In this document: positions 1-33,370 of the stretch, one piece after another
Layout of the letters: each line of letters opens with the position of its first letter
Position numbering within the stretch: position 1 is the first letter of the stretch
From: Prolixibacteraceae bacterium
GTDB taxonomy: Bacteria; Bacteroidota; Bacteroidia; Bacteroidales; Prolixibacteraceae
Assembly (NCBI GenBank): GCA_018648265.1
Contig: JABGRN010000067.1
Location: 1-33,370 of the forward strand
Length of the DNA: 33,370 nt
Reading direction: 5' to 3'
Notes under the pieces: generated by a model
Told to the model about the DNA's origin: nothing
Database searches by the model: none
The model's input: the letters and a program-made list of their open reading frames with translations, nothing else
Program-made: the position numbers and the translations under genes

Positions 1-435
1 TTGCTAAAATTTATGCTTAAAAACAAAACCAACCCGAATTATGAAGTGAGCCATAGTTATCCTTTGTTTTAGCGTCCACTGCAAAAACAAAAATCAACAA
101 ATAAACTAATACCACAACAATTTTAACTACTTGTATGTAACCGTTTTTTACCATCACCACAATCAATCCAGTCAACAAGTATCCTAAAAATTGGGTATTA
201 ACATGTATTGAACATAAACAAATATCAGGGCCGCAATCCGATATTTTAAGCCAATGTAATTGATTTTTAATCAATTTTGACCTTATGTAAAATTAATAAT
301 TCCAATTTCTAAAACAAATATAGATAGTAATACATACGCAAAACAATAAGCAAAGTGCGGAAAAACGGGGTTCAATTTGCTGAATAATTAGTTTGTTCCT
401 TTTGCTGATTTTGTTTCTGAAATCGATTTGGGATT
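1..435. other. AT-rich segment, no confident gene
   Basis: No convincing gene is seen here. An open frame runs on the minus strand from 274 to 17 (85 codons, TTG start). It would encode two hydrophobic stretches near residues 28-42 and 49-65, but it has no recognisable homology, no ribosome-binding site and a poor start codon. It could be a small membrane protein, but chance is as likely. The end nearest 435 is the 3' flank of the PorP-like gene and shows no clear terminator hairpin. Confidence 0.3.
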
Positions 436-1404
436 TTAGAAATATTTTGACCGGACATAACTTCGTCCATAAAAATCAATATCGTACCCAACAGAAAATT
501 CGTATGTGCCATTTTGATAGGGATATAACTCTGAAAATGTTACATCCATAGCAAACCCCAGACGCAAATTATTATCGAAAATCCATTGCGATACCACACA
601 AAATGCACTTCCAGATCTGAACATCCCACCTAACCAAAGTTTCTCCCGAAGAAGGAAATTAGCCGCCAGATCAAATTGAATCGGAGTACCCCAGGTCGCC
701 CTTACCAACATCGTAGGTTTGAAAATTAAATTGTTTAACGATACAAACCGATGTACATATCCACCTGCTAAATAAAAAGTTGTAACCTCAGTTTGAGTTG
801 AGTAATTATTTATATTGGTCTGAAAATCGTTATTGATCATTTTAGGAACTGATAAACTGATATAATAGTTCTCCTGATATAAAAAGCCCCCAACACCAAA
901 ATTTGGAAGGAACTTCATATCAACATCTTCTTCAAATGCCCGATCGAATTCATTATCGGGGTATAACTGATAATCTGTCAAGGGGTTTTTGTAATTTAAA
1001 AATCCAAATTTTACGCCAAGTCTTAACCGTGTTTTTGGTGTTAGAAAAACTTCGTAGGCATAATCTACAAAAATACTCAACCTGTTTTCCCTTCCAAAAT
1101 GGTCATTTATTACATTTAGCCCCATTCCTACAAATTCGCTTTTTAAGGGGCTATGAAGAGAAATAACTTCTGTTAAGGGCGTGCGGTCGATTCCAGCCCA
1201 CTGTTTTCTTATTAAAGTTGAAAATCCTATTTTCTCCCACATCCCGGCATAAGCAGGATTTATTTGTTGGGTATTAAACATATATTGAGTGAAAATTGGA
1301 TCGTGTTGAGCAAAACTTTTTACAGATATAAAAATGAAAAGTAACCCGATTTTAAAACTTCTCTTAATCCAGACACCCATTTCCCTTCGTTTTAAAAAAT
1401 CCAT
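436..1404 (-). CDS. PorP/SprF-family type IX secretion system outer-membrane protein
   Basis: The protein belongs to the PorP/SprF family. These are Bacteroidota beta-barrel outer-membrane proteins linked to the type IX secretion system and to gliding-adhesin delivery. A signal peptide covers about residues 9-33 (basic WIKRSFK, hydrophobic core, cleavage after VKSFA) and is followed by the family hallmark QHDPIFTQYMFNTQQINPAY. At 322 aa the length is normal for the family. Many alternating amphipathic segments and the terminal aromatic residue of YVRSKYF suit an outer-membrane barrel. An alternative Met at residue 9 (1380) gives a cleaner signal peptide. The gene stands alone. PorP-like proteins are often encoded beside a large PKD/OmpA-type adhesin, which is absent from the adjoining sequence. 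The family assignment is firm; the specific partner is unknown. Confidence 0.93.
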   Translation of the reverse strand: MDFLKRREMGVWIKRSFKIGLLFIFISVKSFAQHDPIFTQYMFNTQQINPAYAGMWEKIGFSTLIRKQWAGIDRTPLTEVISLHSPLKSEFVGMGLNVINDHFGRENRLSIFVDYAYEVFLTPKTRLRLGVKFGFLNYKNPLTDYQLYPDNEFDRAFEEDVDMKFLPNFGVGGFLYQENYYISLSVPKMINNDFQTNINNYSTQTEVTTFYLAGGYVHRFVSLNNLIFKPTMLVRATWGTPIQFDLAANFLLREKLWLGGMFRSGSAFCVVSQWIFDNNLRLGFAMDVTFSELYPYQNGTYEFSVGYDIDFYGRSYVRSKYF

Positions 1405-2076
1405 TTTCTTCTACTTTGACAGATTAAAATAAGGAAGCAACTGATTAGATAGATTAGTATTAGTATCTTAAAATTATACGAAAATTAAATTTATAGTTAA
1501 TATTTAAGCGTTATAAAAATAACAAAAAATTTATAGAAAAAAATTAGCCATTATTTATGAACTGTTAAAATACAATATTAATTCGACTATACTGGAACTT
1601 ACAGAAGGCCGATAAAGACTGACAGTGAAATAGGTAACCACAAAAAGGCTAATGCGATAAAACCGATGCACAGCAATTGATTCATTCAAATATTTGTGCT
1701 GACATTTACAAACTAATTGTGTTAATTTAACGGTGCGAGCCGGTATCGATAATAATTTCAATCTTAAAATATCACGATGCCGGGATTATAAAAAAAGCAA
1801 AAATGAGACGAAACAAAGAAAAGATCACACAAAAAAATAGGATGATATTTTGAGATAACCATCCCTATTTAAAAGGAAAAACTTTAATTATTCTAAATTT
1901 AATTTACTCTTTTATGTGAAAATAAAAAAGATATTGGCTGGAAATTCCTAAAAACTGCCATCTGAATTTATCTCAGAATCTTTCGAAGTAAAATACAAAA
2001 AAATACACAGATCCTGAAACTTTTCCAATACAGGTAAGGGGAGGTTTTTCAGACAAACTATTTAAAAATAAGATCT
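1405..2076. other. AT-rich intergenic region
   Basis: These 672 bases separate the PorP-like gene from the aldo/keto reductase gene. They are very AT-rich with poly-A/T runs. The only open frame (1761-1555, minus, TTG start) gives a protein-like string with no recognisable family and is judged spurious. No tRNA, rRNA or strong inverted repeat was recognised. Confidence 0.4.
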
Positions 2077-3069
2077 TTAATCCAGCGATAGAATTTCTTC
2101 AATTAAAATCAACTCTTCATCTGAAAAAGCCAGATTTTTTAATGTTTCAACATTATCATTTATTTGTTTAACCGAGCTGGCTCCAATTAATACAGAAGTG
2201 ATTCGTTTGTCTTTTAGTATCCATGCCAGTGCCATTTGTGCCAGCGACTGTTCGCGTTGCAGGGCCAATTCATTTAATTTCTGCACTTTCCCGATAGCGG
2301 AATTTACATCACTTTCATGAAGAAAACCCCATGATTTGGCAGCTCTCGAATCTTCAGGAATGCCATTCAAATATTTATCGGATAATAAACCCTGTGCCAG
2401 CGGTGAAAATGGGATACAACCAATTCCTTCCTCTTCAAGTACATCCAGTAATTCATCTTCAACCCAACGCACAAACATCGAATATTTGGGTTGATGAATA
2501 AGACACGGAGTTCCCAGTTCTTTTAAAATACGGGAAGCTTCTTTTGCCTTGTCAGCCGGGTAATTTGAAATTCCCACGTACAAAGCTTTTCCTGAACGAA
2601 CCGCCCGATCGAGTGCCATCATTGTTTCTTCAAGTGGAGTGTTTGGGTCGGGACGGTGCGAATAGAAAATATCTACGTAATCCAATCCCATTCGTTTTAA
2701 ACTCTGGTCGAGGCTGGCAATTAAATATTTCCGGCTTCCCCAATCTCCATACGGACCGGGCCACATATCGTAACCAGCTTTCGACGAAATAATCAATTCG
2801 TCGCGGTAATTGCTAAAGTCTTGTTTTAGGATTTTGCCGAAATTTTCTTCTGCAGATCCGTAAGGCGGGCCATAATTATTGGCCAAATCGAAATGGGTAA
2901 TTCCCAAATCGAAAGCACGATGTAATATTCCCCGGCCATTTTTAATGGTGTCAACATCGCCGAAGTTGTGCCATAATCCCAGCGATACAGCAGGAAGTTT
3001 CAACCCCCATTTTCCGCAGCGGTTGTATTTCATTGTGTCGTAACGGTTGTCTTTTGAGATGTAAGTCAT
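2077..3069 (-). CDS. gpr: Aldo/keto reductase, L-glyceraldehyde-3-phosphate reductase (YghZ/Gpr) type
   Basis: This 330-aa NADPH-dependent aldo/keto reductase resembles E. coli YghZ (Gpr), which reduces L-glyceraldehyde 3-phosphate and methylglyoxal in the cytoplasm. Nearly collinear signatures are SLGLWHNFGDV (29-39), ITHFDLANNYGPP (57-69), ELIISSKAGYDMWPGPYG (91-108), SLDQSLKRMGLDYVDIFYSH (119-138) and the C-terminal cofactor segment VLIGASSVKQINDNV. The catalytic tetrad is Asp61, Tyr66, Lys97 and His138. The first Met is preferred because residues 7-13 (DNRYDTM) align with the N-terminus of the E. coli enzyme; Met13 is the alternative. The gene is apparently monocistronic. The bases just upstream (3070-3115) carry a degenerate ACTTTAAAC word repeat also found before other genes here. 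Subfamily is secure; the in vivo substrate is inferred. Confidence 0.9.
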   Translation of the reverse strand: MTYISKDNRYDTMKYNRCGKWGLKLPAVSLGLWHNFGDVDTIKNGRGILHRAFDLGITHFDLANNYGPPYGSAEENFGKILKQDFSNYRDELIISSKAGYDMWPGPYGDWGSRKYLIASLDQSLKRMGLDYVDIFYSHRPDPNTPLEETMMALDRAVRSGKALYVGISNYPADKAKEASRILKELGTPCLIHQPKYSMFVRWVEDELLDVLEEEGIGCIPFSPLAQGLLSDKYLNGIPEDSRAAKSWGFLHESDVNSAIGKVQKLNELALQREQSLAQMALAWILKDKRITSVLIGASSVKQINDNVETLKNLAFSDEELILIEEILSLD

Positions 3070-3244
3070 GGTAAAAAATTTAAAGTTTCAAATAAAAGGT
3101 TTAAAGTTAGGAAAGTTAGTTGCAAGACCGATGACTTTAGGTGGAAGAATTATGCACAATTTTATATTTAAATTTGAATTGAAATAATAATATTTCTTTT
3201 CCCGGGAGGAGGGTTAGGTTTTTTGACCTACATCCTTGCTGGCG

Positions 3245-3259
3245 CCAATTTGCAATTGG
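3245..3259. repeat. REP-like hairpin, 3-nt loop
   Basis: A perfect 6-bp stem CCAATT/AATTGG closes the loop TGC. It is followed by GGGTC rather than the CACGAGCGG tail seen at the related hairpins, so it is the most divergent member of the set. Confidence 0.45.
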
Positions 3260-3432
3260 GGTCATTATTGCAAACAATAGTTCTCTGCGTCACGGGGATA
3301 TTTTAAATGCTTTTATTACCAAAAAGCAACTTAAACAGTTAGTAGTATAAAACAGAAAGCCCGTTAAATTGCCAGGCTTTCCATATAATTGCTGTAATAT
3401 TGAATACTACTTGTTTTTGCAAAACAAAACAC

Positions 3433-3455
3433 GGATCACAGATCCACGCTGGTGG
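3433..3455. repeat. REP-like hairpin, 3-nt loop
   Basis: The stem GGATC/GATCC with loop ACA (3433-3445) is followed by ACGCTGGTGG, a diverged form of the CACGAGCGG tail at 3506 and 4042. Stem sequence varies between copies while the 3-nt loop geometry is kept. Confidence 0.5.
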
Positions 3456-3490
3456 TGAGTATTGAATACATCCATTCTTCCGAATGCACA

Positions 3491-3515
3491 CCGATTGCAA
3501 ATTGGCACGAGCGGG
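3491..3515. repeat. REP-like hairpin, 3-nt loop, CACGAGCGG tail
   Basis: The near-perfect stem CCGATT/AATTGG (one G-T type mismatch) with loop GCA is followed directly by CACGAGCGGG. It shares its tail with the hairpin at 4027. Confidence 0.5.
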
Positions 3516-3618
3516 GAGGAAGAGTTTAAGTCAGGTAAGTTCAACATTGTTAGTCCTATTGAATCCACCTAACTATTAATTATATTTGGTAGAAATTATA
3601 AGTGTAATAAATCGCAAT

Positions 3619-3870
3619 ATGGAGCCAGACAAAAATAAGGAACCAGAAAAGAAAAAGGAAAATATTCAGGATAAACCAGAAAAATGGATCGACAAAGCTG
3701 AAGAGTTTATTGATGATACTGCAGAGAAAATTCATAAAAGTGATACATACCGTAAAGCCGACAAATCTGTTGAAAAAGCAACTAAAAATGTATTCAGAAA
3801 AGCCGGAATATTGTGGGGAAAATCAGAGCGTTACTTTAAAACCCAGGGTAATAAAAAGGATTCAAAATAA
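3619..3870 (+). CDS. Small highly charged hypothetical protein
   Basis: This 83-aa protein of unknown function is very rich in Lys, Glu and Asp. It begins MEPDKNKEPEKKKENIQDK and continues as one long predicted amphipathic helix (WIDKAEEFIDDTAEKIHK, KADKSVEKATKNVFRKAGI) with no signal peptide or membrane segment. The ATG at 3619 is preferred over an in-frame TTG at 3586, because the 11 residues the TTG would add (hydrophobic VEIISVI) do not fit the rest. The composition resembles small cytoplasmic stress or coiled-coil proteins of Bacteroidota, but no family can be named. It is single, and a strong hairpin pair follows its stop codon. Confidence 0.65.
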   Translation: MEPDKNKEPEKKKENIQDKPEKWIDKAEEFIDDTAEKIHKSDTYRKADKSVEKATKNVFRKAGILWGKSERYFKTQGNKKDSK

Positions 3871-3873
3871 GAT

Positions 3874-3921
3874 GACAAAATTTTGAGTTTTTAACTCAAT
3901 CTTTGTCGTTTGAGAAACGAC
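3874..3921 (+). terminator. Two overlapping hairpins after the small gene
   Basis: GACAAA...TTGAGTT-TTT-AACTCAA...TTTGTC (3874-3907) forms a long stem beginning three bases after the stop codon. It overlaps a second hairpin GTCGTTT-GAG-AAACGAC (3905-3921), so the two are mutually exclusive. There is no clear U-run, so termination is probable but unproven. Confidence 0.45.
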
Positions 3922-3924
3922 ATG

Positions 3925-3973
3925 CAGCTTAGCCCTCGTTGCAACCGAAGGGCAAAGGGAGGCTTTTAAGCTG
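3925..3973. repeat. Nested inverted repeat
   Basis: An outer stem CAGCTTA/TAAGCTG encloses an inner stem GCCCT/AGGGC. Architecture and G-rich right arm resemble the hairpin at 15584-15631, suggesting a dispersed intergenic repeat. Confidence 0.4.
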
Positions 3974-4026
3974 AATCTGGAAATTGATTTATATCTTTGA
4001 AAATAATCTTTATCCCTTTATTGACA

Positions 4027-4050
4027 CGGATTACAAATCCGCACGAGCGG
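4027..4050. repeat. REP-like hairpin, 3-nt loop, CACGAGCGG tail
   Basis: The perfect stem CGGATT/AATCCG with loop ACA (4027-4041) is followed by CACGAGCGG. It lies just downstream of the HNH nuclease gene end and is the cleanest member of the set. Confidence 0.55.
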
Positions 4051-4111
4051 TGTACTGGATCATATTTTGTTGATCCTCGATTTAGAGATAAAATATTCTG
4101 CAAAGGTGTTT

Positions 4112-4885
4112 TCATCCAATAAACCTTTCTTCAATATGCCTTTCTAAAAACCTAACATCTGGAAGAAACCTCGCAGGCCGAATAATTTCTTTTTTATGAT
4201 ATGTTGCAAAATAATTCTGAATAAAACTATCTTCCGATTTCATAAAATCATTACAAATCAAAATTTTCAGATTCTTATCAATTGCTAAATACCCATTCTC
4301 AAAAGCTTTATCATGCAAATTATTTAATAAAAGTCCATTCTGAGGATTAAGTCTATTTTCCTTGTCTTTTGACCAAGGAATTATGTGACTTGCGATTAAG
4401 AAATCAGGATTTCCAAATCCTGTAACAGCACATTTATTATTGAAATTAGCTAATACTATCTGACGAAAAACATTCTGATTTACTCTTGTTTTAACTTCTC
4501 GTAATTTTGTTTTTCCCTCTAATATATCAGTTCCTTTGAGAACCATCTCATATTTTTTTTCAATTGATGTTTGTTGGATTTCTGCAAGAATCCTTTCACT
4601 TTCAAAAATTAACTCTTCTTTGTTATTATGAAATTCATCCCAAATAGGCTGAACTTGTTTAATTCCACCTTTCAATCCAACAATACCCCTTTCTTGATGA
4701 TAAGGATCAACGCTGGCAAAATTGCTTAATCGCATTGAGACAGCATTGGGGTTCCTATCCTTCATTAAATCTGACAGTTCAATAACTTCTTTAGCGGTAT
4801 GATGAATTTTTCCAAAAGGGATTTTTAGATATAAATTAAATGCTAATATTAGTTCTTCTCTCGACCAAAGTTTTCGTTTAACCAT
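4112..4885 (-). CDS. HNH endonuclease family protein
   Basis: The 257-aa protein is a predicted DNA endonuclease with a C-terminal HNH_2-type domain. Cys152 (KCAVTG), His167 (ASHIIPWS), Asn183 (NPQNGL) and His191 (NLHDKAF) provide the beta-beta-alpha metal fold. The N-terminal part (SREELILAFNLYLKIPFGK, about 8-26) is typical of stand-alone HNH nucleases associated with restriction or defence loci. The frame stays open upstream to 4963, but ATG 4885 is preferred because the family begins at this point and the extra 26 residues look non-coding. It lies downstream of an 84-aa gene in the same direction. Vsr fragments in the vicinity suggest a decayed restriction/repair context; no methyltransferase is present. 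Nuclease class is firm; role in defence is inference. Confidence 0.85.
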   Translation of the reverse strand: MVKRKLWSREELILAFNLYLKIPFGKIHHTAKEVIELSDLMKDRNPNAVSMRLSNFASVDPYHQERGIVGLKGGIKQVQPIWDEFHNNKEELIFESERILAEIQQTSIEKKYEMVLKGTDILEGKTKLREVKTRVNQNVFRQIVLANFNNKCAVTGFGNPDFLIASHIIPWSKDKENRLNPQNGLLLNNLHDKAFENGYLAIDKNLKILICNDFMKSEDSFIQNYFATYHKKEIIRPARFLPDVRFLERHIEERFIG

Positions 4886-4947
4886 TTTGGGTGATTTTTC
4901 AACAACTATAAAACTAATATTAATGAACTTAAATGCATAGAAGTAAT

Positions 4948-5202
4948 CTAACTTTCTTCGCATAATGAAATCAATTCACACCAATCATGATCTAATTCTG
5001 GATTATAATTAGGAAATTGAGGTTTTATCAATCCAAAATCATGAGGGACAAAATACTTTTCATCAATTAATTGATTTCGGAACCAATTTTCAAAGTCTAC
5101 TAATTCAAAATTATAGGGATTTATAATTTCAACTTCTTCATATAACTTGTAATTTGCTGCATCACGATATAGATATTCTATAATTATTTTATGCTTTCTC
5201 AT
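4948..5202 (-). CDS. Small hypothetical protein upstream of the HNH gene
   Basis: This 84-aa acidic protein has no signal peptide. It starts MRKHKIIIEYLYRDAANYK and ends LDHDWCELISLCEES, with tryptophans at FENWF and HDWCEL. I do not recognise a named family. It is the first gene of a two-gene unit with the HNH nuclease: its stop lies 62 bases before the preferred HNH start and overlaps the longer possible start by 16 bases. The arrangement would fit an accessory or immunity-like partner, but nothing in the sequence proves that. A truncated vsr reading frame ends 39 bases upstream. Confidence 0.6.
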   Translation of the reverse strand: MRKHKIIIEYLYRDAANYKLYEEVEIINPYNFELVDFENWFRNQLIDEKYFVPHDFGLIKPQFPNYNPELDHDWCELISLCEES

Positions 5203-5241
5203 TCAACAAAAGAAATCTAAAAACAATATAGAATCAACGGA

Positions 5242-5361
5242 CTATAAGTAACATCCTTCAGCAAACAAAAACTTCCGCACCAGCATTTCGGGTTTGGTAT
5301 TTTTCCCTTTTATGCGGCTCATGTTATACGAGCGGGTAGTTTTGTTGTGGACGTCGGCCAT
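5242..5361 (-). pseudogene. vsr: vsr 5'-end fragment, copy 1
   Basis: The reading frame begins MADVHNKTTRSYNMSRIKGK, continues NTKPEMLVRKFLFAEG and stops after 39 codons (TAG at 5242-5244). This matches the N-terminus of very-short-patch mismatch endonucleases (E. coli Vsr starts MADVHDKATRSKNM). A normal Vsr is about 140-155 aa, so roughly the last three quarters, including the Zn and catalytic region, is missing. Homology breaks after codon 36. The bases just upstream (5385-5418) resemble those upstream of copy 2, so the copied unit includes its leader. It precedes the 84-aa/HNH pair in the same orientation. Confidence 0.8.
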
Positions 5362-5418
5362 TTTAAAGATTTGATTATCGAGTAGCAAGTATCAAGACAG
5401 GATAAAGTTACAAAATCA

Positions 5419-5540
5419 AAATCCAGCGGATTTGAATGTTTATAGAAAAAATTGTTTGTAAGGAACGGTGCGACTCCGGCTGGAGTCGAATTTCTTGTAC
5501 ACGATGATGTTTCTATAAACATGTGATGCCGCCGGCATCA
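5419..5540. repeat. Multi-hairpin repeat, left copy
   Basis: This composite unit contains, in order: hairpin AAATCC-AGC-GGATTT (5419-5433); arm TGTTTATAGAAA (5437-5448); hairpin CGACTCCGGCTGGAGTCG (5471-5488); arm TTTCTATAAACA (5510-5521), the exact reverse complement of the first arm; and hairpin TGATGCC-GCC-GGCATCA (5524-5540). The last hairpin includes the transposase stop codon. A second copy in the same orientation lies at 6047-6167, on the other side of the transposase gene. Confidence 0.85.
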
Positions 5541-6002
5541 ATCTTCTAACCATTGAAACAAATATTCATCTTTAAATTCAATTTCAAATGCTTTTAAAAA
5601 ATCAAGATATTCTTCTTTAAATGTTTTCTTTTTATGATGTTCCTTTTGGTTTTCAATGTAACGAATTACATTGCCCAGCTGAGAGTGCGAATAAGAAAAA
5701 GCCCCAAATCCTTTTTGCCAGTTAAATTTAAATGGCGTGAAACGTTTTTCCTTTACCATAGCATCAGACGATTTTTTTACCTCACGAACCAAATCGGAAA
5801 GGCAGCATGTGGGTTTTATTCCAATAAAAAAATGAATATGGTTTGATGTTCCGTTAATTGCTAACATTTTTTGCCCTTTGTTTTGCACAATTCCTGTAAT
5901 GTATTTGTACAATTCTTCTTCCCAACTCTTATGAATTGTTGCGTTTCGGTTTTGAACGGCAAAAACGACCTGGATGTAAATTTGTGTGAATGTATCGGCC
6001 AT
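5538..6002 (-). CDS. Y1 (HUH) transposase, RAYT/IS200-like
   Basis: This 154-aa single-domain tyrosine transposase of the IS200/REP-associated (RAYT) superfamily cuts and joins single-stranded DNA at hairpins. The HUH metal motif is His55-Ile-His57 (SNHIHFFIG). The catalytic tyrosine is most likely Tyr115 in VIRYIENQKEHH, followed by the usual basic tail. The ATG at 6002 is used rather than the upstream in-frame one at 6041 because family members begin MADTFTQIYIQ. The frame is complete, so the enzyme may be active. It is bracketed by two directly repeated multi-hairpin units, with one of them supplying its stop codon. No tnpB is present. A simple IS200 would lack such long direct repeats and a classical RAYT usually has inverted REPs, so this arrangement is unusual. 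Confidence 0.88.
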   Translation of the reverse strand: MADTFTQIYIQVVFAVQNRNATIHKSWEEELYKYITGIVQNKGQKMLAINGTSNHIHFFIGIKPTCCLSDLVREVKKSSDAMVKEKRFTPFKFNWQKGFGAFSYSHSQLGNVIRYIENQKEHHKKKTFKEEYLDFLKAFEIEFKDEYLFQWLED

Positions 6003-6046
6003 AATATAGGATTTAGAATTAATAAAAATACGAATTTTCAAAGTAC

Positions 6047-6167
6047 AAATCCAGCGGATTTGAATGTTTATAGAAATAATTGGTAGGTTGGAATGGTGCG
6101 ACTCCGGCTGGAGTCGGATTTCTTATACACGATTATGTTTCTATAAACATATGATGCAGCCGGCATC
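6047..6167. repeat. Multi-hairpin repeat, right copy
   Basis: This is a second, same-orientation copy of the unit at 5419-5540, differing at about a dozen positions. The first hairpin, the 12-nt arms (6065-6076 and 6138-6149) and the central hairpin (6099-6116) are unchanged. The last hairpin is altered (GATGC/GCATC, 6153-6167) and abuts the truncated end of vsr copy 2. Confidence 0.85.
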
Positions 6168-6253
6168 GGGAGCATAGGTATTTCGGGATTGGTATTTTTC
6201 CCTTTTATGCGGCTCATGTTATAAGAGCGGGTTGTAAGGTTGTGTACATCCAT
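6168..6253 (-). pseudogene. vsr: vsr 5'-end fragment, copy 2
   Basis: The frame starts MDVHNLTTRSYNMSRIKGKN, then TNPE, which is the Vsr N-terminus. After about 25 codons it runs straight into the multi-hairpin repeat and stays open through it to a stop at 6068, with non-Vsr sequence. At DNA level the stretch ACATGAGCCGCATAAAAGGG is identical to copy 1. It is too short to fold as a nuclease and precedes the transposase gene in the same orientation. Confidence 0.78.
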
Positions 6254-6514
6254 AAGAATAGTATCGGGTACAAGACACAAGTATCAAGACTGGAATAAAG
6301 ATACAAAATCTACATCCTCCGGAGTTCAAAGTTTCGAGTTTTAAGTTCAAAGTTAGGGGAGAGAGAATCAAGATGCAAGAGTCAAGACACAAGTATCAAG
6401 TATCACGAATCTGAATATGGAGGTTTTTTGGTAATTAATAAAGAAAGTCTCAGATAGGAAAGTGAGCAGCGAAGAGGGAAGAAAAGACCAAGTATCAAGT
6501 AGTAGAAATCGGGT
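6254..6514. repeat. Degenerate word-repeat spacer
   Basis: No gene is seen in these 261 bases. The words CAAGTATCAAGA/ACAAGTATCAAGTATCA recur at about 6279, 6391 and 6490, and a related copy occurs at 5388. An AAGTTCAAAGTT tract lies at 6323-6357. The part next to vsr copy 2 (about 6270-6310) resembles the leader of copy 1, including a CATCC..GGAG hairpin at the position of the first hairpin of the 5419 repeat. Confidence 0.5.
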
Positions 6515-8392
6515 TTATTCCTCAATTTTTGTTAGTATAACTTTCGAATAAATTCCCGGGCGCTGGTAGCATTCTTCCATTTTCCCATTGGGCATTATTT
6601 TAAGCGTTATTATTTGGGTTTTTGTTTCGTCGCTTAAAACTAAATTTCCATGCTGGAATTTCCCACTAAACCTTTGCCAGCCGGCTTTATTGATGTTCCA
6701 TCGCGGAGCAACACCCCATGCATAAATCGCTTTTGCTTCGTGCTTATTATAAATTTCCTCCACTACAATGGCCGTATTTAAGATGCCATCGGCAACACCA
6801 AACCAGCTACCCGAAAATTTTGCAAGTTCTTTTGGAATCGCTCCCGGGGGAGGTTTAATGGTCATGTTTTCGGGAAAGACTAAATCTGAAGTTTTTGCCC
6901 GGTTTTCTAAAAACTGGTTAAAACTACTTTTATAGGTAAACTGATAACTTTGGTTGTTTAATAACCAGTCGCTGATTTCTTTTACAGGTTCTGTTGTATT
7001 TATCCAGTAATCAGGTAAAAACCCCCTGCATTCTTCAAAATCGGGTATTAAAATAAAATGGCGGGGTATTTTGGCAATAAATTTAGAGTTTGGCAGATAA
7101 TAATCGCAAGCACTTGAAAACATTCCGCTTCCACCTGTATTTTCTCCGATAAGGATTCTGTTTTTAACACAAGCTGAGACGCCAACAAAAGCCTCCCCGG
7201 CAGATAGTACATTCCGGTTGGCTAAAACAAGCAGTTTCCCTTTAAAATCCTCACCTGTTTTAGTAGGTTCACCATTTTTTGAGCACACCCACTTTTTTTT
7301 GGGTGCAATTTGATAACTTTTTACCAGTCTCCGGTTCTTCTCTATCATCTGCCTGAAACCCGGCGATTGTGCTGCTTTTGACTCTAGATCGTACCCGGCA
7401 TAATATTCAATTATGGGAGGAGAGCTGAGCTCTCCCCAATGGGTATCCCAATAAACTTTTCCGTTTAAATTACTGATAAATGTTTGTGGGAATAAAGAAG
7501 AACCGCCCCCGTTGTTCATAACATTGGCAATAATATACTTTTCATCCTTAAGCTGATGACCCGATTCCATAAACTGTTTCATTATTGGGTAAATTTCGTT
7601 GGCAAAGCTTGATACATTCACAATAGCTATATTATTCACTTTCCTAATGTTAAAAGGCCTGGATTGATTGTTTTTGACAAAGCCAAGACGGTTTTCATGA
7701 AATTGGATTTCGATGGGTTTATTGTTAAAAGAAAGTTTTTGGGAAGTTATGGGTTGATACGAAAATACCCCGATTAAATAATGATTTTCCCCTGCCGGAG
7801 AAAGTGTTTTAAATAGATAATTACTAACATCGTTTTGCGTAAAATAATCGCCGGTTTTCACGGGTTCAAACTGAGAGTTTATGACTTTGTATGTTTCCTG
7901 TTCTGTTTCTGCAACAACAATATCGCAGAAATAAACGGTAAGGTGTTTATATGCTCCGTATGCGTTTTTTCCCTGTAAACCTATATGTCCATCGCTTATT
8001 AAGCTTAAAATTTCCGACCATTCTTTCTCAAATTCATCGATTGGAATTGTATCCTTTTGTTCAGCAAAACTACGGAGTTCAGAAAAATAGAGATCGAAAT
8101 CTACACCCTGATGTTTCCAGTATTCATATCCGGCATATGACGTTTTAATCAGATATTCAAATACCTCAATGTCTTCCAATGCCTCCTTTTTTGTTAAAAA
8201 ATCAGGTATTGGCAAATCCATATTGCCATAATGAAATAGTATTTTATGATACTCTACAGGACTTTCAGCACACTTAATATACTGATTAAGTGTGCTCGGG
8301 GTTTTTGCGAGCTCAGTTTTTTTACTGCACGAGGTGAGAACATTTAATAAAAGGAAAACCAGCAATACTAAACAAACTCTTTGGTGGTTCAT
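6515..8392 (-). CDS. S41-family peptidase-like lipoprotein
   Basis: The 625-aa protein has a lipoprotein signal (hydrophobic 7-19, lipobox LTSC with Cys22) and an S41 (C-terminal-processing protease/TSPc) domain. Family signatures are LISDGHIGL (131-139), a degenerate DxRxNxGG equivalent NVMNNGGGSS (290-299), VLANRNVLSAGEAFVG (389-404) with the probable catalytic Ser397, IGENTGGSG (415-423) and GFLPDYWIN (457-465). No PDZ domain is obvious. The last ~110 residues (GTVADG-like 'SWFGVADGILNTAIVVEEIY') form a separate beta-rich domain. Its ATG lies one base after the TGA of vsr copy 3, so translation may be coupled. It likely acts on peptides in the periplasm or at the outer membrane; the substrate is unknown. 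Confidence 0.85.
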   Translation of the reverse strand: MNHQRVCLVLLVFLLLNVLTSCSKKTELAKTPSTLNQYIKCAESPVEYHKILFHYGNMDLPIPDFLTKKEALEDIEVFEYLIKTSYAGYEYWKHQGVDFDLYFSELRSFAEQKDTIPIDEFEKEWSEILSLISDGHIGLQGKNAYGAYKHLTVYFCDIVVAETEQETYKVINSQFEPVKTGDYFTQNDVSNYLFKTLSPAGENHYLIGVFSYQPITSQKLSFNNKPIEIQFHENRLGFVKNNQSRPFNIRKVNNIAIVNVSSFANEIYPIMKQFMESGHQLKDEKYIIANVMNNGGGSSLFPQTFISNLNGKVYWDTHWGELSSPPIIEYYAGYDLESKAAQSPGFRQMIEKNRRLVKSYQIAPKKKWVCSKNGEPTKTGEDFKGKLLVLANRNVLSAGEAFVGVSACVKNRILIGENTGGSGMFSSACDYYLPNSKFIAKIPRHFILIPDFEECRGFLPDYWINTTEPVKEISDWLLNNQSYQFTYKSSFNQFLENRAKTSDLVFPENMTIKPPPGAIPKELAKFSGSWFGVADGILNTAIVVEEIYNKHEAKAIYAWGVAPRWNINKAGWQRFSGKFQHGNLVLSDETKTQIITLKIMPNGKMEECYQRPGIYSKVILTKIEE

Positions 8393-8393
8393 G

Positions 8394-8576
8394 TCACTGA
8401 ATTTTGTTATGGATAGTTTTTGAGAGACATGTACGGTATTCGTATCGTTTTGGTTTCAGAATAGTTAAGAATCCTTTGCCAAACCTTAACTTCCACAGCT
8501 GCATTACGGGATTGGTATTTTTCCCTATAATGTGACTCATGTTCCAGGAACGGGTGGTTTTATTGTGTACATCCAT
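8394..8576 (-). pseudogene. vsr: vsr 5'-end fragment, copy 3
   Basis: This 60-codon frame begins MDVHNKTTRSWNMSHIIGKN, then TNPVMQLWKLRFGKGF, recognisably the Vsr N-terminus to about residue 36. The remaining 24 residues (LTILKPKRYEYRTCL...) do not look like Vsr. It ends in TGA one base before the ATG of the S41 peptidase gene, as an overlapping leader reading frame would. It is the most diverged of the three copies, though GGGAAAAATACCAATCCC is shared with copy 2. Confidence 0.72.
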
Positions 8577-8678
8577 TGGATGTTCAAAGTTTCGGGTTTA
8601 AAGTTAATGAAAAAAGTCGCAGTCGCAGCTTGCAGTGGCAGGGAGAAAGATAAGAAAGTCGCAGTTGCAGTTTGTCGG
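8577..8678. repeat. Short word repeats upstream of vsr copy 3
   Basis: The tract holds TTCAAAGTTTCGGGTTTAAA at 8581-8600, and AGTCGCAGTCGCAG with AGTCGCAGTTGCAG between about 8613 and 8670. Related GTCGCAG words recur at 33165-33178. It appears to be simple degenerate repetition without a reading frame. Confidence 0.45.
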
Positions 8679-9794
8679 TTATAGCACTTTTTTCACCCCC
8701 GGGATTTGTTTTGCCAGCCAGGCAATAAAAAAACAAGCCACCAAAGCTATCGGGGCCAACACAATAAATTTCAGAAGCTGTGGAATTTGAAAGTTTAGAA
8801 AAACAGCACTTATCCCGAGTAAAACAGGTGTGTGAAAAACATACACTCCGTAGGCGCTGTCGGAAAGTTGTTTGCCGGATTTTCCCTGTTTATTAAGTCG
8901 CTTTTTGAAGATCCCGAACAAGCCAATTATTAAAGAGATACCAACCAACTGCTCCCAGGTGGTATAAGAAAAACATTGCCAGGTAAAACCGCCCATAAAT
9001 TTGTCGGTGCCATTTTCTGCTGCCCCTCCAAGTAAAAATAATACCGGGAATCCTATAAAAATAAGTGTTTGTGCAAAGGCAAACCAGCGCCAACCGGATT
9101 TGCTGCTTATGTTTCCCATCCAGTTATTTTGATATGCAATAATTCCGAAGGAAAAGAGAAAAATATATTGTAGAAAGTGAGGAAATTGAAATCCTGTAAA
9201 AGGGGATCCCCAACCCACCGGCAACCAAATACGAATAATAAATTGTCCTAATCCGATTAGAAAAGCAAATAATAATATATTTTTTGCCTCCGGGAATTTC
9301 ATTATTATTTTAAATTTTAAAAGTCGAATCAGTAAAAAAATGCCAGTAAAAACCAGCAGTGCTTCCACAAACCACATGGGCCCAAATCCCCAGGCATCCG
9401 GGTTTTTGAGAAGTTCAAAAAAGGTGTCTTCTTTTTCAAAAATGTATTTGTTCCTTATGTAAATGGTTAGTGGATTCAGCAAAAAAAAGAATACTAAAAG
9501 TGGAATTCCCAGTCGCACCAATCTTTCTTTAGCAAATGTTTTCGTTCCTTTTCGGTTGAGGGAAGGCAGAATAAAATATGCCGAAATAAAAAAGAACATG
9601 CCCATAAAAAATGCCTGATTGGTTGCTACAAACAAAGCCATAGGGAATATTGACGGAAAATCGGCCTGCGACTCATTGTAAAACCAGCTTCCGGGCGCAC
9701 CATAAGTAATAATTAGGTGATGTAAAACAACTAATCCTATCAGAAAAATACGGAGGTTATCGATGTAGAAAAGACGTGATTTTGACATTGACAT
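8679..9794 (-). CDS. Acyltransferase-3 family membrane protein
   Basis: This 371-aa integral membrane acyltransferase (acyltransferase_3/OafA-like) has about ten hydrophobic segments. The N-terminal signature is RLFYIDNLRIFLIGLVVLHH (7-26), where the conserved His pair of the family sits near the first helix. FFISAYFILPSL, the basic KERLVRLGIP and WFVEALLVF are further family landmarks. Such enzymes O-acylate sugars, lipids or glycopeptides in the inner membrane. There is no glycan gene nearby to suggest a substrate. A second Met at residue 3 is an equally good start. It is apparently monocistronic; the MITE-like element lies upstream. Confidence 0.88.
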   Translation of the reverse strand: MSMSKSRLFYIDNLRIFLIGLVVLHHLIITYGAPGSWFYNESQADFPSIFPMALFVATNQAFFMGMFFFISAYFILPSLNRKGTKTFAKERLVRLGIPLLVFFFLLNPLTIYIRNKYIFEKEDTFFELLKNPDAWGFGPMWFVEALLVFTGIFLLIRLLKFKIIMKFPEAKNILLFAFLIGLGQFIIRIWLPVGWGSPFTGFQFPHFLQYIFLFSFGIIAYQNNWMGNISSKSGWRWFAFAQTLIFIGFPVLFLLGGAAENGTDKFMGGFTWQCFSYTTWEQLVGISLIIGLFGIFKKRLNKQGKSGKQLSDSAYGVYVFHTPVLLGISAVFLNFQIPQLLKFIVLAPIALVACFFIAWLAKQIPGVKKVL

Positions 9795-9880
9795 AAGTTT
9801 TGTAAAAAATACACTGATTAATAATTTTTTGGGTCACTCTTTTTATTCTCTGAAATACATCTTCAATTCAAAACAATAAA

Positions 9881-10151
9881 ATTAAGGGCATCTCTAAAAA
9901 CTCCTTCGCATCAAAATTTTCAGAGTTTTTCAGAGACAATTCAAATTTTTGAAACACTATCGGGATAATGTAATAAAATTTGAAGCAGGATATGGAAAAC
10001 TCTGAAAACCCTTCGGGAACGAAGATAATAAACAATCTGACTGCGTTATAATTTTTTGAAATAGCTACGGCTATTCTAAAAAATTATGCCTTGCATATTA
10101 CTCATTATCTTCATTTTTTGAAAGAAATGAGTTTTTAGAGATGCCCTTAAT
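9881..10151. mobile_element. MITE-like element with 23-bp perfect terminal inverted repeats
   Basis: Positions 9881-9903 and 10129-10151 are exact reverse complements (left end begins ATTAAGGGCATCTCTAAAAA). The 271-bp unit has no coding capacity. Both ends can be read as TTAA followed or preceded by GGGCATCTC/GAGATGCCC, so TTAA could be a 4-bp target duplication. An internal imperfect hairpin (AATTTTTTGAAATAGC pairing with GGCTATTCTAAAAAATT) lies at about 10050-10086. It fits a non-autonomous element moved in trans by a DDE transposase; the parent element is not in the window. Confidence 0.8.
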
Positions 10152-10185
10152 ATAGCTCGTCCATGTTTTAATATTTCATTACAGA

Positions 10186-11259
10186 TTATTTAGGAGGAAA
10201 TGTGAGTACAATTTCCATTTCATTTTTGCAAGAATAACTGACATTTTCCTGATTGTGTGGAATAAAAAATTTATCGCCGCGCTTAATCTCTCGTTGTTCA
10301 TTTTTTGTTTTAATTATTCCTTCTCCGTTTGTGACAATACCGACATAAAATGAGTTGGAATTTTTAATAAATGTTTCTGTTATTGACAGTCGATGAACAC
10401 TGAAGCAGGGAGTTTTTTTAGAATCTATTAAAACTTCTTCTTTCCCCCCTTTTTGTTGTTGAATTAATCCGGGTGTACAAAAATGCTTTTTTCGCACTTC
10501 TTCTTTTGATAACGAACCGAAGTTGAGCATATTTAATCCAAAATCAATTCCTTTTCCCATAAACCTCGATTCTTCCGGCAATAAGTATCCGCCCCGCTCA
10601 AATTCTAAACGTGCAACAAAATCTGTTGGCTCCATTATTTCAATCATAAAAACACCTTCTCCAATAGCATGCGGCAACCCACCAGGGACAATAAACACAT
10701 CTCCTTGCTTAATAGGAATTTTCTTAAAATAAGAAAGCAATTTCTTTAGGTCCTGCTTTTCAATAATTTTTGAGAATATACTACGTTCCGGTGTCTTTTG
10801 AAAACCCAGGTAGATATACGGATTCTTAATTCCCTCCCGAATTCCCAGTATTACATAGGCTTCTGTTTTCCCGGAATTGCTTTTTAAATACTTTTGCGCA
10901 AACTGAATAGTAGGATGAACCTGAATGTGTAAACGAATTGCAGAATCTAAAAATTTAAGTAGAAACTGTGTGTTGGCTCCAAATTTATCAAAGTGACTTT
11001 TTCCAAGCAGTTCATTTGGATATTTTTTGAAAAGAGAAGTTAGATATATTTTATGATCATTCAAAACTACTTCGGAAAGTCCTTCAACTTTGTCTTCTCT
11101 TCCTTTGTTCACTGCTTGCGTGGTAGATGCAATCCAGTCTTCGGGGAAATGGGTGTCTTCCGGATTTTTCTTTCCGTTTAATTGGTCTAAAATGCGACCT
11201 CCCAAATAAGTGCGCCAGACCCGGTTCGAATCAAATAATATGATTTCAGGAATAATCAT
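10186..11259 (-). CDS. Class I mannose-6-phosphate isomerase-like protein
   Basis: The 357-aa cytoplasmic cupin is of the type I phosphomannose isomerase family. The Zn site is visible as Gln113 and His115 (HIQVHP), Glu133 (GKTEAYVIL) and His197 (GGLPHAIGEG), all in the expected order. The usual activity is mannose 6-phosphate to fructose 6-phosphate conversion, but the N-terminus (RVWRTYLGGR) and overall divergence leave room for another phosphosugar. The C-terminal third is a second cupin lobe (RGDKFFIPHNQENV). The start overlaps the stop of the upstream transporter gene by 4 bases (ATGA), so the two are almost certainly one operon. Downstream lies the MITE-like element. Confidence 0.82.
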   Translation of the reverse strand: MIIPEIILFDSNRVWRTYLGGRILDQLNGKKNPEDTHFPEDWIASTTQAVNKGREDKVEGLSEVVLNDHKIYLTSLFKKYPNELLGKSHFDKFGANTQFLLKFLDSAIRLHIQVHPTIQFAQKYLKSNSGKTEAYVILGIREGIKNPYIYLGFQKTPERSIFSKIIEKQDLKKLLSYFKKIPIKQGDVFIVPGGLPHAIGEGVFMIEIMEPTDFVARLEFERGGYLLPEESRFMGKGIDFGLNMLNFGSLSKEEVRKKHFCTPGLIQQQKGGKEEVLIDSKKTPCFSVHRLSITETFIKNSNSFYVGIVTNGEGIIKTKNEQREIKRGDKFFIPHNQENVSYSCKNEMEIVLTFPPK

Positions 11260-12494
11260 AGATTTTTTATAAAAGCAAATAATCCTGAGTAGCTCATGTA
11301 ACTCATTATCAGTGAGAAAATCAGAACAAAAACCAATTGGATATTTGTAGCAACGGATAGTTTTTTTTCTTTAACAACAATTTTTTTGTTTCCGAGATAA
11401 ATAAGAGAAGCCACCGTTACCGGTAAAATTAAAGCACTAAATGCCTGAGAAGCAATCATTATTGTTACAGGTTTTGCCTGAAATAAGGGCACGATCATTC
11501 CGAAAAAGGAAAGTATTAATACGTAAATCCGGTAATCCAGTCTTCTCAGGTTTGGTTTGCGTTCGTGGTAATCATCTAACAACCAGGGCAGCATCGAAAC
11601 ATTCGGGAACTGAGAACTTACTCCGGCAGCTACAACTCCTAAAGTAAAAACCCCAACTGCAAACAAGCCTGCAACCGGTTCAAGTAATACGATCATCTCT
11701 GAAACATTTTCTAACGAAATGCCCTGTGCATGTAATGTTCCGGAGGCTGCCGCCATAACGGATGCGCTTACAACAAACATCATGATTCCTGCAAACATGG
11801 CATCCCTTTTCTGTATTTTATAGTCTTTCCAGGTCCAATTTGCTTCTTTTACCAAAGTTCCCCTCAGAATAAATAAACCTGAAAAAACGGTAGTTCCAAC
11901 AATTGAAGCGATAACAAGAAAAGCTTTGTCTTCAGAACCGGTTTCCGGCACTTTAGGAATTAGTCCTTTTGCAATTTCTTCAACCGGAGGGGGCATTATA
12001 AAAAAGTTTATCAGAAAAGAAATGGCCATTATTGCCACTACAAAAGTGAGAATTTTTTGAAAAACCTTTGTTCTGCCATCGAGAAATAACAGATAAACAA
12101 TGGTTACAAAAAATAGTGCGATTGCAATATGTGGAATTCCTCCTTCAATAAATGTCTTGGTCCACTCGTGGCAAATATCTGCTATAATTCCCATTACCCC
12201 GATAATACTGCCGCTGACGTGCAAAGTTAAAGCAACAATAAAAAAAATACCAACGGCAGGATGAATGTGTTTTTTGAATGCCGCCAAAGCTGTTTTCCCT
12301 GTGACAAGTGTAAACCGGCCATATTGGTTTATCATAAAATAGGTAATGTAACACGACAATAAAATAGCCCATAGTAGAGACATTCCATAATCTGCACCAG
12401 CCTTTGCCATTGAAGTAACTGAGCCGGTGCCAACGGTAAAACCAAATAGAAAAATTCCAGGCAAGAGAGACTTAATAAGTTTTTTTAATCTCAT
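11256..12494 (-). CDS. NRAMP-family transporter lacking the metal-binding motifs
   Basis: This 412-aa, about 11-helix inner-membrane protein has the NRAMP (SLC11) fold. The first helix aligns through LLPGIFLFGF...AGADYGMSLLWAILLS (10-47). In place of the canonical DPGN of helix 1 it has VGTGS (21-25). In place of the helix-6 MPH motif it has FILRGTLVKE (208-217). Both halves of the known divalent-metal site are therefore absent. It overlaps the phosphomannose-isomerase-like gene by 4 bases and faces sugar oxidoreductase genes upstream. The fold assignment is good; a manganese or iron substrate, as automatic annotation would say, is doubtful, and a sugar-related or other solute is a possible alternative. 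Confidence 0.8.
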   Translation of the reverse strand: MRLKKLIKSLLPGIFLFGFTVGTGSVTSMAKAGADYGMSLLWAILLSCYITYFMINQYGRFTLVTGKTALAAFKKHIHPAVGIFFIVALTLHVSGSIIGVMGIIADICHEWTKTFIEGGIPHIAIALFFVTIVYLLFLDGRTKVFQKILTFVVAIMAISFLINFFIMPPPVEEIAKGLIPKVPETGSEDKAFLVIASIVGTTVFSGLFILRGTLVKEANWTWKDYKIQKRDAMFAGIMMFVVSASVMAAASGTLHAQGISLENVSEMIVLLEPVAGLFAVGVFTLGVVAAGVSSQFPNVSMLPWLLDDYHERKPNLRRLDYRIYVLILSFFGMIVPLFQAKPVTIMIASQAFSALILPVTVASLIYLGNKKIVVKEKKLSVATNIQLVFVLIFSLIMSYMSYSGLFAFIKNL

Positions 12495-12600
12495 AATTAT
12501 TAGGTCAGGTGAATTTAAAAAGTATGGATACTTCGGGATTTATCCAAACTGAGAAAAATTGAGGAGGGGATTAATTTTTTGTCTTCAAAAAAAGAAAGAT

Positions 12601-12649
12601 TAACCAACGCTGGTTATTAGTCATGCCCCCATTTATTATGAGGGCATGA
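12601..12649 (-). terminator. Tandem hairpins downstream of the Gfo/Idh gene
   Basis: Two stems lie between the genes: TCATGCCC/GGGCATGA (12621-12649) and TAACCA-ACGC-TGGTTA (12601-12616). Read on the minus strand they are followed by a T-rich run (ATCTTTCTTTTTTT). This is consistent with termination after the gene ending at 12661, separating it from the transporter/isomerase operon. Confidence 0.6.
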
Positions 12650-12660
12650 TTAAACAATCA

Positions 12661-13974
12661 TTAAACTACGGGTAATTTCCATGGAGCCCTGTAAATTGGT
12701 GTAAGTAATTGATTCGCATCTTCGTCGCCAATAAATTTGCTGTTGTCTGCATCCCAATATAACCTGCGACCTGTTTTAAAAGCAACATTTCCTAAATGGC
12801 AAACCCTTGCTGTATTTGCAGCAATCCCAATATTTGCATTTGGCGAAATGGATGGATCTTTAATACAATCGATAAAATTTTTCATGTGGTTGTTTAGTCC
12901 CTGACCATCACCTTTTTGTAATTCTACTCGTTCCATTGCGGGATTGTTGCCACCTTCGGGAATTACCTCCCAGCCTCCGCGATCGACAACTAAAGTACCG
13001 TTGTTTCCAACAAAACCGACACCGTGCGAACGTCCGTAGTAACCTCCGTCAATTCCAATTCCATGATCCCAAAGCATCGTGTAACCATCAAAATCGTACA
13101 AAGCCTGTTGGGTGTCCGGAGTTTCGCAGGCATCATCGGGATAAGCAAATTTTCCTCCCATCGACATTACTGATTTTGGTGCTTTTGCTTTCATTCCAAA
13201 TAGGGCATAATCAATAATATGTACCCCCCAATCGGTCATCATACCACCGGCATAATCCCAAAACCATCGAAAAGTAAAGTGAAACCGGTTTTTATTGAAA
13301 GCTTGTTTTTTTGCCGGCCCTAACCAGAAATCGTAATCGACACCTGCCGGTGGCGCACTGTCTACAACAACCGGCACTGATTTCATCCAACCCTGGTACG
13401 ACCATGTCCGAACGGTACGAATTTTACCCAAAGCACCTGAATGAACAAATTCAATAGCTTTTTGCCAATGTGTATCACTGCGTTGCCACTGCCCAACTTG
13501 AACAACATTTCCATATTTGGCTGCCGCCCGTTCCATTATGTTTATCTCCTCGATGGAATTTGCCAGAGGTTTTTCACAGTAAATGTGTTTGCCTTCCTGG
13601 GCTGCATTAACAAATGGAATGGTGTGCCAGTGGTCGGGAGTTCCAATAATTATTACATCGATTCCCGGCTCCTCCAGTAATTTTCTGAAATCTTTAAATC
13701 CTTTAGGCTTTGTACCCTGAATTTTTTCAGTGTCCGCGATTCGTTCGTTTAACACGTTTTCGTCAACATCGCAAATGGCAGCACATTCTGTATTCGGTTG
13801 GCGTAGAAAGGCCTGCAAATCGGAAAATCCCATTCCTTTTGCACCAATTAAACCACAAACCAGTTTTTCGTTGGCACCTTTGAATGAATTCATAGCCATG
13901 GGCGTTGAAGCTGCAAGACCAAATCCTGCGGTTGCAAGTGCTGATTTTTTAATAAAATTTCTTCTGTTTGTCAT
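12661..13974 (-). CDS. Tat-exported Gfo/Idh/MocA family oxidoreductase
   Basis: This 437-aa NAD(P)-dependent sugar oxidoreductase is exported by Tat: the signal MTNRRNFIKKSALATAGFGL has the twin Arg at 4-5. The Rossmann motif GLIGAKGMG spans 41-49, the catalytic Lys is in EKPLA (134-138), and the second catalytic motif is DWGVHIIDY with Asp248 and His252. Related periplasmic Bacteroidota proteins oxidise glycosides at C3 with a tightly bound cofactor, or use it redox-neutrally for hydrolysis. Neighbours are TIM-barrel isomerases, a second Gfo/Idh and a DUF1080 protein, all fitting keto-sugar chemistry. It is bounded downstream by hairpins and upstream by a CTTCGGACTTCC repeat tract. The substrate is unknown. 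Confidence 0.9.
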   Translation of the reverse strand: MTNRRNFIKKSALATAGFGLAASTPMAMNSFKGANEKLVCGLIGAKGMGFSDLQAFLRQPNTECAAICDVDENVLNERIADTEKIQGTKPKGFKDFRKLLEEPGIDVIIIGTPDHWHTIPFVNAAQEGKHIYCEKPLANSIEEINIMERAAAKYGNVVQVGQWQRSDTHWQKAIEFVHSGALGKIRTVRTWSYQGWMKSVPVVVDSAPPAGVDYDFWLGPAKKQAFNKNRFHFTFRWFWDYAGGMMTDWGVHIIDYALFGMKAKAPKSVMSMGGKFAYPDDACETPDTQQALYDFDGYTMLWDHGIGIDGGYYGRSHGVGFVGNNGTLVVDRGGWEVIPEGGNNPAMERVELQKGDGQGLNNHMKNFIDCIKDPSISPNANIGIAANTARVCHLGNVAFKTGRRLYWDADNSKFIGDEDANQLLTPIYRAPWKLPVV

Positions 13975-13984
13975 TTTTTAAGAA

Positions 13985-14046
13985 TTGTCGGAGGTCCGAA
14001 GCCGGAAGTTGAAAGAATGACCGAAGCCGGAAGTCCGAAGTTATAG
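13985..14046. repeat. GGAAGTCCGAAGT repeat tract, left of the S23-like gene
   Basis: The degenerate words GGTCCGAAGCCGGAAGTTGA and CCGAAGCCGGAAGTCCGAAG occur here. The tract at 14446-14480 has the same words in opposite orientation (CTTCCGACTTCCGACTTCGA), so the S23-like gene sits between inverted copies. Confidence 0.6.
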
Positions 14047-14048
14047 TT

Positions 14049-14402
14049 CTAATTTATTTTTTTTGTGAATGCAACCATCATATTCATCAGGTTGTATGAA
14101 AATTTATAAAGCTTTAAAAAATCTTCTTCTGAAAAATAATTTCTTCTTTTAGCCTTATGAAGACATGTTACAACTTCTGCTAATGAACGAATTGCATAAC
14201 CCATGAATTTCTTAAATTCTGGATTGGACTGACCGATGGATCCCTCAGAAATATTTAATGCGATAGAATCAACAGCCCTTCTTATTTGAGAAGAAAGATT
14301 ATAGATTTCTTTTGGAGGAAACTTATCGGACAGGACATTAATTTCCTCCCCAAAATCCATAGCTTTTTGCCAAATAATAAGTTTCTCAAATTTGAATTCC
14401 AT
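14049..14402 (-). CDS. Four-helix-bundle protein (S23/23S rRNA intervening-sequence family)
   Basis: This 117-aa cytoplasmic protein is of the four-helix-bundle S23 family. It starts with FEKLIIWQKAMDFGEEINVL and contains the hallmark IRRAVDSIALNISEGSIGQS, followed by FKKFMGYAIRSLAEVVTCLH. Members are encoded inside 23S rRNA intervening sequences, or scattered singly in Bacteroidota genomes; the Avd protein of diversity-generating retroelements is a distant relative. No rRNA or reverse transcriptase is nearby. It interrupts a same-strand sugar gene cluster, and inverted GGAAGTC-type repeats lie on both sides, so it looks inserted. Molecular function is not established. Confidence 0.88.
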   Translation of the reverse strand: MEFKFEKLIIWQKAMDFGEEINVLSDKFPPKEIYNLSSQIRRAVDSIALNISEGSIGQSNPEFKKFMGYAIRSLAEVVTCLHKAKRRNYFSEEDFLKLYKFSYNLMNMMVAFTKKIN

Positions 14403-14445
14403 CGTCTTTCTTGATTATTCCATTGTTTTTTTTGTCTCTCATTTT

Positions 14446-14480
14446 CCCTCTTCCGACTTCCGACTTCGAACTTCTGTCTT
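14446..14480. repeat. Inverted copy of the GGAAGTCCGAAGT tract
   Basis: CCCTCTTCCGACTTCCGACT and the following TCGAACTTC are the reverse complement in kind of the words at 13985-14046. The two tracts flank the S23-like gene and border the end of the TIM-barrel gene (stop at 14483). Confidence 0.6.
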
Positions 14481-14482
14481 TC

Positions 14483-15478
14483 TTATTCTTTCTGCATTGC
14501 ATCGTCAAATGCCACATCCGAAGATTCAAAGTCGGAATATCTCACAAAATCGCAAGCCTCGGCAGCACCAACTTCGCGGTTCATACCGCTGTCTTCCCAT
14601 TCAACCGAAAGAGGGCCTCTGTAACCAATGTCGTTTAATGCACGGATTATATTTTCAAAATCGATTTTTCCACGGCCCAAACTACGGAAATTCCAGTATC
14701 GGCGATTGTCTCCAAATTCCATGTGACCACCAAAAACACCAACTCCCATCGGAACATCGCTCCAGTACGCATCTTTCATGTGAACATGGAAAATCCGGTC
14801 GGCAAATTCATAGATAAAACGAACATAATCAACATGCTGATATCCAAAATGACTTGGGTCGAAATTAAACCCAAATGCCGGATGGTTATTTAAAGCTTTT
14901 AAAGTTAAATGAGCGGTGTGTATATCGAATGCAATTTCTGTTGGATGGACTTCCAATGCAAATTTAACACCTAATTTTTGGTATTCATCTAAAATTGGTT
15001 TCCATCGTTTTGCAAAATCCTCGTATCCTTTTTCAATCATTTCAGGAGTAACTGGTGGGAATGAATAAAGCAGGTGCCAAATCGGACTTCCGGTAAATCC
15101 AATAACAGTATCGAGCCCGAGCATTTTGGCAACTTTGGCTGTTTTTATCATTTCGTTTGCTGCACGCTGGCGGACTCCTTCCGGGTCGCCGTTGCCCCAA
15201 ATATAATCGGGTACTATACTTTTGTGACGTTCATCGATATTGTCGGAAACACACTGACCAACCAAATGAGTTGAGATGGCAAATAGTTTAAGATCGTATT
15301 TTTCAAGCAATGCTTTTCTTTTGTCGCAATATTCCTGGTCGGCTTTGTCAATTTCCATATGGTCGCCCCAGCAACATAGTTCCAGGCCTTCGTAGCCAAA
15401 TTCCTGCGCTTTCTGGCACATGGTTTCAATGGGAAGATCGGCCCATTGACCGGTGAAAAGTGTAATTGGTCTTGACAT
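14483..15478 (-). CDS. Sugar phosphate isomerase/epimerase family TIM barrel
   Basis: The 331-aa protein is a xylose-isomerase-like TIM barrel (AP-endonuclease-2 superfamily) without a signal peptide, so cytoplasmic. Probable metal ligands are Glu176 (FALEVHPTE), Asp207 with His210 (FDPSHFG), His233/Asp236 (HVHMKD) and Glu293 (LSVEWEDSG). The barrel start [13 protein letters not shown] and the dimerising loop at [12 protein letters not shown] are typical of the group found beside Gfo/Idh genes. It is likely to isomerise or epimerise a keto sugar produced by the neighbouring oxidoreductases. It is on the same strand as the Gfo/Idh gene upstream (161-base gap containing a hairpin), so co-transcription is possible. 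Confidence 0.88.
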
Positions 15479-15482
15479 ATTT

Positions 15483-15518
15483 TTTAGTTTAAAGTTTCAA
15501 GTTCAAAGTTTCAAGTAT
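15483..15518. repeat. Start-proximal AAGTTTCAAAGTT word repeat
   Basis: AGTTTAAAGTTTCAAGTTCA and AAGTTTCAAG lie immediately upstream of the TIM-barrel start. Read in the gene's direction this is ACTTTGAAC-TTGAAACTTTAAAC ending a few bases before the ATG. Similar tracts precede the genes starting at 3069 and 8576. Confidence 0.5.
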
Positions 15519-15583
15519 GTTTAATTCATTGAGCAGAAAATTTTAAGTTTTATACTCAATATTTAGGTTGATTTTTTCTTATT

Positions 15584-15631
15584 CCCCTCCTTGGGAGAGC
15601 TTGTCCCGAATATCGGGAGCTTAGGGGGAGG
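15584..15631. repeat. Long nested hairpin between two sugar genes
   Basis: An outer stem CCCCTCC/GGGGAGG (15584-15590 and 15625-15631) encloses a perfect inner hairpin TCCCGA-ATA-TCGGGA (15604-15618) flanked by AGCTT/AGCTT-type bases. It could act as a terminator or mRNA-processing site, or be a dispersed repeat related to 3925-3973. Confidence 0.55.
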
Positions 15632-15638
15632 CTCTTTT

Positions 15639-16799
15639 CTATTCCCCAAATTTTACCCATTTCATATTATCATCGTAACCGGCTTTTACAATGGTGTCGA
15701 TAAATTGCATGCCGCGGATTCCATCTTCAACGCCTGGGAAATCAAACATTTCAACGGTTGGCTCTTCATTATTCATTTTCGCACGGACAGTTAATGAGAA
15801 GTTGCGATATATATTTGCAAAAGCTTCCAGATAACCTTCGGGATGACCGCCGGGTACCCGTGTATTATGAGCCGCAATTGTGCTATTCATACTTGTGCCG
15901 ACACGGAGAACCTGCATTGGTTTATCGGGCCATTTTACAATTAAGGAATTGGGTTCCATTTGTGCCCATTCCAAACCACCTTTGTCGCCATAAACCCTTA
16001 TTCTAATAGCATTTTCTTCGCCTGCTGCAATTTGGGTTGCAACCAAAACCCCTTTCGCACCGTTTTCGAACCGCAGCAGTGCGGCACCATCATCGTCTAA
16101 CATACGGTTTGGAACAAATATGTTTAACTCTGCACAAAGTTCAGTAACTTTTAAACCTGTAATATATTCGGCTAAATGGTGTGCATGAGTTCCAATATCT
16201 CCCATAGAACCTGCTTTACCGGAACGTTTTGGATCGGTTCGCCAGGAAGCCTGTGGATTGCCTGTATCTTCTAATTTTGTAGAAAGCCAACCTTGTGGAT
16301 ATTCAACATATATTTTACGGATTTTGCCAAAATCGGCATTGGCAACCATTTGTTTAGCGTGTTTAACTGCCGGGTATCCTGAGTAAGTATGTGTTAAGGC
16401 AAAAGTTAATCCGGTTTGATTTATTTTTTCTTTCAGCTTTAAAGCTTCATCCAAAGTGAAAGTAATTGGTTTGTCCAGCACAACATTAAACCCGTTTTCT
16501 AAAGCCATCATTGCCGGGTCAAAATGTACAAAGTTGGGTGTAACAATGGAAACAAAATCCATTCTATCGCCTTCAGGAAGTTGTGCTTCCTTTTCAAACA
16601 TTTCCTGATAAGTTTCATAAACACGGTTTTCAGGAATAAAATAAAGTTTCCCGGAAGATTTAGAAATTTCAGGATCAACACTAAAGCAGCCACAAACCAA
16701 TTCAATTTGATTATCCATTAAAGCTGCCAAACGATGTACCGCACCAATAAATGCATCGGTTCCGCCACCGACCATTCCCATTCTAATTTTTCTATTCAT
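15639..16799 (-). CDS. Gfo/Idh/MocA family oxidoreductase
   Basis: This 386-aa cytoplasmic NAD(P)-dependent oxidoreductase has the nucleotide-binding motif VGGGTDAFIGAVH (10-22), DKP (109-111) in the place of the common EKP with Lys110 as the catalytic lysine, and GDIGTHAHHLAEY with Asp201 and His205. An open frame extends upstream to 16889, but ATG 16799 places the Rossmann strand at the normal distance, and a good promoter-like sequence lies inside the longer frame. No Tat signal is present, unlike the paralogue at 12661-13974, so the pair would work on either side of the membrane. It is divergent from the Tat-exported TIM barrel at 17005. The substrate is unknown. Confidence 0.9.
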   Translation of the reverse strand: MNRKIRMGMVGGGTDAFIGAVHRLAALMDNQIELVCGCFSVDPEISKSSGKLYFIPENRVYETYQEMFEKEAQLPEGDRMDFVSIVTPNFVHFDPAMMALENGFNVVLDKPITFTLDEALKLKEKINQTGLTFALTHTYSGYPAVKHAKQMVANADFGKIRKIYVEYPQGWLSTKLEDTGNPQASWRTDPKRSGKAGSMGDIGTHAHHLAEYITGLKVTELCAELNIFVPNRMLDDDGAALLRFENGAKGVLVATQIAAGEENAIRIRVYGDKGGLEWAQMEPNSLIVKWPDKPMQVLRVGTSMNSTIAAHNTRVPGGHPEGYLEAFANIYRNFSLTVRAKMNNEEPTVEMFDFPGVEDGIRGMQFIDTIVKAGYDDNMKWVKFGE

Positions 16800-16852
16800 G
16801 TTTAATAAATTTTGTTTTATATACTTTTTAGTTGATTTTGAAATTACGACGT

Positions 16853-16883
16853 TAAATTTATAACTCTTTTGGAATGAAACAAA
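16853..16883 (-). promoter_or_regulatory. Candidate Bacteroidota promoter
   Basis: On the minus strand TTTG (16883-16880) is followed after exactly 19 bases by TAAATTTA (16860-16853). This is one mismatch from the Bacteroidota -33/-7 consensus TTTG-N19-21-TAnnTTTG. It would start transcription about 47 bases before the ATG at 16799. Confidence 0.45.
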
Positions 16884-17004
16884 GGGCAACCAGAATATAG
16901 TTGTGTAGAATTCAAAAATATTGAGTTGAATTCATCGTGGATTTCAACTACATTTCACTAATTTAGCCTTTGAATATTGAAATAATGATTTAAACCAATA
17001 AACC

Positions 17005-17934
17005 ATGAAGAGAAGAAATTTTATTAAAAGTACGGCGGCCAGTGGAATTGCATTGTCAGGATTAACAGGAATAATGGGAGCCTCGGCTTCAGGATCAAAA
17101 GTTTCCAATTCGGCAAAATTTAATTTGAAATATGCACCCAACCTGGGAATGTTTCGCGAACATGCAGGAAGGGATCCTATCGACAATATCAAATTTATTG
17201 CCGACCAGGGTTTCCGTGCAATTTTCGATAACGGATTAATGAACAAACCTCCGGAGCTGCAGGAAAAAATTGCAAATGAATTAGCACGTTTGGACATGGA
17301 TTTGGGACCTTTTGTTTTGTATGCCGATTTTAAAGTGAAATCAATGGTAACTCAGGATCCTGAAATTAAGGAAATGCTAAAAAAGAAAATGGCAGATGGG
17401 CTGGAAGTACAAAAGCGGACGGGCATAAAAACTGCTTTAGTTGTTCCGGGTCGTTTCGATGATGCTCTGGAATGGGATTACCAAACAGCCAATGTTATTG
17501 ATAATATGAGGATGTGTTGTGATATTGTTGGTGAATCAGGTTTAAAATTGGTTATGGAACCGTTAAATGCATGGACTAACCATCCGGGATTGTTTCTCAC
17601 TAAAATGCCACAGGCACACATGATTTGTGTGGCCGTTAACCATCCAAGTTGTAAAATCGTTGACGACATCTACCATCAGCAAATTACCGAGGGAAATATT
17701 ATTCCGAACATTGATATGTGTTGGGATTCTATTGGAGCTTTTCACATTGGCGACAACCCTGGCCGAAAAGAGCCAACAACGGGTGAAATCAATTACAAAA
17801 ATATTTTCAAGCACATTTACGATAAAGGTTACGATGGAGTTTTGTGTGCTGAACATGGGAAAAGCATATCGGGTAAAGAAGGCGAGTTGGCATTGATTAA
17901 TGCGTACCGTGAAGTTGATGCGTTTGAAGTGTAA
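17005..17934 (+). CDS. Tat-exported hydroxypyruvate-isomerase-like TIM barrel
   Basis: This 309-aa protein has a Tat signal (MKRRNFIKSTAASGIALSGL, twin Arg at 3-4) followed by a TIM barrel of the hydroxypyruvate isomerase family. Metal and substrate residues are visible as Glu185 (VMEPLN), Asp220/221 (IVDDIYHQQ), His247 in FHIGDNPGRKEP (246-257) with TGEINY after it, and Glu283 (LCAEHG). The family isomerises hydroxypyruvate or epimerises keto sugars, but export to the periplasm points to an extracytoplasmic sugar substrate. It is transcribed divergently from the Gfo/Idh gene over a 205-bp shared upstream region, which suggests joint control. Confidence 0.88.
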   Translation: MKRRNFIKSTAASGIALSGLTGIMGASASGSKVSNSAKFNLKYAPNLGMFREHAGRDPIDNIKFIADQGFRAIFDNGLMNKPPELQEKIANELARLDMDLGPFVLYADFKVKSMVTQDPEIKEMLKKKMADGLEVQKRTGIKTALVVPGRFDDALEWDYQTANVIDNMRMCCDIVGESGLKLVMEPLNAWTNHPGLFLTKMPQAHMICVAVNHPSCKIVDDIYHQQITEGNIIPNIDMCWDSIGAFHIGDNPGRKEPTTGEINYKNIFKHIYDKGYDGVLCAEHGKSISGKEGELALINAYREVDAFEV

Positions 17935-18335
17935 ATAAAAGTTAAAAATTAGAAGAGAAATAAAGTTTGAGAAGATGAATTACAAGTAAAAACTTTTTCA
18001 AATTGGATTGAAAATTGAATATGTCACTTCTATAATTTTTAAGCCTAATTTGGATATGTTTTCAACGAAGTTAAAAAGTGAACCTTTTCCTGTTATTTTT
18101 TTACAGTGTACCTGGGTACAATTATTATTGCTAATACTGAGAAAATTAAGCATCCAAACAATTCCTAAAATAAAGTTGTCTGGAGTACCATTTTGGAATG
18201 CATAAATGCTACAAAATGCACTGTTTTGCAATTTTTACCTTTCCGTATCTAGTTGGTAATCAAATGCCTTGTGTTCAAGCCTGATCCATTGGTAGTCAAA
18301 AGGTTCGCGATTCGGCTTCGTTATTTTTGCCTGAT

Positions 18336-18369
18336 AAAAAAGACGTTACACCGATGCAGCGTCTTTTTT
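18336..18369 (+). terminator. Intrinsic terminator-like hairpin
   Basis: AAAAAAGACG pairs perfectly with CGTCTTTTTT across a 14-nt loop, ending in a T-run. The symmetry makes it potentially bidirectional. It is far (about 400 bp) from the preceding gene end, so it may terminate an unannotated short transcript. Confidence 0.65.
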
Positions 18370-18372
18370 ATG

Positions 18373-18398
18373 ACTGGAGGGTCCTACTGGAGGGTCCT
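18373..18398. repeat. 13-nt tandem duplication
   Basis: ACTGGAGGGTCCT occurs twice head to tail, followed by a run of nine T. It sits immediately after the terminator-like hairpin. Confidence 0.7.
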
Positions 18399-18649
18399 TT
18401 TTTTTTCATCAAAAATTCGGAAGCTATTTTTCATCTCATTACAATTTATTTTTTTTAACGGTATTCGATGTAGCTCGCTGTTTACTGTCTCCTTTTACAA
18501 CAGTTTATTGCCAAGCTCGTTTCACTATTTGTTTTCCAACTTCACATTTATGGATATGGTGTTTTGATGTCGTTCATTAGTTGCTGTGTTGCATATTTAG
18601 TAGTCCAGCTCATCTAGGTGAACCGGGAAATAAGTGCTATTATTAACGC

Positions 18650-20890
18650 GTGAGACGAAAAATTGAATTATTGGCACCGGGTGGAGATGTGGATTCTATT
18701 AAGGCAGCTATTGTGGCTGGTGCTGATGCAGTTTTCTGTGGCTTGAATAAATTTAATGCCAGAAACCGGGCAGCAAATATTAGCTTCAATAATTTGCAAG
18801 GGATTTTACGTTTGGCACATAAAAACAATTGCGAAGTTTTTCTTACACTGAATATTTTAATTCTTGAAAGTGAAATTCCTGAGCTCATAAATTTGCTGAA
18901 TAAACTGGTAAACACCAGTATTAATGGAATAATTGTTCAGGATTTAGGGATGTTTTATCTCTTGAATAAATATTTTAGTAACCTTAAAATACATGCTTCA
19001 ACCCAGCTTACTACGCACAACACAGGACAAATCAAGTTTTTAAGTCAATTAAATGCCTCCAGAGTTAATTTGTCGCGCGAGTTAAATATCGATGAGATTA
19101 AAACTTTAACCACAGTTGGTCTCCAAAACAATGTATTAACCGAGGTATTTGTACACGGTTCGTATTGCCTGTCTTTCTCCGGAATTTGTTACACGAGTTC
19201 CGTTCATGGAGGGAAATCGGGTAATCGTGGCAGGTGCAGCCAACCCTGTCGCGAAAGATATCTAACTACACATGCCGGGAAAGATTTTCCGCTTAATTTA
19301 AAAGATAATTCAGCCTATTTCGATTTAAAGAAATTGTATGATGTAGGTGTTGCCTCGTTAAAAATTGAGGGTAGAATAAAGGAGTTTGAATACGTTTATA
19401 CAGTTGTTAATTCGTGGAGAAAACAAATTGAGAATTTTATTGAGAACAATACTTTGCTCACCGATAATAGCGAATTGTATAAAGTGTTTAACCGCGATTT
19501 TACGAACGGATTTTTACAGGGAAAAATCAGTAAGGACATGTTTATTGATAATCCGATGAGTAATTCAACGAGGCATTTGGAAATTGATAGTGATGCTACA
19601 AACCTTAAATCCTTAACAAGTAAACAAGAATTGTACAATGAAAAGGCGGAAACAAGAACTCAAATTCAGAATAAGATTGATGCCTTAAGTATTGAAAAAA
19701 TTCCTTTGCAAATTTCTATTTCAGGGAAATCGGGTGAACCTTTAAAAGTAGTTGTTGAATCTCCAGACACTTCGTTTAATGTGTTATCGGAAGTTAATTT
19801 GGTGAACAAAGGAACGGAAGCCTTAAGCGAAAAAATGCTAATTAGAAGATTGAAAGTCATTAATGATACGGAATATTTTATCAAAGAATTAGACTTAGGA
19901 AATCTTGAAGGTATTGTGTATCTTCCATTTAAAGAATTGACTTCAATAAAAAAGAGATTACTGTTTATTCTGAACGAATCGAAAAAATGGATATCGCTGG
20001 TTGCCGTACCGAAACTTAAAAAACAAAATGAGGAAGAAATTAAACCAACACTTTCAGTTTTAATTTCCTCTGAAAACGATTTGCACCTTTGTGATAAAAC
20101 TAATGCAACAGTCTATTTTCAGCTTCCAAATAGTTTTAAAAATAAATGCGATGAGTTTGTTAAATTGTTTCAAAAAAACCAAAAACTAATCCCCTGGTTT
20201 CCCTCAATTTTAATTGGCGATGATTATGATGCTGCCGTGGAATTCCTTCAGAAATTAAATCCTAAATTGATTATAAGCAATAATACGGGAATTGCATTCG
20301 AAGCGAATAAAAACAATATTTCGTGGATTGCCGGTCCTTTTTTGAATACGACAAACTCTTATACTTTATTGAGTTTAAAGGAAAATTTTAATTGTTCGGG
20401 TGCTTTTATTTCAAACGAATTAAATAAAACTCAGATTCAGAATATTAAAAAGCCCAAAGATTTCGAACTTTATTACAGTATTTATCATCCAGTTATTTTA
20501 ATGACGAGCCGACAATGTTTGTTTCACCAGGTTAGCGGATGCACAAAGAACATTGTAGATAAAACATGCATACAGAATTGTGCAAAAACAGCATCGATTA
20601 CGAATTTAAAAAACACTACCTTTTTTATTGAAAAGGTAGAAGGCAACTATCATAATGTATATAATGAAACGAATTTTTTGAATACAAAAATTGTGAAAGA
20701 CATTCCGAATTTATTTTCCGAATTTTTAATCGATTTAAGAGACATAAAAACCGATACAAAAACGGTTTTAGATAAATTAGAAATAATTACACTTTTTGAA
20801 AGTTATGCAAACGGGGATTCCGAAGCTGCTTCGGAATTAGAACGAATAATCATTCCTTCAACAACTATTCAATACTCAAAAGGAATCTGA
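18650..20890 (+). CDS. U32-family Fe-S protein (RlhA/TrhP-like, annotated as collagenase-like peptidase)
   Basis: This 746-aa U32 protein starts at GTG: an in-frame TAA lies only two codons upstream (18644), and RRKIELLAPGGD is the normal family N-terminus. A TIM-barrel-like U32 domain (about 3-300) contains the signature EVFVHGSYCLSFSGICYTSS with Cys173 and Cys180, then GRCSQPCR with Cys196 and Cys200. These four cysteines are the iron-sulfur ligands of RNA-hydroxylating U32 enzymes such as RlhA (23S rRNA C2501) and TrhP (tRNA U34). A long C-terminal region with a DUF3656-like part and more cysteines (CLFHQVSGC, DKTCIQNC) favours the RlhA type. It is single and followed by a weak terminator. 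The peptidase label is historical. Confidence 0.85.
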   Translation: MRRKIELLAPGGDVDSIKAAIVAGADAVFCGLNKFNARNRAANISFNNLQGILRLAHKNNCEVFLTLNILILESEIPELINLLNKLVNTSINGIIVQDLGMFYLLNKYFSNLKIHASTQLTTHNTGQIKFLSQLNASRVNLSRELNIDEIKTLTTVGLQNNVLTEVFVHGSYCLSFSGICYTSSVHGGKSGNRGRCSQPCRERYLTTHAGKDFPLNLKDNSAYFDLKKLYDVGVASLKIEGRIKEFEYVYTVVNSWRKQIENFIENNTLLTDNSELYKVFNRDFTNGFLQGKISKDMFIDNPMSNSTRHLEIDSDATNLKSLTSKQELYNEKAETRTQIQNKIDALSIEKIPLQISISGKSGEPLKVVVESPDTSFNVLSEVNLVNKGTEALSEKMLIRRLKVINDTEYFIKELDLGNLEGIVYLPFKELTSIKKRLLFILNESKKWISLVAVPKLKKQNEEEIKPTLSVLISSENDLHLCDKTNATVYFQLPNSFKNKCDEFVKLFQKNQKLIPWFPSILIGDDYDAAVEFLQKLNPKLIISNNTGIAFEANKNNISWIAGPFLNTTNSYTLLSLKENFNCSGAFISNELNKTQIQNIKKPKDFELYYSIYHPVILMTSRQCLFHQVSGCTKNIVDKTCIQNCAKTASITNLKNTTFFIEKVEGNYHNVYNETNFLNTKIVKDIPNLFSEFLIDLRDIKTDTKTVLDKLEIITLFESYANGDSEAASELERIIIPSTTIQYSKGI

Positions 20891-20973
20891 GACATTTATT
20901 GATTTAATTGAAGGGATGTTGCTAGTTCAGTTGTTTCTTGTTTATTTTTAAACGAGTTTGAATGAGATAATAT

Positions 20974-21004
20974 AAAGAAAATTCATCTTTAGCTTTTCTT
21001 TTTT
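20974..21004 (+). terminator. Weak AT-rich terminator after the U32 gene
   Basis: AAAGAAAA pairs with TTTTCTTT (20974-20981 and 20994-21001), followed by TTT. The stem is AT-only apart from one G-C pair. The convergent DUF1080 gene ends at 21022, so it may serve both directions. Confidence 0.4.
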
Positions 21005-21021
21005 CAAGCGAACGACAAATA

Positions 21022-21795
21022 TTAATCTTTTTTAATTACTCTTAATTTGATGTTGCGGAAAGCGGTTCTTGGCCCTTCGTCCTGCAATAAAATATTCCCT
21101 TCATTAAATTCACCCCATTTTTTAATATTTGCATACTTACTTTTTGCCAAAAGCTGATAATATTCCTTGCTGCTCTTTTCAATTTCAACCGTTTTTGTTC
21201 CATTTAGCCAGTGTTCAATATTATTTCCATCAACTATAATACGGGCTTCATTCCACTCTCCTATTGGCCTGACCCTAGCATTATCTGGTGCCCGGATTAA
21301 ATCGTACAATGAGCCACAGGTTCTGTTATAATCGGGCTTATCATAAGGCCAGTTATTATTGTCTAAGATTGCAAATTCCAATCCAAGACCATGCCCTGGA
21401 GATGCTTCAAGAGATTCGTTTACAAAATATTTAATTCCGCTATTGGCCTTATCTTTGATTTTAAATTCACACTTTATTTCAAAGCTTTCATATTTTTTAT
21501 CTGTTATTATATCACCTCCCTTCAACGAGTCCGGCATTTCATTACCCAAGCAGATAAGCAGTCCATCTTCAATAATCCATCCATTAGATGGAAAATCTTT
21601 TTTATATATGCCTCTCCATCCATCAAAAGTCTTTCCGTCCCACAGAAGTGTCCACCCTCCTTTTATCTCTTTTTTCGTCAAAGTGTTGACTTGTTCCGAT
21701 GTATTATTCCCTTTATTCGATAAGCAGGAGATTGAAAAAATACCCATGCAAACAATAACTCCAATCAATAATAATTTATTTCTGATTTTATTCAT
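21022..21795 (-). CDS. DUF1080 (3-keto-disaccharide hydrolase-like) lipoprotein
   Basis: The 257-aa protein has a lipoprotein signal (MNKIRNKLLLIGVIVCMGIF, lipobox FSISC with Cys24) and a full DUF1080 jelly-roll domain from about residue 45: GGWTLLWDGKTFDGWRG, WIIEDGLLIC, NSGIKYFV, GEWNEARIIVDGNNIEHWLN and the closing IKL strand. Members characterised in Bacteroides hydrolyse or cleave 3-keto-glycosides made by Gfo/Idh enzymes. It would sit at the periplasmic face or outer membrane. It is monocistronic and convergent with the U32 gene. Its presence within a few kilobases of two Gfo/Idh and two TIM-barrel proteins is the main sequence argument for keto-sugar metabolism here. Confidence 0.9.
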   Translation of the reverse strand: MNKIRNKLLLIGVIVCMGIFSISCLSNKGNNTSEQVNTLTKKEIKGGWTLLWDGKTFDGWRGIYKKDFPSNGWIIEDGLLICLGNEMPDSLKGGDIITDKKYESFEIKCEFKIKDKANSGIKYFVNESLEASPGHGLGLEFAILDNNNWPYDKPDYNRTCGSLYDLIRAPDNARVRPIGEWNEARIIVDGNNIEHWLNGTKTVEIEKSSKEYYQLLAKSKYANIKKWGEFNEGNILLQDEGPRTAFRNIKLRVIKKD

Positions 21796-22094
21796 TTTAC
21801 AAGCGTTAGTTTAATAATGAGCTGAAAAGTGCAAAAATATTTATGAATATAAAAACAAAGCAGGCAGTGAGTGATCATTCTTCATTTATTTTTAAACAAA
21901 GACACAACCAATAATCCCCAAAAAAATGAACCAAAAATTTTCAAAATTTGACATTCTTTAGATTATTATCAAAAAATAATCCACATTTGAAAAATGGGAT
22001 TTCATAAAATTATAAATTTGATTTTTGTTAATTAAAGGAAGCTTTCACATGCAAATGAGACTGTAACTTTATTTTGTTGTAAATATTTTGGAAG

Positions 22095-22526
22095 ATGAGA
22101 ACAATACTATTTGCTTTATTTCTTTTGCTTGGAAACAATACATTCTGTCAAGATATTCCAATAAATTTTGAAATTAATAATTTGAGAAATTCTGATGGTA
22201 GTATAATTGTATCCGTTTATAAGGATAAAAAAAGTTTTGGCGAAGGTATTCCTTCGTCACATAAAATCATTCCCAAAAAAGAGAATATGAATAATGGAAT
22301 TTTAAAAGCACATTTTTCATTGCCTGCTGGTATTTATGGACTCGTATTTACGGATGATGAAAATAGCGATGGAAGAATGACGAATAGATTAATTGGAATT
22401 CCAAAGGAAGGTTTTGGGTTCTCCAATTTTTATCTTTCAGGATTTAAAAAACCAAAATTTTCAGATTTCTCCTTTATTCTCACAGAAAATTTTGAAACAA
22501 TGCAAATACGTTTAAGGTACATGTAA
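22095..22526 (+). CDS. DUF2141 secreted protein
   Basis: This 143-aa protein has a Sec signal peptide (MRTILFALFLLLGNNTFC) and a DUF2141 beta-sandwich domain: LRNSDGSIIVSVYKDKKSF, LPAGIYGLVFTDDENSDGRM, GIPKEGFGFSNF. The DENSDG segment resembles a calcium-binding loop. The function is unknown; family members are periplasmic or outer-membrane-associated in Bacteroidota. GGAAG lies just before the ATG. The 299 bases upstream are AT-rich with no other feature seen. It is apparently monocistronic and on the opposite strand from both neighbours. Confidence 0.85.
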   Translation: MRTILFALFLLLGNNTFCQDIPINFEINNLRNSDGSIIVSVYKDKKSFGEGIPSSHKIIPKKENMNNGILKAHFSLPAGIYGLVFTDDENSDGRMTNRLIGIPKEGFGFSNFYLSGFKKPKFSDFSFILTENFETMQIRLRYM

Positions 22527-22647
22527 ACTTGTTTGATATTGGTTAACTGTGCAGAGAATATGTGTCAAAAAATAGTACGATAATAGAAACTGAATAGTGG
22601 TTTTAAATTGATATTTATTGAAAGAAAAGTTTGCAAACTACCAATGA

Positions 22648-23346
22648 CTATAAACCCCAAAACAAAATACCAGAAGCACTAATTAAAATCAAAATTCCAG
22701 CAAATAGATGGAGGTATTTTTCGTGTTTTTTGAATTTTATTAACGATGTTCCTTTATGACCTAGATAAACCGCCAACATCATTGTTAAAACTGTGGCAAT
22801 TCCAAAAATCAAAGCAACGGTAATCATTCCAAAAGTACTGCTTTCGTACGCCGGGAAAATCAATATTGGAATAAGGACTTCGCAGGGACCGAAAACAAAA
22901 ATCAAAAATAGAATCCAGGGAGTTAGTTTAGTGTTATCTTCTTTTTGCTCTTCGGTTGGAAGATGTTGCAAGCCGCGTATTTTTTTTGGTAGCAAATAGT
23001 TGGGCAAGTGAAAATGAGAGGAGTTTTTTAGGTATTTATAAATTCCGTAAAAGGTATATAAAATGCCAAAAGCAAAAAGCATCCAACCAACTATTTCGCC
23101 CCTGAAAGCTTCCAAATATTCCAGTTTATTTAAACTAATTCCAAGCGCAATCCCAATCATTCCAATAAGTATCGAACTGCCAACGTGCCCAACCCCTGAA
23201 ATAAAAGTAATCCACATTGTTTTATTACTCGACCATCTTCTGGCTTTGCTCAAAACGATAAAAGGCAAATAATGGTCGGGACCCAAAATGGTATGCAAAA
23301 AACCGAGCGAACCAGCCGAAACAAAGAGTAAATATAATTCTTTCAT
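22648..23346 (-). CDS. UreH/NicO-like membrane transporter, candidate nickel transporter
   Basis: The 232-aa inner-membrane protein has about six helices. The first helix carries the HX5DH-like motif of nickel/cobalt and UreH-type transporters (LHTILGPDHYLP, His18, Asp24, His25), and helix 2 has FISGVGHVGSS with another His. A hydrophilic His-containing loop (HFHLPNYLLPKK) splits the halves, and FGPCEVLIPILIFPAY opens the second. ATG 23346 is preferred to an in-frame TTG at 23352. It begins 10 bases after larB ends and is the last gene of the nickel-pincer operon, which supports nickel as substrate. Automatic annotation might call it sulfite exporter or cytochrome biogenesis protein. Confidence 0.78.
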   Translation of the reverse strand: MKELYLLFVSAGSLGFLHTILGPDHYLPFIVLSKARRWSSNKTMWITFISGVGHVGSSILIGMIGIALGISLNKLEYLEAFRGEIVGWMLFAFGILYTFYGIYKYLKNSSHFHLPNYLLPKKIRGLQHLPTEEQKEDNTKLTPWILFLIFVFGPCEVLIPILIFPAYESSTFGMITVALIFGIATVLTMMLAVYLGHKGTSLIKFKKHEKYLHLFAGILILISASGILFWGL

Positions 23347-23356
23347 AAACAAAAAC

Positions 23357-24094
23357 TTATAACTTATTAATTAACGAAGCCTGGCATGCAGCTCCAAAAC
23401 CATTGTCAATATTAACAACACTAACGCCGCTAGCGCAACTATTTAACATAGCCAGCAATGCAGATAATCCCTGGAAATTAGCACCATAACCAATACTGGT
23501 AGGAACTCCAATTACAGGTTTATCAACCAATCCGCCAACAACACTGGTTAGCGCACCTTCCATTCCAGCAACAACAATTAATACACGAGCATTTCGAATG
23601 AGGTCAAGGCGGTTAAACAGACGGTGAATTCCGGCCACGCCAACATCATAAATTGTTTCAACTTTATTGCCTAAAAAACGTGCAGTTACAGCGGCTTCTT
23701 CGGCCACGGGCATATCGGAAGTGCCTGCTGCTACAATGGCAATGTACCCTTCCGGGGCTACTTCTTCTGTTTTCTTATAAGAAATAGTACGGGCAATGGA
23801 ATTGTATTCCGCATCGGGAATTACCTTTTTTACTGCATCGGCCATTTCGGGAGTTACACGCGTTGCCAGTACATCAATTCCGTTTTGATGCATACGTTCT
23901 GCAATTTGCTTAACCTGTTCAACTGTTTTTCCCGATGCATAGATAACTTCGGGCAGTCCTGTCCGTTTTTGACGGTCGGTATCGATGGTTGCAAATCCCA
24001 TTTCAACAATACCGCTTTTGGGAAACTGTTTCAAAGCTTCCTGCAAATCAATTTCACCGACTTTATATTTTTCAAGAATATCTTTAAGATCCAT
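23357..24094 (-). CDS. larB: Nickel-pincer cofactor biosynthesis protein LarB
   Basis: LarB (245 aa) carboxylates nicotinic acid adenine dinucleotide at the pyridinium C5 and hydrolyses it, the first step of nickel-pincer nucleotide synthesis. The N-terminal motif DTDRQKRTGLPEVIY (38-52) and the PurE-like C-terminal domain with VAAGTSDMPVAEEAAVT (121-137), DVGVAGIHRLF (150-160), GMEGALTSVVGGL (177-189) and GVPTSIGYG (196-204) are diagnostic. Cys220 in MLNSCASG matches the position of the cysteine reported to attack the pyridinium ring. The start shares one base with the larC stop (TAATG), implying translational coupling. Confidence 0.95.
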   Translation of the reverse strand: MDLKDILEKYKVGEIDLQEALKQFPKSGIVEMGFATIDTDRQKRTGLPEVIYASGKTVEQVKQIAERMHQNGIDVLATRVTPEMADAVKKVIPDAEYNSIARTISYKKTEEVAPEGYIAIVAAGTSDMPVAEEAAVTARFLGNKVETIYDVGVAGIHRLFNRLDLIRNARVLIVVAGMEGALTSVVGGLVDKPVIGVPTSIGYGANFQGLSALLAMLNSCASGVSVVNIDNGFGAACQASLINKL

Positions 24095-25269
24095 TATTTA
24101 TCAGAGTTTTTTATTACTGCTTTTTCAATTTCAGAAATGCTCACTTTATGTTTTTCAGCCAATTTCTTACAATCTGCATACTCGGGTTTTGACCGAACAA
24201 GTTTGCCTTTATAAAAACTTTGTTTTATTCGAATCGGACCATAAATTGTATCAACAATTAATTCTTCGCGACGTAAAATATTCTTATTAATTTTGTACTC
24301 ACGAATTCCAATTGAAGTACTGTGTGTAAATATTATCTCTTTCATTTTTTCAACCAGAATTGGGTTACATAGAATTGAGAGCGTAACCGCCGGTCTCGAT
24401 TTTTTCATAACAATTGGAACCAGCCAGGCATCACTTGCCCCAGATTTAAACAACTGCTCTAAAATAAAATCATAATGCTCCGGGTTCATGTCGTCGATAT
24501 TGCTCTCTAAAAGAAATGCTTCTTCTGTGCTCACATCTTTTACCCGCTCCTTTCCTTCGCACAAATAAACACGTAAAACGTTTGGAACTTCAGTGTCGTA
24601 ATAGCCAATTCCATACGCGGTTTTTGTAATTGGTAAGTCAATTTTATCGGTGAATTTATCTACCATGGCAACTAGAATTGCTGCTCCGGTTGGAGTCGTA
24701 GCTTCATAATTAACCAGGCCGGTTTTTACAGGAATGTTGGTTACAATTAAAGCTGTGGCAGGAGCCGGTACCGGCATAATCCCGTGGGCACATTTTACAG
24801 TTCCGCCTCCTAATTGAATGGGAGAGGAGAGTATTTTGTCAACCTTTAAATAATCTAAACAAATGGCAGCACCAACAATATCGGCAATTGAATCGAGAGC
24901 TCCAACTTCGTGAAAATGAACTTTTTCTTTTGAGATATTATGCACCTTTGCTTCCGCTTCGGCAATTAGATCGAAAATTTTTAAGGCGTTAATTTTGACC
25001 TGTTCAGTTAGTTCACTCCCATTAATTAATTCCTCGATGTGGCGTAAATGACGATGTTTTTCATTCTCCTGATTTTCTATAATTACTTTGGCTCTTGTCC
25101 CGGTAATTCCTCGGCGCTGATCTTGTTTTACTTCCAGATGAAACCCCTCAATATTTAGTTTTTTCAGTTCTGTTATTAAATAATCTTTGTCAACGCCCAA
25201 ATCTATTAGTGCCCCAAGGTTCATATCGCCACTAATTCCTGCAAAACAATCGTAATATAGTATTCTCAT
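24094..25269 (-). CDS. larC: Nickel insertion protein LarC
   Basis: LarC (391 aa) is the CTP-dependent nickel cyclometallase that inserts nickel into the pincer ligand. The N-terminus YYDCFAGISGDMNLGALIDL, the His-rich HRHLRHIEELI (72-82), VHFHEVGALDSIADIVG (117-133) and the C-terminal ligand-binding part around VPIVMKKSRPAVTLSIL are all present. In Lactobacillus plantarum the protein is made as LarC1/LarC2 through a frameshift; here it is one uninterrupted frame. It starts 19 bases after larE and shares one base with larB. Confidence 0.95.
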   Translation of the reverse strand: MRILYYDCFAGISGDMNLGALIDLGVDKDYLITELKKLNIEGFHLEVKQDQRRGITGTRAKVIIENQENEKHRHLRHIEELINGSELTEQVKINALKIFDLIAEAEAKVHNISKEKVHFHEVGALDSIADIVGAAICLDYLKVDKILSSPIQLGGGTVKCAHGIMPVPAPATALIVTNIPVKTGLVNYEATTPTGAAILVAMVDKFTDKIDLPITKTAYGIGYYDTEVPNVLRVYLCEGKERVKDVSTEEAFLLESNIDDMNPEHYDFILEQLFKSGASDAWLVPIVMKKSRPAVTLSILCNPILVEKMKEIIFTHSTSIGIREYKINKNILRREELIVDTIYGPIRIKQSFYKGKLVRSKPEYADCKKLAEKHKVSISEIEKAVIKNSDK

Positions 25270-25288
25270 TATGTTCTTTACTGCTTAA

Positions 25289-26110
25289 TTATTTTTTCAA
25301 CACCCGGTTCAGTTTACCAGAAACCAATCCTTCTTTGTCGATTTTTAATTCATTAAAACCAATGTTTCTGATTTTGTCAACAATCTCATCTTCCACAAGA
25401 AGTAGTTTTTCCAACTCCCCTTTTTGCACTTCAATTTGCCCATAATTTCCATAATGGCGAACGCGCACATCTTTAAATCCAAAATCGTTGAGAATATTTT
25501 CGGCATCTTCTACTTGCTGAAGTTTTTCTCTGGTAATCTGATGATTATATGGAATACGTGAACTTAAACACGGGCTGGCCGGTTTGTCCCAATTGGGAAG
25601 CTCAAAGTGTTTGGCAATTTGCCGCAACTCTTCTTTTGTAAGGTTGCAATCGACCATGGGCGACAAAACTTTGTATTTTGCAGCGGCCTGTAATCCTGGC
25701 CTGTAATCTCCCAAATCATCATAATTTGTTCCACTCAATACTTCAAATTCAGGGTACTTATCTTTAATAGTTTGCAAATCGTGAAAAAGGTGTTCTTTAC
25801 AGAAATAGCAACGATTCGCCGGATTTTGATTGTAACGTTCATCGGCTAATTCCAGCGTTTTTATAATTTCAAGATTAATGTCGAAAGCTTTGCAGAAATC
25901 TTGCGCCATCTCAAAATCTTTGGTTTTTAAGCTTTCTGAATTTGAAATTACACCAATTGCATTTTGTTTCCCTTGAAATTTTCGTGCTAAATAAAGAACC
26001 AGTGTGGAATCAATTCCTCCCGAAAAGGCAACAATCGAACCTTTCCTTTTAGAAAACCATTTTTCTAAAAGCTGAATTTTATTTTGAAGATACGGACTGA
26101 GATTATTCAT
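25289..26110 (-). CDS. larE: ATP-dependent sulfur transferase LarE, three-cysteine type
   Basis: LarE (273 aa) adenylates and then thiolates the pyridinium dicarboxylate to give the pincer ligand. The PP-loop is FSGGIDSTLVLYLA (29-42); other marks are YDDLGDYRPGLQAA and WDKPASPCLSSRIPY. The sequence has Cys101 and Cys104 (NRCYFCKEH) plus Cys181 (SPCLSS). This three-cysteine pattern is known from LarE proteins that hold a [4Fe-4S] cluster and take sulfur through it, whereas the single-cysteine L. plantarum enzyme sacrifices its own Cys. It lies 70 bases after the regulator gene and 19 bases before larC. Confidence 0.95.
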   Translation of the reverse strand: MNNLSPYLQNKIQLLEKWFSKRKGSIVAFSGGIDSTLVLYLARKFQGKQNAIGVISNSESLKTKDFEMAQDFCKAFDINLEIIKTLELADERYNQNPANRCYFCKEHLFHDLQTIKDKYPEFEVLSGTNYDDLGDYRPGLQAAAKYKVLSPMVDCNLTKEELRQIAKHFELPNWDKPASPCLSSRIPYNHQITREKLQQVEDAENILNDFGFKDVRVRHYGNYGQIEVQKGELEKLLLVEDEIVDKIRNIGFNELKIDKEGLVSGKLNRVLKK

Positions 26111-26180
26111 ATTTGTTTTTTGTTCATTAATAATAATTGGATCGCTTAAATTTTAAAATATACAATTACCACTTTTTGTT

Positions 26181-26579
26181 TTAATCGGCCCTGCTCATTG
26201 TTAGTTTTCCGGCCTGCATTCCTTTAATGGTAATAAGTTTATCGGCCAATTCGGTCAGGCGGCTGGCAACTCCCTTTACTGCAATAATTTCCATGTGTTT
26301 TGCCCTGTCAAGTATTATTCGTTGAGTTGATAGTATTTCCTGATATTTTATCTGAATATCGGAAATTTGGTTCTGAATTTCTCGGCGGTGCGGATCGTAT
26401 AATAAAGTTACCGAACCGGCAACGTAATTATTACATTGCCATTTTTGTTCTATTGTATTTTTATTTACAAGATGCCGAATTGCCTGTGAGCGGTTCGAGA
26501 AATGATTTGCTTTTACATATTCATCTAAAGCATCTAAAAGATCTTTTTCCAACGATACCCCAATTCTTGAAACTGTCAT
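26181..26579 (-). CDS. NikR-like ribbon-helix-helix regulator without canonical nickel ligands
   Basis: The 132-aa protein has the NikR layout: an N-terminal ribbon-helix-helix (VSRIGVSLEKDLLDALDEYV, then FSNRSQAIRHLV) and a C-terminal ACT-like domain (about 52-132, closing in VKGVASRLTELADKLITIKG). In E. coli NikR the nickel ligands are His76, His87, His89 and Cys95. The matching stretch here is QIKYQEILSTQRIILDRAKH, where the three His are replaced and His95 stands in for Cys. It opens the operon with larE, larC, larB and the transporter. It is probably an autoregulator of nickel-cofactor genes, but the effector may not be nickel bound in the classical way. Confidence 0.85.
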   Translation of the reverse strand: MTVSRIGVSLEKDLLDALDEYVKANHFSNRSQAIRHLVNKNTIEQKWQCNNYVAGSVTLLYDPHRREIQNQISDIQIKYQEILSTQRIILDRAKHMEIIAVKGVASRLTELADKLITIKGMQAGKLTMSRAD

Positions 26580-26614
26580 AGTAACACCTTTTTATGAAAT
26601 AGTAATATTATCAG

Positions 26615-26622
26615 CAAATATA
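26615..26622 (-). promoter_or_regulatory. Candidate -7 box of the lar operon
   Basis: Read on the minus strand this is TATATTTG, an exact match to TAnnTTTG, 35 bases before the regulator ATG. No TTTG is found at the usual -33 distance. A ribosome-binding-like AAAGGTG precedes the ATG. Confidence 0.4.
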
Positions 26623-26656
26623 TAAAAATAAAGATATGTTAGTCTATTATTATTTG

Positions 26657-26673
26657 TTGTATTGAAAATACAA
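26657..26673. promoter_or_regulatory. Inverted repeat upstream of the lar operon, candidate operator
   Basis: TTGTATT-GAA-AATACAA is a perfect 7-bp inverted repeat about 35 bases upstream of the -7 box. Its half-sites differ from the known E. coli (GTATGA-N16-TCATAC) NikR operator, so any link to the regulator is a guess. Confidence 0.3.
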
Positions 26674-26699
26674 TTTGATTTTAATTATTTGATTTTCCC

Positions 26700-27267
26700 C
26701 CGACTTTCATATTTGCCACTTTGCTGGTGTGTTTATTACTGAAATAAGTTGACCAATAAAATGCGTTTTTACACAAATACGCTCAAGCCTTTTGGGTTGT
26801 TGCCCATTGCATTTTTTATGGATTTCTCCTTGAGATTTAACATTAAATCTTTTATGATTCTTTAAACAACCGTAACTAAAATAATGGTAATACCGATTTA
26901 ACAACCAAATGTCGCATACTTTCGTTTTACTCAGCATACTCCTTTGTTGTAGTATCGGCATTAACCATTATAAATTTCGAAATTGCCATGCGGCATTTCA
27001 AAGTACAATTGGTATAACAGGTAGTTTAATATATTGAAATTAAAATAATAAGATAATCCTATTCAACGCAAAGGACGCAAAACAAAAAGGACGCTAAAGT
27101 CGCAAAGGGTTCACATTATGCGCTTTGCGTACTTTGCGTAAGAATTTTGTACTGTTTGCGAAAAATATATATGATTGACATTTAATTCTTTATCTAAACC
27201 TGAACTACATGAGTAGTTACAAATAATAAAATTAAGTTGACGGAATATTGTGGTACATTCAATTTAC
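26700..27267. other. Intergenic region between the lar operon and the efflux genes
   Basis: An 84-codon minus-strand frame (26961-26707) starts MPILQQRSMLSK and resembles no family I know. It has no ribosome-binding site and is left uncalled; it could be a mobile-element remnant. The right part holds the CGCAAAG inverted repeat at 27066-27139. Confidence 0.35.
27066..27139. repeat. CGCAAAG inverted repeat
   Basis: ACGCAAAGGACGCAAA (27066-27081) pairs with TTTGCGTACTTTGCGT (27124-27139) at 15 of 16 positions. Further diverged CGCTAAAG and CGCAAAGG words lie in the loop. This is a common kind of dispersed intergenic repeat. Confidence 0.65.
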
Positions 27268-28746
27268 CTACATCATTGGATTTCCGTAATTAATGTTGTG
27301 GCCTTCTTCAAAATCGTAGAGGGTAAGTTCCCGTAATCTGTAATATGCAACCCAATAATTTTGTATTGAACGGATATAGTCGCGTTTGGCTTTTTCGCGT
27401 TCTTGTAATGCTATATTTAGGTCGGTAATACTTAGCTCGCCATTTTGGAATTTTTTCAGAGCGATCAGATATCCGTTTCCAGCAACTTTATCGGCTTCGG
27501 TGGCTGTTTTTAATTGGTCCTTTAACAAACTAAACTGCTCAACCTGCACAATTACCCCGCGGTCGAAATCCTCGATATCTTTATTTACGTCGTAAATTGT
27601 AATTTCACGTTCCGATTCGGCCAATTTTACTGTTGACGCCGAGCGGCCCCAATCAAGGATTGGGACACTTAACGAAACGCGCAATGTCCGGTCCTTTTCT
27701 GGCTGGTCGTAAATCCCGGCAAAATCTTCTGCACTGTTCGATAAACCAAAACTTCCACGTAAAGTTGCATTTAATCCGGTACTACTTTTTGCCTGAGCTA
27801 ATTCTCGATCGGCATTTATTAAACGTCGTTCAAAATATGTGGTTTCTTTTCGATTCTCTTTTGCTTTTACCAATGCCAGTTTTGGATCGATTTCAAACAA
27901 AGAAATATTTAGCGGAATTTCCAATTCAATATCTTGATTTCCGTCTAAGCCGATGTATTTTTTTAATTCAAAATCGGCATTTTTCAGATCCATACTTGCT
28001 TGATTTAAAGCTTTCTGTGCGTTTAAAACAGAAAGTTTAATCCGAGAATGGTCGTTTTCAGAAATTTGCCCCAGTTCTTTTTTTGTTTGCGAAATCTTTA
28101 AATTATCCTGACTGTTTTTTAGGCTGCTTTCGGCTAGGTTAAAATTGGTTTGAACGGTTAAATAGTTAAAATAATAATAGGTTGAGGTGAGTGCAATTTC
28201 TTCAATTTGTTCGATAAAACGTTTTTGTGCTTCATCGTAAATCATTGGCTCCGTTTTTCTATACCATTTCATCCAGTTGTAGGCAAAAAGTGGTTGTGTA
28301 AAACCAAGGGCAAAGGGACTTCCCGAAAAACTATTTTCGCTGTTTTTCAAATTTCGGATTCCATAAGCAGAAGTACCTGCCCAGATGTAAGTGCCAAGTT
28401 GGGGAATGGATTGATTTAACGACAATGTGGTTGAAGCAGCAAGATTAGAAACTTGTTTGAATTCGATACTTCCATCGGGCTGTGTTATCGGGCTTGTAGT
28501 GTGGGAGTAGTCGGGAAGATCGCCAGACAAAACCAACTGTGGCCGAAACCGGGTCTTAAAATTCCGATACCGCCAATAATAGTTTATATTTTGGTTCTGA
28601 ACATATTTTATCGCCGACGATTGTGAAATGGCCATCCCAATAACATCATCCAAATTCAAAACATATTTAATGGTATCGTTTTGCGCAAAAAGTGGATTTA
28701 TGGCACACAGAAAAACCAATAAAATAAAAGATGATTTTTTTTTCAT
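27268..28746 (-). CDS. TolC-family outer-membrane efflux protein
   Basis: This 492-aa outer-membrane factor has a Sec signal (MKKKSSFILLVFLCAINPLF, then AQND). The long helical segments with repeated Ala/Gln/Glu patterns (LAESSLKNSQDNLKISQTKK, ENDHSRIKLSVLNAQKALNQ) and the second half AQAKSSTGLNATLRGSFGLS followed by a helical hairpin are typical of TolC. It provides the exit duct of a tripartite pump or type I exporter. It starts 11 bases after the adaptor gene ends, so the two are one operon. No inner-membrane pump gene follows. Confidence 0.92.
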   Translation of the reverse strand: MKKKSSFILLVFLCAINPLFAQNDTIKYVLNLDDVIGMAISQSSAIKYVQNQNINYYWRYRNFKTRFRPQLVLSGDLPDYSHTTSPITQPDGSIEFKQVSNLAASTTLSLNQSIPQLGTYIWAGTSAYGIRNLKNSENSFSGSPFALGFTQPLFAYNWMKWYRKTEPMIYDEAQKRFIEQIEEIALTSTYYYFNYLTVQTNFNLAESSLKNSQDNLKISQTKKELGQISENDHSRIKLSVLNAQKALNQASMDLKNADFELKKYIGLDGNQDIELEIPLNISLFEIDPKLALVKAKENRKETTYFERRLINADRELAQAKSSTGLNATLRGSFGLSNSAEDFAGIYDQPEKDRTLRVSLSVPILDWGRSASTVKLAESEREITIYDVNKDIEDFDRGVIVQVEQFSLLKDQLKTATEADKVAGNGYLIALKKFQNGELSITDLNIALQEREKAKRDYIRSIQNYWVAYYRLRELTLYDFEEGHNINYGNPMM

Positions 28747-28757
28747 TTTTTTGGATT

Positions 28758-29981
28758 TTAGTTTTGAATTTCTATTTCATTTAAATGCCGATACGCATTT
28801 ATGCCCTCCGAAATAATCACATCACCATCATTTAGCCCTGAAAGTATTTCACAATAATCGTTACCAATAATCCCAAATGTAATTTCCCTTTTTACTGCTT
28901 TATCGCCTTCAATTACAAAAACATTGTGTTTTTTCCCTTTTTCAAACGATGGAAGTTTATTTATCCGTAACGAATTTTCTTTTTGATTGTTGATGATTAA
29001 GATTTGAACATTTTGATTGGCAATTAATTTAGGGTGGCTGCTCTCTTTTAGATGTACATTAAACTGAATTTTTTTGTTTTCCACCATCGGTGTAATATTT
29101 CCGATTAAACCTTCAAGTTGTTCATATTCAACAGTAACGTAAACCTGTTTCCCGGTTTTTATTTGATTTGCAAATTGTTCTTCAATTGAGCCGGTTAATT
29201 TGAAAGAAGTTAAATCGGACATTCGGATCAACATTTTATCGGTACTTGTTTTTTCGCCTACGCTGCCCGAAATATTGAGGATTATTCCTGCCGAAGGTGC
29301 CTTAACATTCATTTTTGAAAGTAATTCCTGCTTTTCTTCCAGCACTTTTTCGTCCATTCTAATTTGTAGTAAAAGCCCTTTTTCGTCGGTTGCTAATTGT
29401 TTTAAGCGAATTGAATTTTTTTCAATCATCATTGATAAATCTTTTTCTGCCAGGGTAATTTCCTGTGCGGTTTTATCAAGTTTCGCCGGTGAAATCCCTC
29501 CAACTTCAAGTAATTGTTGTTCGTCGGTAAGTTGCGATTTTAGAGAAGTGATTTTAAGTTTTTTTACCTCTTCGTTATATTCTAAATCGAGCGTTGAACT
29601 TTGGGCATTTAACCGGGTTTTATCCAGGTTATTCCTTTTTACTTCAAGTTGATCTTTTAGCTTTTCAATTTCGTTTTGAACGGTTTCTGAATTTAGCTGT
29701 ACAATTGTTTCGCCTTCTTTTACACGGCTTCCAGGTTCTTTTAAAATATTTTTTATAATACTTGCTGCGGGACTTAACACAATTACTTCGTTTTCCGATT
29801 CAACAATACCAGTGGCGTGGGTGGTTGAAATAACCATTCCCCGATCGACAACAATGGTTTCGAAAGAACCTGTTTTTAGTGATGTTGGTATAAAAATACC
29901 TGAAAAATAGAGTAGTGCAATTATTACAACAATTACTATTGTAACAATAAATAGAACAGATATTTTCTTAATGCTTCCCAT
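28758..29981 (-). CDS. HlyD/MacA-family periplasmic adaptor
   Basis: This 407-aa membrane-fusion protein has an N-terminal membrane anchor (about 8-30), then a lipoyl half-motif (GIVESENEVIVLSPAASIIK), a coiled-coil hairpin of about 110 residues (NEIEKLKDQLEVKRNNLDKT to VLEEKQELLSKM), the second lipoyl half (VKAPSAGIILNISGSVGEK), a beta-barrel and a membrane-proximal domain. It is longest-related to adaptors of ABC-type (MacB-like) exporters. It is first gene of a two-gene operon with the TolC protein; the pump component must be encoded elsewhere. The substrate is unknown. Confidence 0.9.
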   Translation of the reverse strand: MGSIKKISVLFIVTIVIVVIIALLYFSGIFIPTSLKTGSFETIVVDRGMVISTTHATGIVESENEVIVLSPAASIIKNILKEPGSRVKEGETIVQLNSETVQNEIEKLKDQLEVKRNNLDKTRLNAQSSTLDLEYNEEVKKLKITSLKSQLTDEQQLLEVGGISPAKLDKTAQEITLAEKDLSMMIEKNSIRLKQLATDEKGLLLQIRMDEKVLEEKQELLSKMNVKAPSAGIILNISGSVGEKTSTDKMLIRMSDLTSFKLTGSIEEQFANQIKTGKQVYVTVEYEQLEGLIGNITPMVENKKIQFNVHLKESSHPKLIANQNVQILIINNQKENSLRINKLPSFEKGKKHNVFVIEGDKAVKREITFGIIGNDYCEILSGLNDGDVIISEGINAYRHLNEIEIQN

Positions 29982-30128
29982 TGGTTTCGTTGGTTTAAAT
30001 TGACTTTTTATGCTTTAGCTCTTGAAATCACAAAGTTAGTAAAAACAAAAAAAGTTTGATTTAAAATCGGCAATTTGAAACATTTCCAAATTAAAAAACC
30101 TGTGTTTTTTAAAATAGCAAAATAAAAA

Positions 30129-30162
30129 GGCGACAAATGAATAGCTAAATTCATTTGTCACC
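30129..30162 (-). terminator. Terminator hairpin after the 233-aa gene
   Basis: GGCGACAAATGAAT and ATTCATTTGTCACC form a 14-base stem with one mismatch around TAGCTA-type loop bases. On the minus strand it is followed by CCTTTTTATTTTG. It lies 30 bases past the stop at 30192 and insulates the efflux operon. Confidence 0.7.
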
Positions 30163-30191
30163 TTTATTTATCTTTTGACGAATTTGTTTTT

Positions 30192-30893
30192 TTACCTGAT
30201 TTTATCGAGGTACAATTGCCTTATTTTTAAAAGATAATTGGCATTATTTTTATTCGACAGAATTCTTACCACCTCCGATAATTTACCGTTATTATAAAAC
30301 GAACCACTTGCTGCGTCGTATTCCGATCCATCCCAATTGTATTTAACATCCATCGATACTTTCGCAAATGCCTCGCGATGAAGGTATTTCGGAATTTCAA
30401 TGTATCCGAAACTTGGTTCTTTCGGGTTAATATAAACTCCTTCGCCAATTTCTTCGAGCATTAAAAATTTTGAAATTTTTACTTCAACCTGGAGTTTGCC
30501 TTTTAATTTTTTATTCATTAAAAAATTAATGTTATGATTTATGTAAGCTTCCTGTATTTTTCCTACCAAATCCAATTCAGGCAAGTGTCTTACACGAATT
30601 ACATTTAAAAATTCAGACCCGATGCTCATGTAACCTTTGCCTGCATCTAAATCCCAATTGTACTCTTTTGCAATACTTTGTGAAGCCCTTAATACCCGTT
30701 CTAGAGTATATTGTTTGTCTAAAACAAGGTACAGGTAAATTGGCCGAACATTGGTTGGCGTTTCGTGGTAGTACCCCGGAAACGGATTTAGTGAATCGAA
30801 CACAAGGCTTCCCGGCAATATTTTTTCTTCGATGGCAACTACCGTATCGTGTTTTGTGAGGTTGCTAAAAACTTCCATTTTATTATCTTTCAT
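30192..30893 (-). CDS. Hypothetical cytoplasmic protein
   Basis: This 233-aa protein is of unknown function, with no signal peptide or membrane segment. Visible features are a Pro-rich FDSLNPFPGYYHETPTNVRP (33-52), YLYLVLDKQYTLERVLRAS, and alternating strands and helices in the rest (VKISKFLMLEEIGEGVYINP, FGYIEIPKYLHREAFAKV). I do not recognise a family. Its start is 36 bases from the divergent metallopeptidase gene, so the two promoters overlap or lie within the coding regions. A clear terminator follows it. Confidence 0.75.
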   Translation of the reverse strand: MKDNKMEVFSNLTKHDTVVAIEEKILPGSLVFDSLNPFPGYYHETPTNVRPIYLYLVLDKQYTLERVLRASQSIAKEYNWDLDAGKGYMSIGSEFLNVIRVRHLPELDLVGKIQEAYINHNINFLMNKKLKGKLQVEVKISKFLMLEEIGEGVYINPKEPSFGYIEIPKYLHREAFAKVSMDVKYNWDGSEYDAASGSFYNNGKLSEVVRILSNKNNANYLLKIRQLYLDKIR

Positions 30894-30899
30894 AATTAA

Positions 30900-30907
30900 T
30901 ATCTTTG
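30900..30907 (+). promoter_or_regulatory. Candidate -7 box of the metallopeptidase gene
   Basis: TATCTTTG is an exact TAnnTTTG match 22 bases before the ATG at 30930, in the 36-bp divergent gap. A clear -33 TTTG is not seen, and any such element would fall inside the opposing gene. Confidence 0.35.
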
Positions 30908-30929
30908 GTTTTATTTTTTATATTAACGA

Positions 30930-31628
30930 ATGGCAATCAAAGTAGTTCAATTTAAAAATATCGGAATTGTTACTTTTTCTCAAAATCGACGATCTAAAAA
31001 TATAAAGATTAGCGTAAAACCCGACAAATCTGTGTTAGTTTCTTTTCCTTTTTATGTTTCGCTTAAAAAAGTTGCAAAATTTGTCGATAAAAATGAACAA
31101 TGGATTCGGAGTCAACAAGAAAAATACAATGAACAAAAATTTATGTTTGAAGATGGTTTCGTATTAAAAACAAAATTATATTCAATTACTTTTATAGCCG
31201 GAGAAAAAAACAAAGCTGAAATAAAAGATAGTTTAATTGAAATTACAATCGATGATTTTAATAAGGAGAATTCGCGCTTGTTTATCGAAAAAATAATAAC
31301 AGATGTTTATCGGTTTGAAGCAAAAAAAATACTGCCTGCAAAGTTAAACGAGTTGGCCAATTTAAACGGATTTAGTTTTAGTAGAATTACTATTCGGAAC
31401 AATAAACGAAACTGGGGAAGTTGCTCGTCGAAAAATAATATTAGTTTGAATTTACAAATGATGAAACTGCCGGATGAACTGATCGATTATATTCTTTTGC
31501 ACGAACTGGTCCACACCGAAGTTAAAAATCATGGGCCACAATTTTGGGAACGTTTAAACCAGGTAAGCGACAATCGGGCACGTGAACTTTCTAAACAGGT
31601 AAAACAATTTTCGACATACAATTTGTGA
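30930..31628 (+). CDS. YgjP-type zinc metallopeptidase (M48-like, DUF45)
   Basis: The 232-aa cytoplasmic protein has a YgjP-like (DUF45/WLM-related) metallopeptidase domain. The zinc motif is HELVHTEVKNHGPQFW with His191, Glu192, His195 and third ligand His201. It is preceded by the family motif RNNKRNWGSCSSKNNISLNL (156-175). The N-terminal half (about 10-110) is the small beta domain usual for the family. Members are found singly or with restriction and repair genes, and their biological substrate is not established. Length and all key residues are normal. Confidence 0.9.
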   Translation: MAIKVVQFKNIGIVTFSQNRRSKNIKISVKPDKSVLVSFPFYVSLKKVAKFVDKNEQWIRSQQEKYNEQKFMFEDGFVLKTKLYSITFIAGEKNKAEIKDSLIEITIDDFNKENSRLFIEKIITDVYRFEAKKILPAKLNELANLNGFSFSRITIRNNKRNWGSCSSKNNISLNLQMMKLPDELIDYILLHELVHTEVKNHGPQFWERLNQVSDNRARELSKQVKQFSTYNL

Positions 31629-31813
31629 ATTGAAGGACCAAATAAAAGAAGACAAATTGTAAACATGTCCGGCAACAGCTTGATAAATATCAATGTTTAA
31701 ATGCAAGAACCCGTTTAGAATATTGAGATTTTGGCGTTTGTTATTTATTTGTATTTTGGTGCTTGTGATTTGTTAATTTTCTTTCAATTAAATTCGTAAC
31801 AGAACAAAAATAT

Positions 31814-33148
31814 ATGAATTGGAATAAATTACTTTCAACAAAACGGTTGGGGATGGAAAGCTGGTCTTCTTCAAAAAAATCGGAAGATCGAACACAGTTT
31901 CAGCGAGATTACGACCGAATAATCTTTTCCTCGCCTTTTAGACGAATGCAAAATAAAACGCAGGTTTTTCCGCTGCCCGAGCATATTTTTGTTCATAACC
32001 GGTTAACACATAGTTTAGAAGTAGCCAGTGTGGGGCGCTCGCTTGGTAATTTGCTTTCCGAAAAATTAATTCCTGAAAATCCTGAAAACAAATTAATTCC
32101 CGAAATAGGAACTATCGTGTCAACAGCTTGTTTGGCTCACGATTTAGGGAATCCACCTTTTGGGCATTCGGGGGAAGCTGCTATTTCTAACTTTTTCATG
32201 AAGGGTGGCGGACAAGAATTTCAATCGAAACTTACCGAAGGAGAGTGGAAAGATTTTACGCATTTCGATGGTAATGCAAATGCTTTTCGACTTTTAACTC
32301 ACCAGTTTAATGGCAAACGACCGGGTGGTTTTGCACTCACTTATTCAACTCTTGCAAGTATTGTAAAATATCCGTTTGAATCTGTTTTGGCAAGCAAACC
32401 TAAATTCGGATTTTTCCAATCGGAAAAAAATGATTATCAGAAAATTGCGGAAGAACTTGAGATTATTTCGCAACCCGACAATTTGGAAAGTTTTGTGAGA
32501 CATCCGCTGGTTTATTTGGTAGAGGCAGCCGACGATATTTGTTACCAAATTATGGATTTGGAAGATGCATTTAAATTGGGGATATTAAGTTTTAACGAAA
32601 CCAAAAATTTGTATTTGGGTTTTTACGATAATAAAAATGATAAAAAGAGCCTGGTAAGTATTGAAAATACATTAGCACGGGTTTCGGATAAAAACGAGCA
32701 AATTAGTTATTTGCGTGCTGGGGTTATTGGAAAATTGATTTATGAAAGCACCCGTATATTTGAAGAAAACAGAGAAAATATTTTAGAAGGTATTTTTACC
32801 GGAAGTTTAATTGCATCGTTACAAAACAAACAAGCCGATGCAATGAATTTAGTAAAAGAGATCTCTTTTTCTCAGGTTTATGCGCATCGTTCTGTGGTTG
32901 AAATTGAAATTGCAGGTTACAAAATTATTGGAACTTTATTGGATGAGTTTGTTGGCGCAATTATGAACCCCAAAGATTTGTATAGTAAAAAAATCTTTTC
33001 ACTTTTACCCGAACAATACAAAACTGAAAGTGATTCTGTTTATATTAAAATTCAATCGATTGTAGATTTTGTTTCGGGAATGACCGATGTTTTTGCCCTC
33101 GATTTGTATCGTAAAATAAATGGTATTAGTTTGCCGGGAGTTGTTTAG
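31814..33148 (+). CDS. dgt: Deoxyguanosinetriphosphate triphosphohydrolase (dGTPase)
   Basis: This 444-aa HD-domain dNTP triphosphohydrolase releases triphosphate from dGTP and possibly other dNTPs. The N-terminal SPFRRMQNKTQVFPLPEHIF (40-59) is diagnostic. Metal ligands are His66 (NRLTHSLEV) and the HD pair His109-Asp110 in CLAHDLGNPPFGHSGE (106-121), with the later Asp in VEAADDICYQIMDLEDA. The length suits the Dgt class of Bacteroidota and Gram-negatives. It is in the same direction as the metallopeptidase gene, but a 185-base AT-rich gap makes an independent promoter likely. Roles are nucleotide-pool control and, in some bacteria, phage defence. Confidence 0.94.
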   Translation: MNWNKLLSTKRLGMESWSSSKKSEDRTQFQRDYDRIIFSSPFRRMQNKTQVFPLPEHIFVHNRLTHSLEVASVGRSLGNLLSEKLIPENPENKLIPEIGTIVSTACLAHDLGNPPFGHSGEAAISNFFMKGGGQEFQSKLTEGEWKDFTHFDGNANAFRLLTHQFNGKRPGGFALTYSTLASIVKYPFESVLASKPKFGFFQSEKNDYQKIAEELEIISQPDNLESFVRHPLVYLVEAADDICYQIMDLEDAFKLGILSFNETKNLYLGFYDNKNDKKSLVSIENTLARVSDKNEQISYLRAGVIGKLIYESTRIFEENRENILEGIFTGSLIASLQNKQADAMNLVKEISFSQVYAHRSVVEIEIAGYKIIGTLLDEFVGAIMNPKDLYSKKIFSLLPEQYKTESDSVYIKIQSIVDFVSGMTDVFALDLYRKINGISLPGVV

Positions 33149-33370
33149 GGAAGTTAATAGTTTTCAGTCGCAGTTTTCAGAAAATCCTAATGTTTTTGTT
33201 TAACCTGGGTGTAATAAAATTTGGTTTTCTTTAAATCTGCTGAAAAATAAACTGGTTGAAATTAATCGCTTTTCTGTTTTTTATTAAACCTCCAATTCAG
33301 AAATTGGCATTTATCAGGGATCAGTTTAATTATCGGGTTGGTGGGATAAAAAGTTTTCTTTTATCTTTCA
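33149..33370. other. 3' flank of dgt
   Basis: No gene is seen before the window ends. A short AGTTTTCAGTCGCAGTTTTC word repeat lies at 33159-33180, related to the GTCGCAG words at 8613-8670. No strong terminator is evident. Confidence 0.4.

Follow-up and report, generated by a model that had tools for sequence, protein, structure and literature searches.

Why should one locus carry three 5′ ends of vsr, each standing before a different gene? We asked this of the window, a stretch of 33,370 nucleotides from a Prolixibacteraceae genome (contig JABGRN010000067.1), for which a sequence-only reading had claimed three vsr fragments of about 25–36 codons that are homologous but diverged, share one orientation, head different cargo and lack any downstream remainder. 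These claims held. All three fragments lie on the minus strand, and their matches to Pfam Vsr each begin at profile position 1: copy 1 comprises codons 1–37 (8466–8576; profile positions 1–37, E = 2.6e-5), copy 2 codons 1–26 (6176–6253; positions 1–26, E = 8e-4) and copy 3 codons 1–36 plus three more (5245–5361; positions 1–36, E = 2.5e-10), with a stop at 5244–5242. Copy 3 scored above the curated Pfam cut-off and copies 1 and 2 below it. The open reading frame holding copy 1 (8394–8576) ends in a TGA one base ahead of the ATG of the next gene. Together the stubs form a single direct-repeat family of 103 nt, with identities to the reference copy of 72% and 78%, and a single recent duplication does not fit such divergence. 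A search of this genome with the 3′ half of vsr gave nothing convincing (best E = 0.84). Copies 1 and 2 do have leader DNA in common, though over a short length (24 nt, 92% identical), and leader pieces are common to copies 2 and 3 as well.

The left neighbour of the array is an acyltransferase family 3 gene (8679–9794, minus strand; Acyl_transf_3 E = 4e-35), a paralogue of which precedes a fourth vsr copy on contig C128 that is frameshifted and ends at codon 67. Profile and DNA searches pointed to these two loci and lent no support to a genome-wide repeat family; the remaining genome matches to the vsr start had profile E-values of 0.4 or worse or, at the DNA level, were short. Nor did an RNA family or tRNA present itself as an integration site, with none at gathering threshold between 3500 and 9800 and no tRNA in the window.

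What follows each stub differs in kind. Behind copy 1 stands an S41 peptidase-like gene (6515–8392, minus strand; Peptidase_S41 E = 9e-9) unmatched in the other 36 genomes of the genus; across 140 genomes of the family, one relative was found at E up to 1e-30, and it is distant (33% identity). Behind copy 2, a Y1 (IS200-like) transposase of 154 amino acids counted from its ATG (5538–6002, minus strand; Y1_Tnp E = 5e-23; slightly above the NCBIfam IS200/IS605 transposase cut-off) sits between two REP-like palindrome blocks, one on its upstream side (6033–6167) and one downstream (5405–5539), which are 135-nt repeats of 87% identity. With its Y1 domain and flanking palindromes, we take this element to belong to the IS200/IS605-type transposases with REP palindromes; it differs from them in that the palindrome GACTCCRGCYGGAGTC (up to 1 mismatch) is confined to these two blocks in this genome, at one element only. 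In a relative (G002), tandem units of about 255–262 bp occupy the stretch that holds its vsr stubs and palindromes.

Copy 3 runs directly into GTTACTTATAGTCCGTTGA (5252–5234, minus strand), an exact left half of a controller-protein operator, or C-box, for which 0.01 matches would be expected at up to 3 mismatches. Next comes a gene for an 84-amino-acid protein (4948–5202, minus strand) from a family without a name, represented by 10 cluster members among the 26 loci described below. Pfam, PADLOC and NCBIfam gave no match to this protein, and a family search was empty; its predicted structure, of modest confidence (mean pLDDT 73), had no match at E < 0.001, and one solved-structure match was non-significant. 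It was also unmatched in plasmid, phage and viral-contig collections, so a mobile carrier was set aside. The array continues with a nuclease gene, HNH-A (4112–4885, minus strand; HNH_2 E = 1e-12, PADLOC HNH E = 7e-84), whose start is kept in relatives by start alignment (the listed frame extends to 4963) and which scored 56.8 of the 180 bits of NCBIfam PT-DNA_restrict, under the cut-off. Last is a 5′ stub of about 20 codons, judged by eye from aligned starts, of a further gene, HNH-B (4056–4115, minus strand), that is intact in relatives; homology between this genome and G024 stops there.

We then drew gene maps of 26 loci in 24 of the 37 genus genomes, most of them selected by a match to the vsr start or C-box, with gene clusters derived from a custom ORF caller; six belong to Draconibacterium orientale, D. 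mangrovi, Maribellus sediminis, Maribellus sp. CM-23, Mariniphaga sediminis and one Bacteroidota MAG. Recurrent truncation with differing genes behind it, as the sequence-only reading had anticipated, was found in genus relatives: of the vsr copies, 34 retain the 5′ end alone, 7 have the full length and none is 3′-only, and searching the whole genus with the 3′ half likewise gave no 3′-only match. Among 34 other clusters of the same loci, themselves chosen by the vsr start, 13 copies were 5′-only and 18 3′-only (4 and 7 once the vsr-derived cluster c30 and the domain-sharing HNH cluster c1 were removed). Full-length vsr in relatives, which had been named as a mark of ordinary decay, occurs in 7 of the 24 mapped genomes, so that this expectation was partly borne out. 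Of 18 truncation classes, set by hand from 5′-retaining copies only, 15 end by codon 49; some listed stub ends are stretched by BLAST chaining, as for copy 2, listed to codon 88. A TAnnTTTR box lies 8–45 nt upstream of 14 of 25 vsr copies (shuffle mean 1.5; 57 of 279 other ORFs), which lends weak support to retention of the vsr promoter.

Elsewhere in the order, other families have six clear vsr 5′ stubs. Stubs outside the genus stand ahead of restriction-type genes (such as an AAA and DUF2357 pair in G296, HNH in G224 and a broken helicase in G351), and those of G178 and G234 have methyltransferase-like genes within a few kilobases. The order also holds remnants without the 5′ end, namely codons 58–136 in G403, 38–132 with a stop in G165 and a broken 20–138 in G303, as well as smaller middle pieces in G259, G429 and G224 (one piece, codons 34–51, in the last). 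Truncation is thus one-sided within the genus but not across the order.

Intact relatives have the gene order vsr, C-box, C-like HTH protein, cytosine methyltransferase, as in a type II restriction–modification system with a C protein; vsr, C-like protein and methyltransferase follow one another in this order in G001, G012, G022, G032 and G034, and the box matches the left operator of Esp1396I given in PMC3758141 (ATGTGACTTATAGTC...). The half C-box in the window sits where G001 and G034 have their operator after an intact vsr; the full dyad is present in G001, and the window has the left half alone. In 13 of the 37 genus genomes, this one included, the half C-box precedes a gene of the 84-aa family (10) or of a 99-aa family (3), followed by helicase and/or HNH genes. 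The window and the 12 other genomes differ from the known arrangement: of the box they retain the left half alone, and it stands before a different gene. A stub lies directly ahead of the half C-box in 9 of these 13 loci, and the reading frame entering the box varies between stubs. A consistent downstream junction, whose absence had been named as a mark of ordinary decay, is present within this one class, but junctions differ between classes.

The partners of the operator are mostly absent. Searched as the PF00145 family, the methyltransferase is missing from 9 of the 13 half C-box genomes, including the whole of the genome studied here, which accordingly has no linked cytosine methyltransferase of the kind found in C-controlled systems; the remaining 4 do carry it, but on a separate contig or at a distance of over 1 Mb. 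No match to the G001 C protein (E up to 1e-8) was found in 12 of the 13, the match in the present genome being 44% identical and near the end of another contig, and the 12.5 kb of the window that were mapped contain no member of the C-protein cluster.

Switch points between aligned relatives were sought in 13 loci (78 pairs), most pairs being too diverged to judge. G027 and G028 are 88–98% alike through the final base of the C-box. Beyond it their cargo is unrelated, and they are again 97% alike from HNH-B, their last HNH gene, placing the right crossover in its first dozen codons. Homology in register runs from the C-box onward in G026 and G027 (4.6 kb at 89%), and from 2–3 nt ahead of it in G005/G007 and G003/G005. 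For the present genome and G024 it starts inside the stub and is high from about codon 13; in G017 and G019 the leader and about 20 stub codons are alike before the sequences diverge. The proposal that a constant 5′ module with variable genes reflects recombination or capture is partly supported: cargo replacement beside the stub or box is seen, while a dedicated cassette system is less likely.

Many loci have the acyltransferase and the host genes that follow it upstream, with differing restriction-type cargo behind vsr, as in defence hotspots between conserved neighbours such as those of P2 and P4 phages (PMC9122126); unlike those, the present one is chromosomal, and its edge is a truncated restriction-associated gene and an operator half with visible crossover zones. 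The cargo also resembles type IV, modification-dependent restriction in its HNH proteins, an SRA domain protein (G003) and PADLOC type IV matches (G026 and G027), differing in that it sits behind a vsr stub, a half C-box and small proteins without a name.

We consider it probable that the locus is a site of restriction-gene exchange in these marine bacteria whose left edge is the vsr start, with cargo swapped by homologous recombination and the vsr body lost. The comparisons support a head that stays constant while its cargo is exchanged, and the truncation, cargo variety, switch points and methyltransferase absence can each be read from the genomes compared. The starting unit would have comprised vsr and C-box, then C protein, cytosine methyltransferase and additional genes. 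DNA arriving with a different set of restriction-type genes would take over the right side through homologous recombination, for which the vsr start, the 19–20-bp C-box and the HNH-B start would offer stretches for crossing over. Vsr repairs mismatches arising from methylated cytosine; once the cytosine methyltransferase was gone, vsr would be useless and its body would be lost, its start persisting as the edge before new cargo. Modification-dependent cargo and the methyltransferase may exclude each other, and the half C-box may now act as promoter or operator of the small gene. In the window, successive rounds would have left the three heads before the S41 gene, the IS200-like element, and the half C-box with the 84-aa gene and HNH-A. 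This exchange model leaves the clustering of truncations by codon 49 without an account. Against it also stand the stubs that lack a C-box, those with cargo not known for restriction (S41 and PQQ-type genes) and the stubs of G178 and G234 near methyltransferase-like genes; moreover, a box of 20 bp would by itself be an inefficient site for crossing over. The nine stubs before a half C-box have a low pN/pS of 0.13, which fits recent truncation and continued constraint alike.

Plain decay, in which the vsr genes of several former restriction systems rotted at a hotspot and their 5′ ends survive as those of the first gene, would be simpler, and we regard it as unlikely. Two features of gene order speak for it: vsr heads the intact genus units, and in 8 of 30 order loci a methyltransferase comes immediately after it. 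So do the order remnants lacking a 5′ end and the pN/pS of the 14 stubs without a following half C-box, 0.29 against 0.08 for 7 intact copies. Selection to keep the stub as a peptide may or may not act: over 23 stubs pN/pS was 0.23 (0.27 with the out-of-register G002 row), and one of 24 stubs has a stop within codons 3–25. The genus-wide excess of 5′-only over 3′-only copies, not seen in the other clusters, and the cargo switches by which close relatives differ argue against decay. Another mechanism, insertion with long target duplication (Nobusato et al. 2000, cited in PMC3874152), has cargo enter vsr and duplicate about 100 bp of its start, leaving one stub each time. It would explain repeated 5′ gene fragments of that length beside inserted genes, and G001 and G029 do have the order stub, cargo, full vsr, with a PQQ-type gene as the cargo in G001; G001 and G005 are 97% alike from the stub through this gene and as far as the opening codons of the vsr that follows. 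The last copy should, however, run into the rest of vsr, and neither the window nor the 13 half C-box loci hold a 3′ remainder, which makes this mechanism highly doubtful here.

A dedicated cassette system, with the vsr start or half C-box as the recombination site of some enzyme and a promoter plus genes as the cassette, would agree with the constant head, variable cargo and sharp junctions, and with the stubs before restriction-type genes in other families. Yet Y1_Tnp is the sole DNA-joining domain that Pfam finds in the 10 ORFs between 3586 and 9794, where an integron-like array would have a site-specific recombinase; no short site is common to every boundary, junctions vary between classes, and crossover zones vary between pairs, all within homologous sequence. 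The vsr remnants without a 5′ end beyond the genus also count against it. As a DNA-level attachment site the vsr start found no support: in 37 full-length genes, synonymous codons up to codon 80 are, by eye, about as variable as expected throughout, with mild excess identity at a few sites, such as codons 7, 13, 15, 16 and 33. We therefore judge such a system very improbable, and ordinary homologous recombination with vsr loss likelier.

A bolder form of the exchange model would make the vsr start and orphan half C-box a working port, a promoter and homology platform for interchangeable methyltransferase-free restriction modules of small protein, effector and HNH-B; we hold this to be rather unlikely. 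The platform would be kept for landing homology and for ready regulation without a C protein, and the low pN/pS of the nine half C-box stubs may be compatible with a stub still in use. Literature searches on truncated vsr and on Draconibacterium restriction gave no title or abstract opening that describes the arrangement seen at this locus.

Defence genes turn over fast, and the joints of their replacement are rarely visible. Here they are seen near base resolution, at a 20-bp operator half and within a 100-bp gene stub, the operator half outliving a regulator and a methyltransferase that are both mostly gone. The locus thereby offers a concrete model of methyltransferase-free restriction modules replacing complete restriction–modification systems, and the vsr stub with its half C-box provides a handle for finding further such modules, including the family of 84-amino-acid proteins that has no name.

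The sequence-only reading had described three truncated vsr 5' ends, each heading a different gene, in the window, which is the complete contig C69 of the 5.58-Mb genome G000, and this was confirmed: counted leftwards from 8576, minus-strand copies 1, 2 and 3 all match Pfam Vsr from position 1, over positions 1–37 (E = 2.6e-5), 1–26 (E = 8e-4) and 1–36 (E = 2.5e-10), respectively. The three form a single repeat family of 103 nt, with identities of 72% and 78% to the reference copy. That reading also held that no vsr remainder follows downstream, and the 3' half of the gene indeed had no convincing match in the G000 genome (best E = 0.84). A fourth vsr, on contig C128, is frameshifted, ends at codon 67 and sits behind an acyltransferase paralogue 64% identical to the acyltransferase preceding copy 1; in this stretch (L131, 8262–12774) it is followed by an ORF of 817 aa that carries a HATPase_c_3 domain and looks MORC-like by eye.

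Among the 37 genus genomes, 22 had a Vsr match (E up to 0.01), many of these covering just the first 26–37 positions or so. At 26 loci of 24 genus genomes, vsr copies comprised 34 5'-only, 7 full and 1 at a locus edge, with none 3'-only, whereas 34 other gene clusters at the same loci yielded 13 5'-only versus 18 3'-only members (4 versus 7 if two clusters are excluded: c30, which derives from vsr, and c1, an HNH group whose members have only a domain in common), a comparison biased because the vsr start was used to choose the loci. In an independent genus-wide check, searches with the 3' half gave strong matches only at vsr genes that were full-length, divergent but full, or continued past mid-gene. 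Fifteen of 18 classes of 5'-retaining copies stop by codon 49 (P ~8e-8 assuming a flat distribution across codons 24–138, with classes set by hand), as do 12 of 12 once the weaker hand-set classes are dropped. Across the order, Vsr matches, mostly full length, turned up in 73 of 295 genomes. Eight order regions with 5'-only matches were fetched: six (G351, G418, G234, G178, G296 and G224) hold clear stubs of ~24–45 codons, the match in G406 is cut by a contig end and that in G374 is divergent. Remnants without a 5' end also occur there, as seen in five fetched regions (G403, codons 58–136; G165, codons 38–132, with a stop; G303, codons 20–138, broken; G259, codons 30–74; G429, codons 46–61), and G224 carries a piece spanning codons 34–51 besides its stub; the one-sided pattern is therefore a feature of the genus.

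Plain decay had been named as the simpler rival to a cassette-like array, and most stubs do look like relics, with a pN/pS of 0.29 for 14 stubs versus 0.08 for intact copies. The nine stubs that precede a half C-box, the left half of a controller-protein operator, had a value of 0.13, which may reflect recent truncation or remaining constraint. Stubs might, tentatively, retain the vsr promoter. A similar ~20-nt insertion lies within the stubs at L054 (G031), L055 (G026) and L044 (G001), ahead of three different downstream genes.

Copy 3 joins directly onto GTTACTTATAGTCCGTTGA. The same element stands between a complete vsr and a small HTH gene in G001 and G034, where the order is vsr, operator, C-like HTH protein, cytosine methyltransferase and then more genes, which in G001 encode AAA and DUF2357/PD-(D/E)XK proteins; the element forms the left half of the dyad GTTACTTATCGTCCGTTGACTTATAAGTAAC in G001. 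G012, G022 and G032 share this gene order with variant operators. This placement, together with the Esp1396I left operator, given as ATGTGACTTATAGTC... in PMC3758141, led us to interpret the element as half of a C-box. The half C-box was found in 15 of 37 genus genomes (up to 2 mismatches; a reversed control pattern gave 7 matches): two have intact systems, and in 13 the box heads a small gene, 10 of the 84-aa family (one of 101 aa) and three of a 99-aa family. A stub immediately precedes the box in 9 of the 13; palindromes intervene in G017, and other sequence lies ahead of it in G003, G005 and G011. Outside the genus, Mariniphaga sediminis has stub, box, 84-aa gene and helicase in that order, whereas in G105 a box-like element precedes a related small gene but the 420 nt upstream of it show no vsr; the small-protein family is scarce elsewhere (4 of 393 order genomes). 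The G001 C protein had no match (E up to 1e-8) in 12 of the 13 genomes with box-headed small genes, and PF00145 methyltransferases had none (E up to 0.001) in nine, including G000; in G005, G024, G028 and G033 such a gene lies on another contig or >1 Mb from the locus.

Behind the small gene follows a Schlafen-group-3 helicase (PADLOC candidate PDC-S41), the nuclease HNH-A or a ResIII/PLD/DUF3427 protein (PADLOC type IV), with a second nuclease, HNH-B, often next. An SRA-domain gene (L113, 8310–8996, minus strand) is inserted between helicase and HNH-B in G003, and a PLD protein precedes HNH-B in G005. The SRA gene hints that the module reads modified DNA. We infer that cargo of these kinds fits modification-dependent restriction, which would be ill-matched with a cytosine methyltransferase. 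In the intergenic DNA separating the 84-aa gene from its effector gene, a TATTAGTTTTAT-like motif recurs whether that effector is a helicase (4 starts) or HNH-A (5 starts). The HNH-B of the window is cut to ~20 codons (4115–4056), and a palindrome-like stretch, GGATTTGTAATCC, lies at its end (4040–4080). By our own cluster profiles, order stubs head an HNH gene (G224), a frame-broken helicase (G351) and an AAA plus DUF2357 pair (G296) that also lies behind vsr in G001 and behind a stub in G009; methyltransferase-like genes lie no more than a few kb from the stubs of G234 and G178. A PQQ-type gene 97% identical between G001 (L111, 8490–9960) and G005 (L114, oriented 12530–14000) has a vsr start on both sides. 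A search of 140 family genomes turned up one relative, a distant one, of the S41 gene behind copy 1, which makes that step an isolated instance. An IS200-like element flanked by palindromes, present at one place in the genome, adjoins copy 2. The leader of copy 2 (6260–6510) contains short CTTGxxx-type repeats, and ~20–35-nt stretches of it match dozens of other G000 sites. In G002, tandem units of ~255–262 bp occur in a stretch with several vsr stubs and REP-like palindromes (L112, 7966–9779).

Comparison of 13 loci (78 pairs, most too diverged to reveal a joint) located several switch points. G027 and G028 are 88–98% alike up to the C-box, identical through its last base, and then carry unrelated cargo until a 97% match resumes from HNH-B; the right crossover falls inside the first HNH-B codons, because those of G027 resemble G026; these two genomes share 89% identity over 4.6 kb, aligned in register from the C-box onward. 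Homology starts 2–3 nt ahead of the C-box in G005/G007 and G003/G005; in G000/G024 it starts within the stub and reaches a high level at about codon 13. The leader and ~20 stub codons of G017 resemble those of G019, after which the two differ until similarity returns at the start of the helicase. There is no sign of a special exchange enzyme: in a Pfam scan of 10 window ORFs the only DNA-joining domain was the IS200-like transposase, the vsr start showed by eye no general constraint at synonymous sites, and crossovers fall at varied places. The cassette interpretation was partly supported: in this genus the head is indeed constant and the cargo exchanged, and the common stretches look like places at which homologous recombination could cross, a likelier route than a dedicated mechanism.
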